Shown in pieces: positions 1-64,000 of a DNA stretch of 64,000 bases. Within the stretch, counting starts at the first letter, position 1, and the number at the start of each line of letters is the position of its first letter. A program made the translations under genes and the position numbers. Origin of the DNA: Crocinitomicaceae bacterium (GTDB lineage Bacteria > Bacteroidota > Bacteroidia > Flavobacteriales_D > Crocinitomicaceae); the NCBI GenBank assembly GCA_021740745.1, contig JAIOZF010000003.1, positions 1 to 64,000 of the forward strand, written 5' to 3'. Under the pieces are notes generated by a model that ran no database searches, was not told where the DNA came from, and saw nothing but the letters and a program-made list of their open reading frames with translations.

Positions 1-180
1 CACAATAAATAAACGAATTGCTCTTCCTATTTGAGGTGCAGCCAAGCCAACTCCTTGGGCTTTGTACATGGTCTCAAACATATCATCAATCAACTTAGGA
101 AGTTCTGGATACTCCTTCGATATTTCTTCCGCTTCTTTTTTTAAAACCGGGTCGCCGTATGCAACTATGGGTAAAATCAT
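1..180 (-). CDS. def: peptide deformylase (N-terminal 60 residues, cut by window edge)
   Basis: The reverse strand from an ATG at 178-180 reads an open frame through the window edge that begins MILPIVAYGDPVLKKEAEEI and contains GVGLAAPQIG. This is motif 1 of peptide deformylases; its glutamine belongs to the active site. The metal-binding motifs lie outside the window. The enzyme removes the formyl group from nascent N-formylmethionine in the cytoplasm. It is followed upstream, on the same strand, by ruvX with a 59-nt gap, so the two may be cotranscribed. Only about a third of the expected protein is visible, but the first motif is unmistakable. Confidence 0.93.
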   Translation of the reverse strand, partial: MILPIVAYGDPVLKKEAEEISKEYPELPKLIDDMFETMYKAQGVGLAAPQIGRAIRLFIV

Positions 181-239
181 TCTGTAAAATTTTATGCAAA
201 ATTAATCCTTTCAAGTGAATCAATGAAAAGTGTGTCGAA

Positions 240-656
240 TTATCTATTAATCTGTGCCAAATAGGACTGTAAAATAATCGCTGCACTTATTTTATCAACC
301 GTCCCTTTCTCTTGGCGTTGTTTTTTCTTCATACCTCCATCAATCATAGATTGAAAGGCCATTTTCGATGTAAAACGCTCATCAACTGAAACAATTTTTA
401 CAGTTTCAAACTTTTTTTCGAGTGCTTCCTTTAACAAGCGGACATTTTGAGTAATGTGCGTATCTGAACTGTCGAGGTTCTTTGGTTCACCTAAAACGAT
501 GGTGGAAATTTTTTCCTTTTCCACTAATTCCGCCAAGCGATTCATCAAGTTTTGGGTATCTACTGTTTCCAATGGACTTGCAATAATATTAGAAGAATCA
601 GTTATAGCCAATCCAGTTCGTTTCATTCCAAAATCTATTGCGAGTATTTTTCCCAT
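240..656 (-). CDS. ruvX: putative pre-16S rRNA nuclease / Holliday junction resolvase-like RuvX (YqgF)
   Basis: A 138-residue protein, the usual length for the YqgF/RuvX family. It starts MGKILAIDFGMKRTGLA, the RNase H-fold first strand with its catalytic aspartate, and carries VLGEPKNLD, SVDERFTS (conserved D/E region) and a late KGTVDKISAA with another conserved aspartate. The family is implicated in 5'-end maturation of 16S rRNA and was formerly thought to resolve Holliday junctions. The open frame extends upstream to 869, but that stretch overlaps dapD on the other strand and is not conserved in style. The ATG at 654-656 gives the canonical N terminus and is chosen here. Confidence 0.93.
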   Translation of the reverse strand: MGKILAIDFGMKRTGLAITDSSNIIASPLETVDTQNLMNRLAELVEKEKISTIVLGEPKNLDSSDTHITQNVRLLKEALEKKFETVKIVSVDERFTSKMAFQSMIDGGMKKKQRQEKGTVDKISAAIILQSYLAQINR

Positions 657-697
657 AACACAAATATAGTTTGAGAAATTGATTTGAAAGCAATCAT

Positions 698-705
698 TAT
701 CTTTG
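698..705 (+). promoter_or_regulatory. candidate -7 promoter element (TAnnTTTG) for dapD
   Basis: TATCTTTG matches the Bacteroidota -7 consensus TAnnTTTG exactly and ends 15 nt before the dapD ATG at 721. No convincing -33 TTG was found at the usual spacing. The last three bases form the TTG at 703 that would otherwise look like a dapD start codon. Confidence 0.5.
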
Positions 706-720
706 TTCAAAATTAAACAG

Positions 721-1530
721 ATGAGATCAATCATTGAAGCAGCTTGGGAAAATCGCGAGCTTTTAAAAGAAAAATCAACCATTGCGGCTATTGAGCATGT
801 AATTGAAGAAATAGATAAAGGTATTATTCGTGTTGCTGAACCAACAGATTCAGGCGAATGGATTGTCAACGAATGGGTGAAAAAAGCAGTTGTAATGTAC
901 TTCCCGATTCGTCAAATGGAAACGATTGAGGTTGGACCTTTTGAGTTTCACGATAAAATGGCACTCAAAACAAATTACAAAGATTTAGGCGTACGCGTTG
1001 TTCCCCCTGCGGTAGCGCGGTACGGTGCTTTTGTAGCGCCAGGTGTAATCATGATGCCATCTTATGTAAACATTGGTGCTTATGTTGATTCAGGAACAAT
1101 GGTCGATACTTGGGCCACAGTAGGATCATGTGCTCAAATTGGCAAAAATGTCCATTTGAGTGGTGGTGTTGGAATTGGTGGTGTACTTGAACCTTTGCAA
1201 GCGGCGCCAGTAGTTATTGAAGATGACGCATTTATCGGTTCACGTTGTATCGTTGTGGAAGGCGTTCGCGTAGGAACACAAGCTGTATTGGGTGCAAATG
1301 TTGTTTTGACTAAATCAACCAAAATATTTGATGTTACAGGAAATGAACCTATTGAAATGAAAGGATACGTTCCACCAAGAAGTGTTGTTATCCCTGGATC
1401 TTACATTAAATCTTTTCCTGCGGGAGATTTTTCTGTACCATGTGCCTTGATAATTGGACAGCGAAAAGAATCGACAGATTTAAAAACATCTTTAAACGAT
1501 GCCTTGAGAGAACACAACGTTGCCGTTTAA
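721..1530 (+). CDS. dapD: 2,3,4,5-tetrahydropyridine-2,6-dicarboxylate N-succinyltransferase
   Basis: A 269-residue enzyme of the succinylase branch of lysine/meso-diaminopimelate synthesis, which uses succinyl-CoA to acylate tetrahydrodipicolinate in the cytoplasm. The N terminus (MRSIIEAAWENRELL) and the long left-handed beta-helix of hexapeptide repeats (roughly residues 105-225, for example GAFVAPGVIMMPSYVNIGAY and GSCAQIGKNVHLSGGVGIGG) are typical, as is the C-terminal ALIIGQRKESTDLKTSLNDALR. An in-frame TTG at 703 would add six residues, but it falls inside a -7 promoter box, so the ATG at 721 is preferred. It is divergent from ruvX, with 64 nt between the starts. Confidence 0.95.
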   Translation: MRSIIEAAWENRELLKEKSTIAAIEHVIEEIDKGIIRVAEPTDSGEWIVNEWVKKAVVMYFPIRQMETIEVGPFEFHDKMALKTNYKDLGVRVVPPAVARYGAFVAPGVIMMPSYVNIGAYVDSGTMVDTWATVGSCAQIGKNVHLSGGVGIGGVLEPLQAAPVVIEDDAFIGSRCIVVEGVRVGTQAVLGANVVLTKSTKIFDVTGNEPIEMKGYVPPRSVVIPGSYIKSFPAGDFSVPCALIIGQRKESTDLKTSLNDALREHNVAV

Positions 1531-1634
1531 GATTTTAAAATTGAAATTTTACAAGCCCTTTGATTCACTCGAGGGCTTTTTTATTGCTTTCTTAATTGAG
1601 ATGAATTAGAAAAAATTAACATTTTATACGCTTG

Positions 1635-1654
1635 TTTTAAACACTTGTTTAAAA
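1635..1654. promoter_or_regulatory. palindromic operator candidate upstream of the TetR-RND operon
   Basis: TTTTAAACA and TGTTTAAAA form a perfect 9-bp inverted repeat around a CT spacer. It ends 8 bp before a TAnnTTTG box and 35 bp before the tetR start. A further half-site-like TTGTTTAA lies at 1658-1665. Position and symmetry fit a TetR dimer site for autorepression; binding is inferred. Confidence 0.6.
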
Positions 1655-1662
1655 TAGTTGTT

Positions 1663-1670
1663 TAATTTTG
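1663..1670 (+). promoter_or_regulatory. candidate -7 promoter element for the tetR-RND operon
   Basis: TAATTTTG matches TAnnTTTG and ends 19 nt before the ATG at 1690. The palindrome at 1635-1654 fills the place where the -33 element should be, which suits repression. Confidence 0.5.
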
Positions 1671-1689
1671 ACGCCATCAATATGCTTGT

Positions 1690-2316
1690 ATGAAAAAAGA
1701 TGCAACAACAGAAGAGAAAATTAAGGCTGCGGCAAAGGAAGTGTTCCTAGCAAAGGGCTTTGCGGGTTGCTCGTCTAGAGAGATTGCAAAGGCTGCCGGT
1801 GAGAATGTCGCTTTGGTGAATTACTATTTTCGATCAAAAGGCCAGTTGTTTGAATTGATTTTCAAGTCAGCAATGGAGGATTTTTTATTGTCCATGATCC
1901 ATGTCTTTAATTCAGAGCAATCCTTGGAACAGAAAATGCGCATTTTCATTGAAAGAGAATTCGAGTTTTTAACAAAGCATCCTGAACTACCTAGTTTTAT
2001 TATTAATGAAATGAATCGTGAAGAAGGTTGTGCCGTTGGCGAACACACCATTCATTTTGAGAAAATTGCCGAAACAGGAATTTTTAATGAATGCATTAAA
2101 GCACAACAAGAAGGTACAATGAGAGAAATTAATCTCATCAGTGTGATCATGCTTATCATGTCCAACTGCCAATACCCAACAATGGCAAAAAACTTAATGA
2201 AAAACATCCATCAGTTAACTGATGAGGAATATACCCTTCAATTAAAAACACATCAAAGCCACGTCACAGAAATGTTGGTGAACTATTTATTTCCAAAAAA
2301 CAATTCAACAAAATGA
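1690..2316 (+). CDS. TetR/AcrR-family transcriptional regulator
   Basis: A 208-residue protein with an N-terminal TetR helix-turn-helix (about residues 8-55: IKAAAKEVFLAKGFAGCSSR, then EIAKAAGENVALVNYYFRSK) and an all-helical ligand-binding C-terminal region that is not diagnostic. It is first in an operon with an RND efflux pump, and its stop overlaps the TolC gene start by 4 nt, so translational coupling is likely. A perfect palindrome at 1635-1654 sits over the promoter. By analogy with AcrR-type regulators it probably represses itself and the pump until an inducer binds. The inducer cannot be read from sequence. Confidence 0.92.
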   Translation: MKKDATTEEKIKAAAKEVFLAKGFAGCSSREIAKAAGENVALVNYYFRSKGQLFELIFKSAMEDFLLSMIHVFNSEQSLEQKMRIFIEREFEFLTKHPELPSFIINEMNREEGCAVGEHTIHFEKIAETGIFNECIKAQQEGTMREINLISVIMLIMSNCQYPTMAKNLMKNIHQLTDEEYTLQLKTHQSHVTEMLVNYLFPKNNSTK

Positions 2317-3620
2317 AAGCAATGAAATTTAAACTCCTCGGAATTGCTGTTTTTGCTTCTGTCCTAAGCACTTCTGCTCAAGGATTAGATCTTGAAACGT
2401 GCTTAAGAATGGCCGACACAGCCAACTTAACCATTCGCAATTCACAGTTAGATGTCGCAATCAACGATCGCGAAAGAAGTGCTTATATGTCGGCACGATT
2501 GCCACATCTTGCATTTTCTGGTGATTATAAATACAATGCGATAATTCCAGGACAAGTTGTACCTGCAGCATTTTTTGGTGGACCTCCAGGAACATTTTCA
2601 ACGGTTCAATTTGGGGTACCTTATAACTTGAGCAATACCTTACAGTTGACTCAGGTGCTGTATAATCCACAAGTGAATTATGGCTTAACAGCCTTGAAAA
2701 TCAACGCGGAAATTGTTGACATTCAGCGAAGAATGACAGAGCAAGACGCGAAGCAACAGGTTGCTAGTACATATTTCAATCTTCAAGCGATTAATAAACA
2801 ATTGGCTTTTGTTCAAGGTAATCTATCCAATATGAGCAAATTGATTGCAAACATGCAAGCCATGGTGGATCAAGACTTACTCATTCAAACAGAAGTGGAT
2901 AAATTAGAAATCAACCGTTTAACATTGGTGAATACCAACCAGTCACTTTTGGCTTCGAAACAACAGCTTGAGACGTATTTGAAGATTTTAATCGGGATGG
3001 ATGTGAATAGTCCAATTTCATTGGCTGCCGACAACTTGGTAGAGAAATCTATTCTAGTAGATAATTCAACCATTGTTTATACTGAATTGGAAATGCTTGC
3101 AGCTCAAGAAAAGATGAACAAAGAGGAACGTAAAGGAACAAACATGGCCTATTTGCCTAACCTTTCCTTCTACGCAAGTTACAACTATAATTACAACATG
3201 AAGCCAGAAGATGATTACCGTGTCGGAATCGAAGGTGCTTTTATTGGTTTGCGTTTGGACTGGACCTTGTTTGATGGATTAGAAAAATTCCACAAGCAAA
3301 AAGCAAATGCTATTAATGCTGAAAAAATTCAAAATCAACAATCACTTGCACAGCAGCAATTGGATATGAAAGCTGCCAATGCAAAACGTCAAATTGAAGT
3401 ACAAGCGAATGCTTTAACTGTGTCAAAAGAGCAATTAAGATTGTCCGAAAGAGTATACGACCAAGCCAAACTAAAATATGAGCAAGGAACGATTTCATCC
3501 AACGATTTAATTGATGCTGACAATGGCCTGCAACAAGCGCAAACAAATGTTGTCGCATCTTATATTCAATTGCGCCAAGCTGAATTGGAATATTTAAGAT
3601 CAATCGGAAGTATTAAATAG
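2313..3620 (+). CDS. TolC-family outer membrane efflux protein
   Basis: A 435-residue precursor with an N-terminal signal peptide (MKFKLLGIAVFASVLSTSAQ after a short leader) and two long helical coiled-coil stretches characteristic of TolC/OEP proteins. The second ends in KLKYEQGTISSNDLIDADN and a final AELEYLRSIGSIK, the usual OEP repeat signature. It forms the outer-membrane duct of the tripartite pump encoded by the next two genes. The start at 2313 overlaps the tetR stop (ATGA). A second ATG at 2322 would give a slightly shorter signal peptide and is equally possible. Substrate is unknown. Confidence 0.93.
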   Translation: MKAMKFKLLGIAVFASVLSTSAQGLDLETCLRMADTANLTIRNSQLDVAINDRERSAYMSARLPHLAFSGDYKYNAIIPGQVVPAAFFGGPPGTFSTVQFGVPYNLSNTLQLTQVLYNPQVNYGLTALKINAEIVDIQRRMTEQDAKQQVASTYFNLQAINKQLAFVQGNLSNMSKLIANMQAMVDQDLLIQTEVDKLEINRLTLVNTNQSLLASKQQLETYLKILIGMDVNSPISLAADNLVEKSILVDNSTIVYTELEMLAAQEKMNKEERKGTNMAYLPNLSFYASYNYNYNMKPEDDYRVGIEGAFIGLRLDWTLFDGLEKFHKQKANAINAEKIQNQQSLAQQQLDMKAANAKRQIEVQANALTVSKEQLRLSERVYDQAKLKYEQGTISSNDLIDADNGLQQAQTNVVASYIQLRQAELEYLRSIGSIK

Positions 3621-3659
3621 GAAATAAAAACAAAAAATAAAAGTATTAAAACGCACAAA

Positions 3660-4712
3660 ATGAATAAACGAATCATTACCATCACAGTTGTATCCATTGT
3701 ATTTGTTGGATTAATAATCGCCAAATTGCTTTCAAATAAAGACGCAGCTGAAAAGAAAATTTACATCCATAATTCAGACGCTGCTGTATTAGTTGAAGGA
3801 GTGTCTCCGACGATGCACACATTTGAAAGCTCTTATAACTTTCTAGGAACATTTGAAGCTTACCGTCAAAACACCATAAGTTCTGATGCGCAAGGAAAGT
3901 TGATCAAATTATCAATTGAAGAAGGAGATCGCATTACCAAAGGACAAGTTATCGCGAAAATCGATGATGAATTATTGCGTCTTCAATTAGATAACGCTGA
4001 AGTAGCTTTAGAAGGTCAAAAAAACGATGATGCTCGTTACACCAATCTTGGAAAAGACAATGTTGTTTCAGGTGTGCAAGTTGAAAAGACGAAACTTGGA
4101 CTTCGTTCTGCTGAAATCCAAAAAAGATTGATTGAAAAGCAATTGAGAAGCACCACAATTACTGCTCCTTTTTCAGGTGTTGTTACGAAAAAAATGGTCG
4201 ATTTAGGTTCGTTCATTGGAAATGGAACTCCAATAGCTGAAATAACAGATATCTCTTCTTTAAAATTAACCATCAGCGTTCCTGAACGTGACATTTTGAA
4301 ATTTAATTTAGGTCAAAGTGTTGAATTAAAGGCTGATATCTACGGAAACAGAATGTTTACAGGAAACGTGAGTAACATTAGTGTGCAAGCTGATAAATCA
4401 CATAACTTTAAAATTCAAATCACTGTTCCAAATCAAAAACAAGAATTGATGGCTGGAATGTATGGATCTGCTTCATTAAACAATGATAAAAGTATAACAT
4501 CACTTTCTATTCCAAGAAAAGCATTGATTGGTTCATCTAAAAATCCACAGGTGTATGTTATCCGCAACGGAAAGTCGATTTTAACTTCATTCAGCGCAGG
4601 GACTTCTGATGGCGAATTTATCGAAGTAATCAGTGGACTTTCAAAGTCAGATCTTATTGTGATCAAAGGACAAGTGAACTTGCAAAACAACTCAAAGGTT
4701 AAAACGAAATAA
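3660..4712 (+). CDS. RND efflux periplasmic adaptor (membrane fusion protein, HlyD/AcrA-like)
   Basis: A 350-residue protein anchored by an N-terminal hydrophobic segment (about residues 4-23). The split lipoyl domain is visible (SSDAQGKLIKLSIEEGDRIT and then APFSGVVTKKMVDLGSFIGN), with a short alpha-hairpin between, followed by beta-barrel and membrane-proximal domains. It links the RND pump to the TolC-like channel. It lies 39 nt after the TolC gene and 12 nt before the pump gene, clearly in one operon. No metal-binding motif points to heavy-metal export, so the HAE-type drug or lipid efflux class is more likely. Confidence 0.93.
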   Translation: MNKRIITITVVSIVFVGLIIAKLLSNKDAAEKKIYIHNSDAAVLVEGVSPTMHTFESSYNFLGTFEAYRQNTISSDAQGKLIKLSIEEGDRITKGQVIAKIDDELLRLQLDNAEVALEGQKNDDARYTNLGKDNVVSGVQVEKTKLGLRSAEIQKRLIEKQLRSTTITAPFSGVVTKKMVDLGSFIGNGTPIAEITDISSLKLTISVPERDILKFNLGQSVELKADIYGNRMFTGNVSNISVQADKSHNFKIQITVPNQKQELMAGMYGSASLNNDKSITSLSIPRKALIGSSKNPQVYVIRNGKSILTSFSAGTSDGEFIEVISGLSKSDLIVIKGQVNLQNNSKVKTK

Positions 4713-4724
4713 CAACGAATTGTC

Positions 4725-7700
4725 ATGACATTAACAGAATTATCGATAAAACGTCCTTCCTTTATTATTGTAATTTTTACAATTCTGATTGGAGGAGGTT
4801 TAATAAGTTACAATCAACTGAGTTATGAATTACTTCCTGACTTCTCCCCTCCTATTTTAACGGTTACGACTACTTATCCAGGTGCGTCACCGGCAACTGT
4901 TGAAAGTCAGGTAGCAAAACCATTGGAAGATGCCTTAAGCGGACTTGAAAACATTGTGGAGGTAACAGCCTTTTCCTTGGATAACGCATCAATTGTTTTG
5001 CTTGAATTTAAAGCATCTGCAAATATTGACAAGTCCTTGGAAGACGCGCAACGGAAGGTAAACAACGTTCTCAATAAACTCCCAGAAGGAGCAAACACGC
5101 CTGTCATTGCCAAAATTGAGCCCAATGCATCGCCTGTTTTACAAGTAAGTGCCGTTGCGAAGAACATGGACGATCGTGATTTCATGGAATTGATGGATGA
5201 TCAAATTCTCCCGCAAATCAAGCAAACAAAAGGTGTAGCCGATGTTGCAGTTATTGGTGGCGAAAAACGCGAATTCAGGGTCAATGTTGACAAGGAAAAA
5301 ATGAAAATGTATGGCTTATCGATGGCTGGCATCAATCAAGCAATTTCCTCTTCAAACGTAGAATTTCCGACAGGTAAATTAAAGGATAGCGAAGAACAAA
5401 TGACGGTTCGATTGGCAGGTAAATTTAAAACCGTTGCCGATCTTCAAAACCTCATCGTTTCGGCGACTGGAACCTCTGTTGTGCGATTATCAGATGTAGC
5501 AGATGTGGAAGATGGTTCTATTGATCAAATTACCGTTTCTCGATTCAATGGAGCGAATGGAATTGGCCTTAGAATTACGAAACAAAGTGATGCCAATGCA
5601 GTTGACATGTCCCGTGCAACAAAAGAAAATTTTAAGCAAATTGAGAAAAAGTACAAAAAGCAAGGTGTTGAATTTACCGTTGCAACTGACACTTCAATTC
5701 CTACAATTGAATCAGTCGATGCGGTAATCCATGATCTTGAATTAGCGGTTTTATTGGTTGCAGCTGTAATGCTTTTGTTCTTGCACAGTTTGAGAAATGC
5801 ATTTATTGTACTAATTGCTATTCCAGCATCCCTGATTTCCACTTTTGTTGCCATGTACATGTTAGGGTACACACTTAACTTGATGACACTTTTAGCAATG
5901 TCTCTAGTTATTGGAATTTTGGTGGATGACTCAATCGTTGTATTGGAAAACATCTATCGCCACTTACAAATGGGCAAAGACCGTCGTCAAGCTGCCTTGG
6001 AAGGACGAAACGAGATTGGATTTACAGCACTTGCAATTACATTAGTGGATGTCGTTGTATTCTCACCAGTTATGTTTATCGAAGGTACAATTTCCGACAT
6101 TTTGAGACAATTCTCAGCCGTCGTGGTTGTATCAACATTAATGTCCCTTTTTGTGTGTTTCACACTTACACCTTGGTTGGCATCGCGATTTGCCAAAGAT
6201 GTTAAATTGAATCCGAAAAATCCGCTTCAAGCGATTTTAATTTGGTTTGAAAAGCGAGTTGACATTTTTACAAATCAATACGTGAAATTGGTAGCGTGGT
6301 CTTTGCGTCACAAAATTATTGCTGGTGTAACAGTTTTAGTTATTTTCTTCGCAAGTATGGCTTCCATGGGATTAGGAATTGTGGGACAAGAGTTCGTTGC
6401 ACAAGGAGATCAAGGAAAGTTCATGATTAAGTTGAAATACGACAAAAGTGCCACTTTCGAGGAAAACAATACCACTACGCTAGAAATTGAGCAAATGATT
6501 TTGGCTCAAAAAGAGATGGTTGACATTGTTTTTGCCAATGTCGGTGGACCTAGTTCGGGTATGGGGGCAGCTTCGTTCGGTTCAGAAAATAAATCTGAAT
6601 TAACAGTAAAAATGAAGCCTGGAAAGCAAAATGAAATTCCTACGATTAAATATATGAATGCCATTCGTAATGAAATTGAGGCAAAATATCCTGGAATTGA
6701 GGTAAAAGCCTTGAACATTGGAATGGTTGAATCAGAGGAGGCGCCAATTGAAATCTTTCTTTCATCGGAGGATACTGATTTGTTGATGAAAGAAGCGAAA
6801 CGTTTGAAGGATGCCATTTTGGAAATAAAAGGGGCCAAAGATCCAACGATTTCAACAGATGACATTTCTCCTGAGGTTCGTATTGAATTAAATCGAGAAA
6901 AAATGGGTCAGCTTGGACTTCCAATCGCAGTAATTGGAATGCAACTTCAAAACGCACTAACAGGGAATGACGATTCGCAATTCGATGATAAAGGTCAAGA
7001 GTACGACATTCGTGTGATGATTGATAAATTTGATCGTAAAAACATTGACGATATCAAATCAATGACATTCACTGCAAATGATGGGAAACAAGTTCGTTTG
7101 AGTGAATTTGCCGAAGTAACAATTGATAATGCAAATGGATCATTAGAGCGTAAAAACAGAATTCCAAACACCACCATTAGAGCTTATGTTTTAGGAACTG
7201 CTTCTGGGAATGTTGCAACAGGAATTATTGACTATTTAGAGGAAAATCCCTTGAATGAAAATGTGCGTATGTTGTGGGGTGGTGAAGTAAAACGTCAAAA
7301 CGAATCGATGGGTGCCTTAGGAATGGCGATGGGAATTGGTTTAATACTCGTTTACCTCATCATGGTTGCCTTGTACGACAACTTCGTTTATCCTTTTGTA
7401 GTATTATTTTCCATTCTTGTTGCACTCGTTGGAGCTATACTTGCCTTAAACTTAACTTCTTCAAGTATGGGAATCTTTACCATGTTGGGAATGTTAATGC
7501 TCTTAGGATTAGTGGCCAAGAATGCTATTTTGATAGTCGACTTTACCAATCATTTAAAAGCCGAAGGAAAATCTACTTACAATGCATTATTAGAATCTGT
7601 TCGAGAAAGAATGCGTCCAATCTTAATGACAACCATTGCGATGGTAATTGGTATGATTCCGATTGCCACAGCGACTGGATCAGGTGCCGAATGGAAAAAC

Positions 7701-7853
7701 GGTTTGGCGTGGGTGTTAATTGGTGGATTGACCAGTTCAATGTTCTTGACAATCATTGTAGTACCGATGATGTATTACATTGTTGACCGCATTCAAGCCA
7801 AACTTTCACGCAAGAAAGCAAAGGAATTACACTTCGAAGAAGATCCGATTTAA
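4725..7853 (+). CDS. RND-family efflux pump inner-membrane permease (AcrB-like)
   Basis: A full-length 1042-residue RND transporter with the expected twelve membrane segments and two large periplasmic loops. It begins LTELSIKRPSFIIVIFTILI and has the TM4 motif GILVDDSIVVLENI, whose paired aspartates near residues 401-402 relay protons. The TM10 partner lysine is in GLVAKNAILIVDF near residue 932. Both are intact, so the pump should be proton-driven and functional. It is the last gene of the tetR-tolC-adaptor-RND operon, and a terminator-like hairpin follows at 7876-7914. It resembles the HAE1/hydrophobe branch; substrate is not predictable here. Confidence 0.95.
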   Translation: MTLTELSIKRPSFIIVIFTILIGGGLISYNQLSYELLPDFSPPILTVTTTYPGASPATVESQVAKPLEDALSGLENIVEVTAFSLDNASIVLLEFKASANIDKSLEDAQRKVNNVLNKLPEGANTPVIAKIEPNASPVLQVSAVAKNMDDRDFMELMDDQILPQIKQTKGVADVAVIGGEKREFRVNVDKEKMKMYGLSMAGINQAISSSNVEFPTGKLKDSEEQMTVRLAGKFKTVADLQNLIVSATGTSVVRLSDVADVEDGSIDQITVSRFNGANGIGLRITKQSDANAVDMSRATKENFKQIEKKYKKQGVEFTVATDTSIPTIESVDAVIHDLELAVLLVAAVMLLFLHSLRNAFIVLIAIPASLISTFVAMYMLGYTLNLMTLLAMSLVIGILVDDSIVVLENIYRHLQMGKDRRQAALEGRNEIGFTALAITLVDVVVFSPVMFIEGTISDILRQFSAVVVVSTLMSLFVCFTLTPWLASRFAKDVKLNPKNPLQAILIWFEKRVDIFTNQYVKLVAWSLRHKIIAGVTVLVIFFASMASMGLGIVGQEFVAQGDQGKFMIKLKYDKSATFEENNTTTLEIEQMILAQKEMVDIVFANVGGPSSGMGAASFGSENKSELTVKMKPGKQNEIPTIKYMNAIRNEIEAKYPGIEVKALNIGMVESEEAPIEIFLSSEDTDLLMKEAKRLKDAILEIKGAKDPTISTDDISPEVRIELNREKMGQLGLPIAVIGMQLQNALTGNDDSQFDDKGQEYDIRVMIDKFDRKNIDDIKSMTFTANDGKQVRLSEFAEVTIDNANGSLERKNRIPNTTIRAYVLGTASGNVATGIIDYLEENPLNENVRMLWGGEVKRQNESMGALGMAMGIGLILVYLIMVALYDNFVYPFVVLFSILVALVGAILALNLTSSSMGIFTMLGMLMLLGLVAKNAILIVDFTNHLKAEGKSTYNALLESVRERMRPILMTTIAMVIGMIPIATATGSGAEWKNGLAWVLIGGLTSSMFLTIIVVPMMYYIVDRIQAKLSRKKAKELHFEEDPI

Positions 7854-7875
7854 TACTTCGGAATCCATTATAAAT

Positions 7876-7924
7876 ACACCATTGCAAAGTTTAACAGAAA
7901 CAATGCAACGGTGTTTTTTTTTGT
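7876..7924 (+). terminator. rho-independent terminator after the RND operon
   Basis: An imperfect hairpin, ACACC-A-TTGCA pairing with TGCAA-C-GGTGT with one internal mismatch, is followed by a run of ten T residues. Confidence 0.7.
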
Positions 7925-8010
7925 CCTTTTGTTGAAACGAAGCTGTTAAATCCATTTCGTACAAAATAAAAATCCTTAACTTCGTCCACAACATTTTTAT
8001 TGTTAGAGAT

Positions 8011-9402
8011 ATGAATTACGACCTTATAGTTATTGGTAGTGGACCAGGCGGATATGTAACAGCTATTCGCGCATCACAACTTGGATTAAAAACAGCTATT
8101 GTTGAACGTGAATCCCTTGGTGGAATTTGCTTAAACTGGGGTTGTATTCCAACCAAAGCATTGTTAAAAAGCGCAAATGTATTTGAATACATCACACATG
8201 CGAGTGATTACGGAATTTCAGTGAAAGAGGCAAAAGCTGATTTTTCTGGAATGGTTGATAGAAGTCGTGGTGTAGCTAATGGAATGAGCAACGGTATTCA
8301 ATTCTTAATGAAGAAGAATAAAATTGACGTTTTAAAAGGAACAGGAGTTATCAAGGCTGGGAAAAAAGTTGTTGTAACAGCAGAAGATGGAACATCAACT
8401 GAGTACACGGCTGACAAAGGTGTTATTATCGCTACAGGTGCTCGTTCACGTGAACTACCTAACTTGCCACAAGATGGTGAGAAAATCATCGGATACCGTC
8501 AGGCAATGACCTTAAAATCGCAACCTAAGAAAATGGTGGTTGTTGGTTCAGGTGCAATTGGTGTTGAGTTTGCTTATTTCTACAACGCAATTGGTACAGA
8601 AGTAACAGTTGTTGAATATTTACCGAACATTGTTCCAATTGAAGATGAAGAAGTTTCTAAGCAATTAGAAAAGTCATTCAAGAAAATGGGAATCAATGTC
8701 ATGACAGGTTCTTCTGTTGAATCAGTAGACACGAAAGGTAAAGGTTGTGTTGTGACAGTTAAAACGGCTAAAGGAGAAGAGAAAATCGAATGTGATGTTG
8801 TTCTTTCTGCTGTTGGTATTGCTGCAAACATTGAAAATTTAGGATTAGAAGAAGTTGGTATTGTGGTTGACAAAGGACGTATCCTTGTGAATGATTTCTA
8901 CCAAACAAATATCCCAGGATTCTATGCAATTGGTGATGTTATCCCAACTGCTGCATTGGCACACGTTGCTTCTGCTGAAGGAATTATCTGTGTAGAGAAA
9001 ATTGCTGGTCACCATCCAGAGCCGTTGGATTACGGAAATATCCCAGGATGTACGTATTGTTCACCTGAAGTTGCATCTGTTGGAATGACAGAAAAGCAAG
9101 CAAAGGAAGCAGGTAAGGACATCAAAATTGGTAAATTCCCATTCTCTGCATCAGGTAAAGCAAGTGCTGCTGGAGCGAAAGATGGATTTGTGAAGTTGAT
9201 TTTTGATGCGAAATATGGTGAGTTATTAGGCGCACACATGATTGGTGCTAACGTAACTGAGATGATTGCTGAAATCGTTTCGATTCGTAAATTGGAAACA
9301 ACAGGACACGATATTATCAAAACTGTTCACCCTCACCCTACAATGTCAGAAGCAATTATGGAAGCTGCTGCCGCTGCATACGGAGAGGTTATCCATTTAT
9401 AA
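8011..9402 (+). CDS. lpdA: dihydrolipoyl dehydrogenase (E3)
   Basis: A 463-residue FAD- and NAD-dependent enzyme that reoxidises dihydrolipoamide in pyruvate, 2-oxoglutarate or branched-chain dehydrogenase complexes. It shows the FAD dinucleotide motif GSGPGG (residues 9-14), the redox-active disulfide CLNWGC (Cys40 and Cys45), the NAD motif VVGSGAIGVEFA (around 172-182), and the C-terminal HPHPTMSE with the catalytic His-Glu dyad. Length is standard. It stands alone between two terminators, with no E1 or E2 genes nearby, as is common for a shared E3. Confidence 0.96.
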   Translation: MNYDLIVIGSGPGGYVTAIRASQLGLKTAIVERESLGGICLNWGCIPTKALLKSANVFEYITHASDYGISVKEAKADFSGMVDRSRGVANGMSNGIQFLMKKNKIDVLKGTGVIKAGKKVVVTAEDGTSTEYTADKGVIIATGARSRELPNLPQDGEKIIGYRQAMTLKSQPKKMVVVGSGAIGVEFAYFYNAIGTEVTVVEYLPNIVPIEDEEVSKQLEKSFKKMGINVMTGSSVESVDTKGKGCVVTVKTAKGEEKIECDVVLSAVGIAANIENLGLEEVGIVVDKGRILVNDFYQTNIPGFYAIGDVIPTAALAHVASAEGIICVEKIAGHHPEPLDYGNIPGCTYCSPEVASVGMTEKQAKEAGKDIKIGKFPFSASGKASAAGAKDGFVKLIFDAKYGELLGAHMIGANVTEMIAEIVSIRKLETTGHDIIKTVHPHPTMSEAIMEAAAAAYGEVIHL

Positions 9403-9420
9403 TTAAAAATAATTGACACA

Positions 9421-9452
9421 AAAAAACTCAGTGAAATCACTGAGTTTTTTTT
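9421..9452. terminator. bidirectional terminator between lpdA and the barrel gene
   Basis: A-rich and T-rich sides flank a perfect ACTCAGTGA/TCACTGAGT stem, giving a usable U-tract on both strands. It separates convergent genes. Confidence 0.85.
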
Positions 9453-9470
9453 GTGGGTTGATTTTTACAT

Positions 9471-10181
9471 TTATCTCCCAATACCAATCTTCACGCCCAT
9501 CGTTGCTGTAAATCGCACACCATGGTATGAATAACTGTCCCAAGAATAATCGTATTCTCCAGTTGAACCATTGTATTCATATTGCGCACGTGCAGTTTTG
9601 TGTACTTCCTGACAAAGTCCTAAACCTGCGAAAAAATCCATCGAAAAATGATCTGAATACCATCGTTGAACACCGACATTCATTGTGAACATTGCTTGGC
9701 CTTCACTTCCTTTTGAATCACTTAATATTCCAGAATAATCAGTTAATCCAAAATTGTATAAACGGTACTTAAAAACAGGGGAAACGTAAAAACCATTCAA
9801 GACTTTCATTCCATCCATTGGATAAAAGCGGTATGCAACAGAACCAAAAAAACCAGTCCCCGTAATCCGTGTAGCTCCTGGTCCTCCAAAAGGATCATTA
9901 TAATGATTCTCATTCACCGAAAAACCAATTTCAGAAATGGTTGGACCCAATTCAATTTCAACACTCGACATTTCATCAATTGTCTTTTCAAACCCAAGAT
10001 TAATTTCTCCTCTCAACATTTGTACTGGTGAAAACTTCATCACATAACTGTTATCTACAATTTTGTGATCTTTCGGTTCTTTTCTTGATCTTCCTTTTTC
10101 AACAATAACGATACGTTCTTCTTGCGAAGAAGCAATAAATGGAATAAATGCAAGCCCTAAAACAATTAATTTCTTCAACAT
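9471..10181 (-). CDS. putative outer-membrane beta-barrel protein
   Basis: A 236-residue exported protein of unknown function. The ATG at 10181 gives a clean signal peptide (MLKKLIVLGLAFIPFIASSQ); the open frame continues upstream to 10247 but that extension has no export signal. The mature part starts with a charged segment (EKGRSRKEPKDHK) and then alternates aromatic and polar residues in strand-like runs, with FYVSPVFKYRLYNF and a final GVRFTATMGVKIGIGR, typical of small barrels. It is the last gene of the minus-strand nuclease/nucleotidase operon, 49 nt after its neighbour. It could be cotranscribed or have its own promoter. Confidence 0.7.
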   Translation of the reverse strand: MLKKLIVLGLAFIPFIASSQEERIVIVEKGRSRKEPKDHKIVDNSYVMKFSPVQMLRGEINLGFEKTIDEMSSVEIELGPTISEIGFSVNENHYNDPFGGPGATRITGTGFFGSVAYRFYPMDGMKVLNGFYVSPVFKYRLYNFGLTDYSGILSDSKGSEGQAMFTMNVGVQRWYSDHFSMDFFAGLGLCQEVHKTARAQYEYNGSTGEYDYSWDSYSYHGVRFTATMGVKIGIGR

Positions 10182-10230
10182 ACTTTCTTTTTTAAGTATA
10201 ACGTTATGCTTTAATGCAAAGGTTGGGTAT

Positions 10231-11142
10231 TTATTGTATTTCGACAACTTGTTTACTGTTAAATCTTTTCATTTCAATGTCAAAATCAATTCTTCCCAAA
10301 TGAATTCCTCCCCAACCAACTTGATTTACAAGGACAATTTGACCCTCGCTATTCTTAACTTCAGTTGGTTTTTCCAAAAATGTATGTGTATGTCCACCAA
10401 TAATCAAATGGATGTTTTTAGTTGCAGCTGCCAATTTCAAATCTGAAATCTTATCACTTTCGTATTGATATCCTAAATGAGACAGACAAATAATTAAATC
10501 ACATCCTTTCTTTTTTAGTTCTAATGCTACCCGATTCGCAGAAGTAATTGGATCTAAATAAACAGTTTCACCGAATTTGTCATCTGGAACTAAGCCTTTC
10601 AATTCAACGCCAATTCCAAAAATCCCCACTTTTAATCCACCAATTTCCTTGATAAGTGAATCTTGTGTTTGGTTCTTAAGGATTGTTGCCGAAAAATCGT
10701 AATTGGAGCACAAAAATGGAAAGTCAGCGTATTCCTTTGCTTTGAGAAATCCATCCATTCCACCATCAAAGTCATGATTTCCCATCGTTGCCGCATCATA
10801 CCCCATTTTCGTCATGGCTTTCATTTCTATGACTCCACCAAACATATTGAAGTAAGGTGTCCCTTGAAAAATATCACCCGCATCTAACAAAAGCACATTT
10901 TCTTCCTCTGAGCGAATTTTTTGAATCAAATTAAAGCGATTTACAACTCCTCCCTTACCTGGAAATTTTGAATGATTGGCTGGAAAAGGTTCAATAGTTG
11001 AATGGGTATCATTCGTATGTAAAATAGTCAGTTGTTTGATTTTTCGCTTCTTCTCATGTGAAGTTTGAGCAATCAACGAAGGCGCAATTATGGTTGCCCC
11101 AGTGAGCAAAATTCCCTTTTGAACAAAACTTCTTCTTTTCAT
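10231..11142 (-). CDS. Tat-exported metallophosphatase: catalytic half of a split 5'-nucleotidase (UshA-like)
   Basis: A 303-residue protein starting MKRRSFVQKGILLTGATIIA, a twin-arginine signal (RRSFVQK). The metallophosphatase motifs are all present: LHTNDTHS (residues 41-48), LLDAGDIFQG (85-94), TMGNHDFDGG (119-128) and a late GGHTHTF. This is the two-metal catalytic domain of periplasmic 5'-nucleotidases, which release phosphate from nucleotides. The C-terminal substrate-binding domain is absent and is encoded by the adjacent gene at 11150-11860, 7 nt away. The two products presumably act together. The domain alone could also be a 2',3'-cyclic phosphodiesterase or UDP-sugar hydrolase. Confidence 0.9.
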   Translation of the reverse strand: MKRRSFVQKGILLTGATIIAPSLIAQTSHEKKRKIKQLTILHTNDTHSTIEPFPANHSKFPGKGGVVNRFNLIQKIRSEEENVLLLDAGDIFQGTPYFNMFGGVIEMKAMTKMGYDAATMGNHDFDGGMDGFLKAKEYADFPFLCSNYDFSATILKNQTQDSLIKEIGGLKVGIFGIGVELKGLVPDDKFGETVYLDPITSANRVALELKKKGCDLIICLSHLGYQYESDKISDLKLAAATKNIHLIIGGHTHTFLEKPTEVKNSEGQIVLVNQVGWGGIHLGRIDFDIEMKRFNSKQVVEIQ

Positions 11143-11149
11143 AGTAGAA

Positions 11150-11860
11150 TTAAAAATTCATTCGGTTTTCATTCACACTGATCAAGGTTCCTTGGTTTTT
11201 GGCTTCTTCCAACAAGGCATCTCTCAATAATTTTTGAGGATACATCACATCTACTCTTTTTTCAAAGAAACGCATGTTATCACCACCATTCATCAAATAA
11301 TCGGATGTAATAACCCAGAAGTGTGTTGATTCTTTTCGCATGCCATTAATTTCTAGGTTCGAAGCCTTCATTGTGGCATTGGAAATTGGTTCACCACCTT
11401 TTGTCATCAGGTAATCTTCAATATCCTTAAGCACTTCAATTGGTAATTTAACCCAAACCAGTTCGTTATCAAAAGGCATCAATTTGTAAATATCTCCTTT
11501 TGTTATTTCGCCTTTATTGAGTGTCGAACGAATACCACCTGTATTTAACAGACAAAAAGTAGGTTCGCTTAAACGCACATTGCGCGTTTGATTTACGAAA
11601 ATAGCGTCAGCCACCCAATTATTCAGGTTCCCCGAAGGTTTTCTAATTATAAAGAAATTGGTATCAGCAAGAGCTAATACTTCGCTCATTTCATTCTTTA
11701 CAGAGTCCTGATAAGGTTGAATTAGCGAATCTAGCGAGCTTGGACTTGCTCCATTGGATACGACATCAATACGCTCACTGCTTATGCGATAGGTTGAAAC
11801 AGAAGAGCAGGCCGTTAAGCCTGCTCCTGTAAGAATTATGTAAACGAAAAATCGAAACAT
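11150..11860 (-). CDS. lipoprotein with 5'-nucleotidase C-terminal domain
   Basis: A 236-residue lipoprotein with the lipobox LTAC at the end of its signal peptide (cysteine near residue 18). The body matches the 5'-nucleotidase C-terminal domain: NWVADAIF, LLNTGGIRSTLNKGEIT, then KLMPFDNELVWVKL and DYLMNGGDNMRFF. In UshA-type enzymes this domain binds the nucleobase and contributes to the substrate site. It is here a separate, membrane-tethered protein encoded just upstream, in transcription order, of the catalytic half. It sits 3 nt after the endonuclease gene, so it is surely in the same operon. Confidence 0.88.
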   Translation of the reverse strand: MFRFFVYIILTGAGLTACSSVSTYRISSERIDVVSNGASPSSLDSLIQPYQDSVKNEMSEVLALADTNFFIIRKPSGNLNNWVADAIFVNQTRNVRLSEPTFCLLNTGGIRSTLNKGEITKGDIYKLMPFDNELVWVKLPIEVLKDIEDYLMTKGGEPISNATMKASNLEINGMRKESTHFWVITSDYLMNGGDNMRFFEKRVDVMYPQKLLRDALLEEAKNQGTLISVNENRMNF

Positions 11861-11863
11861 GAT

Positions 11864-14131
11864 TTATTCGATAATCAACTTTCTTGTTGCTTCTCCATAA
11901 GGAGTTGAAACTTTGATTTGATAAACACCTTTTGAATAATCAGCAGCATTTAAAATCAAAACATCGTGATTTGTTGAAGCTTTTTGATCAACTACTTTAC
12001 CATTCATGTCAATGATTTCATATCCAGAAATAACAGTTCCATTTACTTGAACATAAATATTATTATTAGAAGGAACTGGGAAAACAGAAAGATTAGCATC
12101 TACTTTCTCTTCAATTGAAATTGAACAAGCATTGTATGAATTATCATCAATATTAACATGACAAGCAAAATCAACCGAGTCAATGAATGGATTTCTATTT
12201 CCTTGTAAATCAAATATGTATTCGTGACGTGCAATTTCATAATTATCTGGTAAATCTGCGTAATGCCAGTTCACAAGTGTTTGCGCATTTTGAACAGTCG
12301 AGCTAATGTTACCATTCAATGGAAAATTATAACATACAGCCATGTACATGATTGCGCGTGCGGCATTTCCTTTTTGAGCAGCTCTTGGTTCATAAACCAA
12401 TTGACTTCCATTATAACCTACAGATCCTTCTAAGTAAGTAAATTCGACTATACCAGTGATTTCATCCATTGGCAAATTACTTCTTGGTGAATTCGCTCCT
12501 TGCAAATTAGTTGGGTACAAATGATGCTGATCTGTGTATTCAGGTTCTTCGGGATTATCAGCAGGGAAAGATGGCATCCAAGAGTGACTGAATGTGTGCT
12601 CTCTACTATATCCTGTTGGTGTCCAATCGAAAGGATCGGTAAATACTTTTCTTTCACCTGAATATGCACAAGTAACGTAAGATTGTCCATTTGTCGTATC
12701 GCGTACTTCAAACTCATTCATCATTGTTTGCTTGTACATGAAGTATGTCAATTGAGTATGCGGATTAATTAAGGTTCTCAAATCAGTTACTAACGAAGTA
12801 GAAGCAGAAGAAATACCATTGTAGTAATTACCTATATTCTGACCTAAACTAGTCGTGTTTCCCGTTGCAGGAGCAGTGGTTTGGTAGTTTTCAAATCCAC
12901 CTTGACCATTAAAAGCATAAACTTTAAAGTAGTAATTCTGATTAGCGATTATTCCACGAGGCGTGAAACCAGTTCCAGCACCAACATAAGCAACACGAGC
13001 GTCACCAACAACATCACCTCTTAAATAAGAAGTCCCATCAACTGGAGCACCAGTAATTGCACTACCATTTTTCCATAAAACGATGTATTTCGTAGCTCCA
13101 ACACCTGCTGTGTATTGTCCAGAAAGTGTATAAGCCTCAATTACTGGGAAAGTTAATCCAGTTGGATTTGAAGTTGGTTCAGTAGCAAGGTTATTTGTTC
13201 CTACACCTTCTAAATTAATCACGAAAGGATTTTCATCAGCATCATTATTTCCGATAGAGATAGTTGCAAAACGAGAACCAGTTCCTGCTGGAGCGAAAGT
13301 AATAGTGTATGGATTTGAAGCGCCACCAACTACTGTAGAAGCATTAATTGTTGTTGAAAAATCTCCAGTGTTCGCGCCTGTAAAATTCGCGCCTGTTATA
13401 GATAAACTATTTGTTCCTAAATTCTGAATTGATACATTTAAGACACTTGCACCACCCACAAATAATGTTGAATTGTTTAAAACATTATTTCCATTCACAA
13501 GAACATTGATTTCTTTGTCTGGAGCAACATAAGCGACCAAATCATTTAAATCTCTTGGAATAATTTGGTAGTTAGCGTTGAATTGTCCTAACAATCCAGT
13601 AACTGTTAATGGTCCAGTTGGGATAGCTGTACCATCAATGTTTGTTGAACCATTGATTCGAACATCAAATGTATTTGTTCCATTCGTAATTTGCACTGTT
13701 GAATTCCCCGCAGCAAAGTTTCCAGTTTGAACAAATGTAACGTTCTGCATTTGTATCAACTTTGACTCATGAATCTCAGCAGCTGATAAAATTGGCAATT
13801 GTAAAGGCGTTGGAACAACTGTTGCAGCACCATGATTTGTAAATGAACTTACTGGCGACAATTCCAATAAACCACTAAACTCTAATAAAGTACCTGTTAC
13901 AGTAATAGAATCATAGCGTTGAACGCTACTAAGTGTTGCACTAAAAGCTGCCAATCCGCCAGTCGCGTCTTGCAAATAACGAATGTTTCCAAGTTCGGAT
14001 CCGTTGGTTACCACACCTTTAATAGTTACAGTTTGACCAACCCCTAACGCACGAGCATCGGCAATTGTTGCTTGGGCTTGAGCGTATAATCCCGAAACCA
14101 ATCCAAGTGTTAAAAATAGAATTCTTTTCAT
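11864..14131 (-). CDS. T9SS-secreted endonuclease I with OB-fold, HYDIN-like and Fn3-like domains
   Basis: A 755-residue multidomain secreted protein. In order: signal peptide (MKRILFLTLGLVSGLYAQAQ), an OB-fold-like region (about 20-190), a choice-of-anchor/HYDIN-type Ig domain (about 205-310; SLSITGANFTGANTGDFST and YTITFAPAGTG), a fibronectin III-like segment (about 320-430), an endonuclease I (NucM/EndA) domain (about 440-665), and a type A sorting domain ending KGVYQIKVSTPYGEATRKLI. Diagnostic nuclease motifs are SREHTFSHSW and TDQHHLYPTNLQGANSPRSN. Endonuclease I enzymes cut DNA and RNA non-specifically, so this is probably a surface or released nuclease. It lies in an operon with a TonB receptor and nucleotidase genes. 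Confidence 0.92.
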   Translation of the reverse strand: MKRILFLTLGLVSGLYAQAQATIADARALGVGQTVTIKGVVTNGSELGNIRYLQDATGGLAAFSATLSSVQRYDSITVTGTLLEFSGLLELSPVSSFTNHGAATVVPTPLQLPILSAAEIHESKLIQMQNVTFVQTGNFAAGNSTVQITNGTNTFDVRINGSTNIDGTAIPTGPLTVTGLLGQFNANYQIIPRDLNDLVAYVAPDKEINVLVNGNNVLNNSTLFVGGASVLNVSIQNLGTNSLSITGANFTGANTGDFSTTINASTVVGGASNPYTITFAPAGTGSRFATISIGNNDADENPFVINLEGVGTNNLATEPTSNPTGLTFPVIEAYTLSGQYTAGVGATKYIVLWKNGSAITGAPVDGTSYLRGDVVGDARVAYVGAGTGFTPRGIIANQNYYFKVYAFNGQGGFENYQTTAPATGNTTSLGQNIGNYYNGISSASTSLVTDLRTLINPHTQLTYFMYKQTMMNEFEVRDTTNGQSYVTCAYSGERKVFTDPFDWTPTGYSREHTFSHSWMPSFPADNPEEPEYTDQHHLYPTNLQGANSPRSNLPMDEITGIVEFTYLEGSVGYNGSQLVYEPRAAQKGNAARAIMYMAVCYNFPLNGNISSTVQNAQTLVNWHYADLPDNYEIARHEYIFDLQGNRNPFIDSVDFACHVNIDDNSYNACSISIEEKVDANLSVFPVPSNNNIYVQVNGTVISGYEIIDMNGKVVDQKASTNHDVLILNAADYSKGVYQIKVSTPYGEATRKLIIE

Positions 14132-14148
14132 TTTTATTTATTTATTTA

Positions 14149-16890
14149 TTAAAATTCAAAACCTACGGAAACATTAAAGGTTGTACCCTGACCAAAAAAT
14201 ACACTTGCAGAATTAGCATCAAAATTTTCAGAACCATCTTGATGACCATTATTACGAGCATCCGAAATATACAAAGCATTTAATGCATTAAACACATTTC
14301 CTTTAAAATTCAATGCGCTATTTTCAAATTTAACTCTATATCCAGCATGAATAGACATTAAACCGTAAGACGGTATTTTCCATGATTCTTTTCCTCCATT
14401 CGCTCCAGTTAAACTGAAGGGATCAAATGAACTGTAATAACGATCAAAGAATGTGTACTTCACTTTCACATATCCATTTTTAATGAAAGACCATCTCAAA
14501 CTTCCTGCATAAGTTGACTGTGCCGCATCTCCTACATGCACACCTTTAGCATCAAACGTAAACTTTGTTCCTAATACATCAATTGTTTCTGAAGATTGCC
14601 AAGTCCAATCACCTACAGATGCCATTGCCTCTAGAACGAGTGACTTATGAATATTCCATGCGACATCAACTTCTAATCCCATGTGCAATGCATCCATTCC
14701 ATTAATATTTGCACGAACAAATTCAGTTGGATCAAGAGGATTAGGTACATTCACTCCAAATGGGAACGGTTTATTATTCCAGTAGGTGAAATAACCATTT
14801 CCATTGATGCTTAATTTCTTCGAACGAAAACCGTAACCTACTTCCGTTGCATAAATAACTTCATTTAAAATTTCCACAAACATTGCATTTGTGTTATTAT
14901 CAATCACATTACTGAATTGTGGGGTACGTGACAAGTAACCAAGGTTTAAGAAGATATTCGAACGCTCAGTTAAATTAAAGTTTGCTCCGGCTTTCAGGGT
15001 AAAACCTGCCAAAAACTTCCAATCAGTTTGATTATAAATTAATTCTTCAGAATCAGTTGTATATGTATTACCGTTATAAGTTACCGTATCATCGTAACCA
15101 ACATAGATGATTGAGTCACCATCATGCAGTTCTTTCTTTCTGAAATAATCAACACCTTTATAGCCATTAACAACAGTAGAAACATTAACGAAAGATGTCC
15201 AACGTCCATATGAGTACTCTGCTTGACCAAAAGCACCCATCCATTGCATCATTCCATCGCGATCATTCTGATATGGTAAATCAGCACGAGCAATTTTATC
15301 TCCTACAACTTTCATTTCTGTAGGTGCATTTTGATCGGCGTCATTTACAAAGTAATCACCACCTAGTAGATCTGTAATAACCGTATAATGTTGACCTTTA
15401 TAATATCTATAGTCTAAACCTCCAGAAACTTTCCATTTTGAACTCACTTTATAGTCAAATTGTGAAAGTCCACCAACCCAAAAGTGGTTATTTACTGAAG
15501 CAGCTAATACCTGAGATGATTTTCGTTTGATTGAATCATAGGCGTAATCAACAGTAGAGTATGTATTCCCAAATAACGTCTTGTATCTATTGTTGTAGAT
15601 AATTTGATCCCAATCTACCAAACCATCTTCATCGTAAAGAATTGTTGAAGATGAATTGTAATATTTTTCGCCACCACCGCGACCAATTGAAACGTAGGCC
15701 ATATTCGACCATGAAAATTTCTCATTTACTTTCCAGAAATCTTTCAATGTAATTTGCGGTTTGTGGTAATAGTTTCTTCTTTCGTTCAATACAGATTTTT
15801 CACCTGTAATTGAATCCGTCACCCATCCCCAATGCTGATTAAAGCGCGTCCCTTTGTTTCGAATGGCATCTAATTGACTTGCAGAAATACCGTTGTTTAA
15901 TGCATATGTTGAATCCCAATATTCAATCGGTTGGTTAAATGTTCGTTGACCATGTTGCTGCGGTGCACCAAAGCCGCTTAGGGAAAGTACGTGATTTTTG
16001 AATTTTTTCTGAATTTTCAAGTAGTAAAATCCACCTTGTGTGTTTAATCCATCAACCCAGCCATTTCCTTGTTTGTAAGAACCTGAGAAAAGCACACCCC
16101 ATCCATTCTTCAAAGTACCGGATTTATATGATAACGATGTTCTTAAAAAATTTCCAGTTCCATATTCTTGTTCAACGTTAATTTCTCTTTTCCCAGAAGT
16201 GTTTTCTGTAATAATATTCATTGTTCCTCCAACCGAAGGCATCGCTAACTTTGTAGCACCTATACCACGTTGAATTTGAATTTGTTGGGTAATTGCGTCT
16301 AATCCGAACCAGTTTGACCAATATACCCATCCATTTTCCATATCATTTACTGGAACACCGTCGATCATTACCCCAACATTTCGTTGATCGAAGCCACGGA
16401 TCGTAATTCGCGCATCTCCATCACCTCCACCTTGTTGTGTTGCATGAACACCCGGTTTTGAATTTAAAATCATTGGTAAATCTTGTGAACCTAGTTCTTC
16501 ATCTAACTCCTTTTTGCCAAGCGTTGAAACAGCGACTGGTGTTTTTCTATCTTGTGCAATGTTTCCAATTACTTTTACTTCATCTAACTCTTGACTTCCA
16601 CCAAGAATAATATCATAAGTATTAATTGGTTGATCAATTGTCAATTCGATACGCATCGTATCAAAAGACAACATTGCAACCGTAAGTGTGTAAGAACCAT
16701 AAGGCACTTTGTCGAATTTATAATTGCCATCAAAATCGGAAATCGCTCTCAAACTAGGATTCAATGCTATTTTAGCACCAACCACCGCTTGTTTCGTAAC
16801 ATTATCGACCACCTTTCCAGAAAGACTTCCTTCTTGAGCGTGTGTTGAACTTACAAATCCAGCAATTAAAAATAAAAACAAATACTTCAT
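14149..16890 (-). CDS. TonB-dependent outer-membrane receptor with carboxypeptidase-regulatory-like domain
   Basis: A 913-residue receptor. The ATG at 16890 gives the signal peptide MKYLFLFLIAGFVSSTHAQ. It is followed by a carboxypeptidase-regulatory-like beta-sandwich (GSLSGKVVDNVTKQAVVGAK; about 20-105), a plug domain (MILNSKPGVHATQQGGGDGD, ITIRGFDQRNVGVMIDGVPV) and a long barrel rich in aromatic strands ending TTFNVSVGFEF. No SusD partner is nearby, which argues against a glycan locus. The operon (LTD protein, nuclease, 5'-nucleotidase) suggests uptake of DNA breakdown products, which is an inference. The open frame extends to 16944, but only the inner start gives a signal peptide. Confidence 0.93.
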   Translation of the reverse strand: MKYLFLFLIAGFVSSTHAQEGSLSGKVVDNVTKQAVVGAKIALNPSLRAISDFDGNYKFDKVPYGSYTLTVAMLSFDTMRIELTIDQPINTYDIILGGSQELDEVKVIGNIAQDRKTPVAVSTLGKKELDEELGSQDLPMILNSKPGVHATQQGGGDGDARITIRGFDQRNVGVMIDGVPVNDMENGWVYWSNWFGLDAITQQIQIQRGIGATKLAMPSVGGTMNIITENTSGKREINVEQEYGTGNFLRTSLSYKSGTLKNGWGVLFSGSYKQGNGWVDGLNTQGGFYYLKIQKKFKNHVLSLSGFGAPQQHGQRTFNQPIEYWDSTYALNNGISASQLDAIRNKGTRFNQHWGWVTDSITGEKSVLNERRNYYHKPQITLKDFWKVNEKFSWSNMAYVSIGRGGGEKYYNSSSTILYDEDGLVDWDQIIYNNRYKTLFGNTYSTVDYAYDSIKRKSSQVLAASVNNHFWVGGLSQFDYKVSSKWKVSGGLDYRYYKGQHYTVITDLLGGDYFVNDADQNAPTEMKVVGDKIARADLPYQNDRDGMMQWMGAFGQAEYSYGRWTSFVNVSTVVNGYKGVDYFRKKELHDGDSIIYVGYDDTVTYNGNTYTTDSEELIYNQTDWKFLAGFTLKAGANFNLTERSNIFLNLGYLSRTPQFSNVIDNNTNAMFVEILNEVIYATEVGYGFRSKKLSINGNGYFTYWNNKPFPFGVNVPNPLDPTEFVRANINGMDALHMGLEVDVAWNIHKSLVLEAMASVGDWTWQSSETIDVLGTKFTFDAKGVHVGDAAQSTYAGSLRWSFIKNGYVKVKYTFFDRYYSSFDPFSLTGANGGKESWKIPSYGLMSIHAGYRVKFENSALNFKGNVFNALNALYISDARNNGHQDGSENFDANSASVFFGQGTTFNVSVGFEF

Positions 16891-16954
16891 ACCTTCATAC
16901 TGTATAAAAAGAGGCCGAATGGTAATTCGACCTCTGTTAATCAATTGGATTATC

Positions 16955-17953
16955 TTATTTAATAACTACTCTCTTAGACTGAGATAAACCATTTTTATCT
17001 GTCAGCTTCACAAAATAGACACCTTTATTATTTTCTAAATCAAGACTTAGCAAGGTTTTAGAAGAATTCTTCAATTCAATCACACGTTGTCCAAGTGCGT
17101 TAAATACTTCTACCGATACAATTTCTTCTGTATTTTTGATGTAAACGATTCCGTTTGAAGGATTTGGAAATAATTTAACTTCTTCTTTGTTCGCAATCGT
17201 TGAAATAGAAGCTGGAGCACAATTACAATTGTGAACACCTAATGAATTCCAGTTACCGTCCAAAATTGGATTTCCGCTGCTTCCAAAAAGAGTGTCACCA
17301 TTACTATCTAAGCGCACAACAACAGCCGGAATCGTATCATACTCAATCATCGGATTAAAGAATGAAATCAAAGGATTCGTAACTCCTTTTAAAACAGTTG
17401 CTTTTCTCAACATTGAATGATCTTCAGTAACAATGACACCTGCGCCCGTATATGGGAAAGAAGTCGACCAACCCGTTCCTGGATCTTCACCAATTTTACC
17501 AAAGATATCAACTGCTATCGAAGCTGGAATATTGCTCGTCGTTCCTTTCGCAAGAACTACAGCATCATTTCCATTCCAATAAAAAGCATTACATACTAGG
17601 TATTCTGGGCAATAAAAACCATCAGCTTTTACTTCCAATGAATCCCAAATTGGAGCATCTTGACCTGTACCATTTGGATCTCTTTGATCAATTACGGCTA
17701 CATAAGTACTGTAAGGAGCTATTGTTCCATTTAATTGGATAGCATTAGCTGACGTTGCACTTGTTGCACCATTTGAATAACGCGCAACGAAATACTGATT
17801 TAAATTAATTGGATTAGCGGTTGGATTATAAATTTCCAAGGCTTTGTTGTTTGACCATCCTTCAACATATTCAGAAATAAATAATTCAGAACAGTCTTGA
17901 GCAAAACCAAAACCACTAAACAAAGTAGCAATAAAAAGTAGACCTTTTTTCAT
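16955..17953 (-). CDS. T9SS-sorted lamin-tail-domain protein
   Basis: A 332-residue exported protein with a signal peptide (MKKGLLFIATLFSGFGFAQ), a lamin-tail-type beta-sandwich (about 22-190: CSELFISEYVEGWSNNKALE, IYNPTANPINLNQYFVARYS) and a type A sorting domain (KLFPNPSNGIVYIKN to GLSQSKRVVIK). Lamin-tail domains are found beside or fused to secreted nucleases such as ExeM-type enzymes. Here the domain is a separate secreted protein and the first gene of the nuclease operon, followed by the TonB receptor after 64 nt. Its exact job is unknown; substrate capture or surface display is plausible. Confidence 0.87.
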   Translation of the reverse strand: MKKGLLFIATLFSGFGFAQDCSELFISEYVEGWSNNKALEIYNPTANPINLNQYFVARYSNGATSATSANAIQLNGTIAPYSTYVAVIDQRDPNGTGQDAPIWDSLEVKADGFYCPEYLVCNAFYWNGNDAVVLAKGTTSNIPASIAVDIFGKIGEDPGTGWSTSFPYTGAGVIVTEDHSMLRKATVLKGVTNPLISFFNPMIEYDTIPAVVVRLDSNGDTLFGSSGNPILDGNWNSLGVHNCNCAPASISTIANKEEVKLFPNPSNGIVYIKNTEEIVSVEVFNALGQRVIELKNSSKTLLSLDLENNKGVYFVKLTDKNGLSQSKRVVIK

Positions 17954-18306
17954 ACGATTAAAAATTAAGAAATTGAAATTGATTAGAAACTTTGGGTATT
18001 GAGAAGAAAAAAGAACTTTTCTCCCATAATTTGATTGATTGCATAGTGACTACATTGTAATTAATACAGTCTCTTACGAACAATTGAATCATTTTATTTA
18101 TTCATTCCAAGTGTTTGTGAATCTTTATGGTTTCAGTCTAAGAAATCTTAGCATCAAGGGTTACATAAAGAAACTTTGTACAAATGTAAGTCATATTTTC
18201 TTTCAATTCTTTACGAAATTGTTAACATTAGAAAAAGGTTTTTCACCAAATCGAAATGATACGTTTAAACTATTCCTATTTTTATGGCTTAAATGAAAAA
18301 TATCCT
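17954..18306. promoter_or_regulatory. 353-nt divergent intergenic region between the nuclease operon and DPP IV
   Basis: AT-rich and without a convincing ORF. It holds a perfect palindrome CTAAGA-AA-TCTTAG at 18138-18151. A minus-strand TACATTTG at 18181-18188 matches the -7 consensus but would leave a 228-nt leader for the nuclease operon. It must contain promoters for both flanking transcripts; no Pho box or riboswitch was recognised. Confidence 0.4.
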
Positions 18307-20481
18307 ATGAAAAATTATTTGTTATTTGTTAGTATTTCTTTAATCTCTTTCTTCTCCTATTCGCAGCGATTAAGCGTTGAAAGTATTTGGAAGAAATACG
18401 AATTCGGAAGCCAAGGCGTGGACGGATTTAAATCCATGAAGGATGGTTTACATTTTACGAAACTCTCAGAAATTGAGGGGAAATTAGCTATTACAAAACA
18501 TAAAATCACTGATTCAGAAGGAAAGGGTGAAGTATTAGTTACAGATGCACAGCTAACTTTCAATGGAAAAGTAATCGATGTTAACGATTATGAATTTAAT
18601 GATGACGAGTCTAAATTGCTGATTACCACAAATACAAAAAGCATCTATCGCAGGAGCTATACTGCTGAATACTATTTATTGGATTTAGTTTCAAAAAAAA
18701 TCGATCAGCTTGATGCAAAACACTCACCGCAAACATTAGCCGAATATTCACCAGACGGAACAAAAGTATCGTATATCTACAAAAACGATATCTATGTGAA
18801 AGACCTTAAAACAGGTAAAGCGCGAAAATTAACCTTGGATGGTAAATCGAACAAGGTAATAAACGGAACTACTGATTGGGTATACGAAGAAGAATTTGGA
18901 ATCACAAAAGCCTATGATTGGTCACCTGACAGTAAAAAAATTGCATTTCTGCGATTTAATGAAAAACAAGTGAAAGAGTTTTCATTAACGTATTATAAGA
19001 ATGAACTTTATCCAGAGAATTATACCTTTAAATACCCGAAAGCAGGGGAAGCAAACTCTGTTGTCACAGCTCATTTGTTAGATGTCAAATCAAGTAAAAT
19101 AAGTACGATCAATGTTGGTGAATATGAATATATTCCTCGCCTCCAATGGTCAAACGTTGAAAACAAACTTATCCTTCTTACACTGAACCGTCATCAAAAC
19201 CATTTAAAATATCACTTAATTGACGCAACAAACAAAAAAGCGACTAGTAAAGTTTTCTTCGAAGAAAAATCGGCTACATACGTTGAAATTGACAATAACC
19301 TATTGATTTTAAAAGATGGTAAGTCAATACTGAGAACAAGTGAAGCAGATGGATTCAATCATATTTACAGCATCAACTTTGAAGGAAAATCAACCCAAAT
19401 CACCAAAGGCAAATGGGATGTTATCGAATTATTCGGTATCGATAATGCCAATCAATTCATCTATTATTCCTCTGCAGAAAACTCAGCAATTTCAAAGTGT
19501 ATTTATAAAATATCGCTGATTGGTGAAGGAAAAACCTTGATTTCAATGCCGGAAGGCTACAATGATGCTGAATTCACAACTGGCATGAATTATTTCGTTA
19601 AAACATATTCAAACGCTAATAGCCCTGCTGTTATTTCGTTGTGTGATAATACTGGAAAAATGATTGCAGTACTTGAAAACAATCAAAAACTTCAAGACAA
19701 ATTAAGCTCTTATTCGTTGAGTAAGAAAGAGTTTATGCAATTTGATTTAGGGACGCACACACTAAATGGGTGGATGATGAAACCAGCAAATTTCGATGCT
19801 TCTAAAAAATATCCAGTCTACATGGTCGTTTATGGAGGTCCAGGTCACAACGAAGTATTGGATAGCTGGGGAGGAATGAACTATATGTACCATCAACTTT
19901 TAACCCAAGAAGGTTATATCGTTGTTTCAGTTGATCCTAGAGGTACTATGTACAGAGGAGCTGAATTCAAAAAATCAACTTATTTACAATTAGGTAAATT
20001 AGAAACTGAAGATTTGATTGCAACAGGTAAAAAATTACAAGGCATGTCGTTTGTTGATGGCAGTCGTATTGGTATTCAAGGATGGAGTTACGGTGGATTT
20101 ATGTCATCATTAGCCATTACCAAAGGCGCAGACGTTTTCAAAATGGCTATTGCAGTTGCACCTGTCACGAATTGGAAATGGTATGATAACATCTACACAG
20201 AGCGATTCATGCGCACGCCTGCAGAAAATCAAAGTGGATATGATGATAATTCTCCTATCAATTTTGTAAAACAAATGAAAGGGAAATACTTATTAATTCA
20301 TGGTTCAGGTGACGACAATGTGCACTATCAAAATACGATGGAAATGGTCAATGCATTGGTCGCTGCGGATAAGCAATTTGATTTGTTCATTTACCCTAAT
20401 AAAAATCACGGAATATATGGTGGTAACACGCGTAATCACCTATACAACATGATGCTAAATTACACGAAGGAAAATCTATAA
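18307..20481 (+). CDS. dipeptidyl peptidase IV (S9B family)
   Basis: A 724-residue exported serine peptidase that removes X-Pro or X-Ala dipeptides from peptide N termini. The signal peptide is MKNYLLFVSISLISFFSYSQ, from the ATG at 18307; the frame is open further upstream from 18256 but without a signal. A beta-propeller domain comes first, with TDWVYEEEFGITKAY, whose glutamates (about 194-196) bind the substrate amino terminus in DPP IV. The alpha/beta hydrolase follows, with GWSYGGF (Ser about 594), GSGDDNVHYQN (Asp about 669) and NKNHGIYGG (His about 701). All catalytic residues are present. It stands alone on the plus strand, probably for periplasmic peptide breakdown. Confidence 0.94.
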   Translation: MKNYLLFVSISLISFFSYSQRLSVESIWKKYEFGSQGVDGFKSMKDGLHFTKLSEIEGKLAITKHKITDSEGKGEVLVTDAQLTFNGKVIDVNDYEFNDDESKLLITTNTKSIYRRSYTAEYYLLDLVSKKIDQLDAKHSPQTLAEYSPDGTKVSYIYKNDIYVKDLKTGKARKLTLDGKSNKVINGTTDWVYEEEFGITKAYDWSPDSKKIAFLRFNEKQVKEFSLTYYKNELYPENYTFKYPKAGEANSVVTAHLLDVKSSKISTINVGEYEYIPRLQWSNVENKLILLTLNRHQNHLKYHLIDATNKKATSKVFFEEKSATYVEIDNNLLILKDGKSILRTSEADGFNHIYSINFEGKSTQITKGKWDVIELFGIDNANQFIYYSSAENSAISKCIYKISLIGEGKTLISMPEGYNDAEFTTGMNYFVKTYSNANSPAVISLCDNTGKMIAVLENNQKLQDKLSSYSLSKKEFMQFDLGTHTLNGWMMKPANFDASKKYPVYMVVYGGPGHNEVLDSWGGMNYMYHQLLTQEGYIVVSVDPRGTMYRGAEFKKSTYLQLGKLETEDLIATGKKLQGMSFVDGSRIGIQGWSYGGFMSSLAITKGADVFKMAIAVAPVTNWKWYDNIYTERFMRTPAENQSGYDDNSPINFVKQMKGKYLLIHGSGDDNVHYQNTMEMVNALVAADKQFDLFIYPNKNHGIYGGNTRNHLYNMMLNYTKENL

Positions 20482-20629
20482 TAGTTTGATCTGTCAGCCA
20501 ATCTGAAAGCGGCCTTCTAAAAAAACAGTGTGTCTAAAAAAATTATTTCAAAAGCGCAGTAACTAAATGAAATTAGTTTATTAATTTAGGCTCGCATTAA
20601 ACAATACAAAGACTATAAAAGGACACAAA

Positions 20630-21916
20630 ATGAGTGAAATTGCAAAAATTGAATTAGGAGGTCAGGTATTTGAGTTTCCAGTAATCGAAGGTACAGAAAA
20701 GGAAAAAGCGATTGATATCAGTAAGCTTCGCGACATGACTGGTTATATTACTTTAGACACAGGTTACAAAAATACTGGTGCGACAAAGAGTGGTATTACC
20801 TTTTTAGATGGTGAACTTGGTATTCTTCACTACCGCGGTTATTCAATTGAACAATTAGCTGATAAAGCTTCATTCCTAGAAGTTGCTTATTTATTGATTT
20901 ACGGAGAATTGCCAACTCAAGCTGAATTAGATGCTTTTATTTCAAGTATTACAAAGCACACGCTGATTCATGAAGACATGAAGCAATTTTTTGAAGCATA
21001 CCCCGCAAAAGCCCATCCAATGGGTGTATTAGCTTCAATGGTTTGTTCATTATCTACATTCTACCCAGAGTCCTTAGACCCAAACAGATCTAAAGAAGCA
21101 AAAGATTTAACAATCCACCGTCTTTTAGCTAAGTTGCCAACGTTGGCTGCGTGGTCATATAAAAATGCAATGCGTCACCCATTTATGTATCCTAGAAATG
21201 AATTTAGCTATTGCGAAAATTTCTTACACATGATGTTTGCAATGCCAACTGAAGATTACAAAGTTGATCCAGTTGTTGTAAGCGCATTAAACAAACTGTT
21301 AATTCTTCACGCTGACCACGAGCAAAACTGTTCAACTTCAACAGTGCGTATCGTTGGATCATCTCAGTCAAATTTATATTCATCAATTTCTGCTGGTATT
21401 TCTGCACTTTGGGGTCCACTTCACGGTGGTGCCAACCAAGAGGTAATCGAAATGCTTGAGCAAATCCACCAAGATGGTGGCGATGTTGATAAGTGGGTTG
21501 CAAAAGCGAAAGACAAAGAAGATCCTTTCCGTTTGATGGGCTTTGGACACAGAGTTTATAAAAACTTTGACCCACGTGCTACAATCATCAAAAAGGCATG
21601 TGATGATATTTTGGAAAAATTGAACATCAATGATCCAATGTTAGCTATTGCGAAACGTTTAGAACAAGTAGCATTAGAAGACGAGTACTTTAAATCGCGT
21701 AACTTGTATCCGAATGTAGATTTCTACTCAGGAATCATATACAAAGCATTGGGTATTCCAACAGAAATGTTTACTGTTATGTTCTCTATCGGACGTTTAC
21801 CAGGATGGATTGCACAATGGAAAGAAATGACAGAAAATAAAGAGCCAATTGGTCGTCCACGTCAAATATATGTTGGCGCTACACCAAGAGACTACGTTGA
21901 TATTTCAAAAAGATAA
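20630..21916 (+). CDS. gltA: citrate synthase (type II)
   Basis: A 428-residue citrate synthase that condenses acetyl-CoA with oxaloacetate. The extra N-terminal beta domain (KIELGGQVFEFPVIEGTE, TLDTGYKNTGATKSGITFLD) marks the hexameric, NADH-sensitive type II enzymes. Catalytic motifs LHADHEQNCSTSTVR, GPLHGGANQEV and GFGHRVYKNFDPRA are intact. It is monocistronic, with 148 nt of AT-rich upstream DNA containing a small AACTAA/TTAGTT inverted repeat at 20561-20578 and a near-consensus TAATTTAG box, and a strong terminator downstream. Confidence 0.96.
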   Translation: MSEIAKIELGGQVFEFPVIEGTEKEKAIDISKLRDMTGYITLDTGYKNTGATKSGITFLDGELGILHYRGYSIEQLADKASFLEVAYLLIYGELPTQAELDAFISSITKHTLIHEDMKQFFEAYPAKAHPMGVLASMVCSLSTFYPESLDPNRSKEAKDLTIHRLLAKLPTLAAWSYKNAMRHPFMYPRNEFSYCENFLHMMFAMPTEDYKVDPVVVSALNKLLILHADHEQNCSTSTVRIVGSSQSNLYSSISAGISALWGPLHGGANQEVIEMLEQIHQDGGDVDKWVAKAKDKEDPFRLMGFGHRVYKNFDPRATIIKKACDDILEKLNINDPMLAIAKRLEQVALEDEYFKSRNLYPNVDFYSGIIYKALGIPTEMFTVMFSIGRLPGWIAQWKEMTENKEPIGRPRQIYVGATPRDYVDISKR

Positions 21917-21920
21917 AACA

Positions 21921-21953
21921 AAAAATCCCGCTTCATTGAAGCGGGATTTTTTT
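21921..21953. terminator. bidirectional terminator between gltA and the THUMP methyltransferase
   Basis: AAATCCCGCTTC and GAAGCGGGATTT form a perfect stem with an ATT loop, flanked by A and T runs usable on both strands. Confidence 0.9.
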
Positions 21954-21967
21954 TGATCTAATTCTTC

Positions 21968-23197
21968 TTATTCTTCAGTAGTCTCGTCAGTAACTTTCGA
22001 TCCTTCCGAATAACTTGCTCCATCCGTTTGTTTACTTTGTTTTTTTGAACCATCATAAATGGAGAATTTTCTAAAGCTACATTCCAGCTCACCATTGAAA
22101 ACTTTTATTTTTCTATCTGGCTTTAAACCAATCGTTTTAAACCCTTCTTCACTAGCTGACAAAACCCAACAATCGAAGCCTTTCATTTCGTGCTTCATCC
22201 AACTTCCTAATTCATCGTACATTTCTTCGATTTCTTCACCCATTCGAATACCGTATGGAGGATTTGTAATCATAGTGCCTCCGCCTTCAGGAACCTTTGC
22301 TTCTTGAAAAGGAAGAACTGCCGTTTTTACAAATCGACCGAAAGGGAGCGCTCTTAAATTTCTGCGTGTTTTCAAAATCATTTCATCGCTAATATCAGAA
22401 CCCATAATTGTACACGGTAATTCAGTTATACGCTTTTTTGCAGCAGTTAACATTTCTTCCCAAACTTCTGAATTAAAATTCGATAAGTTTTTGAACGCAT
22501 AATGCTGACGTTCAATATTTGAAGGAATTCCTGTCGCTAAAAACGCTGCTTCAATCAACAGTGTTCCCGAACCACAAAACGGATCTACGAAAGTCGATTT
22601 ACGATCCCAACCACTTAAACGCACCAATCCAGCAGCCACAACCTCATTTAATGGTGCTTCACCAGCACTTTCACGATATCCTCTTTGAAATAAAGGTACG
22701 CCACTCGTATTAACAGAAATAGTAGCTTTTCTATCGCGAATATATAAATCAAACATCACCTGTGGCGTTTTGATGTTTACATCTGGTCGTTCATTTAATT
22801 CCTTTCTGAATGTATCCGCAATTGCATCCTTTACTACTAAATATGGAAATTGAGTATGATTAAACAAGTCAGAAAAAACAGCTCCTTTAACAGCAAAAGT
22901 CTTGTCTACACTAAATATAGAGGTCCAATCTATGCGCAAACACTGCTTATACAAGTCATCTTCATTTCTCAATTCGAAATCAGCAATTTTTACCAAAACT
23001 GAAATCACGCATCGGCAATGTAAATTCAGACGATACACGTCGTTCCAATCTCCTTTCAGGTAAACTGCGCGGTTTGCTGCAACCATTCCTGTATATCCTA
23101 ACTCCTCTAATTCTTGCATAACTGCCTCTTCCAACCCAAACACTGTTTTAAGCGTTATTGATAATTTACGAGTTGGTAAGCTTGATTTATCTCTCAT
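21968..23197 (-). CDS. THUMP-domain RNA methyltransferase (RlmL N-terminal-like, 23S rRNA m2G)
   Basis: A 409-residue protein. After a basic start (MRDKSSLPTRKLSITLKTVF) it has a ferredoxin-like/THUMP region (about 10-165) and a Rossmann methyltransferase domain with VDPFCGSGTLLIEAAF (SAM binding), MGSDISDEMI and the catalytic [10 protein letters not shown]. The NPPY motif marks amino-group methylation, and the closest known role is guanine-N2 methylation of 23S rRNA as in RlmL. The last roughly 30 residues are low-complexity (Ser, Lys, Thr, Glu). The frame is open up to 23287, but the ATG at 23197 gives the family-typical N terminus. Annotation as a DNA methylase would be a common mistake. 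Confidence 0.9.
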   Translation of the reverse strand: MRDKSSLPTRKLSITLKTVFGLEEAVMQELEELGYTGMVAANRAVYLKGDWNDVYRLNLHCRCVISVLVKIADFELRNEDDLYKQCLRIDWTSIFSVDKTFAVKGAVFSDLFNHTQFPYLVVKDAIADTFRKELNERPDVNIKTPQVMFDLYIRDRKATISVNTSGVPLFQRGYRESAGEAPLNEVVAAGLVRLSGWDRKSTFVDPFCGSGTLLIEAAFLATGIPSNIERQHYAFKNLSNFNSEVWEEMLTAAKKRITELPCTIMGSDISDEMILKTRRNLRALPFGRFVKTAVLPFQEAKVPEGGGTMITNPPYGIRMGEEIEEMYDELGSWMKHEMKGFDCWVLSASEEGFKTIGLKPDRKIKVFNGELECSFRKFSIYDGSKKQSKQTDGASYSEGSKVTDETTEE

Positions 23198-23246
23198 TTT
23201 AGTAACTTTAAGTGTTGAAACACTATTTTTGTACAAAAAAACGAAT

Positions 23247-25538
23247 TTGAACGCAATAAAGCGCCATTTAACTTTCATCACATTCACTATTTGCTGTTTT
23301 TATTCGTATTCACAGCAGAAAGTCGGGCTCGTATTGAGCGGTGGAGGAGCAACTGGGTTCGCACACATTGGTGTTTTAAAGGCTCTCGAAGAAAGAGGGA
23401 TTCCAATTGATTATATTACGGGGACATCTGCTGGAGCATTGGTTGGATCCATGTATGCCATTGGTTTTAGTCCCGAAGAAATTGAGGCATATGTCCTCAA
23501 TGAAGAATTTCAAATGATGACAAAAGGAAAGATTGATGCATCTCGAAGATTCGTTTACCGGGAAGATGATATCAATGTAAGTTTGCTAGATGTTTCTTTT
23601 TCAAAGGACAGTATCTTAAGTAAATCTTTGCCAACGAATTTTATTTCATCATCTTACCTAGACTTTGAAATGATGAAGTTTTTGGGAACCACTATTGCTT
23701 CATATGACAATCAGTTTGATAATTTATTTGTCCCATTTCGCTGTGTTGCATCTGATATTTCGAATAAAAAAAGCATTGTATATTCTTCTGGCAATCTGCA
23801 AAAAGCAGTTAGGGCTTCAATGACCTATCCTTTTTACTTGAATCCAATAAGAATTAATGGACTTTTGTTGTTTGATGGTGGATTGTATGACAATTTCCCC
23901 GCTGGAACTATGTACAACGAATTCAATCCGGATTATATAATTGGAAGTAATGTATCCTACAATGCTGCTCCGCCAAGCGAAAACAGTTTAATCAGTCAAA
24001 TAACAAATATGCTTGTTTCCTATTCAAGTTTTGAACTTCCTTGTGAAGCAGGTTATATTATTGAGCCAAAAACGAAGGTGACAACATTTGATTTTGACGG
24101 GGTTCAGCAAGCAATTTTAGACGGATATAATTCAACTTTGGTTTATCTAGATAGTATTGAAATACAAATGGAACGAAAAGTGACGAAAGAGGAACTTACT
24201 GCAAAAAGATTAGCATTCCGAAGTAAAATCATTCCATTGAACGTAAGTTCTATTTCAAATAATTTTAATAAAAAGAAAGATATTCGTTATGCAAGAGCCT
24301 CTATGATGCGGATTAAAAAGGAAGAAGTTATTACGGCTGAGCAAATAGAACAACGCTATTTTCGTTTGTATGCTACACCGCAAATTGATTTTATTTATCC
24401 CTCTTTAACGTTAAAAAAGGATAGTACGTACAATCTAGATTTAGAGGTGCGCAAAGCAAAAGATTTTAAATTAGATGTTGGCGGACATTTTTCATCGCGT
24501 GCTGTTAATACGGGGTTCATTGGTCTTACCTATCGAACAATTGGAAAATTAGCCACTAGTTTCCACGGTGAATCTTATTTCGGTAAGTTTTATGGCTCCA
24601 TAAAAACAAATATAACAACTGAAATTCCTTCCATATTCCCTATTAGTGGATCTGTTTATTTTGTAATGAATCGATGGGATTATTTCAAAAGTTTTGCGAC
24701 ATTTTTTGAGGACGTTAAACCATCTTTTTTGATTCAAAATGAAATGTATTATGGATTAAAATTCAAACATCCTATAGGAAATACAACAAAGAGCACTATT
24801 GATTTTAGACTTTTCAACATTGAAGATGATTATTATCAAACAGATGAATTTACGAATAAAGATACAGCGGATTTTACAACATTTGACGGTGGTTCAATCA
24901 GCTGGGAATTTGTTCAGAATTCACTAAATCGCAAGCAATTTGCCAGCGGAGGTCATTTTGTTCAAGTTAAATTTCGTTACGTAAATGGAATGGAGCGCAG
25001 TACACCTGGATCAACTTCACCGCAAAATATACCTCAAAACAAATCGCATTCTTGGCTAAACATCAACGCAGAATTTCAGTCTTATATAATCAACAAGACA
25101 GCATTTCACTTTGGATTGCATGGTAAAGGTGTTTTTAACAGTCAATCCTTATTTTCTAATTATACGGCTACACTTCTTGCAATGACATCTTTTTCGCCGA
25201 TAGCAGATGCTGAAACATATTTTCTTCCAGAATACCGTTCTCCTCAGCATTTGGGTGCAGGATTCAATATGATTTTTACATTTAATAAAAATGTGGATTT
25301 GCGTTTTGACGGTTATTACTATCAACCATTTGTGCAATTAATTCGTAATGATGATGGAACACCAAGTTATTCAAAACCGTTTAAAGGAGATCTTTTTATC
25401 GCATCATCTTCGTTGATTTATCACTCAATTATAGGTCCAATTAGGGCTACAGTGAATTATTTTCCGAAACAAACTGCTCCAATTGCTTTTCAAATAAGTT
25501 ATGGGTGGGTATTATTCAATGAGCGCGCAATACGATAA
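23247..25538 (+). CDS. patatin-like phospholipase fused to an outer-membrane barrel (PlpD/type Vd-like)
   Basis: About 763 residues. A signal peptide (NAIKRHLTFITFTICCFYSY) precedes a patatin domain: oxyanion loop LSGGGATGFAHIGVLKAL, nucleophile elbow GTSAGALVG, and catalytic aspartate in LFDGGLYDNFPAG. A POTRA-like linker (about 310-410) and a C-terminal barrel rich in aromatic strands, ending TAPIAFQISYGWVLF, follow. This matches surface lipases of the PlpD or Bacteroidota patatin-BamA type. There is no ATG near the start. TTG at 23229 lies inside a TAnnTTTG box (23224-23231), so the TTG at 23247 is preferred, with moderate certainty. Confidence 0.86.
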   Translation: MNAIKRHLTFITFTICCFYSYSQQKVGLVLSGGGATGFAHIGVLKALEERGIPIDYITGTSAGALVGSMYAIGFSPEEIEAYVLNEEFQMMTKGKIDASRRFVYREDDINVSLLDVSFSKDSILSKSLPTNFISSSYLDFEMMKFLGTTIASYDNQFDNLFVPFRCVASDISNKKSIVYSSGNLQKAVRASMTYPFYLNPIRINGLLLFDGGLYDNFPAGTMYNEFNPDYIIGSNVSYNAAPPSENSLISQITNMLVSYSSFELPCEAGYIIEPKTKVTTFDFDGVQQAILDGYNSTLVYLDSIEIQMERKVTKEELTAKRLAFRSKIIPLNVSSISNNFNKKKDIRYARASMMRIKKEEVITAEQIEQRYFRLYATPQIDFIYPSLTLKKDSTYNLDLEVRKAKDFKLDVGGHFSSRAVNTGFIGLTYRTIGKLATSFHGESYFGKFYGSIKTNITTEIPSIFPISGSVYFVMNRWDYFKSFATFFEDVKPSFLIQNEMYYGLKFKHPIGNTTKSTIDFRLFNIEDDYYQTDEFTNKDTADFTTFDGGSISWEFVQNSLNRKQFASGGHFVQVKFRYVNGMERSTPGSTSPQNIPQNKSHSWLNINAEFQSYIINKTAFHFGLHGKGVFNSQSLFSNYTATLLAMTSFSPIADAETYFLPEYRSPQHLGAGFNMIFTFNKNVDLRFDGYYYQPFVQLIRNDDGTPSYSKPFKGDLFIASSSLIYHSIIGPIRATVNYFPKQTAPIAFQISYGWVLFNERAIR

Positions 25539-25552
25539 GCCATTTTGATTTC

Positions 25553-25560
25553 TATCTTTG
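25553..25560 (+). promoter_or_regulatory. candidate -7 promoter element for the VOC gene
   Basis: TATCTTTG matches TAnnTTTG and ends 20 nt before the ATG at 25581. No -33 TTG was found at the expected distance. Confidence 0.5.
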
Positions 25561-25580
25561 TCGAAAATTAGCTTTTATCA

Positions 25581-26648
25581 ATGGAAAAAATCATTTGTGG
25601 TATTCAGCAAATGGGAATTGGAGTTCCCAATGTACAGGAAATTTGGAAATGGTATCGAAAGTTTTTCGGTGTTAATGTGCGCGTATTTGAAGAAGCTGCC
25701 GAAGCGCCTTTAATGACAAGATATACAGGTGGAACGGTACATTCGCGAACAGCGACCTTGGCATTAAGTATGGAAGGTGGCGGTGGATTTGAAATTTGGC
25801 AATTTACCAGTCGCCCGACAGAAAAGGCAAGTTTTGACATTCAAGCAGGAGATTTTGGTTTATATAGTTGTAAAATAAAATCAAGAAATGTTGCTAAAAG
25901 TTTTGATTACTTTAAAGCAAATGGCGCTAACCTTTTAGGTGGTCTGCATACACTTCCGAATGGAAATCAAACATTTTTTGTAAAAGATCCGAATGATAAT
26001 ATTTTTCAAATTGTTCAGGGACGAGGTTTCTTTCGAAATACGAACCATCCATCCGGATGCGGCGGTGTCGCAGGATCAGTAATTGGTGTAAGTAATATTG
26101 ATGCTTCTTTAAAGCTGTATCAAGAAATTTTGGGTTACGAAACAATCGAATATGATGTAACCGATACTTTCTCTGACTTAGCAGAATTACGAGCGGGACA
26201 AGGAAAATTTCGTCGTGTTTTATTAACACATAAACAGGAACGAAAAGGTCCTTTTGCTCGACTTCTTGGTCCCACTGAAATTGAACTTATTCAATCATTG
26301 GATAGAACTGATAGCCGCAAAATTTTTGAAAACCGTTTTTGGGGAGATTGGGGCTTTATTCATTTCTGTTTTGATATTCAAGGTATGGATGCACTTCAAA
26401 AAGAATGTGAAGCTGCTGGATTTCCATTTACAGTTGATAGTTCTGATACTTTTGACATGGGAGAAGCAGGCGGTCGATTTTCTTACATTGAAGATCCAGA
26501 TGGAACTTGGATTGAGTTCGTAGAAACGCATAAAGTGCCAATAATGAAGAAATTCGGCTGGTATATTAATCTTAAAAATAAAAAACCAGGACAATATCTT
26601 CCCAATTGGATGCTTAGAGCGATGGGAATGAATAAAGTAAAGGACTAA
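25581..26648 (+). CDS. VOC-superfamily (glyoxalase/dioxygenase-like) protein with two VOC modules
   Basis: A 355-residue cytoplasmic protein with tandem vicinal-oxygen-chelate modules (about 5-150 and 160-320). Candidate metal-ligand segments include GIQQMGIGVPNVQEIWKWYR, FFVKDPNDNIFQIVQG, GFIHFCFDIQGM and SYIEDPDGTWIEFVETHKV. The two-module layout recalls 4-hydroxyphenylpyruvate dioxygenase and other extradiol-type enzymes, but the HPPD C-terminal signature is not evident, so no reaction is assigned. It appears monocistronic, with its own -7-like box. Confidence 0.8.
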   Translation: MEKIICGIQQMGIGVPNVQEIWKWYRKFFGVNVRVFEEAAEAPLMTRYTGGTVHSRTATLALSMEGGGGFEIWQFTSRPTEKASFDIQAGDFGLYSCKIKSRNVAKSFDYFKANGANLLGGLHTLPNGNQTFFVKDPNDNIFQIVQGRGFFRNTNHPSGCGGVAGSVIGVSNIDASLKLYQEILGYETIEYDVTDTFSDLAELRAGQGKFRRVLLTHKQERKGPFARLLGPTEIELIQSLDRTDSRKIFENRFWGDWGFIHFCFDIQGMDALQKECEAAGFPFTVDSSDTFDMGEAGGRFSYIEDPDGTWIEFVETHKVPIMKKFGWYINLKNKKPGQYLPNWMLRAMGMNKVKD

Positions 26649-26707
26649 TATTGAGTGAATGGTAGGAATCATTGATTAGAAACTGGTTTACTATCACTTT
26701 TAAATTG

Positions 26708-26715
26708 TATTTTTG
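26708..26715 (+). promoter_or_regulatory. candidate -7 promoter element for the DUF4249-like lipoprotein gene
   Basis: TATTTTTG matches TAnnTTTG and ends 20 nt before the ATG at 26736, the same spacing as for the preceding gene. Confidence 0.45.
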
Positions 26716-26735
26716 AATTCTATACAAGTATATCT

Positions 26736-27818
26736 ATGAAAGTACTATTGGGAATAATGAGTTTGGTTGCATTGAGTTTTATGTTTAATTCTTGTGAAGA
26801 AAATGTATCACTCATTGGTGATTTTGAAGAAACAGTAGTTGTTTATGGAATACTTGACCAGGCTGATTCTGTGCATTACATCAAGATTAATCGTGCATTT
26901 ATAGGTCCTGGCAACTCATATGACCTCGCTCAGATACCTGATAGCAGTTATTTCACGGATGTAGTCGCAACCGTAACTGAAGTTGGTGGTGCTGGTCGTG
27001 TTTGGACCCTAGTAGATACATTAGTGGATAACAAAGATCCAAATGGCGTCTTCTTTTCACCTACTCAAAAATTATATTACTTCCATACCATTAATCAAGC
27101 TGGCTTAAATCCAAGTGCGAAATACCGTTTGGATATCTCCGTAAAAGGTGGAGCAATTAAGGTTCAGGCAGAAACTGAAATCGTTACAGGAATTACAAGT
27201 ACTGCATCGTCTCAGAACTTTAGCTTTAAATTTGCGGATGACCCAGGTTCGTACGTTTCTTCTGCAGTGAATGTATCTAATGTTGGAAATTCTTACGTTG
27301 TAAATACTGCTTTAGATATTAATTTTTATGAATATGAAGGCACAGCATACAACCTAAAAACAGCTAAATGGAGTTTAGGTGAAGCAGATGTTGTTCCGCA
27401 AAGCAGCAAAGCTTTTAGTGCTAGTGGAAACTCATTTTACACTCTCATAAAATCAAACATTACTCAAAATTCTGCCATTACAAAAAGAACACTTAAATCG
27501 CTAACGGTTAGAATCACAGGTGGTGCAGAAGAGCTATACAATTACATGACTGTTAACAAACCAAGTTCAACACTTGCGCAAAGTAAGCCGACATACACTA
27601 ATCTCTCAATTATAGGAGAAGGGAGAGTTTTAGGAATATTCTCTTCTCGTCAAACAGTTACGTTTGAGAAACCATTTTATGTTTCAGCTCAGCAAGCTTA
27701 TATTAGAGCAATTGACAAAAAATCAACTCGAGAATTATGCACTGGACCAATTACTGGAACATACTTATTCTGCAGTCCTCACCCTGGCGATCTAACTGAA
27801 CCTTGGGCTTGTCAATAA
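26736..27818 (+). CDS. DUF4249-like lipoprotein
   Basis: A 360-residue lipoprotein: the signal peptide MKVLLGIMSLVALSFMFNSC ends in a lipobox-like FNSC with the cysteine at about residue 20. The body has the DUF4249 pattern: an early VVYGILDQADSVHYIKINRA, YRLDISVKGG, then repeated beta-strand stretches and a C-terminal REL-containing segment. DUF4249 proteins often accompany TonB receptors in Bacteroidota, but none is adjacent here. Function is unknown; it is probably anchored in the outer membrane. It ends 62 nt before priA, and transcription may be separate. Confidence 0.75.
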   Translation: MKVLLGIMSLVALSFMFNSCEENVSLIGDFEETVVVYGILDQADSVHYIKINRAFIGPGNSYDLAQIPDSSYFTDVVATVTEVGGAGRVWTLVDTLVDNKDPNGVFFSPTQKLYYFHTINQAGLNPSAKYRLDISVKGGAIKVQAETEIVTGITSTASSQNFSFKFADDPGSYVSSAVNVSNVGNSYVVNTALDINFYEYEGTAYNLKTAKWSLGEADVVPQSSKAFSASGNSFYTLIKSNITQNSAITKRTLKSLTVRITGGAEELYNYMTVNKPSSTLAQSKPTYTNLSIIGEGRVLGIFSSRQTVTFEKPFYVSAQQAYIRAIDKKSTRELCTGPITGTYLFCSPHPGDLTEPWACQ

Positions 27819-27880
27819 CTTTTCGAAGGTTTTAGGTATTACATTCCTATTATATTATGCATTGTTCTTAATTTTAGAAC

Positions 27881-30364
27881 ATGTCTGAAAGAATAACTCT
27901 TTTTGCGGATGTAATCATTCCCGTTCCAATTCATCAAGAATTTACCTATCGTATTCCGGTGGAAATGAACGATGCATTGAAACCCGGGTTACGGGTTGTT
28001 GTTCCTTTTGGAAAATCTAAGTTAGTAACTGGAATTGTTACAAAAATTCACGAGAATATACCTGTTCATTACCAAGCAAGATACATTGAACATTTGCTAG
28101 ACAATGAGCCAATAATTACTCCAGAACAATATACATTTTGGAAATGGATTGCAGCATACTACCTCGCTCCTATTGGAGATGTAATGAATGCTGCACTTCC
28201 TGCCAATTTCAAATTAGCTAGTGAAACGAAAATTGTTCTCCACCCAGATTTCGACCCCAAACATACCACTCTAACCGAACGACAAGATCAAATTGTTGAG
28301 TCTCTTGAAATTAAGGAAGTATTAGACTTGAAAGAGATTTCAGAAATCCTTGGTATCAAAACGATTCAACCAATAATAAAAGAACTGATCGATAAACGAG
28401 TAGTCTTATCAATCGAAGAATTAAATAATCGCTTTGTCCCAAAAACGGCGATTTATGTCACCTTGAATGAGCAATACATTTCCGAAGAACGTGTACAAGA
28501 AGTCCTTTCTAATCTTGACAGTAAGAAAAGTGCAGGAAAACAATTAGAAGCGTTTTTGTCCTTTTTAAATGAAAGCAAATACCGTAACGCACAATGCGAA
28601 CCAGTTTTACGAAAAACACTTTTAGACCAAGGAATTTCAGGTTCTGCTCTTCAAACCTTAGAGAAAAACGGAATATTATCCATTGAACGATACGAAATAA
28701 ATCGATTTGCACCAGTTGGTGAAGGACAAAATGCATTCAAAATTCTAGCTCCTTCACAACAAAAAGCCTTAGATGAAATCCATACTTCATTTGAAACATT
28801 CAATACAACATTGCTGCATGGTGTAACAGGTTCAGGAAAAACAGAAATTTATGTCCAACTCATTCAAGAACAACTTGATTTGGGCAAACAGATTCTCTTT
28901 TTGTTGCCAGAAATTGCCTTAACAACTCAACTCATTCAGCGATTATCCGCTTATTTTGGTGATCAGATTGGTGTTTATCATTCAAAATTCAATCAAAATG
29001 AACGAGTTGAAATTTGGAATCATGTACTAAATAATGATCCGAATCAATTTAGAATTATTCTTGGCGCTCGTTCTGCTGTTTTCTTGCCTTATCGTGACCT
29101 TGGACTAATTATAGTTGACGAGGAGCATGAAAGTTCATTTAAGCAATATGATCCATCACCACGATACAATGCCCGAGATGCCTCCATTGTTTTAGCTCAC
29201 CTTCACAAAGCGAAAGTTCTATTAGGATCAGCAACTCCTTCAATGGAGACCTATTACAACGCGAAACAGCAGAAATATGGTTTAGTTGAATTGAATGAAC
29301 GCTTTGGAGGGATAAGGATGCCTGAAATTCTTTGCGCAGATGTAAAAAAAGAACGCAAGCAAAAAAGCATGCAATCTCATTTCACGACCTTTTTAATTGA
29401 CAATATGCGGGAGGCATTGAACAACGGTGAGCAAATCATCTTGTTTCAAAATCGTCGCGGATATACTCCCTTGTGGTCATGTGAAATTTGCAATTGGACA
29501 CCTAAATGTAAAAATTGTGATGTTAGTTTAACTTATCACAAACACACGAACTCCCTCAAATGTCATTATTGCAGTCACGTTTCACCTCCTGTTGGCACAT
29601 GCCCAGCTTGTGGAAGTAATCGATTGAAAATGCTTGGTTTTGGAACTGAAAAAGTAGAGGATGATTTGTCTATAATCTTTCCAGGTAAATCAATTCAGCG
29701 ATTAGACTTGGATAGTACCCGTTCGAAAAATGCCTATGAAACTATTTTAAACGGATTTGAAAACCGTTCCATTGATATTTTGATCGGTACACAAATGGTG
29801 ACCAAAGGATTGGATTTTGACAATGTCAGCTTGGTTGGTGTATTAGATGCTGATATGCTTTTGAACCGTGCCGATTTTAGAGCGTTTGAACGATCTTATC
29901 AACTAATGTCACAAGTTGGAGGAAGAGCAGGAAGAAAACACAAACGTGGGAAAGTAATCATTCAAACGGGTGATCCAGAAAATTGGGTAATTGAAAAAGT
30001 CATCAATCACGATTATGTCGGTTTTTACGCAAGTGAAATTATCGAACGTAAAAATTTCTTTTATCCACCTTTCTACAAATTGATTCAAATTACATTAAAA
30101 CACAAAGACGAGCATATTCTTGATAAAGCAGCATTGGAATTTTCAACGCAATTAAGAGATGTGTTTAAAGAACGTGTTTTAGGTCCCGATTACCCTGTTG
30201 TGAAGCGAATCCAGAACTTATATTTGAAAAATATTATCTTAAAAATTGAAAAAGATGTATCTGATAAAAAAGTAAAGGAACGCCTTCAGCAACTTATCGA
30301 TGCATTCTACAGCGTTCCTTTATACAAGTCTATTCGACTGGTTGTCGATGTTGATCCCGCTTAA
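27881..30364 (+). CDS. priA: primosomal protein N' (replication restart helicase PriA)
   Basis: An 827-residue 3'-to-5' DNA helicase that reloads the replisome at stalled forks. An N-terminal 3'-end-binding domain ([18 protein letters not shown]) is followed by helicase motifs: Walker [38 protein letters not shown]. Zinc-binding cysteine pairs occur in [20 protein letters not shown] and CPACGS, then [11 protein letters not shown] and QVGGRAGR. All expected elements are present at full length. A near -7 box (TAATTTTA at 27869-27876) ends 4 nt before the ATG. Its stop overlaps the convergent rpoD stop within TTAA. Confidence 0.96.
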
Positions 30365-31230
30365 CCTAGGTATGATTTTAACATCCGGCTTCGAGAAGTA
30401 TGCTTCAACCTACGAATTGCTTTTTCTTTAATTTGTCTAACTCTCTCTCTTGTAAGATCAAAACGTTCTCCTATTTCTTCTAGGGTTAACGCATGCTTAC
30501 CATTTAATCCATAATATAATCTTACAACATCAGCCTCTCGAGGCGTCAATGTGCACAATGATCGTTCGATATCGCTTCGCAATGATTCAACGACCAAATC
30601 CTTATCTGGACTCGCAAGTGTATCATGCAATAAAACATCATACATACTTGATGACGAATCATCACCATCTACTAATGGTGCATCCATTGATACGTGTCGC
30701 CCTGAATGAGCTAATGACTGTTTGATTTCTTCCGCAGAACATTCTAGTAATTCTGCTAATTCCTCTGCAGAAGGTGGACGTTCAAACTTTTGTTCTAATT
30801 CAGAATAAGCACGGTTAATGCGATTAATCGTTCCGATTTTATTCAAAGGCAAACGCACAATACGCGCTTGTTCTGCTAGTGCTTGTAAAATTGATTGACG
30901 AATCCACCATACGGCATAAGAAATAAATTTAAAACCTCTGGTTTCATCAAAACGCTCTGCAGCTTTAATCAATCCTAAGTTTCCTTCATTGATTAAATCA
31001 GGAAGTGATAATCCTTGATTTTGGTATTGTTTTGATACTGAAACGACGAAACGTAAATTCGCTTTTGTCAATCTCTCTAATGCAGCTCTATCACCATTTC
31101 TGATTCTACGAGCCAACTCCACCTCCTCATCAGCAGTTATTAAATCAACCCTTCCGATCTCTTGTAAATATTTATCAAGAGAGGCCGTCTCGCGGTTGGT
31201 TACTTGCTTCGTTATTTTTAGTTGTCTCAT
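30361..31230 (-). CDS. rpoD: primary RNA polymerase sigma factor (RpoD/SigA, Bacteroidota type)
   Basis: A 289-residue sigma-70 factor lacking region 1.1, as is usual in Bacteroidota. Region 1.2 ([20 protein letters not shown]), region 2 ([39 protein letters not shown]), region 3 ([10 protein letters not shown]) and region 4 ([37 protein letters not shown]) are all visible. This factor should recognise the TAnnTTTG boxes seen throughout the window. The ATG at 31230 gives the standard [20 protein letters not shown] start, which is preferred over the upstream ATG at 31257. The last codons overlap priA by 4 bp. Confidence 0.96.
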
Positions 31231-31388
31231 GCGTACACGATTTAGTTTGTGATACAATTCTATAACGTTTAATATACCAATTAGTTGGTTACCATTAACA
31301 TAAATTAGTACTCAATCTACTTAGAAATGAATATAGTGTACCTTTCATTGAATATTCTGCGCTTATCCTTTATTAACGTCGCAAAGAC

Positions 31389-31405
31389 ATTTAGTTTCAC
31401 TAAAT
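31389..31405. promoter_or_regulatory. palindrome overlapping the promoter of the phosphatase/methyltransferase/Crp operon
   Basis: ATTTAGT and ACTAAAT form a perfect 7-bp inverted repeat around TTC. Its right arm overlaps the TAAATTTG box at 31401-31408. A repressor bound here would block the promoter; the protein is unknown. Confidence 0.45.
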
Positions 31406-31408
31406 TTG
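31401..31408 (+). promoter_or_regulatory. candidate -7 promoter element abutting the LMW phosphatase start
   Basis: TAAATTTG matches TAnnTTTG and ends only 4 nt before the ATG at 31413, so transcription should begin at or next to the start codon. Confidence 0.5.
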
Positions 31409-31412
31409 CTAA

Positions 31413-31868
31413 ATGAAAATACTCATGGTTTGCTTAGGGAACATTTGTCGCTCACCAATTGCGGATGGATTGTTGCGTGATAAAATCATGAAAAACAAAC
31501 TCAACGCTGCAGTTGATTCAGCTGGCACATCTGGTTTACATGCAGGTCAAGCCCCTGATGAACGGATGCAAGAAACTGCTCTTTCATTTGGCGTAAACAT
31601 AGGAGATTTGCGCGCACGCAAGTTCACTGTAAACGATTTTGATCAGTTTGACCTAATTTACGCAATGGATAAAAGCAATTATGAAAACATACTTCAACTA
31701 TCGCGTTCAGCGGAAGATAAATCAAAAGTAAAACTCATACTGAACGAATTAAATCCAGGTAGTAACTTAGAAGTTCCCGATCCATATTATGGTGGAAAAC
31801 AAGGATTCATTGATGTATTCAATCTTTTAGATTTAGCAACGGATAAAATCATAGAAAAAATAAGCTAA
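31413..31868 (+). CDS. low-molecular-weight protein-tyrosine phosphatase
   Basis: A 151-residue cytoplasmic phosphatase. The P-loop CLGNICRS (Cys7 to Arg13) follows the first beta-strand directly, and the general acid lies in VPDPYYGG near the C terminus. Both are diagnostic of the LMW-PTP family, which dephosphorylates tyrosine on proteins, or arginine in some relatives. No tyrosine kinase or exopolysaccharide locus is adjacent. Its stop overlaps the next start by one nucleotide (TAATG), so it is coupled to the methyltransferase gene. Confidence 0.93.
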   Translation: MKILMVCLGNICRSPIADGLLRDKIMKNKLNAAVDSAGTSGLHAGQAPDERMQETALSFGVNIGDLRARKFTVNDFDQFDLIYAMDKSNYENILQLSRSAEDKSKVKLILNELNPGSNLEVPDPYYGGKQGFIDVFNLLDLATDKIIEKIS

Positions 31869-32581
31869 TGGCAAGCGGTAAAATTTATTTAATACCTAAT
31901 ACACTTGGTGGAGAATCCACAAGCGACATCATTCCTCAAGACGTAATTACGCTCGCAATAACCTTGCGTCATTTTGCCGTGGAAGATGTAAAATCTGCAC
32001 GTCGCTTATTGCGAAAAATGGATCGAGAATTTCCTATTGATGATTGTGAATTCTTTAACTTAAACAAAAATTCTCCGATTGAAGATTTATTGCGTATGAT
32101 TCGTTGTCTTAAAGATGGCAACGATTTGGGAATTATTTCAGAAGCAGGATGTCCAGGAATTGCAGATCCAGGAGGAGCATTAGTTTCTTTGGCGCATGAA
32201 AAAGATATTCAAACAGTTCCCTTGGTTGGACCTTCCTCTATCCTATTGGCATTAATCAGCAGTGGTTTTTCAGGTCAAACGTTCACATTTCACGGATACT
32301 TGCCAAAAGAGCGCAAAGACCGTGTACGTCGTTTAAAAGATTTTGAAGGAGATTCGAGAAGAACAGGTTATACGCATATCTTTATGGACACTCCATTTAG
32401 AAATATGAATGTGCTCGATGATTTATTAAATGAATTAGCAGATACCACGATGTTGTGTATCGCTTCAAATATTACGATGCACGATCAACACATCAAAACG
32501 ATGTCGGTGAAAGACTGGCGAGAGAATGCGTATGACTTAGCGAAGCGCCCCACCTTATTTTTGATTGGCAAACCTCAATAA
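31868..32581 (+). CDS. SAM-dependent tetrapyrrole-methylase-fold methyltransferase (RsmI-like)
   Basis: A 237-residue protein of the RsmI/tetrapyrrole methylase fold. KIYLIPNTLG, GIISEAGCPGIADPGGALV, VPLVGPSSILLALISSGFS and FHGYLPKER match the family blocks. RsmI methylates the 2'-OH of C1402 in 16S rRNA. This protein is shorter than typical RsmI, and its glycine-rich loop differs from the usual DAGTP form, so it may be a Bacteroidota paralogue with a different target. Its start overlaps the upstream stop by one base, and a Crp-type gene follows after 8 nt. Confidence 0.85.
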   Translation: MASGKIYLIPNTLGGESTSDIIPQDVITLAITLRHFAVEDVKSARRLLRKMDREFPIDDCEFFNLNKNSPIEDLLRMIRCLKDGNDLGIISEAGCPGIADPGGALVSLAHEKDIQTVPLVGPSSILLALISSGFSGQTFTFHGYLPKERKDRVRRLKDFEGDSRRTGYTHIFMDTPFRNMNVLDDLLNELADTTMLCIASNITMHDQHIKTMSVKDWRENAYDLAKRPTLFLIGKPQ

Positions 32582-32589
32582 CTATTCAA

Positions 32590-33210
32590 ATGGAATTAGA
32601 TAACCTTCAAGAATTTAAATCAACACCTCAAATGCGTGAGAAACTGCTAGAGGTTGGATATATAAAACCATTCCTAGACGGTGAAATAATCTTGAATGAA
32701 AACGCTTACATCAAGGCTATTCCGATTGTAATTTCAGGAAGTGTAAAAGTAATGCGAACTGATGAGGATGGTCGCGAGATACTTTTATACTACATCAAGG
32801 CTGGTGAAAGTTGTATTATGTCATTTTTAGGTGGGATGCACCAAGACACCAGTAAAATCAAAGCTGTGGCAGAAGGAAATGCTGAAATACTTTTCATTCC
32901 AATGGATAAAATTGGTGGATTATTAAAGGATTTCCCTGAATGGTTGGATTATATCTTCAAATTATACCACAAGCGCTTTGAGGAGCTATTGGAAGTAGTA
33001 AATGCTGTTGCTTTCAAAAAAATGGATGAGCGTTTACTTAATTTCATTCAGAAAAAATGCGAATTGACCGATAGCAAAATATTGAATATTACGCACGAAC
33101 AAATAGCAAACGAATTGGGTACAGCACGTGTGGTAATTTCAAGGTTGTTAAAGCAAATGGAAGACGAGAACTTGGTTATTCTTGGACGAAATAAGGTAAC
33201 GCTTATTTAA
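32590..33210 (+). CDS. Crp/Fnr-family transcriptional regulator
   Basis: A 206-residue regulator. An N-terminal cyclic-nucleotide-binding-type beta-barrel (about 25-125: AIPIVISGSVKVMRTDEDGR, YYIKAGESCIMSF) is joined by a long helix to a winged HTH (about 150-206: ITHEQIANELGTARVVISRL). There is no Fnr cysteine cluster near the N terminus, so an iron-sulfur sensor is unlikely. The barrel lacks an obvious canonical cAMP-binding arginine motif, so the ligand is unknown. Its last 8 nt overlap the convergent DnaJ-like gene. It is the third gene of the operon starting at 31413. Confidence 0.9.
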   Translation: MELDNLQEFKSTPQMREKLLEVGYIKPFLDGEIILNENAYIKAIPIVISGSVKVMRTDEDGREILLYYIKAGESCIMSFLGGMHQDTSKIKAVAEGNAEILFIPMDKIGGLLKDFPEWLDYIFKLYHKRFEELLEVVNAVAFKKMDERLLNFIQKKCELTDSKILNITHEQIANELGTARVVISRLLKQMEDENLVILGRNKVTLI

Positions 33211-33982
33211 ATCCTCGCTGCTTTTTAATTGCGTCGTACGATTCCTGAATTTTCTGGAACTTCTCTTTTGCCCCTTTTTGGTATTCTTCTCCCATTTGAG
33301 CAACTTTATCTGGATGAAATTTTATGGCCATTTGGCGGTAAGCCTTCTTTACCTCATCATCTGTGGCGTTCGCTTCAATACCTAATACTTTGTAATCTGA
33401 ATTGGTATCGCGATAGAACATGTTTTTCACACTTTCAAATTCCATCTGAGGTATCCCCAATAAATTGGCAATATTCTGAATAGCACTAATCTCTGCACTG
33501 GAAACATCGCCATCCGCTTTAGCAATACCAAATAAGTAGTGAATCAATTGAACGCGGACTTCCAACTGCATGCGCATCCGTATATCATTACAAATTTGCG
33601 ACAAAGGAATTTGATCTGAATCAATGAACTTCTTAAGCGTTTGAAGATGAGTTGTACTAAACTGAGGACCAAATTGAGCTGCAAAAAACATTTTTACAAA
33701 ATCCAATTCCGCTTTTAAAACCTTCCCATCTGCTTTCATAACAGAAGCTGAAAGTGCCATCAACATTGTTGCAACATCACTTGTCGTGGATCTTTGTTGG
33801 TAATATTGAAACACATCTTCAGCAGAAAATGCGCGACCTTCTTTTTTTGCTTGATTTTTTGCCTGATCCATAATGCGCTGATAATTATCAATGACAGAAC
33901 CAACAATAAAACCAAGAACTCCTGCAAAAAAGTTACGTCCAAAGAGAAAATATGCTCCTACTCCTAAAATCCACTTAAACAA
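33203..33982 (-). CDS. TerB/DjlA-like protein with C-terminal DnaJ domain
   Basis: A 259-residue protein with an N-terminal hydrophobic, glycine-rich segment (WILGVGAYFLFGRNFFAGVL), a TerB-like helical domain (about 60-180: LMALSASVMKADGKVLKAEL) and a C-terminal J domain (about 190-255) with the HPD motif in KFHPDKVAQ. The order TM-TerB-J is that of the DjlA co-chaperone, which stimulates DnaK at the membrane. No ATG is available; TTG at 33982 is the only usual start, leaving some doubt about the N terminus. It overlaps the Crp-type gene by 8 nt and lies downstream of htpG on the same strand, a plausible chaperone pair. Confidence 0.85.
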   Translation of the reverse strand: MFKWILGVGAYFLFGRNFFAGVLGFIVGSVIDNYQRIMDQAKNQAKKEGRAFSAEDVFQYYQQRSTTSDVATMLMALSASVMKADGKVLKAELDFVKMFFAAQFGPQFSTTHLQTLKKFIDSDQIPLSQICNDIRMRMQLEVRVQLIHYLFGIAKADGDVSSAEISAIQNIANLLGIPQMEFESVKNMFYRDTNSDYKVLGIEANATDDEVKKAYRQMAIKFHPDKVAQMGEEYQKGAKEKFQKIQESYDAIKKQRGFK

Positions 33983-34051
33983 AATCGTGCGTATTAATGA
34001 TATAAAAAGGAGAAGTGCATAACACTTCTCCCGAAAATTTAATTGATAAAA

Positions 34052-35941
34052 TTATACTATTTGATTGACATTTCGTTCAATAAAGCTATCTAATGCTTCT
34101 CCTTTTAACATGCCTTGTGCTAAAAGTGCTAAATCAGTCAATTGTTTCGCAACTGATGCTTGTTCTTCAGCTGGTTTTGATAACACTGTTTGAATTGCCG
34201 GGTGATTTGCGTTGACATGCATATTATACATTTCAGGGAAAGCACCGAACATTCCACCACCACCCATTTTTTGCTGCTCCATCATTCGACGAATAAACTC
34301 TGGCTGAGTAATGATTATTGGTGCATCGCTTTCACTCATACTTTCGAATTTTACTGTGAATTTTTGCTGATTCACAACGCCTTCAAAAACAGGTTGCAAC
34401 AATTCTTCTTGTTCTTTTGATAACTTAGATGGAATTTCATCAGATTTTTGAATCAATTTATCTAATGTATCCGCATCTACACGCGCAAAAGAAAGATTCT
34501 CGATTTCATTCTCCAATTTCGCAATCCAATGTGGCACAAGTGGTCCAGCTAATTCAACTACATCATAACCTCTATCTTTTGCCTTCTTGATGAACGAATA
34601 TTGACCTTCCGTATCATTTGAATACAGAACGATTACTTTTCCATCCTTATTCGTTTGAAGAGGCGAAATTTTCTCTTTGTACTCTTCGATTGTATGGTAA
34701 GCACCATCCAAACTTTTTAATAAGGAAAATGACTTCGCCTTTTCAGCAAACTTATCTTCAGATAAACTTCCGTATTGAACAAAAATTTGTAAATCTTCCC
34801 ATTTCTCTTCAAAATCCTTACGATCTTTCTTAAACATTTCTGCCAATTTATCAGCTACCTTCTTAGTAATATGTGCTGATATTTTCTTCACATTCCCATC
34901 TGATTGCAAATAAGAACGAGAAACATTTAAAGGAATATCTGGTGAATCAATTACACCATGAAGCAAAGTAAGGAATTCAGGAACAATCTCTGCAACGCTA
35001 TCTGTAATGAATACTTGATTCGAATACAAATTGATTTTATTACGTTGAACTTCTACATTTTCCTTGATCTTCGGGAAATATAAAATCCCCGTTAAATTGA
35101 AAGGATAATCCACATTTAAGTGAATATGAAACAATGGACTTTCAAAAGTACTCGGGTATAATTCACGGTAGAACGAAGCGTAATCCTCATCACTCAAATC
35201 AACAGGTGCCTTTGTCCATGCTGGACTCACATTATTAATTTGATTGGGAACATCGATAGCAACGCGCTTAACTTTGTCGTTTTCATCTTTTTCACCATCT
35301 GGAGAATCAATGTATTCCGTTTTGTTTCCGAAGAATACAGGAATAGGCAAGAACTTGCAATATTTATCTAAAATACCTCCAATTCGCGCTTTGTCTAAAA
35401 ACTCTGCTGATTCTTCAGAAATATATAAGATGATATCTGTACCTCTTTCTTCTTTTTCAATATCTGTGATCGTATATTCAGGCGAACCATTACTTTCCCA
35501 TTGAACTGCTTGAGCGCCATCATGGCGAGAAAGCGTTTTGATTTGAACCTTTTCAGCTACCATAAAGGCAGAATAGAATCCAAGACCAAAATGTCCAATT
35601 ATTTGCTCTGCTCCTTCATTTCCTTTGTATTGTTGCACAAATTCTTCTGCTCCAGAAAAAGCAATTTGATTGATATACTTGTCAATTTCATCCGCTGTTA
35701 AACCAATCCCTCTATCTCGAATCGTTAGCGTTTTGTTAGGTGCATCCAAGATTACTTCAACTTTCAATTCACCTAACTCACCCTTGAACTCACCATTTGC
35801 TGCAAGTACTTTCATTTTCTGACTTGCATCCACAGCATTAGAAACCAATTCTCGTAAAAAGATTTCATGATCGGAGTACAAGAATTTTTTAATGATTGGG
35901 AAAATATTTTCCGTTTGCACATTAATTTGACCTGTTCTCAT
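34052..35941 (-). CDS. htpG: molecular chaperone HtpG (Hsp90)
   Basis: A 629-residue cytosolic Hsp90. The GHKL ATPase domain is complete: ENIFPIIKKFLYSDHEIFLR, ELVSNAVDA with the catalytic glutamate and ATP-contact asparagine, LTIRDRGIGLT, and GHFGLGFYSAFMVA. The middle domain contains the catalytic-loop region NVSRSYLQSD, and a C-terminal dimerisation domain follows. A tandem pair of inverted repeats lies 63-95 bp upstream of the start and may serve heat-shock control. It is divergent from the membrane-protein gene at 36083. Confidence 0.97.
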   Translation of the reverse strand: MRTGQINVQTENIFPIIKKFLYSDHEIFLRELVSNAVDASQKMKVLAANGEFKGELGELKVEVILDAPNKTLTIRDRGIGLTADEIDKYINQIAFSGAEEFVQQYKGNEGAEQIIGHFGLGFYSAFMVAEKVQIKTLSRHDGAQAVQWESNGSPEYTITDIEKEERGTDIILYISEESAEFLDKARIGGILDKYCKFLPIPVFFGNKTEYIDSPDGEKDENDKVKRVAIDVPNQINNVSPAWTKAPVDLSDEDYASFYRELYPSTFESPLFHIHLNVDYPFNLTGILYFPKIKENVEVQRNKINLYSNQVFITDSVAEIVPEFLTLLHGVIDSPDIPLNVSRSYLQSDGNVKKISAHITKKVADKLAEMFKKDRKDFEEKWEDLQIFVQYGSLSEDKFAEKAKSFSLLKSLDGAYHTIEEYKEKISPLQTNKDGKVIVLYSNDTEGQYSFIKKAKDRGYDVVELAGPLVPHWIAKLENEIENLSFARVDADTLDKLIQKSDEIPSKLSKEQEELLQPVFEGVVNQQKFTVKFESMSESDAPIIITQPEFIRRMMEQQKMGGGGMFGAFPEMYNMHVNANHPAIQTVLSKPAEEQASVAKQLTDLALLAQGMLKGEALDSFIERNVNQIV

Positions 35942-36001
35942 AATATTATTTTAGTTTAAAATACGCCTCTCGTTGTCAATCTCTATGCCATCGGTAATAT
36001 T

Positions 36002-36036
36002 CTGACAAACTGTCTTGTAAATCCGACAAATTGTCG
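36002..36036. promoter_or_regulatory. tandem GACA/TGTC inverted repeats upstream of htpG
   Basis: GACA-AAC-TGTC at 36004-36014 and CGACAA-A-TTGTCG at 36024-36036 are two inverted repeats whose GACAA starts lie 21 bp (two helical turns) apart. The arrangement suggests cooperative dimers in the htpG control region. It is not CIRCE, and the regulator is unknown. Confidence 0.45.
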
Positions 36037-36059
36037 AACTCTAAAGTGTATAAAATTCT

Positions 36060-36067
36060 TAAGTTTG
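36060..36067 (+). promoter_or_regulatory. candidate -7 promoter element upstream of the membrane-protein gene
   Basis: TAAGTTTG matches TAnnTTTG. Its terminal TTG coincides with a possible TTG start at 36065, and the box ends 15 nt before the GTG at 36083. Confidence 0.4.
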
Positions 36068-36082
36068 CAAAAAAAAATAGAA

Positions 36083-37564
36083 GTGTTCATCTACTCACTG
36101 ATTTTCATTTTTGCACTATTCACTTTACTGAGAATATCTACCCGTTTTCACCTTGATGGTTTATCGAAGTGGACCTTTCCCGTGGCTTTTTTGGTCAAAA
36201 TTTGCGTAGGTCTTTTGCTATTCTATCTTCATTACAATACCTATGGAATTGACGAATTAAGTCACGATGGAGAAACCTTCATGAAGGAAGGTAAGTACTT
36301 GAACGATGTTTTTTATACTTCTCCACTACACTATTTTCAACTGCTTACAGGTTTTGGAGAATCCACACATTTAATCGAACAACATTTATACATGACCGAA
36401 TATTGGTCAGCTGGTGATTTAACGCTTATCAACGATTCAAAAAACATTATTCGAATTCATAGCCTTATTCACTTCTTTTCGGCGAATACCTATTTAGTTC
36501 ATTTAAGTATACTCTGTTTTCTTTCTTTAATTGGTATTAAGTTAATTTATCAATCCATTCAACCATACACCGCACAATCGAAGATTCTCGTTTTTGGTGT
36601 TTTACTTCTTGTGCCAAGCACAGTGTTTTGGACCTCAAGCATGATGAAAGAACCCATGTTGTTACTAGGTATGGGAATCATGTTGTACAGCTTAATTAAG
36701 GTTCAAAATAAAACAGGAAAAGTTGTCTATTTTCTGATTTCTTGTTGCATTTTAATAGCTTTTAAACCATATGTATTAGCTTGTATTTTACTTGCATTAA
36801 TTGCGGTTCTAGTTTATAAATATATTTTCAGCCATCGTTTACTATTTACGCTAATCTCGCTTTTTACAGGTGCACTCTTACTTGGAATTCTTGCTAAAAA
36901 ACCAACCCAAACAATTGTTGACAACCTAACTCGAAAGCAATTTGACTTTGTCAACGTCGGCAAAGGTGGGCTTCATATTATTGCTGATTCATGTATTTAC
37001 TATTTCCAACCTCATCAATACGATAAGATCGAATTCAAAGGAAACAAAGTGCGATTAACAGAAGATGTAGATGCCTTCATAATTCATTTTGGGAGCACAC
37101 AAAAACCTAAGCCAATACATTTAAAACCGCAAAAAACTGAATGGTGGACAGTTACATACTTTGCACAAGGATGCAGCAGTTACATCGAAACAACTCCTAT
37201 TTCAAATTCTTTTTCACAGTTGATAAAAAATATACCTGAAGCACTAACGAATTCCATATTTCGTCCATTTTTTAATGACCCGGGAAGCAAGTTAAAATAC
37301 CTTTCCTTCCTCGAGATTTGGATGATTGTCTTCTTTCTAATTGTTGCAATTGTCAATCGAAGAAAATTAAGTAAACTTGAGAAAGAACTTGTTTTTGGTC
37401 TACTCATTTTTGCCTTTTTATTATTTGTATTGATTGGTTGGACAACACCTGTAATCGGCGCAATTACCCGCTATCGTTTTCCTGCACAATTGGCGATTAT
37501 AATTATTGGAATCATTCTTATCAAACCTATTTCAAGTATCCGATGGAAAAAAAATATGTCTTAA
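36083..37564 (+). CDS. multi-pass membrane protein of unknown function
   Basis: About 493 residues with roughly ten hydrophobic segments: clusters at the N terminus, around residues 130-270, and near the C terminus. Between them lies a non-hydrophobic loop of about 110 residues (roughly 280-390) with NVGKGGLHIIADSCIYYFQP. The layout recalls membrane glycosyltransferases or polymerases, but no motif settles it and no function is assigned. The start is uncertain: TTG at 36065 lies in a -7-like box, so GTG at 36083 is used. No ATG occurs before the first membrane segment. The last 22 nt overlap the SDR gene. Confidence 0.7.
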   Translation: MFIYSLIFIFALFTLLRISTRFHLDGLSKWTFPVAFLVKICVGLLLFYLHYNTYGIDELSHDGETFMKEGKYLNDVFYTSPLHYFQLLTGFGESTHLIEQHLYMTEYWSAGDLTLINDSKNIIRIHSLIHFFSANTYLVHLSILCFLSLIGIKLIYQSIQPYTAQSKILVFGVLLLVPSTVFWTSSMMKEPMLLLGMGIMLYSLIKVQNKTGKVVYFLISCCILIAFKPYVLACILLALIAVLVYKYIFSHRLLFTLISLFTGALLLGILAKKPTQTIVDNLTRKQFDFVNVGKGGLHIIADSCIYYFQPHQYDKIEFKGNKVRLTEDVDAFIIHFGSTQKPKPIHLKPQKTEWWTVTYFAQGCSSYIETTPISNSFSQLIKNIPEALTNSIFRPFFNDPGSKLKYLSFLEIWMIVFFLIVAIVNRRKLSKLEKELVFGLLIFAFLLFVLIGWTTPVIGAITRYRFPAQLAIIIIGIILIKPISSIRWKKNMS

Positions 37565-38304
37565 TTACCGGTGCAACAAGCGGATTTGGAAAAGCATGTG
37601 CTCAACTTTTTGCAAAAAATAACTACAATTTGATTCTAACAGGTCGCAGAAATGATCGACTTCAAGAGTTGAAAAATGAATTGTCAGCAATGGTCTCAGT
37701 CGAAACGCTGTGTTTTGATGTCCGCGATGAGGCTTCTGTTTTTCAAGCGATTGAATCATTGCCTGAAAATGTTAAAAATCAACTTTCAATTTTAATCAAC
37801 AATGCCGGACTAGCAGTAGGTCGTGGACCGATTGATGAAGGCTTAATTGATGACTGGGACAGAATGATTGACACCAATGTAAAAGGCTTATTGTATGTCA
37901 CGAGAGCGGTTGTTCCTTATATTAAAAAAGCAGGTCAAGGTCACATAATCAATCTAGGCAGCATTGCCGGGAAGGAAGTTTATACTGGTGGGAACGTTTA
38001 TTGTGCTTCAAAACATGCTGTTGATGCTTTATCTAAAGCCATGCGAATTGATCTTTTACCATACGGAATAAAAGTAACAAACATTGCTCCAGGTGCTGCA
38101 GACACAGAATTTTCAACTGTTCGTTTCAAAGGAGATGAAGAGATAATAAAAAGTGTGTACAAGGGATTTCAGCCGCTGAAAGCTGAAGATGTTGCAAACG
38201 TTATTTACTTCGCAGCAAGTCTTCCAGCACATGTAAATATCAATGATTTAACGATCATGCCAACTGCTCAAGCAAGTGGTTCTCATTTTTTCAAAAGTGA
38301 ATAG
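37543..38304 (+). CDS. short-chain dehydrogenase/reductase (YdfG-like)
   Basis: A 253-residue NAD(P)-dependent oxidoreductase. The cofactor loop TGATSGFGKA is at about residues 9-18, LINNAGLAVGRGP at about 84-96, the catalytic serine in NLGSIAG, and Tyr/Lys in VYCASKHAVDALS. The loop and the TGRRNDRL segment suggest NADPH preference and the YdfG (3-hydroxy acid/serine dehydrogenase) subgroup. The ATG at 37543 lies inside the end of the membrane-protein gene, so the two are likely translationally linked. The upstream open extension to 37438 is only the shadow of that gene. Confidence 0.92.
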   Translation: MEKKYVLITGATSGFGKACAQLFAKNNYNLILTGRRNDRLQELKNELSAMVSVETLCFDVRDEASVFQAIESLPENVKNQLSILINNAGLAVGRGPIDEGLIDDWDRMIDTNVKGLLYVTRAVVPYIKKAGQGHIINLGSIAGKEVYTGGNVYCASKHAVDALSKAMRIDLLPYGIKVTNIAPGAADTEFSTVRFKGDEEIIKSVYKGFQPLKAEDVANVIYFAASLPAHVNINDLTIMPTAQASGSHFFKSE

Positions 38305-38340
38305 GAAAAAATAGTAATTTCCATTTAGCAAAATTCAATT

Positions 38341-39963
38341 ATGAAAAATATCTTCTTATTCCTGTTGTTGTTTTTGTCAGCTTGTTCTGGAGAAAAAAAC
38401 ACCAAGCAAACTCAATCGTCTGAAGAAACAGAGGTCATAGCGAATGAAGATCAATCTCCACGCGAATTGGTCTCGTTCAAACGACCTGGAATCAATTTAA
38501 CAAACTCACTTTTGGCAGATTATCAGCGCGCAAAGAAAAAACACAAATACCTCCCATTTTGCACCTCAACACAAGACGGAAATCTGTTCATTTCGTGTAA
38601 TCGCAAATTTTCGATAGAGGAAATGAATTCTCCGAAATGGAATAAATCAATTTTATTTGGATTGACAAGTGGAAAGGGAGATACCTTGTTGCCGAATGTG
38701 TTTGAAAAAATTGGAAACGCAGGAATTTATGGAGATGGATATATTGAAGTATTCAAAAAAGGAAAATATCAGTTGTATGATTACATCAATCGTCGGTTAT
38801 TTAAAGAAGAATTTGAATTGATATTCCCTTCAGTGATTAAAGGATATTTGGCAATTGGAAAACGTAATGGTCAATTTTTCAAATTATACGACGATGGAAC
38901 ATCAAGAATAATTGATAACGAAAATGAATATCCGTCATATCACAAAATCGCAGAACGTTTAAAATTCGATGTTCAATCCGATAGTTTTGGTTTATGGTAT
39001 AACACAGAACTATTTGATGCTGAATATAAAGAAGATGTTTATGCGGGTGTTTATACTACTCCATCTTATTTATATGCGCTTGGAATTATCGAAAAATTTG
39101 TTGTTGGAGTCGCTTTTGAAGATAATTCAATCGGAATTGCACAATTCAAAGCATTAAAAGTTGAACAAAAGAAACGAAATTCAAACGTACGATCAATGGC
39201 AATTGCCTTTATGGAACAAGGAATTGATTCGAGAGGTTGGGTCCGTGAGGAACATGAATTAATTACGCTTGATGAAAAAAGCAAGGTGAAATTTAAGAAG
39301 AAACTGAATTCATTTTCGGATTATTCAATGCAAAACAAATGTCAGGATTGCGGAGGAAATGGCTTCAAATTTATCAATGACTCAATTATCGAAGTTGAAT
39401 CTTGGTTGTTTCCAAGCAGTGAGTTTTCTGAAGATAGAAATAATGTGAAACCAGGTTTTGATTCACTTTTTGTAGCAATGTCACACTATACTTATTATTC
39501 AATTGAAGCAGATGGAAAAATCAAGGAATTACATGCTGGTTCTCTATTCCCAATGGCAAGTGTTGTCCCATTGGCACAGAATTATTTAAAAGGTTGTTTC
39601 TTGAAGAACAATAGGCAGTTTCCTGATATAATGAGTTATCCTCCGATTGAGAACTTTGCTGATTTTGAGGTAGATTCTCCTTCTGACTGGCTAATTGAAC
39701 TCAATCAATTAAGTGCAAAAGATATTCGTTTTGTTGTCAATGAAATCTATGCAAGACACGGTTATATTTTTGGAGACAAACAATTAAACAACTATTTCAG
39801 GTCACTCAAATGGTATAAGCCAAGAATTAGAAAAGTTGATCGATTTTTAACACCATTGGAAAAGCAGAACATCTATTTTTTAGAAACAATTGAGAAGCAA
39901 CTTAAACAAAATGAGCGAGAACAATTACAAGCGAAAAGAAGGATTTTGGTTTGGGCTGGGTAA
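38341..39963 (+). CDS. lipoprotein with C-terminal YARHG domain
   Basis: A 540-residue lipoprotein (lipobox LSAC, cysteine near residue 15). The central 400 residues match nothing I recognise; they contain WG-repeat-like beta segments (GNAGIYGDGYIEVFKKGKYQ, LYDYINRRLF) and a lone pair of cysteines (CQDCGGNGF). A YARHG domain follows at about 455-520: DIRFVVNEIYARHGYIFGDK and WYKPRIRKVDRFL. YARHG domains occur in secreted and surface proteins, with peptidoglycan or surface binding suggested. The 3' end overlaps the next gene by 53 nt in a different frame. Confidence 0.8.
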   Translation: MKNIFLFLLLFLSACSGEKNTKQTQSSEETEVIANEDQSPRELVSFKRPGINLTNSLLADYQRAKKKHKYLPFCTSTQDGNLFISCNRKFSIEEMNSPKWNKSILFGLTSGKGDTLLPNVFEKIGNAGIYGDGYIEVFKKGKYQLYDYINRRLFKEEFELIFPSVIKGYLAIGKRNGQFFKLYDDGTSRIIDNENEYPSYHKIAERLKFDVQSDSFGLWYNTELFDAEYKEDVYAGVYTTPSYLYALGIIEKFVVGVAFEDNSIGIAQFKALKVEQKKRNSNVRSMAIAFMEQGIDSRGWVREEHELITLDEKSKVKFKKKLNSFSDYSMQNKCQDCGGNGFKFINDSIIEVESWLFPSSEFSEDRNNVKPGFDSLFVAMSHYTYYSIEADGKIKELHAGSLFPMASVVPLAQNYLKGCFLKNNRQFPDIMSYPPIENFADFEVDSPSDWLIELNQLSAKDIRFVVNEIYARHGYIFGDKQLNNYFRSLKWYKPRIRKVDRFLTPLEKQNIYFLETIEKQLKQNEREQLQAKRRILVWAG

Positions 39964-40564
39964 AATTCCATTACTCATAATTATTCTCGGAATAGCCTCT
40001 TTAATTTTCTATTCTTCCGTTCGTTATTTGAATCCCGATTTCGAAAACGGTTACCTTTCAGGAAATAAGTTTTCTTATGTAAGTGTTTTTCGAATTGGAC
40101 TCATTGTACATTTAATTATTGCTCCTTTTCTTGTATTTAGCTCATCCTTATTGCTCTTTTTTAAACTAGAAAAGAAAAGTCCAAGAATCCACAGAGCGAT
40201 CGGTAAATTAACCGTTTATTCAGCTTTCGTGTTTTTAATCCCTTCTGGATTAATACTTTCCTACTATGCTATTGGAGGTCTCGTTGGACAAATTCTTTTT
40301 TTTAGTTTAACCTTTTTAACATTGATAACATTAGCTAGAGCACTTTTTGAGGCAAGAAATAGAAATTTCACTCTGCACCGAAAATGGATGATCCGGTTCT
40401 ATATTCTATTGACATCTGCAATTTGGTTGCGAATCAATATGTTTGTCGGAAGTTATTTCTTTCAGTTGAATGGTGTAGATTTTTATCTCGCCTCAGCTGC
40501 GCTTAGTTGGATCCCTCAACTTATCATTACAGAATTGATATTTCTACGAAAAAAAGCTGCATAA
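39911..40564 (+). CDS. DUF2306-like multi-pass membrane protein
   Basis: A 217-residue membrane protein with about six hydrophobic helices, starting at the ATG at 39911 (MSENNYKRKEGFWFGLG). RIHRAIGKLTVYSAFVFLIP and a later FTLHRKWMIRFYILLTSAIW contain spaced histidines on helices, as in DUF2306/cytochrome-b561-like membrane proteins, so haem binding is conceivable but unproven. It overlaps the end of the YARHG gene by 53 nt; both frames look genuinely coding, so the overlap is real. An upstream TTG at 39890 is less likely as the start. Confidence 0.78.
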   Translation: MSENNYKRKEGFWFGLGKIPLLIIILGIASLIFYSSVRYLNPDFENGYLSGNKFSYVSVFRIGLIVHLIIAPFLVFSSSLLLFFKLEKKSPRIHRAIGKLTVYSAFVFLIPSGLILSYYAIGGLVGQILFFSLTFLTLITLARALFEARNRNFTLHRKWMIRFYILLTSAIWLRINMFVGSYFFQLNGVDFYLASAALSWIPQLIITELIFLRKKAA

Positions 40565-40573
40565 TCTGTTTAT

Positions 40574-40581
40574 TATCTTTG
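40574..40581 (+). promoter_or_regulatory. candidate -7 promoter element for the gliding-motility-type protein gene
   Basis: TATCTTTG matches TAnnTTTG and lies 85 nt before the ATG at 40667. Confidence 0.4.
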
Positions 40582-40666
40582 AGCCTGCATGTGAATTCTT
40601 CAAATTGCACCTAATTTGAGCAATACTATTTTTTTTGTTTATTTTTATCATCCAAGCTATTTAACA

Positions 40667-42421
40667 ATGAAAATAAAAACTCTACTTTTTTTACTTGTAT
40701 TTTTCTTTTCCTTTCAAATCAAGGCTTCACATATCGTTGGAGGTGAAATTTACTATGACTCCTTGGGTAACAATATGTACCGTGTTACTATCGAATTATT
40801 TAGAGATTGTTTAAATAGTACAACGCCATTTGATAATCCAATTGAATATACCGTCTTTTTAGCTGATGGAACTATTTACAGCACCTTCACTATTGCACTT
40901 CCTACTCCTGAAATCCTTCCAATAGTTTATGATGATCCTTGCGTTACTCCACCAAGTGACATTTGTATTGAAAGAGCCGTTTACACTCAAATAATCACTT
41001 TGCCTTTAAACGCAACCGGCTATTACATTTCCTATCAGCGGTGCTGTTGGGCCAACAATATTCAAAACATAGTGAGTCCGGGTGATAATGGAATTACTTT
41101 AACAACATTTGTCCCAGGTACCGGACTTGTAACATTACCCAACAATGCCGCACGTTTTAACGATTATCCTCCATTAGTGTTGTGTGCAAATAGTACCTTA
41201 AATTTTGATCATGCTGCAACCGACATCGATGGAGATTCGTTGGTTTATTTTTTATGTCCTCCACTTTTAGGGGGAAGTATTGCGAATGTTATTCCAGATC
41301 CTGAAACAGCCGCACCCTATGCACCAATCACTTGGGATGTTGGTTTTTCCAATGCACTTCCTTTAGGTCCTGGCTCATCGGTAACTATCGATTCAGAAAC
41401 AGGGATGATGGCATTTACGCCGAGTTTATTGGGGAATTTTGCAATCGGTGTATGTGTTCAGGAATACCGTAATGGAATTCAAATCAATGAAAAAATGAGA
41501 ACTTTTGGTTATCGTGTTGTTTCTTGTAATATTCAAGAGCCACTTGAAGTTAGTTTGGTTGGACCACCAAATCTGATTGAAGATTGTGGGTTTTCTGGAT
41601 TCATTGTAACAAGAGATGATACAACAACAAATCTCGCAGTTCAAATTTTTCTTTCTGGAAATGCAATCAACGGAGTTGATTATACATTTTTACCTGACAC
41701 GCTGATTTTACCGCAAGGAGTATTTACTGATACGATTGGTTTCACACCTTTATTTGACCTCTTGACGGAAGGAACCGAAACAGTTGTTTTTAACATTGTT
41801 ATTGCGAATCCTTGTAACGGTTCATTTGATACAACGACCACAATTGTCAATATTATAGATTATATTCCTTTGACCATTTCAAGTCTTGACAGTATCAACG
41901 TATGTGCAGAAATTGGTGAATCTGCATTGATATTTTGCACTGTTCAAAATGGAGTTCCTCCTTATGCTTACACTTGGACACCCAACAATGCCTATCCAAA
42001 TAATGACAGTGTCATTGTACAACCATCAGACTTAAATCCAAATTTAAATGTGTTTACAGTTAACGTATTAGATCAATGCGGTAAATCAATCCAGTCCTTA
42101 CCCATCGATGTATACAATCAATGTCCGCTTGAAGCACCTAATGTTTTGACATTAAACAATGATGGGGTGAATGAATTTTTCTTGATTGAAAATATCGATA
42201 ACTATGACGCAGTTAAACTTCAAATCTTTAATCGCTGGGGTAACTTGATTTTTGAAACAGAGGATTATCAGAATGATTGGACAGGTAAAACTGCTGGTGG
42301 AACTGTAGTTGAAGAAGGTGTCTATTTTTACACAGCAACACCTAAAAGTATCAAGTATGTATATGATGATCAGCAGAAAACTGAATTTACCTTACATGGA
42401 TTTATTCACATCATAAAATAA
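40667..42421 (+). CDS. secreted protein with Calx-beta-like domain and gliding-motility-associated (T9SS type B) C terminus
   Basis: A 584-residue secreted protein: signal peptide (MKIKTLLFLLVFFFSFQIKA), a cysteine-containing Ig-like N-terminal half (HIVGGEIYYDSLGNNMYRVT), a Calx-beta-like segment (about 320-400: NAINGVDYTFLPDTLILPQG), an Ig/PKD-type stretch, and the C-terminal gliding-motility-associated module (VLTLNNDGVNEFF, LQIFNRWGNLIFETEDYQND, EGVYFYTATP). That module is the type B T9SS sorting signal, used with PorP/SprF-like partners. A surface adhesin role is likely but not shown. The upstream open extension from 40616 lacks a signal peptide. Confidence 0.88.
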   Translation: MKIKTLLFLLVFFFSFQIKASHIVGGEIYYDSLGNNMYRVTIELFRDCLNSTTPFDNPIEYTVFLADGTIYSTFTIALPTPEILPIVYDDPCVTPPSDICIERAVYTQIITLPLNATGYYISYQRCCWANNIQNIVSPGDNGITLTTFVPGTGLVTLPNNAARFNDYPPLVLCANSTLNFDHAATDIDGDSLVYFLCPPLLGGSIANVIPDPETAAPYAPITWDVGFSNALPLGPGSSVTIDSETGMMAFTPSLLGNFAIGVCVQEYRNGIQINEKMRTFGYRVVSCNIQEPLEVSLVGPPNLIEDCGFSGFIVTRDDTTTNLAVQIFLSGNAINGVDYTFLPDTLILPQGVFTDTIGFTPLFDLLTEGTETVVFNIVIANPCNGSFDTTTTIVNIIDYIPLTISSLDSINVCAEIGESALIFCTVQNGVPPYAYTWTPNNAYPNNDSVIVQPSDLNPNLNVFTVNVLDQCGKSIQSLPIDVYNQCPLEAPNVLTLNNDGVNEFFLIENIDNYDAVKLQIFNRWGNLIFETEDYQNDWTGKTAGGTVVEEGVYFYTATPKSIKYVYDDQQKTEFTLHGFIHIIK

Positions 42422-42422
42422 C

Positions 42423-42446
42423 AAAAGGAGGCAATTGCCTCCTTTT
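42423..42446. terminator. bidirectional terminator (perfect 24-nt palindrome)
   Basis: AAAAGGAGGCAA directly abuts its reverse complement TTGCCTCCTTTT, forming a hairpin with a U-rich 3' side on both strands between convergent genes. Confidence 0.85.
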
Positions 42447-42465
42447 AAGTTCTAATCAGTTCGTT

Positions 42466-42891
42466 TCAATTTTCTTTTTTCGGAAGAACATTACCTTTAA
42501 TTGTTAAGATAATTGGTTCAGAAACATTCGAAGTAATGGTAACTGTTTTTGTGAAATTACCTTCTCTTTTTGTATCATATTTAACCGAAATCTTAGACTT
42601 TTTACCCGGCTTTACAGGTTCTGCAGGTTTATCAGCAGCTGTACATCCACAACTTGTTTGAACACCTTGAATGATTGCTGGCGTTTTTGCATCATTCTTA
42701 AATTCAAAAATGAATAAATCTTCTGAACCGTAAGGAATATTTTCTCGATTAATTTCCAATGTTGTAAAGGTTAAACCCTTTTTCTTTTTAACAGTTGTTT
42801 CCTTCTTCGCAGTTTCTTTCTTCTTTGTAGCTTCTTGAGCACCCGCATTCACCGAAAGCGCTAGTGCAAAAACAAATAATGCAAATTTCAT
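42466..42891 (-). CDS. DUF1573 exported protein
   Basis: A 141-residue protein with a signal peptide (MKFALFVFALALSVNAGAQ), a Lys/Thr/Glu-rich linker (about 20-40) and a DUF1573 Ig-like domain. The domain carries the hallmark GVQTSCGCTAADKPAEPVKP followed by KISVKYDTKREGNFTKTVTI. DUF1573 proteins are abundant in Bacteroidota periplasm or outer membrane; function is unknown. It appears monocistronic, between the palindromic terminator and the NUDIX gene. Confidence 0.87.
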   Translation of the reverse strand: MKFALFVFALALSVNAGAQEATKKKETAKKETTVKKKKGLTFTTLEINRENIPYGSEDLFIFEFKNDAKTPAIIQGVQTSCGCTAADKPAEPVKPGKKSKISVKYDTKREGNFTKTVTITSNVSEPIILTIKGNVLPKKEN

Positions 42892-42958
42892 AGTCCTCTA
42901 ATTTTGAATCAAGATTACGACTTTTGTTCCAACTCAATTCATATTTAACAAATAATTA

Positions 42959-43567
42959 TTACTCTTCTGTCAAAAAGTAAGTTTCAATCACATCTTGAAT
43001 GGATGCATAGCTGCGTTTACCAAGTTCTATCACTTTTTCTTTCTTACACCATTTGGCTTTTGTTATTCCTTCTTCTGCCTGAACTATTAGCTCCTTTTTA
43101 CCTGCATATTCCATTTTGAACCAAGTCGTTTTCTTTAAGACCTTCTCTTTTCGAAACACATACGTGTGATAAGTAACCATTAAAGGAACTGTTATTTCCA
43201 CTCCAGAAATACCACATTCCTCCTCTACTTCGCGAATAGCTGCATTCTCAATCGATTCATTCTCCTCAACTTTTCCTTTAGGTATATCCCAAATTCCATT
43301 TCTTTTGATGAGCAAGTATTTTTGTTTACGCTTAACCAAACCTCCTGCCGCATCAATGTGTGTGAAGTCGCTAAATAGTCGCTCCATTTCCTTTTCTGGA
43401 TTAACTCCAGTAAGCCAAACTATTTCAGTTGGATCAAATGAATCTAGTTTCTCAACAAGTTCATCAACTGATTTAATCGTTTTAGCACTCAACTTCGCGC
43501 TTGATTCTATTTTGCTATTGCTTTTAGCAAAAATTACAATTCTATTTTCAATAAAAACTTTGTACAT
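42959..43567 (-). CDS. NUDIX hydrolase
   Basis: A 202-residue protein. The first 65 or so residues are an uncharacterised extension (MYKVFIENRIVIFAKSNSKI), followed by a NUDIX fold with the full box beginning GKVEENESIENAAIREVEEE and ending CGI. NUDIX enzymes hydrolyse nucleoside diphosphates linked to another moiety; substrate cannot be told. The ATG at 43567 lies 8 bp from the divergent pyrE ATG. The pyrE -7 box overlaps this start codon, so the two promoters must interfere. Confidence 0.9.
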   Translation of the reverse strand: MYKVFIENRIVIFAKSNSKIESSAKLSAKTIKSVDELVEKLDSFDPTEIVWLTGVNPEKEMERLFSDFTHIDAAGGLVKRKQKYLLIKRNGIWDIPKGKVEENESIENAAIREVEEECGISGVEITVPLMVTYHTYVFRKEKVLKKTTWFKMEYAGKKELIVQAEEGITKAKWCKKEKVIELGKRSYASIQDVIETYFLTEE

Positions 43568-43570
43568 TTG
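43563..43570 (+). promoter_or_regulatory. candidate -7 element for pyrE, overlapping the NUDIX start codon
   Basis: TACATTTG matches TAnnTTTG, ends 5 nt before the pyrE ATG, and its CAT is the reverse-strand ATG of the NUDIX gene. Confidence 0.5.
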
Positions 43571-43575
43571 TCGAC

Positions 43576-44217
43576 ATGATTTTGAACAATGATAAGGCCT
43601 TAAAAGTAGCAGAATTTCTCTTACAAATCAAAGCCGTTAAATTACAACCAAACCAGCCCTTTACATGGGCATCCGGATGGAATTCACCAATTTATTGCGA
43701 TAATCGCATAACATTGTCGTACCCAAATATCCGAACATTTATTCGTCAGTGCTACTCTGAAGCCATTGTTGAAGGTTTTGGAAAGCCAGATGTGATTGCA
43801 GGAGTTGCGACTGGAGGTATACCTCAAGGTGCACTTGTTGCTCAAGAATTAGGTTTGCCTTTTATTTATGTTCGCAGTTCTGCAAAGGAACATGGAATGG
43901 GAAATCAAATCGAAGGACATTACGAAAAGGGACAAAAAGTCGTTTTAGTAGAAGACTTAATCTCAACTGCAGGAAGCAGTATCAAAGCAATAGACGCTCT
44001 CAAAGCGGGCGGATTAGAAGTGAAAGGACTTATAGCAACATTTACCTATGGTTTTAAGGTTGCCGATGAAAACTTTAAAAAAGCCAATTGTCCATACATT
44101 ACGCTTACAAATTATGATTTTCTTGTTGAAGAAGCTTTGAAAAAGGCGTACATTTCAGAAAATGATCTTTTATCTCTTCGTGAATGGAAAGATCAACCTG
44201 AAACTTGGAAAAAATAA
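43576..44217 (+). CDS. pyrE: orotate phosphoribosyltransferase
   Basis: A 213-residue enzyme that joins orotate to PRPP to give OMP in pyrimidine synthesis. The substrate loop and sheet (FTWASGWNSPIYCDNRITLS), IAGVATGGIPQGALVAQELG, the YVRSSAKEHG flexible-loop region and the PRPP motif KVVLVEDLISTAGSS are all present. The start codon lies 5 nt after a -7 box and 8 bp from the divergent NUDIX start. The SRPBCC gene follows after 6 nt, so they share a transcript. Confidence 0.96.
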   Translation: MILNNDKALKVAEFLLQIKAVKLQPNQPFTWASGWNSPIYCDNRITLSYPNIRTFIRQCYSEAIVEGFGKPDVIAGVATGGIPQGALVAQELGLPFIYVRSSAKEHGMGNQIEGHYEKGQKVVLVEDLISTAGSSIKAIDALKAGGLEVKGLIATFTYGFKVADENFKKANCPYITLTNYDFLVEEALKKAYISENDLLSLREWKDQPETWKK

Positions 44218-44223
44218 AGAGCG

Positions 44224-44625
44224 ATGAAGATTGAGAGCAACAGAGTTATCGTTTCTGCAAATCAAAGTACAGTCGCTACTTTTTTGTCAGATGCGCAAAA
44301 TTTGATTCATTTATTGCCTCAAGATAAAATTTCAGATTGGAAATCAACTGCTTCTGAATGTTCATTTAAAGTTCAAGGTGGTGTCACCATTTCATTGATT
44401 CACGACGGTAAAAAAGATGCAGAGGAGATTTATATGAAATCGGGACAAGGATCTCCTTTTCCGTTCAAATTGACGCTTTTCATGGCGGACAAAGGAGAAC
44501 AAACCGAAGGATACATAATATTCGATGGTGAAATGAATATGTTCTTGAAAATGATGGTTGAAAAGCCATTAACAGCTTTGTTCAATTTAATGTCAGAAAA
44601 CCTTAAAAAGCATTTCGATAAATAA
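44224..44625 (+). CDS. SRPBCC-fold protein
   Basis: A 133-residue protein resembling START/SRPBCC ligand-binding proteins: IESNRVIVSANQSTVATFLS, then FKVQGGVTISLIHDG, and a C-terminal amphipathic helix (MVEKPLTALFNLMSENLKKH). It starts 6 nt after pyrE and ends inside the convergent birA by 23 nt. The ligand is unknown; pairing with pyrE recurs in related genomes as far as I recall, but no functional link is established. Confidence 0.72.
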   Translation: MKIESNRVIVSANQSTVATFLSDAQNLIHLLPQDKISDWKSTASECSFKVQGGVTISLIHDGKKDAEEIYMKSGQGSPFPFKLTLFMADKGEQTEGYIIFDGEMNMFLKMMVEKPLTALFNLMSENLKKHFDK

Positions 44626-45349
44626 AGGAAATTTCTTTAATATCATATACTTTCGTTTCATCCCCTTTGTTAAGCTGAAGTAAACCTTCTTCAGTAACAC
44701 CTATTATTTCCCCGACAAACTCTCCATGTTGATCAGCGTAATGTGCAAGTTGATTTAATTGATATAATTCCTTCAAATAGGCCTCTCTAACGTTGGATTT
44801 ACCATGCAATTGATAATTCTTCCAACAGCTATCGAAGGAAGCTAGAAAAGATAATAAGGTTTCAGTTAAATTAAGAAAAGGAGTGTCAATGTGGTTCACG
44901 ATACTGGTAACTCTAGGTAAATCAATTACTCTTTGATTAACGTTCAATCCAATTCCGATTACAGAAGAAGCAATAAGATTGCCCTTTAGGTGATTTTCGA
45001 TAAGAACCCCTGCAATTTTTTCTCCATTGACAAGTATATCATTCGGCCATTTCACTTGAGCTGAAATGCCAAATTTTCTTAAAAATTCAATGAGTGCTAA
45101 ACTGGCAATTTCGGTCAATACACATTGGTCTGATACTGACAGATTGTCGGGTTGTACAACTAGACTAAATAAAAGGTTTACACCCTCTGCTGATAACCAT
45201 TTAGCACCTCTCTGCCCTCTTCCATTGGTTTGTTCGTCTGCCAAAATTACTGTCCCATGTCCGATTCTACCCTCGGAAAGGAGTATGGCAGCATAATTGT
45301 TCGTGGAGTCGACCGATTCTAAGTGTATTATTTTTTGACCAATAGACAT
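44603..45349 (-). CDS. birA: biotin--[acetyl-CoA-carboxylase] ligase
   Basis: A 248-residue monofunctional biotin protein ligase: it lacks the N-terminal HTH of E. coli BirA, so it attaches biotin but does not regulate. The biotinyl-AMP loop GRGQRGAKW is at residues 43-51, followed by QVKWPNDILVNGEKIAGVLI and IGIGLNVNQ. It presumably biotinylates the acetyl-CoA carboxylase carrier protein. Its 3' end overlaps the SRPBCC gene by 23 nt; it diverges from rsfS. Confidence 0.94.
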   Translation of the reverse strand: MSIGQKIIHLESVDSTNNYAAILLSEGRIGHGTVILADEQTNGRGQRGAKWLSAEGVNLLFSLVVQPDNLSVSDQCVLTEIASLALIEFLRKFGISAQVKWPNDILVNGEKIAGVLIENHLKGNLIASSVIGIGLNVNQRVIDLPRVTSIVNHIDTPFLNLTETLLSFLASFDSCWKNYQLHGKSNVREAYLKELYQLNQLAHYADQHGEFVGEIIGVTEEGLLQLNKGDETKVYDIKEISFIYRNAF

Positions 45350-45402
45350 GAACTTTTAAGTCTGGTGAATGTTTATCAATCGTTAAAATTAAAATTAAAA
45401 CT

Positions 45403-45410
45403 TAGATTTG
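45403..45410 (+). promoter_or_regulatory. candidate -7 promoter element for rsfS-ftsH
   Basis: TAGATTTG matches TAnnTTTG and ends 19 nt before the rsfS ATG. Confidence 0.5.
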
Positions 45411-45429
45411 TGTACCATAAAAATAGCGA

Positions 45430-45813
45430 ATGCGCAAGATTGTAAAACAAAAAGAAATAACATCTCAGGAATTGTGTAATGCAATTGTAGAAGGGATGCA
45501 AGAGAATAAAGCAAAAGACATAGTAGTATTGGATTTACGAGGTATTTCGAATGCTGTTTGTGACTTTTTTGTAGTGTGCAGTGGGGAATCAAACACGCAA
45601 GTTGATGGTATTTCCAATTCAACAACGCGTCATACGCTAAAAACAATCAATGAAAAGCCTTGGCATATTGAAGGCAAAACGAATAGTGAGTGGATTTTAT
45701 TGGACTACATCAACGTAGTTGCGCACATTTTCTACAAAGATGCTCGACCATTTTACGATCTTGAAGATTTATGGGCTGACGCGAAAAGAACAGATATTCC
45801 AAATTTAAATTAA
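45430..45813 (+). CDS. rsfS: ribosome silencing factor RsfS
   Basis: A 127-residue member of the RsfS/YbeB/iojap family, which binds L14 on the 50S subunit and blocks subunit joining under starvation. Typical blocks are visible: KAKDIVVLDLRGISNAVCDF, FVVCSGESNTQVDGIS, WHIEGKTNSEWILLDYINVV and FYDLEDLWADAKR. It starts the rsfS-ftsH transcript; ftsH follows after 9 nt. Confidence 0.94.
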   Translation: MRKIVKQKEITSQELCNAIVEGMQENKAKDIVVLDLRGISNAVCDFFVVCSGESNTQVDGISNSTTRHTLKTINEKPWHIEGKTNSEWILLDYINVVAHIFYKDARPFYDLEDLWADAKRTDIPNLN

Positions 45814-45822
45814 GCAACAAAC

Positions 45823-47973
45823 ATGTCTGAAGGAGATAACAAAAAGAAAAGCCCGTTTTCAATCTATTGGGTTTACGCCATTATTGGTGTGGCATTAATT
45901 GCCTTTCAATTATTTAGCAGCTCTAGTGGCCGCATAACCTTGCAATATCAATCAACTTTCGATCAACTTGCGGTGCAAGGATATTTGACGGATGTGAAAT
46001 TAATCAATAAGGTTCGCGTCGATTTCAAAATTAACAATGAAGGAAAAAAATTCATCAAAGCATCTAAAGATGCTAAATTCAAGGTGATAAAAGAAGCTTT
46101 TTCTAAAGGTTCAAATATGCGTTCTGGTGATCCTGTTTTTGAATTAACAATTGTAGATGCAGGAAATTTCGAATCGAAAGTGGATGAAATTAACTCAAAA
46201 ATCAAGGAAAATAACATTCTATTGACGGCAGAAAAGAAAAAAGAAATACCGCCATTGGAGTTCGTTTCTGACGAGGAAGTAAATTATTTAGGTAATATAT
46301 TGAACTTCCTTTTACCATTCTTAATTCTTGTGGCTATTTGGATTTTTGTGATGCGAAGAATGACAGGTGGAGGCGGCGGAGGCGGCGGAAGCCAGATTTT
46401 CAATATTGGAAAATCGAAAGCACAGGTTTATGAAAAAGGTAAAACAACGAACGTAACATTTAAAGATGTTGCTGGATTGGAAGGTGCTAAAGAAGAAATC
46501 GTTGAGATCGTTGAATTCCTTAAAAACCCTAAAAAGTATACGGATCTTGGAGCTAAAATTCCTAAGGGAGCGTTGCTTGTTGGACCTCCAGGAACAGGAA
46601 AAACATTATTAGCAAAAGCTGTTGCTGGTGAAGCAAAAGTACCTTTCTTCTCTTTGTCAGGTTCCGATTTCGTTGAGATGTTTGTAGGAGTTGGAGCTTC
46701 GCGAGTGAGAGATTTATTCAAACAAGCCAAAGAAAAAGCACCTTCTATCATTTTCATTGATGAAATCGATGCAATTGGTCGTGCAAGAGGAAAAAACAAT
46801 GGCTTCAACTCAAATGACGAGCGTGAAAACACCTTGAATCAATTGTTGACAGAGATGGATGGTTTTGGAACGAATTCAGGAGTCATTATTCTTGCTGCAA
46901 CAAACAGAGCGGATGTTTTGGATGCTGCCTTGACCCGTGCTGGACGTTTCGATCGTCAGATTTATGTTGATATGCCAGATATCAATGAACGTAAAGAAAT
47001 TTTCGCTGTTCATTTGAAACCTATCAAATTAGAACCAGGAATTGACATTGATTTCTTGGCAAAACAAACTCCTGGATTCTCTGGAGCTGATATCGCAAAT
47101 CTTTGTAACGAAGCTGCCTTAATTGCGGCTAGACATGACAAACAGTTTGTTCAAAAACAAGATTTCCTAGATGCAGTAGATCGTATCGTTGGTGGACTGG
47201 AGAAAAAGAATAAAATCATTACGAAAAACGAGAAGAAAGCAATTGCCTATCACGAAGCTGGTCACGCAACAATTTCTTGGTTACTTGAACATGCTAATCC
47301 ATTGGTTAAGGTGACAATTGTGCCTAGAGGACAATCATTGGGAGCAGCTTGGTACTTACCAGAAGAAAGAAGTATCACCACAACTGAGCAAATTTTGGAT
47401 GAAATGTGTTCTGCATTAGGTGGACGAGCTTCTGAGTTAATTACGTTTGGAAAGATCAGTACAGGTGCGTTGAGTGACCTAGAAAAGGTAACAAAACAAG
47501 CCTATGCCATGGTTTCCATTTATGGATTAAATGATAAAATTGGTAATATTTCATTCTACGATTCTCAAGGAAGAGATTCATTTACGAAACCTTATTCTGA
47601 TGACACAGCACGTGTGATTGATGAAGAAGTTAGTAAACTTGTTGAATCTCAATACCAAAGAGCAATAGCTATTCTGAAAGCGAATGAAGATAAACTTCAG
47701 TTATTAGCTGAAAAGTTATTATCGAAGGAAGTGGTTTTCAAAGAAGATTTAGTTGAGATTTTTGGTAAACGTCAATGGGAACCAGAAGAGGAAGTTGCGC
47801 ATGCGAAAGTTGAAACAGAGGATGCTGTGGCTGAAATTGAAACGGTTGAAAGCAGTGAAACGGAATCAAGCACAGATGCTCCTATTCAAACAGATACAGT
47901 AATTGAAGAACCAAAAAACGAAGATGAAAAAAAAGAAGATAATTCGTTGAACGATTCCGAAGAAAAGGCATAA
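45823..47973 (+). CDS. ftsH: ATP-dependent zinc metalloprotease FtsH
   Basis: A 716-residue inner-membrane AAA+ protease. Two membrane segments flank a small periplasmic domain (about 15-32 and 158-175). A Gly-rich linker ([11 protein letters not shown]) precedes the AAA domain: Walker [14 protein letters not shown] (about 252-264), Walker [17 protein letters not shown], and the second region of homology ending [11 protein letters not shown]. The zinc site HEAGH is near residue 476. The C-terminal tail is acidic. It degrades membrane and misfolded proteins and may control lipid synthesis enzymes. It follows rsfS by 9 nt; a terminator separates it from cdsA. Confidence 0.97.
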
Positions 47974-47986
47974 TAAATAAAAAACG

Positions 47987-48030
47987 AAAGAATCCCTCAT
48001 ATCGAAAGGCATGAGGGATTCTTTTTTTTA
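47987..48030 (+). terminator. rho-independent terminator after ftsH
   Basis: AAAGAATCCCTCAT pairs with ATGAGGGATTCTTT across a 10-nt loop and is followed by a T run. Confidence 0.88.
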
Positions 48031-48054
48031 ATAAATCACTTTCGCAAAAAAACG

Positions 48055-48062
48055 TAAATTTG
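48055..48062 (+). promoter_or_regulatory. candidate -7 promoter element abutting cdsA
   Basis: TAAATTTG matches TAnnTTTG and ends 4 nt before the ATG at 48067, so the cdsA-psd transcript is probably leaderless or nearly so. Confidence 0.5.
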
Positions 48063-48066
48063 CAGC

Positions 48067-48882
48067 ATGAATAATTTGGTTTTACGGTCAATCACAGGTG
48101 CTATCTTTGCTACTGTTGTGTTAGGATCTGTGCTTTGGGATCCCTTTGCTCAGATGGCCGTTTTTTCCATTTTCATGGTATTAGGTTTAGTAGAGTTTTA
48201 TGCCCTATTCAACGAACACTCTATTGTCAAGGTAAGTAAAGAAATAGGGTTGTTTATTGGACTTTTCATCTTTACATTAATGATTGGTATTAGTCTACAA
48301 TGGCTGCCGGAATTATCACTTGTTCTTATCTTTCCGCTTTTCTTCACCTTGATTTTAGCTGAATTATGGACAAAAAAAGAGCATCCTTTAATTAATATTT
48401 CAGTTCTTGTTTTTGGTATTATATACGTTGTTGGTCCGTTTTACTTAACGATAGACATGAATCTTCGCGATGATTCCTATATGCCTTCAGTTGTAGCAAT
48501 GTTTTTATTGATTTGGACAAATGACACTTTCGCCTATTTATCCGGACGGTTGTTTGGAAAAACAAAACTCTTTGAACGTATCTCTCCGAAAAAAACTTGG
48601 GAAGGGACTATTGGTGGTGTTGTTATGACGATACTTCTCGGTTTTATTATTGGAACATATATCAATCAAGGTGAAACTATGTTCTGGATAATTTCAGCTA
48701 TTATTATTGCTCCTTGCGCCATTTTTGGTGATTTATTAGAGTCCCTTTTCAAAAGAAGTTTAGGAATTAAAGATTCAGGAACGATTTTGCCGGGACATGG
48801 AGGAATATTGGATCGTTTTGATGCTGCATTATTCTCGATTCCCTTTTTCTATTGTTGGACAATGATTTATCATTATTTTTAA
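48067..48882 (+). CDS. cdsA: phosphatidate cytidylyltransferase
   Basis: A 271-residue integral membrane enzyme with about eight hydrophobic helices that makes CDP-diacylglycerol from phosphatidate and CTP. RISPKKTWEGTIGG and the family signature GDLLESLFKRSLGIKDSGT, continuing to LPGHGGILDRFDA, are present near the C terminus. Psd follows after 11 nt. CdsA and Psd are both steps on the route to phosphatidylethanolamine; the serine transferase PssA is not in this window. Confidence 0.96.
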   Translation: MNNLVLRSITGAIFATVVLGSVLWDPFAQMAVFSIFMVLGLVEFYALFNEHSIVKVSKEIGLFIGLFIFTLMIGISLQWLPELSLVLIFPLFFTLILAELWTKKEHPLINISVLVFGIIYVVGPFYLTIDMNLRDDSYMPSVVAMFLLIWTNDTFAYLSGRLFGKTKLFERISPKKTWEGTIGGVVMTILLGFIIGTYINQGETMFWIISAIIIAPCAIFGDLLESLFKRSLGIKDSGTILPGHGGILDRFDAALFSIPFFYCWTMIYHYF

Positions 48883-48893
48883 AAAAAAAGTTT

Positions 48894-49559
48894 ATGACTT
48901 TACACAGAGAAGGATACCTCATCATGGCTGTTGGATTAATTATCCTAAGTGCAATTCAAGTTGGAAACTATTTTCTTTTCACGATGACTGGTTGGACTTG
49001 GTTATTCCTGTTATTGAGCCTTGGAGCGCTTGTAATGGCATACTTAATTATTCAATTCTTCCGAGTACCGAGTCGCGTTTTTTCGTTCACTGACAATGAT
49101 ATTTTATGTCCAGCTGACGGAAAAGTTGTAGTAATCGAAGAAGTTACAGAATCAGAATATTTTAAGGATCGTCGTATTCAAGTTTCTATTTTCATGTCCC
49201 CCATGAACGTACACGCTAATTACAATCCAATTTCAGGTTTGATGAAATATGTAAAATATCACCCTGGACTTTTCTTGGTTGCATGGCATCCGAAAAGTAG
49301 TACAGACAATGAGCGAACAACAATGGTAATTGAACATTCAAGTGGTAAAGAAGTTTTATTCCGACAAATTGCTGGTGCTGTTGCGCGACGTATTTGTTAT
49401 TACGTACAACCAGGTCAGACAGTTAAAACTGGAGATGAATTTGGATTCATTAAATTTGGCTCGAGAGTTGATGTATTGTTGCCACTCGATTGTAAAATAA
49501 ATGTTAAAATTGGGGATACGGTAAAAGCTAAGCTCACAAAGCTTGGAGAATTGAATTAA
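48894..49559 (+). CDS. psd: phosphatidylserine decarboxylase proenzyme
   Basis: A 221-residue short-form (archaeal/Bacteroidota-type) decarboxylase that makes phosphatidylethanolamine. An N-terminal membrane segment pair is followed by CPADGKVVVIEE, SIFMSPMNVHANYNPISG and the self-cleavage site KFGSRVD (Gly189-Ser190), where the serine becomes the pyruvoyl cofactor. The ATG at 48894 is preferred; the open extension from 48852 lies within cdsA. It is 11 nt downstream of cdsA and clearly cotranscribed. Confidence 0.95.
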   Translation: MTLHREGYLIMAVGLIILSAIQVGNYFLFTMTGWTWLFLLLSLGALVMAYLIIQFFRVPSRVFSFTDNDILCPADGKVVVIEEVTESEYFKDRRIQVSIFMSPMNVHANYNPISGLMKYVKYHPGLFLVAWHPKSSTDNERTTMVIEHSSGKEVLFRQIAGAVARRICYYVQPGQTVKTGDEFGFIKFGSRVDVLLPLDCKINVKIGDTVKAKLTKLGELN

Positions 49560-49593
49560 AAAGTTGTAAATTCACAAAAAAAACACAATAGCT

Positions 49594-49815
49594 ATGAAAA
49601 AAGTAATTTTTGCACTTGCGTTGATGACATTTGTAGGTTCTGTTGCAACAACAGCTTACGCAGCTTCAAACGGTGTTTCAACTGAAATTAAGAAAGACGA
49701 TAAGAAGAAGAAAAAGAAAAAAGGTGCTTGTTGCTCTGCAGAGAAAGGAACAGCAGCTGGATCTTCTTGTACGAAAGGAACCGAAACTAAAGCTTGTTGC
49801 ACTAAAAAGCAATAA
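49594..49815 (+). CDS. small exported Lys- and Cys-rich protein of unknown function
   Basis: A 73-residue protein: a clear signal peptide (MKKVIFALALMTFVGSVATT, cleavage after AYA), then a mature part of about 50 residues with a run of seven lysines after DD (KDDKKKKKKK) and five cysteines in CCSAEK, SSCTKG and ACCTKK. No domain is recognised. The spaced cysteines could bind metal or form disulfides. It sits 34 nt after psd, ahead of a strong terminator, so it may be the last gene of that transcript or have its own promoter. Confidence 0.72.
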   Translation: MKKVIFALALMTFVGSVATTAYAASNGVSTEIKKDDKKKKKKKGACCSAEKGTAAGSSCTKGTETKACCTKKQ

Positions 49816-49831
49816 TGTTTGTTTAGACATT

Positions 49832-49867
49832 AAAAAGCCGTTCAAGAATTTTGAACGGCTTTTTTTA
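49832..49867. terminator. bidirectional terminator between the small exported protein and xth
   Basis: AAAAAGCCGTTCAA pairs perfectly with TTGAACGGCTTTTT across a GAATT loop, with A and T tracts on the two sides. Confidence 0.9.
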
Positions 49868-49880
49868 TGTCATTAATTGA

Positions 49881-50642
49881 TTATCCTATTACAATTCCAA
49901 CGGGACAATGGTCAGATCCCATCACATCGTTTAATATAAAAGCCTCGCTAACTTTTGGTAGAAATGCCTCTGAGACTAAAAAATAATCAATTCTCCAGCC
50001 AATATTCTTCCCTCTTGCTCCTGCTCGGTAACTCCACCAAGAATATTTTACCTCATCACCATTTAATGAACGGAACGTATCAACCAATCCATTCGATGCA
50101 AAGGCATCCATCCCATCAATTTCCTCTTGCATATAGCCTGCTGCCTTATTGTAATTCTGTTTTGGTCGAGCCAAATCAATTTCCTTATGTGCAACATTAA
50201 AATCACCGCAAACAACAACTGGTTTCATTTTCTCTAAACCTTTTAAGTACTTTAAGAATTCTTGATCCCATGATTGTCGATAATCCAACCGCAACAATTC
50301 ACTTCCTGAATTCGGAACATATACTGTTATCAAATAGAATTCTTCGAATTCAGCACATGTGATACGCCCTTCATTGTCATGATCGCCATGTCCAATATAA
50401 TAGGTAACCGCAATGGGATTATGTTTGGTAAGAATTGCCGTTCCCGAATATCCTTTCTTCTCAGCTTCATTCGCATAAACATGGTAATCCCCAAGTTCTG
50501 CCACTGCTTCTCTTACTTGTTCAACAGATGCTTTGGTTTCTTGGAGACAAATGATGTCTGCATTTACTCTTCGCATGTCTTCTGCGAACGATTTTTGCAT
50601 GATGGCACGTACACCATTCACATTAAAAGAGATGATTTTCAT
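49881..50642 (-). CDS. xth: exodeoxyribonuclease III / AP endonuclease
   Basis: A 253-residue EEP-fold DNA repair nuclease that cleaves at abasic sites. The ATG at 50642 gives MKIISFNVNGVRAIMQKSF; the open frame to 50801 is spurious and overlaps mutS2 on the other strand. Motifs are ICLQETKAS (metal-binding glutamate), GYSGTAILTK, VYVPNSG (active-site tyrosine), VVCGDFNVAHKEIDLA and a C-terminal GSDHCPVGI (catalytic Asp-His). It is divergent from mutS2 across 110 nt. Confidence 0.95.
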   Translation of the reverse strand: MKIISFNVNGVRAIMQKSFAEDMRRVNADIICLQETKASVEQVREAVAELGDYHVYANEAEKKGYSGTAILTKHNPIAVTYYIGHGDHDNEGRITCAEFEEFYLITVYVPNSGSELLRLDYRQSWDQEFLKYLKGLEKMKPVVVCGDFNVAHKEIDLARPKQNYNKAAGYMQEEIDGMDAFASNGLVDTFRSLNGDEVKYSWWSYRAGARGKNIGWRIDYFLVSEAFLPKVSEAFILNDVMGSDHCPVGIVIG

Positions 50643-50752
50643 GAAACAAAAATAATCAACAATCTTCAGGTTTTCAATTCTAAACGAAAGAACACAAACT
50701 TTTGAATAATCTAAACTAAACGCATCTTGAAACTGTTTAGTAACTTTACACA

Positions 50753-52879
50753 ATGCACCAATTTGATGAGCAAACAGTAAATGATCTTGAATTCCCAACA
50801 ATTAGGGAGTGGCTTGTCGCTTATGTGATTGGTCCAACGGCCAAAAAACGCATGGAAGAATTAAGTCCATCGAATCATTTCCCAAGTATTGAAATTGAAT
50901 TGAGAAAAGTCAATGAACTATTGGCGATTCGTGAACAAGGGGAAATTTTTCCTGCCTTGGATTTCGAAGAATTACAAAACGAAATAAAACTTTTACCCAT
51001 TCGTAATTCAGTATTGCTGTTAGAGGGATACATTCGCATCGCGCGCGCATCAGACTTGGTCAATTCCTTACTATATTTCTTTGATAAGCGAGAAAAGGAT
51101 TATCCTCTTTTGAATGGACTTTTCAAAGATGCTTATTACACCAAAGATATTATTGAAGCGATTGAAAAAGTATTTGACCGCGCCGGAAATGTGAAAGATG
51201 ATGCTTCCAAATTGCTGTATGAAATCCGTCAGAAAATAAAAACCATTCGAAATCAAATCAATCGAAATTTTGACAAGGAAGTCCGCCGTTTGGTGAAAGA
51301 GAATGTGTTGGGTGATACCAAAGAGGCATTTGTAAATGATCGTCGCGTTCTTACTATTTTATCAACCCATAAAAGAAAAATATCTGGAACAGTTGTAGGA
51401 TCTAGTAAAACGGGCAGTTTAACCTTTATCGAACCACAGGTTAATATTCAATTGAACAATGAATTGGAGATGCTGTTGGATGATGAACGAAAGGAGATTT
51501 ACAGAATACTTCAAGCCTTAACCAAAGAAATTGCTCTCTTCTTGCCGCTTATTCAAGCGTATCAAACGATTTTAACGCAACTCGATTTTATCAATGCAAA
51601 AACGCGTTTGGCCTTAGAACTCAACTGTGTTTTACCAGGAATTGAAAATGATACGCATATTGAAATTATCAATGCCTATCATCCGATATTGTGGAAAGCG
51701 AACAAAGCGATGGGAAAGAAAACCTTGCCGCAATATATCCACATGGATAAGTTTTCGCGGATGTTGGTCATTTCAGGTCCAAATGCGGGAGGTAAAAGTA
51801 TTACCTTGAAAACAATCGGACTTTTGCAATTGATGCTTCAATCGGGCTTACTGGTGCCAGTGGATGCTAATAGTAAAATGTGTTTCTTTCAGCAAATTCT
51901 CTCCGATATTGGCGATAATCAATCGATTGAGAATGAACTAAGCACCTACTCCTACCGTTTGAAACGGATGAAACATTTTTTAGAAGTTTCAAACAAGCGT
52001 ACTTTACTGCTCTTAGATGAATTTGGGACAGGTTCTGATCCTGATTTAGGTGGCGCGTTGGCAGAGGTTTTCTTTGAAGAATTGTACAATAAAAAGAGTT
52101 TTGGTGTCATTACAACCCATTACGCAAACATCAAATTAAAGGCAGATCAACTGAAGAATGCAATTAATGGTTGTATGCTGTTCGATACAGAAACTCTTGA
52201 GCCTTTGTATCGCTTTTCGATCGGTCAACCTGGTAGTTCATTTACGTTTGAAGTAGCCCAAATAAATGGTATTCCACTCGATTTAATTGAAGAAGCAAAA
52301 ACACGTTTAGATGTCCGCAAAGTTTCAATGGACAAGTTATTGAGCGAACTTCAGAAAGAAAAAACATATTTAGAACGCTTAAATCACGAGCACATTGAGG
52401 CGCAACGAATAGCACTTGAATCGAAACAGCAATACGAAGAACGCAAAAAGCGTTATGACGAAAAATTGGCAACGCAACAAGATACATTAGAGCGCAACAA
52501 CAAGTTTGTGAATGCAGGCAGAAAAATGAGTCAATTTATTGATCGTTATTTGACGAAATCACGCAAAAAAGATGCGAATCAGCCATTATTTGATGAAATC
52601 AAGAAATACTTAGCGGTTGAAAAGGCAAAAATAGAAGACGCCAAATTGGTTGAAAAACTGAAATCAGAAGTTGCAGCGAAGAATCCCAAGAAACAGAAAC
52701 CAGCGCGACCAGAACAAGATCCGCATCAACGTCATAAAATTCAAATCGGTTCGACCGTAAAATTAATTGCTACAAAACAAGCTGGTACAGTCGAATCTAT
52801 GGATGGAGACAACTTAACCGTGACATTTGGATTCTTGCGAATGAAGGTTGAGAAGGAGAAATTGATGTGGGTGAAGTGA
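50753..52879 (+). CDS. MutS2-family DNA mismatch-repair-like ATPase without Smr domain
   Basis: A 708-residue MutS2-type protein. The lever/core region (about 1-300) is followed by the ATPase: Walker A ISGPNAGGKSITLKT (about 340-355), LLLLDEFGTGSDPDLGGALA, then a coiled coil (about 515-620, Lys/Glu-rich) and a C-terminal KOW-like segment (KIQIGSTVKLIATKQAGTVE). The Smr nuclease domain that normally ends MutS2 is missing. The stop is clean and no Smr-like frame follows, so this is a short form, not an obvious frameshift. It may act in recombination control or ribosome rescue. A near -7 box (TAACTTTA) ends 4 nt before the ATG. Confidence 0.9.
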   Translation: MHQFDEQTVNDLEFPTIREWLVAYVIGPTAKKRMEELSPSNHFPSIEIELRKVNELLAIREQGEIFPALDFEELQNEIKLLPIRNSVLLLEGYIRIARASDLVNSLLYFFDKREKDYPLLNGLFKDAYYTKDIIEAIEKVFDRAGNVKDDASKLLYEIRQKIKTIRNQINRNFDKEVRRLVKENVLGDTKEAFVNDRRVLTILSTHKRKISGTVVGSSKTGSLTFIEPQVNIQLNNELEMLLDDERKEIYRILQALTKEIALFLPLIQAYQTILTQLDFINAKTRLALELNCVLPGIENDTHIEIINAYHPILWKANKAMGKKTLPQYIHMDKFSRMLVISGPNAGGKSITLKTIGLLQLMLQSGLLVPVDANSKMCFFQQILSDIGDNQSIENELSTYSYRLKRMKHFLEVSNKRTLLLLDEFGTGSDPDLGGALAEVFFEELYNKKSFGVITTHYANIKLKADQLKNAINGCMLFDTETLEPLYRFSIGQPGSSFTFEVAQINGIPLDLIEEAKTRLDVRKVSMDKLLSELQKEKTYLERLNHEHIEAQRIALESKQQYEERKKRYDEKLATQQDTLERNNKFVNAGRKMSQFIDRYLTKSRKKDANQPLFDEIKKYLAVEKAKIEDAKLVEKLKSEVAAKNPKKQKPARPEQDPHQRHKIQIGSTVKLIATKQAGTVESMDGDNLTVTFGFLRMKVEKEKLMWVK

Positions 52880-52884
52880 CTAGA

Positions 52885-53026
52885 GATCGCTACGCTGTGA
52901 GAACATAGAACATAGATCGCTCCGCTTTTAGACTAATTCATTTGAAGTATTAAAATTTTCTATTCTGAATAATAGTTTAGTAGTAAAAAATAAGTCTCGC
53001 ATCTCGGCTCTCGGTTCTCTGTTCTC
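52885..53026. repeat. intergenic repeat cluster: GATCGCTnCGCT pair and imperfect inverted repeat
   Basis: GATCGCTACGCT and GATCGCTCCGCT lie about 30 bp apart, just after mutS2. GAGAACATAGAAC at 52899-52911 is an inverted repeat of GTTCTCTGTTCTC at 53014-53026 with 12/13 matches, the latter inside a low-complexity CTCGG/TTCTC tract. It looks like a dispersed intergenic element; other copies would have to be found elsewhere in the genome. Confidence 0.45.
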
Positions 53027-53093
53027 AATATTTGGCAAGAATTTTGTTAATCCGCGGAAAATATGTTTATTTGACTAATCTAAAAATTAAATT

Positions 53094-53741
53094 ATGAAAA
53101 AAATCTTTACAATTATTGGAATTTCATTTCTTTCAGTTTCTTCTTTGCAAGCTCAAACTCCAGTAGAGCAAGGTAATTTTATTATTGATGTGTATGCGGG
53201 TATTCCGAACTGGGCGAATTCGATATTATACAACAATGTTGAACCAGATGCAACTCAAACCGATGTAAGAAATTACAAATTAAATGGTGGTTTATTGTCA
53301 TACGGTGGACGTTTCGAATACATGATTGCTGATAATTTTGGTGTAGGTGTAGATGTAAACTATGAAGTTTCTGGATTTAACTATGATTACACAACACAAG
53401 AATACAATGATGTAACTATGCAATTTGAAAATCGTGATTATAACATAGATTACAAATCGAAAAAACTAAGAGCAATGGCTCGTTTAAATTATCACTTTGT
53501 GCAAAATGACCGTTTAGATGCTTATGCTGGTTTTGCTGGTGGTTATAAAAATGTGAATCGTTCTATCGCTACGGATGATACAAATTATGATGATGGTTCA
53601 ATTAATGGAGCACTTATACCAGTTTCTTTCAGAATTGCTGTGGGAACAAGAATTTATTTCACAAACAATATTGGTGGAATGATTGAACTTGGCGCTGGTG
53701 GTGGTGCTTTGTTACAATTCGGTTTATCTGCAAAATTCTAA
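53094..53741 (+). CDS. outer-membrane beta-barrel protein (OmpA/OprF-barrel-like)
   Basis: A 215-residue precursor: signal peptide (MKKIFTIIGISFLSVSSLQA), then alternating strands typical of a small barrel (FIIDVYAGIPNWANSILYNN, LLSYGGRFEYMIADNFGVGV, LRAMARLNYHFVQNDRLDAY, AGFAGGYKNVN), ending with aromatic ALLQFGLSAKF. It is probably an eight-stranded porin-like barrel of the omp_beta-brl class. No peptidoglycan-binding OmpA domain is present. It stands alone, with a terminator shared with the convergent aconitase gene. Confidence 0.82.
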   Translation: MKKIFTIIGISFLSVSSLQAQTPVEQGNFIIDVYAGIPNWANSILYNNVEPDATQTDVRNYKLNGGLLSYGGRFEYMIADNFGVGVDVNYEVSGFNYDYTTQEYNDVTMQFENRDYNIDYKSKKLRAMARLNYHFVQNDRLDAYAGFAGGYKNVNRSIATDDTNYDDGSINGALIPVSFRIAVGTRIYFTNNIGGMIELGAGGGALLQFGLSAKF

Positions 53742-53752
53742 TAAAACATTTC

Positions 53753-53790
53753 AAAAAAAAATCCCGTTTCATCGAAGCGGGATTTTTTTT
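53753..53790. terminator. bidirectional terminator between the barrel gene and aconitase
   Basis: AAAATCCCGTTTC pairs with GAAGCGGGATTTT through an ATC loop with one G-U, flanked by A and T runs. Confidence 0.88.
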
Positions 53791-53804
53791 GCGTCTAATT
53801 CATA

Positions 53805-56072
53805 TCAATTCTCCATCAATTTAATCAAGTTCAAAGCTGAACCTGCTTTAAACCAGTCGATTTGAGAATTATTATAGGTATGATTTAATACGATATTTTC
53901 TTTCGATCCATTGGCATGAACGATTTCCAACGTCAAAGGTTTGCCAGGAGCAAATGATTCTAAATCGATGAAATTGAAAGTGTCGTCTTCATGGATCTTG
54001 TCATAATCCGATTCAACTGCGAAGGTCAAGCCTAACATTCCTTGTTTTTTCAAGTTCGTTTCGTGAATTCGGGCGAATGATTTCACGATAACCGCACGAA
54101 CACCTAAATGACGTGGTTCCATTGCCGCATGTTCACGTGATGAACCTTCACCATAATTATAATCTCCAACAACAATCGAAGGAACGCCAGCGGCTTTATA
54201 CGCACGTTGTACAGCTGGAACTTCTCCAATTTCTCCTGTTAACTGATTCACTACTGCATTTGTTTTTCCATTGAAAGCATTCTCAGCACCAATTAACATA
54301 TTGTTAGAAATATTATCTAGATGTCCACGGTAACGCAACCAAGGTCCGGCCATAGAAATATGATCAGTTGTACATTTTCCTTTTGCTTTGATTAGCAATT
54401 TCGCACCCATGATATTTTTACCATCCCAGAGCGGAAAATTTTCTAACAATTGCAAACGTGATGAATCTGGAGAAACAGCGATTACTATCCCACTACCATC
54501 TTCTGCTGGTGCTTGGAATCCATTGTCATCCACTGCAAAACCTTTTTTCGGCAATTCATCACCATGTGGCGGTTGAAGTTTGAATTGTTCGCCTTTATCG
54601 TTTGTTAAAAAATCGGTCAAAGGGTTGAATCCAAGGTCACCTGCAATTGCCAATGCAGCCACCATTTCTGGGGAAGTAACGAAAGCATGCGTATTTGGAT
54701 TTCCATCAGCTCTTTTCGAGAAGTTACGGTTGAATGAATGAACGATGGTATTTTTTTCTTGTTTATCTGCACCATCACGATCCCATTGACCTATGCAGGG
54801 TCCGCAAGCATTCGTAAATACTTTTGTGCCCATTTTCTCAAAGGTCGCGATGATTCCGTCACGTCCAATCGTATAACGCACTTGTTCAGAACCAGGATTG
54901 ATTCCAAATTCTGCTTTTGGCGTAATTCCGTGTGCCACTGCTTGTTCCACTATCGAAGCCGCTCTCGCCATATCTTCGTAAGAGGAGTTTGTACACGAAC
55001 CGATTAATCCCCATTCAACTTTGAGTGGCCATTCGTTGGCGATTGCTTCCGCTTTCAATTTTGAGATTGGTGTTCCGCGATCGGGCGTGAAAGGTCCATT
55101 TACATGCGGTTCCAAATCAGAAAGATTGATTTCAATTAACTCATCAAAATAGTTTGCTGGATTGGCATACACTTCGGCATCACCTGTTAAATGTTCCGCA
55201 ATTGCGTCAGCTGCCTCAACAACCTCTTTTCGGCCAGTTGCTTTCAAATATCTTCTCATGGCATCGTCGTAACCGAAAGTGGAAGTTGTTGCACCAATTT
55301 CAGCGCCCATGTTACAAATTGTTCCTTTACCGGTAGCAGAAAGAGAAAGCGCTCCGTCACCAAAATATTCTACGATTGCACCAGTTCCACCTTTCACCGT
55401 AAGAATATCTGCTACCTTGAGAATAACATCTTTTGCGGAAGTCCAACCGTTTAATTTTCCTGTAAGCTTCACCCCGATTAACTTTGGAAATTTCAATTCC
55501 CAAGCCATTCCGGCCATTACATCAACAGCATCTGCACCACCAACACCGATTGCCACCATTCCGAGTCCACCGGCATTGACGGTGTGTGAATCCGTTCCAA
55601 TCATCATTCCACCTGGGAAAGCATAATTTTCGAGTACTACTTGGTGAATAATTCCAGCGCCGGGTTTCCAGAAACCGATTCCATATTTATTGGAGATAGA
55701 TGACAAAAAGTTGAACACCTCATTGTTTTCATTTAGTGAACGTTGTAGGTCGCCCGTTGCGCCAATTTTTGCTTGAATCAAGTGATCACAATGCACCGTT
55801 GAAGGAACAGCCACTTTCTTTTTACCCGCTTGCATAAATTGCAAAAGAGCCATTTGAGCAGTTGCGTCTTGCATGGCCACTCTATCAGGAGCGAAGTCAA
55901 CATACGATTTTCCTCTTTCAAAAGCCGTTGTTGCATTTCCGTCCCACAAGTGTGTGTAAAGAATTTTTTCGGATAAGGTCAGTGGTCGACCTATAACTTT
56001 TCTTGCTGCTGCGATTCTTTCGGGATACGATGCGTAAACCTTGCGAATCATATCTATGTCAAATACTGTCAT
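53805..56072 (-). CDS. aconitate hydratase (mitochondrial-type)
   Basis: A 755-residue 4Fe-4S enzyme that converts citrate to isocitrate. The cluster ligands appear in [14 protein letters not shown] and [16 protein letters not shown] (CxxC); substrate loops [15 protein letters not shown] and [15 protein letters not shown] and the swivel-domain motif [15 protein letters not shown] are present. Length and motifs fit the mitochondrial-like aconitase common in Bacteroidota, not the AcnB type. With gltA at 20630 and lpdA at 8011, three TCA-cycle genes lie in this window, unlinked. The ORF set on the plus strand here is only shadow. Confidence 0.96.
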
Positions 56073-56273
56073 TTTCTTAACGTTTGAATGACCTAAATTT
56101 AGGCATTAAAAAACAAGGAAATCTATAAAATTTCTTTATTCCACCATTAATTTTTTCAATTAAATCGAATGAATAATTTGTTCGTACATTTAATTCTAAA
56201 TTATATACAGATTGCCCTTATACCAAAAAACAGGAAAGAAAAACAAAAGAAGTTAAAATAAAGTGTAATTTTA
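56073..56273. other. AT-rich gap upstream of the propeller gene region
   Basis: About 200 nt between the aconitase start and the structured element at 56274. It must hold the aconitase promoter on the minus strand. No ORF or clear motif is seen. Confidence 0.4.
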
Positions 56274-56340
56274 ATAACCCTCAATTTATGGGGGGGTATC
56301 CATCGCATTTGAGAGACAAGCCTCAAAAAATGAGGGTTAT
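56274..56340. repeat. structured element: 10-bp inverted repeat with internal hairpin and G7 tract
   Basis: ATAACCCTCA at 56274-56283 and TGAGGGTTAT at 56331-56340 are perfect complements around 47 nt. That interval contains GGGGGGG (56290-56296) and a smaller TTTGAG/CTCAAA hairpin (56309-56327). The structure resembles a recombination-site stem more than a terminator, as there is no T tract. Confidence 0.5.
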
Positions 56341-56346
56341 ATATAC

Positions 56347-56359
56347 GTTAGCAAACATT
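56347..56359 (+). repeat. left boundary repeat of the propeller gene unit
   Basis: GTTAGCAAACATT lies 11 nt before the ATG at 56371 and matches, inverted, AACGTTCGCTAAC at the 3' end of the gene (11/13). Confidence 0.5.
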
Positions 56360-56370
56360 AAAAAGAAAAG

Positions 56371-57861
56371 ATGAAAAAGAAATCAGTTTCACTAATAATC
56401 ACAATCCTTACCTTAGGATTAACAAGCTATGGGCAAGTGCAAATAGGTAATAATATTGATGGAGAAAATCCAGGAGACCTATCAGGTCATTCAGTAGCCA
56501 TTTCGGCTAATGGAAACATAGTCGCAATTGGTGCTATTGAAAATAATGACGGTGGAAGTAGATCGGGTCATGTGAGGGTATATGAAAATGCAGACGGTAC
56601 TTGGACACAAATAGGCGAAGATATTGCCGGAGAGGCTGTGGACGATCGGTCAGGATGGTCATTGGCTCTATCTGCAGATGGTGGTATAGTTGCCATTGGT
56701 TCTGATTTAAATAATTCATGGAGGGGTCAAGTGGAGGTGTATGAAAATATAGGAGGCACCTGGACACAAATAGGTGAAGATATTGAAGGTGAAAACTTTC
56801 AAGATATATCAGCAACAAGTATATCATTATCAAACGATGGGAGTATCATAGCTATTGGTGCGCCACGTAGCGATGGCACTGCAAATAATTCTGGACATGT
56901 TAGAGTTTTTGAAAATTCGGGTGGATCATGGATACAAATAGGTCAGGATATTGACGGTGTGCAGGAACAAGGTCGACTAGGTAATTCGGTAGCACTAAAT
57001 GGTGAAGGGAACATTGTTGCTATTGGTGCCTCTCAAAATGACGAGAATGGCACAAATACAGGTGAGGTTAAAGTCTACGAAAACATAAATGGTACTTGGA
57101 CTCAGCTAGGTGGAGACATCAATGGTGTAGTCGATTTTGAGGATTCGGGTTATAGAGTTGCGTTATCCGAAGTTGGAGATATAGTAGCTATTAGTTCAGC
57201 GAGCAGCAATGCCAATGGCCTGCATTCGGGTCATGTACGAATTTTTGAATACCTGGGAGGCGTCTGGACACAAATAGGTGAAGATATAAATGGGGAAGCA
57301 AGTGAAGATTATTTTGGTTGGTCGATGGCGCTGTCCGCAAGCGGAAACATTATAGCCATTGGCTCGCTATGGAATGATAACAATGGAAGTGACGCAGGTA
57401 ATGTTAGAATTTTTCAAAATCTAAGTGGAGTTTGGACACAAATAGGTGAGAGTATTAACGGAGAGGCTGCTAATGATAATTCAGGTTTTTCGGTAGATAT
57501 TTCTGATGATGGAAGTATCGTGGCTATTGGTGCCAAAGCAAATGATGGAAATGGTGACTTTTCAGGGCATGTAAGAGTGTTTGATCTAACGCAATCTGTT
57601 CTGTCAATTCCCACAATTGATATAGAAACCACATTAAGTTTATTTCCAAATCCATCAAGGGATTTCATAAAAATACAATTAGAGGCAGATCAGATTGAAA
57701 AGATAGAACTATATAGTCTGACAGGTAAACTAATTTTCAAAACGGATTTGAATTCTAATATATTCATTTTAGATACCGCCAATTATCCTTCCGGAACCTA
57801 TCTCTTGAAAGTTTTTAGTCAAAATCATGGCTGCATAAATACAAAGTTTATAAAGGAATAA
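56371..57861 (+). CDS. T9SS-sorted protein with seven propeller-type repeats
   Basis: A 496-residue secreted protein: signal peptide (MKKKSVSLIITILTLGLTSY), then seven repeats of about 55 residues (about 22-405) each built like WTQIGEDIAGEAVDDRSGWS followed by SADGGIVAIGS and a GHVRVYEN-type strand, and a type A sorting domain (LSLFPNPSRDFIKIQLEADQ to the end). Seven similar repeats suggest one seven-bladed beta-propeller, with FG-GAP-like spacing. It is probably exposed on the surface or released; ligand is unknown. It is closely framed by inverted repeats and lies next to an IS, so it may belong to a mobile or cassette-like unit. Confidence 0.85.
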   Translation: MKKKSVSLIITILTLGLTSYGQVQIGNNIDGENPGDLSGHSVAISANGNIVAIGAIENNDGGSRSGHVRVYENADGTWTQIGEDIAGEAVDDRSGWSLALSADGGIVAIGSDLNNSWRGQVEVYENIGGTWTQIGEDIEGENFQDISATSISLSNDGSIIAIGAPRSDGTANNSGHVRVFENSGGSWIQIGQDIDGVQEQGRLGNSVALNGEGNIVAIGASQNDENGTNTGEVKVYENINGTWTQLGGDINGVVDFEDSGYRVALSEVGDIVAISSASSNANGLHSGHVRIFEYLGGVWTQIGEDINGEASEDYFGWSMALSASGNIIAIGSLWNDNNGSDAGNVRIFQNLSGVWTQIGESINGEAANDNSGFSVDISDDGSIVAIGAKANDGNGDFSGHVRVFDLTQSVLSIPTIDIETTLSLFPNPSRDFIKIQLEADQIEKIELYSLTGKLIFKTDLNSNIFILDTANYPSGTYLLKVFSQNHGCINTKFIKE

Positions 57862-57872
57862 CGTTCGCTAAC
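57860..57872 (-). repeat. right boundary repeat of the propeller gene unit
   Basis: AACGTTCGCTAAC begins at the gene's last stop-codon bases and is an 11/13 inverted match to 56347-56359. Confidence 0.5.
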
Positions 57873-57877
57873 AACAC

Positions 57878-57981
57878 CTACAAAAAATTGCCGGTTTAGT
57901 GCTTCGTATGACAGTTTTGTGGTTAATCAAACTTGGTTCTCCGCATCAACATTTGTGGTAAAAATCGCCAACTTCTTGTAG
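57878..57981. repeat. imperfect long palindrome downstream of the propeller gene (attC-like shape)
   Basis: CTACAAAAAATTGCCG at 57878-57893 pairs with CGCCAACTTCTTGTAG at 57966-57981 (13/16), enclosing 72 nt without a coding frame. The long imperfect hairpin is reminiscent of integron attC sites, but the canonical RYYYAAC/GTTRRRY cores are not visible. Confidence 0.5.
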
Positions 57982-57998
57982 CTGCAAAACGTCAAACT

Positions 57999-59687
57999 GT
58001 CTAAAAACCCTTCTCTTTTCCACATCAACTTTTTCATAAAATCATCCTTTTTCTCATTGTGAAAATGGTGACTTTTTGTATCTTTCTGTATGAAATTTAT
58101 TCAAGGAAAAGATCGGAATCAAACAGAGTTTTTCTGTTTGGATCAAGCTGTTTCAGATGATAACGAAGTAAGATTGATCGATTTGTTCGTTGGTGCAATA
58201 AGAGTTTCTGATTATGGTTTTAAAATGGAGTTCATTGAAAATGGTCGTCCGGCTTATCATCCCTCAGATTTGTTGAAGTTGTTTATTTACGGGTATTTGA
58301 ACCGGATTCGTTCATCTAGACATTTAGAAAAGGAATGTAAGCGCAACATTGAACTAATGTGGTTAATGCGCGGGCTCACTCCGGATCACAACACTATTGC
58401 CAATTTCAGAAAAGACAATCCAAAAGCCATTCGAAAAGTGTTTCATGCGACGGTTTCTCTTGCCAAGAACTTTGATTTAATCGGTGGTAAATTACTTGCA
58501 GGTGATGGAACCAAGTTGCGCGCTCAAAACTCAAAGAAAAACAACTTCAACGAAAAGAAGATTGAAAGACATATTGCTTACATTGATGACAAGCTCAATG
58601 AATACAGCACTATTCTTGCCAGCGAAGACAAAGATTTAAGTGAGGAAAAAAAGCAAGAAATCAACGATAAAATCGATAAACACCAACAGCACAAAGACAA
58701 GTACGAAGAATTTAAAAAGCAACTCGATGAAACTGGAGCAGTTCAAATTTCAACTTCAGATCCCGATAGTAGACAAATGATTGTGCGCAACAATATCACT
58801 GAAGTTGCCTATAATGTTCAGTCGACAGTTGATGCTAAACACAACATTCCAATCGACTTCAAAGTCACCAATAAAAACGATTCCAAAGCCATGGGCGCGA
58901 TGGTTCGCCGAGCAAAAACCATTTTGGGGCACACTGATTTTACAGCCATTTTTGACAAGGGATACCACACTGGAACTGAGTTCGATTATGCCCATAAGCA
59001 AGGTGTTGAGGTGATTGTGGCTTTTCCTGATGTTGCTTCGCATGCACCAGATATTTCATTTGATGTCGAACATTTTGATTACAACAAACAACGCGATGAA
59101 TATACTTGTCCGGCAGGAGAATTACTCACCACAAACGGACGCTGGTACAACAAAGCAAGCGGAAAAACCATCAACCGTGTCAAACACTACAAAACAAAAT
59201 CTTGTTTAACATGCAGCCTTTTTGAAAAATGCACCCGAAACAAAACAGGACGCTTCATTGAGCGATCGGAACACATGGATTTGATTGATGCCAACAAAAA
59301 AAGAGTACAACAAAACATGGATGTCTATCGAAAACGCCAGGCAATCGTTGAACATCCTTTTGGTGTAATAAAAAGACAATGGGATTTTTACTACATCATA
59401 ACAAAAAAGTCAATAAAACATGCTTCGGCAGATGTAGGATTAATCTTTACCTGTTACAATTTGCGCCGGATATTTAATTTGATTGGCAAAAATGAGTTGA
59501 AAGAGTACCTGAAAGGGCTTGCTTCCATGTTTTTGAATTTAATCGGGCATTTTAAGCTCAATAGACGAATGTTTGGTATTGATTTTTTCGAAGGTACATT
59601 TTCAAAGTGGCAACATTTGGCTTCTTTAAATGAATTATATTTGGGTAAAAAACAGTTCGGATTTGAATCTAAATGGGTTTTTATACG
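57999..59687 (+). mobile_element. IS1182-like insertion sequence
   Basis: Terminal repeats GTCTAAAAACCC (57999-58010) and GGGTTTTTATAC (59675-59686) match in 11/12 positions when inverted. AACT occurs just outside the left end (57995-57998) and again at 59688-59691, possibly a target duplication but short enough to be chance. One transposase frame fills the interior. Boundaries are tentative, because the transposase stop at 59709 lies 22 nt beyond the right repeat. Confidence 0.65.
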
Positions 59688-59709
59688 AACTGCCGTTAGG
59701 TGTTATTAG
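58090..59709 (+). CDS. IS1182-family transposase
   Basis: A 539-residue DDE transposase. The N-terminal DUF772-type domain (RPAYHPSDLLKLFIYGYLNR) and the DDE core are complete: D near residue 139 (LLAGDGTKLRA), D near 290 (TAIFDKGYHTG), E near 420 (AIVEHPFGVIKRQWDF), with a Lys/Glu-rich linker at 160-215 and a small Cys cluster (CLTCSLFEKCTRNK). There is no frameshift. The last residues (RTAVRCY) are encoded outside the predicted right terminal repeat. A near -7 box (TATCTTTC at 58079-58086) ends 3 nt before the ATG. Confidence 0.9.
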   Translation: MKFIQGKDRNQTEFFCLDQAVSDDNEVRLIDLFVGAIRVSDYGFKMEFIENGRPAYHPSDLLKLFIYGYLNRIRSSRHLEKECKRNIELMWLMRGLTPDHNTIANFRKDNPKAIRKVFHATVSLAKNFDLIGGKLLAGDGTKLRAQNSKKNNFNEKKIERHIAYIDDKLNEYSTILASEDKDLSEEKKQEINDKIDKHQQHKDKYEEFKKQLDETGAVQISTSDPDSRQMIVRNNITEVAYNVQSTVDAKHNIPIDFKVTNKNDSKAMGAMVRRAKTILGHTDFTAIFDKGYHTGTEFDYAHKQGVEVIVAFPDVASHAPDISFDVEHFDYNKQRDEYTCPAGELLTTNGRWYNKASGKTINRVKHYKTKSCLTCSLFEKCTRNKTGRFIERSEHMDLIDANKKRVQQNMDVYRKRQAIVEHPFGVIKRQWDFYYIITKKSIKHASADVGLIFTCYNLRRIFNLIGKNELKEYLKGLASMFLNLIGHFKLNRRMFGIDFFEGTFSKWQHLASLNELYLGKKQFGFESKWVFIRTAVRCY

Positions 59710-59810
59710 TCGATTGCTCGAGGTCAACGAACTCTGTATGAAAACCACTAGAGGAAGGGTTATCTGAGTTTGGAAATGTGCTGAAGTTAGGGGAAATAAT
59801 AGATTAGATA

Positions 59811-61661
59811 TCAGATGATATTCTCTATTCTCACAGTTGTCCCTTTTTCAGTAGATGTTAAAACGAATTCCGCACCCATTTCTTCGGAACGTTGTTTCAT
59901 GTTTTGAATTCCATAACCTGGAGAATAGTTTGACAGGTCGAATCCTATACCATTGTCTTTAATGATAAAACTATTCCTGCTGAATTTTATGTCAATGCGC
60001 GTTGCTTTTGAATATTTCATCGCGTTATTAATTGCTTCCTGAGCAATTCGATATAGATGCAGTGCGTTAGATGAAATAATCTCTTCGTTCGGATCAATTT
60101 CTAATTCAGTGCACATCTCAAGTTTTCCCTCACTGCGTTTCTCAGCAAACAAAGATATTTTCTCTAGCAAATCACCTTTTTGGATCGCGTCTTGTCGGAT
60201 TGACCAGATCGTTTCACGCAACAATCCTGATGCCTCCCTACTAAGTGTAGCAAGTTCGTTGAATTCATTTTTTTCCTCAATGTGCGGCGTGGAAGCGGCC
60301 TTAATATCGAGTTTGGAAGTAATCAATGTGAGTTCTGCACCAATATTGTCGTGCAAGTCACGAGAGATGCGCATGCGCTCGAATTCAAGATCCTTTAGGT
60401 TTTTTACTTCGAGCTTTCTTTTTTCAGAAATTCTTTTCAGCTGAATAGAAAACGCTGCTAGCAGGACTACCATAAACAAAAGCCCAAGAACCCAGATCCA
60501 GTTTCTGAATTCGTTAGTCTTCAATCGTTCCTCCAGAAAAGCCTTCTCTTTTTCAGTGGTTTTATACTTCACCGACAATTCGTTGAACGATCGATTGTTT
60601 TTTTCGCTGTAAATTGAATCCTGATAGTCTATATAATTATCGAAGTACTGATCGGCCTTTTCGTAGTTTCCTTTTAGGTGCTCGAGACGGGTAAGACCTT
60701 TGTATGCATTTCGCAATTCGATGTAAGAATTTATCTCTTTGGCCAAAATGAGAGATTTTCTAAGATTTGATTCACCTTGTTCAAATTCCTTTAGGTCAAG
60801 ATAGCATTGGCCAATATTGTTAAGAAGCGGTGTGAGGGCGGATTTACTTTTTAATTGTTCAGCAATTAGTTTCGCTTTCAAATAGTAGTTAAGTCCCTCC
60901 TGGATTTTACCTTGATTTCTAAAATTCACCCCGATATTTTGATAGATGGTACATAAAAAATGAAGGTCTTTATCCTTATCGATGTATTCAAGACAATTGA
61001 AATACATATCATTAGCTTGTTGAAAATCATTCATTTTCATGTAAAGAACACCTAGATTCCCATAGACTGAAACCAATATGAGAGGGTCATTCAGCAATAA
61101 TCCTGATTTCAGAGCTTTCTGGTAATAGTTTTCTGCTTCTTTGAAATTTTGGGTTTTTTCATAAATAGCTCCTATGTTGATTTGGAGTTGCGTTACCTGA
61201 GGTAGCGCCTCGAATGATTCAAATATGTCGAGTGCGATTAGGTTGTCATTCAGTGCCTTTTTGAATTCACCTTTTTCGAAGTGAGCCAAGGCTAGTTTAT
61301 TGTATACTTTGGCCACTAGAATTTTTTCACCAGATTTCTTTGCAAGTGGCATTGCTTTTTTCATTAATAACAGGACGCTGTCGTACACGCCTTTGTTATA
61401 GTAAGAAATACTCCAATCACTTAGAACTTGAGCTTGTAGAGCAGGATCTTTTAACTTCGAAGCCTCGGCAAATGCCTTTTTTCCAAAAATGATCCCTTTG
61501 TTAACATCTGAGGAGGAATAATAGAAAGAAAGGTCGGCTAATGCCTGAACCTTTTCCTTGCCTTTAAGTTGATATACTTTTTGTTCAAGATCTTTCATCT
61601 GAGAAAAACTATCCAAACCAATTACTAATAAACCGATTATAAGTAATATTCTTACCTTCAT
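59811..61661 (-). CDS. TPR-containing sensor histidine kinase (HisKA_3 type)
   Basis: A 616-residue kinase: signal peptide (MKVRILLIIGLLVIGLDSFS), about seven TPR units in the periplasmic part (about 40-335; YNKLALAHFEKGEFKKALND is one), a coiled segment, one membrane helix (about 388-408), an H-box RISRDLHDNIGAELT (His about 437) and a HATPase domain (AQEAINNAMKYSK, KDNGIGFDL, GYGIQNMKQRSEEMGAEF). This NarL-pairing kinase class is common in Bacteroidota. It is 1 nt downstream of the response-regulator gene, so the two form a cognate pair. The stimulus is unknown. Confidence 0.92.
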   Translation of the reverse strand: MKVRILLIIGLLVIGLDSFSQMKDLEQKVYQLKGKEKVQALADLSFYYSSSDVNKGIIFGKKAFAEASKLKDPALQAQVLSDWSISYYNKGVYDSVLLLMKKAMPLAKKSGEKILVAKVYNKLALAHFEKGEFKKALNDNLIALDIFESFEALPQVTQLQINIGAIYEKTQNFKEAENYYQKALKSGLLLNDPLILVSVYGNLGVLYMKMNDFQQANDMYFNCLEYIDKDKDLHFLCTIYQNIGVNFRNQGKIQEGLNYYLKAKLIAEQLKSKSALTPLLNNIGQCYLDLKEFEQGESNLRKSLILAKEINSYIELRNAYKGLTRLEHLKGNYEKADQYFDNYIDYQDSIYSEKNNRSFNELSVKYKTTEKEKAFLEERLKTNEFRNWIWVLGLLFMVVLLAAFSIQLKRISEKRKLEVKNLKDLEFERMRISRDLHDNIGAELTLITSKLDIKAASTPHIEEKNEFNELATLSREASGLLRETIWSIRQDAIQKGDLLEKISLFAEKRSEGKLEMCTELEIDPNEEIISSNALHLYRIAQEAINNAMKYSKATRIDIKFSRNSFIIKDNGIGFDLSNYSPGYGIQNMKQRSEEMGAEFVLTSTEKGTTVRIENII

Positions 61662-61662
61662 A

Positions 61663-62310
61663 TTAAAGAATTCCTCCCTTTTGAGCCTTATCAATCGCCC
61701 CTGTGCGGTTATTTACTTCTAATTTACGGTAAATATTCTCAACATGTTTTCGGACAGTACCGTAACTGATGAATAAATTGTCGGCAATCTGCTCGTAGCT
61801 GAGGCCTTTGGACAACTGCTCCAGCACCTGTATCTCACGTTCAGTCAAGTGATAATCAAACTGATCCTGAACATTTTGGGATGGTGAAGACTTCCGTATT
61901 AGCTGCAAAGCTTTTTTTGCAATCATTGCACTCATGGGCATTCCTCCCTCTAACGCTTCAAAAATAGATCGGTGGATCTTTTGGGGAACCTCATCTTTGA
62001 GTAAATAGCCGCATGCTCCCGACAACATAGCATCAAATAAATTTTGTTCGTCATCAAATACCGAAGACATAACAATCTTTATCTGTGGCCATCGCTGACT
62101 AATCAGATTTGTTGCTTCTATACCATTCATTTCAGGCATATTGATATCCATAATAATCACATCCACATTATGGTCTCGCTCCAATAGCTTAATTATTTCT
62201 GCTCCATTAGGCGCAATGAATTTCAATTTAAAATCGGGCGAAAGCAGGATTTTTGCTTTTAAGGCTTCAGCTATGCGAGTAATGTCTTCGACTATGGCAA
62301 TTTGTATCAT
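61663..62310 (-). CDS. NarL/LuxR-family response regulator
   Basis: A 215-residue regulator. The receiver domain has the acidic pair at Glu8/Asp9, the phosphoacceptor Asp55 in VIIMDINMPEMNG, and YLLKDEVP with the conserved lysine. A LuxR-type HTH follows (LTEREIQVLEQLSKGLSYEQ, IADNLFISYGTVRKHVENIY). It is transcribed ahead of the kinase gene, with only 1 nt between them. The perfect palindrome at 62353-62374 lies 43 nt upstream of its start, 20 bp from its -7 box, and is a strong candidate for its own binding site. Confidence 0.95.
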   Translation of the reverse strand: MIQIAIVEDITRIAEALKAKILLSPDFKLKFIAPNGAEIIKLLERDHNVDVIIMDINMPEMNGIEATNLISQRWPQIKIVMSSVFDDEQNLFDAMLSGACGYLLKDEVPQKIHRSIFEALEGGMPMSAMIAKKALQLIRKSSPSQNVQDQFDYHLTEREIQVLEQLSKGLSYEQIADNLFISYGTVRKHVENIYRKLEVNNRTGAIDKAQKGGIL

Positions 62311-62324
62311 GAGATTCTTTTCGA

Positions 62325-62332
62325 CAAAAATA
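62325..62332 (-). promoter_or_regulatory. candidate -7 element for the response-regulator/kinase operon
   Basis: On the minus strand the sequence is TATTTTTG, an exact TAnnTTTG match, 20 nt beyond the left edge of the palindrome at 62353. Confidence 0.55.
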
Positions 62333-62352
62333 GTTTAGCATCCTATTTGCGA

Positions 62353-62374
62353 AAATACGCAACATTGCGTATTT
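62353..62374. promoter_or_regulatory. bidirectional operator candidate (10-bp inverted repeat) for the response regulator
   Basis: AAATACGCAA and TTGCGTATTT are perfect 10-bp arms around CA. The site lies exactly 20 nt from -7-like boxes on both sides and recurs at 63895-63916 with 18/22 identity, again 20 nt from a -7-like box. Confidence 0.65.
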
Positions 62375-62394
62375 CGTGTTATTAACAGCCAAAG

Positions 62395-62402
62395 TAATTT
62401 CG
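62395..62402 (+). promoter_or_regulatory. near-consensus -7 element for the BNR-repeat protein gene
   Basis: TAATTTCG differs from TAnnTTTG by one base and lies 20 nt after the palindrome. A weak -7 box with an operator in the -33 position suits an activated promoter. Confidence 0.5.
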
Positions 62403-62449
62403 TTCTGTACTTTTTAAACCCAAAGTATGCAAAAACAAAAATAAACAAT

Positions 62450-63682
62450 ATGAAAAAAGTTCTAATTATTTTTACCACTGTAATACTCTCTAACCTTTCT
62501 AAAGCACAGTGGTCACAGGTCAATAACGGTCTGCAGGATCTATCCCTTGGTGTGCGCTCAATTGCTGGGCACAATGGTAAAATGTACACAGGCACATTGA
62601 GTGGATTTAAATTGTATAAAAGTTCCGATTATGGGAATAACTGGACGGAAATTTCAACTCCGGTGATTAGTGGAATACCTGTTTCAACTCATTCTTACGG
62701 AAACCGTCTCTTCTTCGGGTTAAATGTTTCATGGGACGATCTATACTATACCGATGATGATGGAGCAACCTGGCAAGTCGCTCAAGGAGGTCCGCAAAGT
62801 TCTGTGGTGAGAGGTTTTTTCACATTATCTAGCACGCTCTTCTGCTATACAAGTAATTTAGGTGTCTACAGATCAACGGATGGCGGAACTAATTGGGCGC
62901 AGATCAATAATGGTTTAACCACTCTTAATGTTGTGAAAATAGAGGCTATTGGTAGTCGATTGTTCGCTTGTACCATCAATGGAGGTGTTTATATGTCGGA
63001 TGATAACGGTGATACCTGGATTCAATCCAATAATGGTATTTTATCAAGTCACCTTGCAGGTTATCAATTATTTCGTTTGGGATCTGACCTCTATTATATG
63101 GATCAATCTACAGGAAGGTATAAAAGTACGGACCAAGGAAATAGCTGGAATTCGATCACCCAACCTTCATTTTGGGGGATTAAACCCAGAATAGTTTATC
63201 GGAATGCCCAATCAGGCAATATCTATATGAAAAATGCTTTTGGAGTATTTGGTGAAATAGACAGCCTTTTTGTCTCTTATAATGAGGGTGCAAACTGGAC
63301 GAACATCACCGAGAATCTTCCACAGGCATTTAATGAAGCAGAATTCACCGAATACAACGGATATGTTTTCTATGCGTTTGATATTCTTGTTGCTGGAGAA
63401 GGTGTTTATCGCAGAGGGGATTTTAATTCACTTTCAGAAAAAGAGGAATACGATATAGAGATTTATCCAAACCCCGCAAGTGATAAAATCAATTTGAACT
63501 CTGATCAACCTCTGCAATCAGTCGCGATGATCGATATTTCAGGTAGAACGGTCCTTGTTAGAAGTTTGAATTTCAACAAAAGCTGCTCATTGGAACTTGC
63601 TGAACTCCCAAAAGGATATTATGTACTCAAGTTGACTACCTCCAGTGGAAATCAAGTCAGTAAAAAAGTAATCATCGAGTAG
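62450..63682 (+). CDS. T9SS-sorted BNR/sialidase-like repeat protein
   Basis: A 410-residue secreted protein: signal peptide (MKKVLIIFTTVILSNLSKAQ), then propeller-type repeats with Asp-box features (KLYKSSDYGNNWTEI, YYTDDDGATWQVA, YRSTDGGTNWAQINNG, YMSDDNGDTWIQSNNG, YKSTDQGNSWNSI, FVSYNEGANWTNI), and a type A sorting domain (IEIYPNPASDKINLNS to NQVSKKVIIE). The six or so S/T-x-D-x-G-x-x-W motifs mark BNR blades, as in sialidase-like and YCF48-like proteins; no catalytic sialidase residues are evident, so a binding role is more likely. It faces the two-component operon and shares its operator region. Confidence 0.87.
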   Translation: MKKVLIIFTTVILSNLSKAQWSQVNNGLQDLSLGVRSIAGHNGKMYTGTLSGFKLYKSSDYGNNWTEISTPVISGIPVSTHSYGNRLFFGLNVSWDDLYYTDDDGATWQVAQGGPQSSVVRGFFTLSSTLFCYTSNLGVYRSTDGGTNWAQINNGLTTLNVVKIEAIGSRLFACTINGGVYMSDDNGDTWIQSNNGILSSHLAGYQLFRLGSDLYYMDQSTGRYKSTDQGNSWNSITQPSFWGIKPRIVYRNAQSGNIYMKNAFGVFGEIDSLFVSYNEGANWTNITENLPQAFNEAEFTEYNGYVFYAFDILVAGEGVYRRGDFNSLSEKEEYDIEIYPNPASDKINLNSDQPLQSVAMIDISGRTVLVRSLNFNKSCSLELAELPKGYYVLKLTTSSGNQVSKKVIIE

Positions 63683-63738
63683 TCGGAGACAACCTGAATT
63701 ATAATAAATCAGAAATCAATCCTAAGTTTTAGCTTCTG

Positions 63739-63780
63739 ACGGGCACACGAATCAATTATTGGTCGTGTGCCCGTTTCATT
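63739..63780 (+). terminator. rho-independent terminator after the BNR-repeat gene
   Basis: ACGGGCACACGA and TCGTGTGCCCGT form a perfect 12-bp stem with a 12-nt loop, followed by a T-rich stretch. Confidence 0.82.
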
Positions 63781-63894
63781 TTTCATCAGATAAGGACCTG
63801 TATCTTGCTTCACACAAGAATAGACATATTTCCATTTCATTTTGTGTATGCATTATGGAACTTATTGGCGAATAGAATTGGTAGTAGTTATGAA

Positions 63895-63916
63895 ATATAC
63901 GAAACTCTGCGTATTT
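63895..63916. promoter_or_regulatory. second copy of the response-regulator operator candidate
   Basis: Matches the palindrome at 62353-62374 in 18 of 22 positions, including an intact GCGTATTT half-site, and lies 52 nt before the ATG at 63969. Confidence 0.6.
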
Positions 63917-63936
63917 ACCCTTTACTAAAGAAATCG

Positions 63937-63944
63937 GAGCTTTG
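63937..63944 (+). promoter_or_regulatory. near-consensus -7 element before the truncated gene
   Basis: GAGCTTTG differs from TAnnTTTG by one base and lies exactly 20 nt after the operator copy at 63895-63916. Confidence 0.4.
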
Positions 63945-63968
63945 CATAGAAATTTTAAAACCTTTCAA

Positions 63969-64000
63969 ATGAAAAAAGTAATCTCTGTTTTAAGTATAGT
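63969..64000 (+). CDS. exported protein, cut by window edge
   Basis: An ATG at 63969 opens a frame reading MKKVISVLSI that runs off the window. The first residues look like the beginning of a signal peptide and match the start of the neighbouring BNR-repeat gene (MKKV). The same operator and -7-like geometry precedes it. Function cannot be told from ten codons; another T9SS or surface protein is a reasonable guess. Confidence 0.55.
   Translation, partial: MKKVISVLSI

Follow-up and report, generated by a model that had tools for sequence, protein, structure and literature searches.

In Escherichia coli, a single 7-2-7 site immediately 5′ of the −35 element is enough for NarL to activate transcription; a studied example, which abuts that element, is centered at −44.5 (PMC7419079). 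In Porphyromonas gingivalis the FimS/FimR system, composed of a TPR-containing kinase and an activating response regulator, controls genes for surface structures, and the TPR repeats of FimS have been taken to suggest that the signal is a protein (PMC5706477). As for promoters, the TAnnTTTG box of Flavobacterium psychrophilum occupies positions −12 to −5 (PMC9723704). The DNA sites of two-component regulators from the Bacteroidota are, as far as we have found, little described. Here we analyze a 64,000-nucleotide stretch of DNA from a member of the Crocinitomicaceae (hereafter the window), part of a 79.5-kb contig in a draft genome (3.03 Mb in 137 contigs, 96% complete). On the evidence of sequence comparison, we propose that two palindromes in the window are probably operators for the adjacent NarL-type regulator, from which it would activate its own operon, a gene for a BNR-repeat protein, and an operon for outer-membrane proteins.

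The gene for the regulator is on the minus strand (61663–62310). Its inferred product (215 residues) consists of a receiver domain (PF00072, E = 8e-21) followed by a GerE helix-turn-helix domain (PF00196, E = 3e-19) with the recognition helix TVRKHVENIY, as expected for a response regulator of the NarL/LuxR type. The genome has no other close gene of its type; after it, the best match is 32% identical. Also on the minus strand (59811–61661) is a gene for a FimS-like sensor kinase of 616 residues, which has an N-terminal signal or transmembrane sequence, TPR repeats, a single internal transmembrane segment (about residues 388–407), and HisKA_3 and HATPase_c domains, and so has all of the features of TPR-containing HisKA_3 kinases. 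The first predicted target (62450–63682, plus strand) encodes a BNR/sortilin-repeat protein of 410 residues with the sorting tail of cargo of the type IX secretion system (T9SS) (Por_Secre_tail; PF18962, E = 3e-14; TIGR04183 above cut-off), its signal peptide having been recognized by eye only. The second is an operon on the plus strand headed by NX284, which starts at 63969, extends past the end of the window at 64000 to contig position 64823, and is followed by genes for proteins of about 266, 175, and perhaps 182 residues. None of the genes of this operon matched a Pfam or NCBIfam family above cut-off. The product of NX284 (284 residues) is predicted to be an outer-membrane β-barrel: its structure model is all-β and resembles such barrels (mean pLDDT 82). 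When the model was compared with known structures by Foldseek, all of the matches were weak and were to a variety of outer-membrane barrels (best E = 1e-3; most TM-scores 0.2–0.4), and hence no function can be named for NX284.

The first palindrome, operator 1 (AAATACGCAACATTGCGTATTT, 22 bp, 62353–62374), is symmetric and lies between two divergent gene starts, such that one site could serve two promoters. Its 16-bp core, TACGCAA-CA-TTGCGTA (62356–62371), is laid out 7-2-7 like the sites of the NarL family, a geometry that comparison with other loci shows to be conserved. Operator 2 (ATATACGAAACTCTGCGTATTT, plus strand, 63895–63916; core TACGAAACTCTGCGTA, 63898–63913) is an imperfect copy that matches operator 1 at 18 of 22 positions. 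Each of three predicted promoters has a −7 box at a distance of exactly 23 nt, measured from the end of the core to the start of the box. The box of the response-regulator promoter, TATTTTTG (62325–62332, minus strand), and that of the BNR-gene promoter, TAATTTCG (62395–62402, plus strand), are placed in this way with respect to core 1, and the box of the NX284 promoter, GAGCTTTG (63937–63944, plus strand), with respect to core 2. The first matches TAnnTTTG at six of six positions and the other two at five of six each; measured against the composite of core, spacer, and box, the three sites have zero, one, and two mismatches, respectively. A previous reading of this DNA from sequence only had placed the palindrome and its 18/22 copy correctly to the base, and the distance of 20 nt from the 22-mer that it reported for all three boxes was verified. 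No second occurrence of AAATACGCAACATTGCGTATTT with three or fewer mismatches was found in the window, and 100 shuffles likewise gave no matches. The bare core with one mismatch does arise in the window by chance (an extra match is present at 21686; shuffle mean 0.84), and hence statistics from a single window are not decisive on their own; it is the comparative evidence that decides.

We therefore turn to homologous regulators. The collection drew on 240 same-family genomes and on genomes of GTDB; a consensus was derived from their upstream regions and afterwards tested. The arrangement TACGnnAnnTnnCGTA-N22/23-TAnnTTTG was present 5′ of 38 of the 41 homologous regulator genes that lead a transcript (scored as the core, a 22- or 23-nt spacer, and the box at 12/16 positions or better), as compared to a mean of 1.05 in Markov shuffles. 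At loci in which a gene on the same strand lies less than 60 nt upstream, the site was found directly before the regulator gene in 11 of 53 cases, and the operator often precedes an earlier gene of the operon. Intergenic cores with no more than one mismatch numbered 63 in the homologous GTDB loci, as against zero to one for controls made by permuting the palindrome at unchanged composition. The consensus of 79 deduplicated sites, AAATACGnnAnnTnnCGTATT(T/G), is the same 22-mer that had been picked out in the window. Among the 64 sites with a box, a gap of 23 nt was the best in 46 sites and one of 22 nt in eight (together 54/64). The closest orthologs (genera g14 and g18) have weaker left half-sites, with 7–8 of 10 core positions matched. 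Across the Bacteroidota set the regulators show almost no variation in their recognition helix, T(V/I/A)RKH(V/I)EN (a different helix is found in the Firmicutes homologs), in keeping with a conserved operator. Loss of the motif from orthologous loci that keep the two-component system, and a lack of further copies 5′ of genes, had been named in advance as tests; the motif is kept at those loci, and copies precede genes in relatives. Comparison across genomes has shown that the operator–spacing–box arrangement is, at the level of sequence, common to a large clade of such regulators in the Bacteroidota.

How might the regulator act? Judging from its domains, the TPR kinase would sense a signal in the envelope and phosphorylate the regulator, a dimer of which, from its family and from the conservation of the site, is expected to bind the core as a 7-2-7 inverted repeat. 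If TAnnTTTG is at −12 to −5, then the core would begin at about −51 and end at about −36, directly beside the −33 region, with its center near −43.5. Given that NarL activates from sites beside the −35 element, we infer that the regulator bound at this position would activate RNA polymerase; with the start sites as predicted, an operator that abuts the −35/−33 element at a fixed spacing has the geometry of a class II-type activator. Operator 1 would thereby drive, in divergent directions, the regulator–kinase operon (positive autoregulation) and the gene for the secreted BNR protein, and operator 2 would control the adjoining operon for outer-membrane proteins. An unlikely alternative retains both the operator and the regulator but has the regulator repress the three promoters, including its own, until a signal relieves the repression. 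Regulators do commonly repress their own genes, and the operator touches the −33 region, but about 23 nt separate the end of the site from the −7 box, the core promoter is left uncovered, the spacing is as tightly fixed among the 64 sites as contact with polymerase would require, and it is activation that NarL brings about from this position (PMC7419079).

Activation by the regulator would be exerted at target genes as well as at its own, and NX284 allowed the operator to be followed at a target. Homologs of NX284 were found in 10 genomes of the family, in 11 copies, and the operator was present at N22/23 from a box directly 5′ of 10 of the 11, a test that for most copies is independent of the derivation of the consensus. 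The exception (in G086) has a degenerate site, TAGGTAAGATTACGGA, in a genome without a regulator at the threshold used. In four genomes the NX284 homolog and the regulator are on different contigs; since NX284 homologs that are unlinked from the regulator keep the operator, the operator tracks the target gene itself and is more than a feature of the regulator's neighborhood. The order NX266–NX284–operator–regulator is kept in Crocinitomix-labeled MAGs (L075 and L076, which match the same-family loci L050 and L049) and in a pond MAG. Two loci, L077 and L078, resemble the window in having a single operator for two divergent promoters, whereas in the Crocinitomix loci each promoter has an operator of its own.

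Besides regulators, the products encoded behind the operator mostly look like exported proteins, lipoproteins, outer-membrane proteins, or proteins with T9SS tails. In the wider set the targets mostly have signal-like N-termini, as judged from the N-terminal sequence and not by a signal-peptide predictor, and include lipoproteins of about 160–180 residues, outer-membrane-like proteins of about 235 residues, secreted proteins of about 483 residues, BNR proteins, and short membrane proteins encoded at the head of kinase operons. In eight loci from Flavobacterium relatives, a secreted protein of about 483 residues (NNVEITGTSVSG...ISWENSWN) is encoded behind the operator. The BNR target of the window has an echo further afield: in Phaeocystidibacter and in a Flavobacteriia MAG, both distantly related (L133 and L136, at about position 5650), a regulator gene, an operator, and a gene for a BNR-type protein of about 430 residues follow one another.

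The distribution of the site bears on whether it belongs to this regulator or to another. When at most one mismatch was allowed in the composite, sites were found in 32 of the 49 family genomes that have the regulator and in 27 of the 191 that lack it, 240 genomes in all (Fisher p = 4.5e-12, a value that is too small because the genomes are related and their relatedness is uncorrected). By our own tally, the regulator-bearing genomes had 80 sites versus 18 matches to the reversed control, and the regulator-free genomes had 30 versus about 40; the 27 regulator-free genomes with a site are at about the level of the reversed control. A general promoter element of the phylum was also considered and rejected, as 198 genomes from across the phylum showed no excess over the reversed control, and the arrangement hence belongs to certain lineages. 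It is very improbable, we believe, that the palindromes are bound by some other LuxR-type protein or a global factor and lie near the pair by chance. The genome does have several distant LuxR-type paralogs, and similar 22-mers occur at another spacing in regulator-free genomes of the same genus, but the occurrence of the site tracks that of this regulator clade, the site precedes nearly all of the transcript-leading homologs, and in the genome as a whole only this locus carries it. The 22-mers in question, which resemble AAATACGTnAnnATACGTATTT, are conserved in four genomes of the genus (at 1501–1522 in the loci that we collected), 5′ of a putative secreted-protein gene. Their GATATTTG-like box is much further away, and we did not count them as members because they lack the 23-nt spacing; they are perhaps the site of another regulator.

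Attribution of the sites to the adjacent regulator is in keeping with the earlier proposal that the regulator governs its own gene and a small number of genes for secreted proteins, which gains support from the sites before homologous regulators, the co-occurrence with the regulator, and the exported look of the targets. As to the extent of control in this genome, a search for the composite core-N23-box with two or fewer mismatches returned five matches, namely, the three sites described here and two that are inside open reading frames (contigs C20 and C137). A relaxed 22-bp pattern, again with up to two mismatches, returned the two sites here and four others, of which those on C33, C83, and C88 are inside open reading frames or at the end of one, and that on C65 is intergenic but poorly symmetric and at the level of the reversed control. 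A genome-wide regulon was rejected, composites with three or fewer mismatches being no commoner than in the reversed control (49 versus 75). With only the three promoters here and matches within open reading frames elsewhere, the predicted regulon is local in this genome: two operators and three promoters in one variable segment of about 15 kb. The term regulon used in the sequence-only reading therefore applies to this one locus, and the whole-genome scan for composites does not bear it out for a wider set of genes.

The segment has a variable setting. In four genomes of the same genus acnA is followed directly by rpsF, whereas here about 15 kb separates the two (from 56072 in the window to about 71309 on the contig, C54). 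Within this segment are genes for a T9SS FG-GAP protein, a transposase, both two-component proteins, the BNR protein, and a second aconitase (acnB), along with the barrel operon. The FG-GAP_2 repeat protein, which has a T9SS sorting tail, is encoded at 56371–57861, adjoining acnA, and the transposase gene (DUF772 and DDE_Tnp_1_6; 58090–59709) is just 3′ of the kinase gene. At the thresholds used, neither the regulator nor NX284 was found in the other 25 genomes of the genus. The segment was likely gained by transfer; loss elsewhere could also give this pattern. Despite the nearby transposase gene and the variability of the segment within the genus, it is scarcely credible that the repeat arose as a palindrome by chance or that it represents a terminator or the end of a mobile element, given that operator 1 lies between divergent gene starts and not at gene ends and that many genera preserve core, spacing, and box to a degree far beyond that in shuffles.

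A 16-base operator at a fixed distance from a −7 box would provide a simple rule by which the targets of a large group of TPR-kinase/NarL-type systems could be predicted, and it suggests that what these systems control in common is surface and secreted proteins. We raise, tentatively, a broader possibility: the RKH(V/I)EN clade of these Bacteroidota systems may keep one operator and one promoter distance while kinases and targets diversify, in which case targets would be predictable from sequence alone and paralogous systems within a single cell might read each other's sites. No description of this operator was found in the open-access papers searched, and the arrangement is apparently undescribed so far.

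Finally, we compare the locus with its described relatives. By sequence, the best solved relative of the regulator is VraR (5hev, E = 1e-27), one of the VraR/LiaR-type regulators of the Firmicutes; the Firmicutes homologs that we collected differ in having the recognition helix TVKNYISSIY and no such operator directly upstream. With E. coli NarL, as studied at the yeaR–yoaG and ogt promoters, the system shares a GerE-domain response regulator, inverted heptamers 2 bp apart, and a promoter layout in which a single site beside the −35 element suffices for activation by NarL (PMC7419079). It differs from NarL in its half-site, which is TACGCAA and not the NarL heptamer, in having a −33/−7 promoter of the Bacteroidota kind, and in having a TPR kinase and not NarX or NarQ; the regulator scores 116.9 bits against the curated NarL model, for which the cut-off is 250, and does not qualify as a NarL ortholog. 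Similarly, the kinase matches the FimS equivalog model (E = 1.6e-18) with 66.4 bits, as against a cut-off of 600, and does not qualify as an ortholog of FimS. No description of a FimR operator of this type was found in the open-access literature. What the system shares with FimS/FimR of P. gingivalis is the combination of a TPR-containing kinase and a response regulator, and where it departs is in its predicted targets, which are a T9SS-secreted BNR protein and β-barrels rather than fimbriae.
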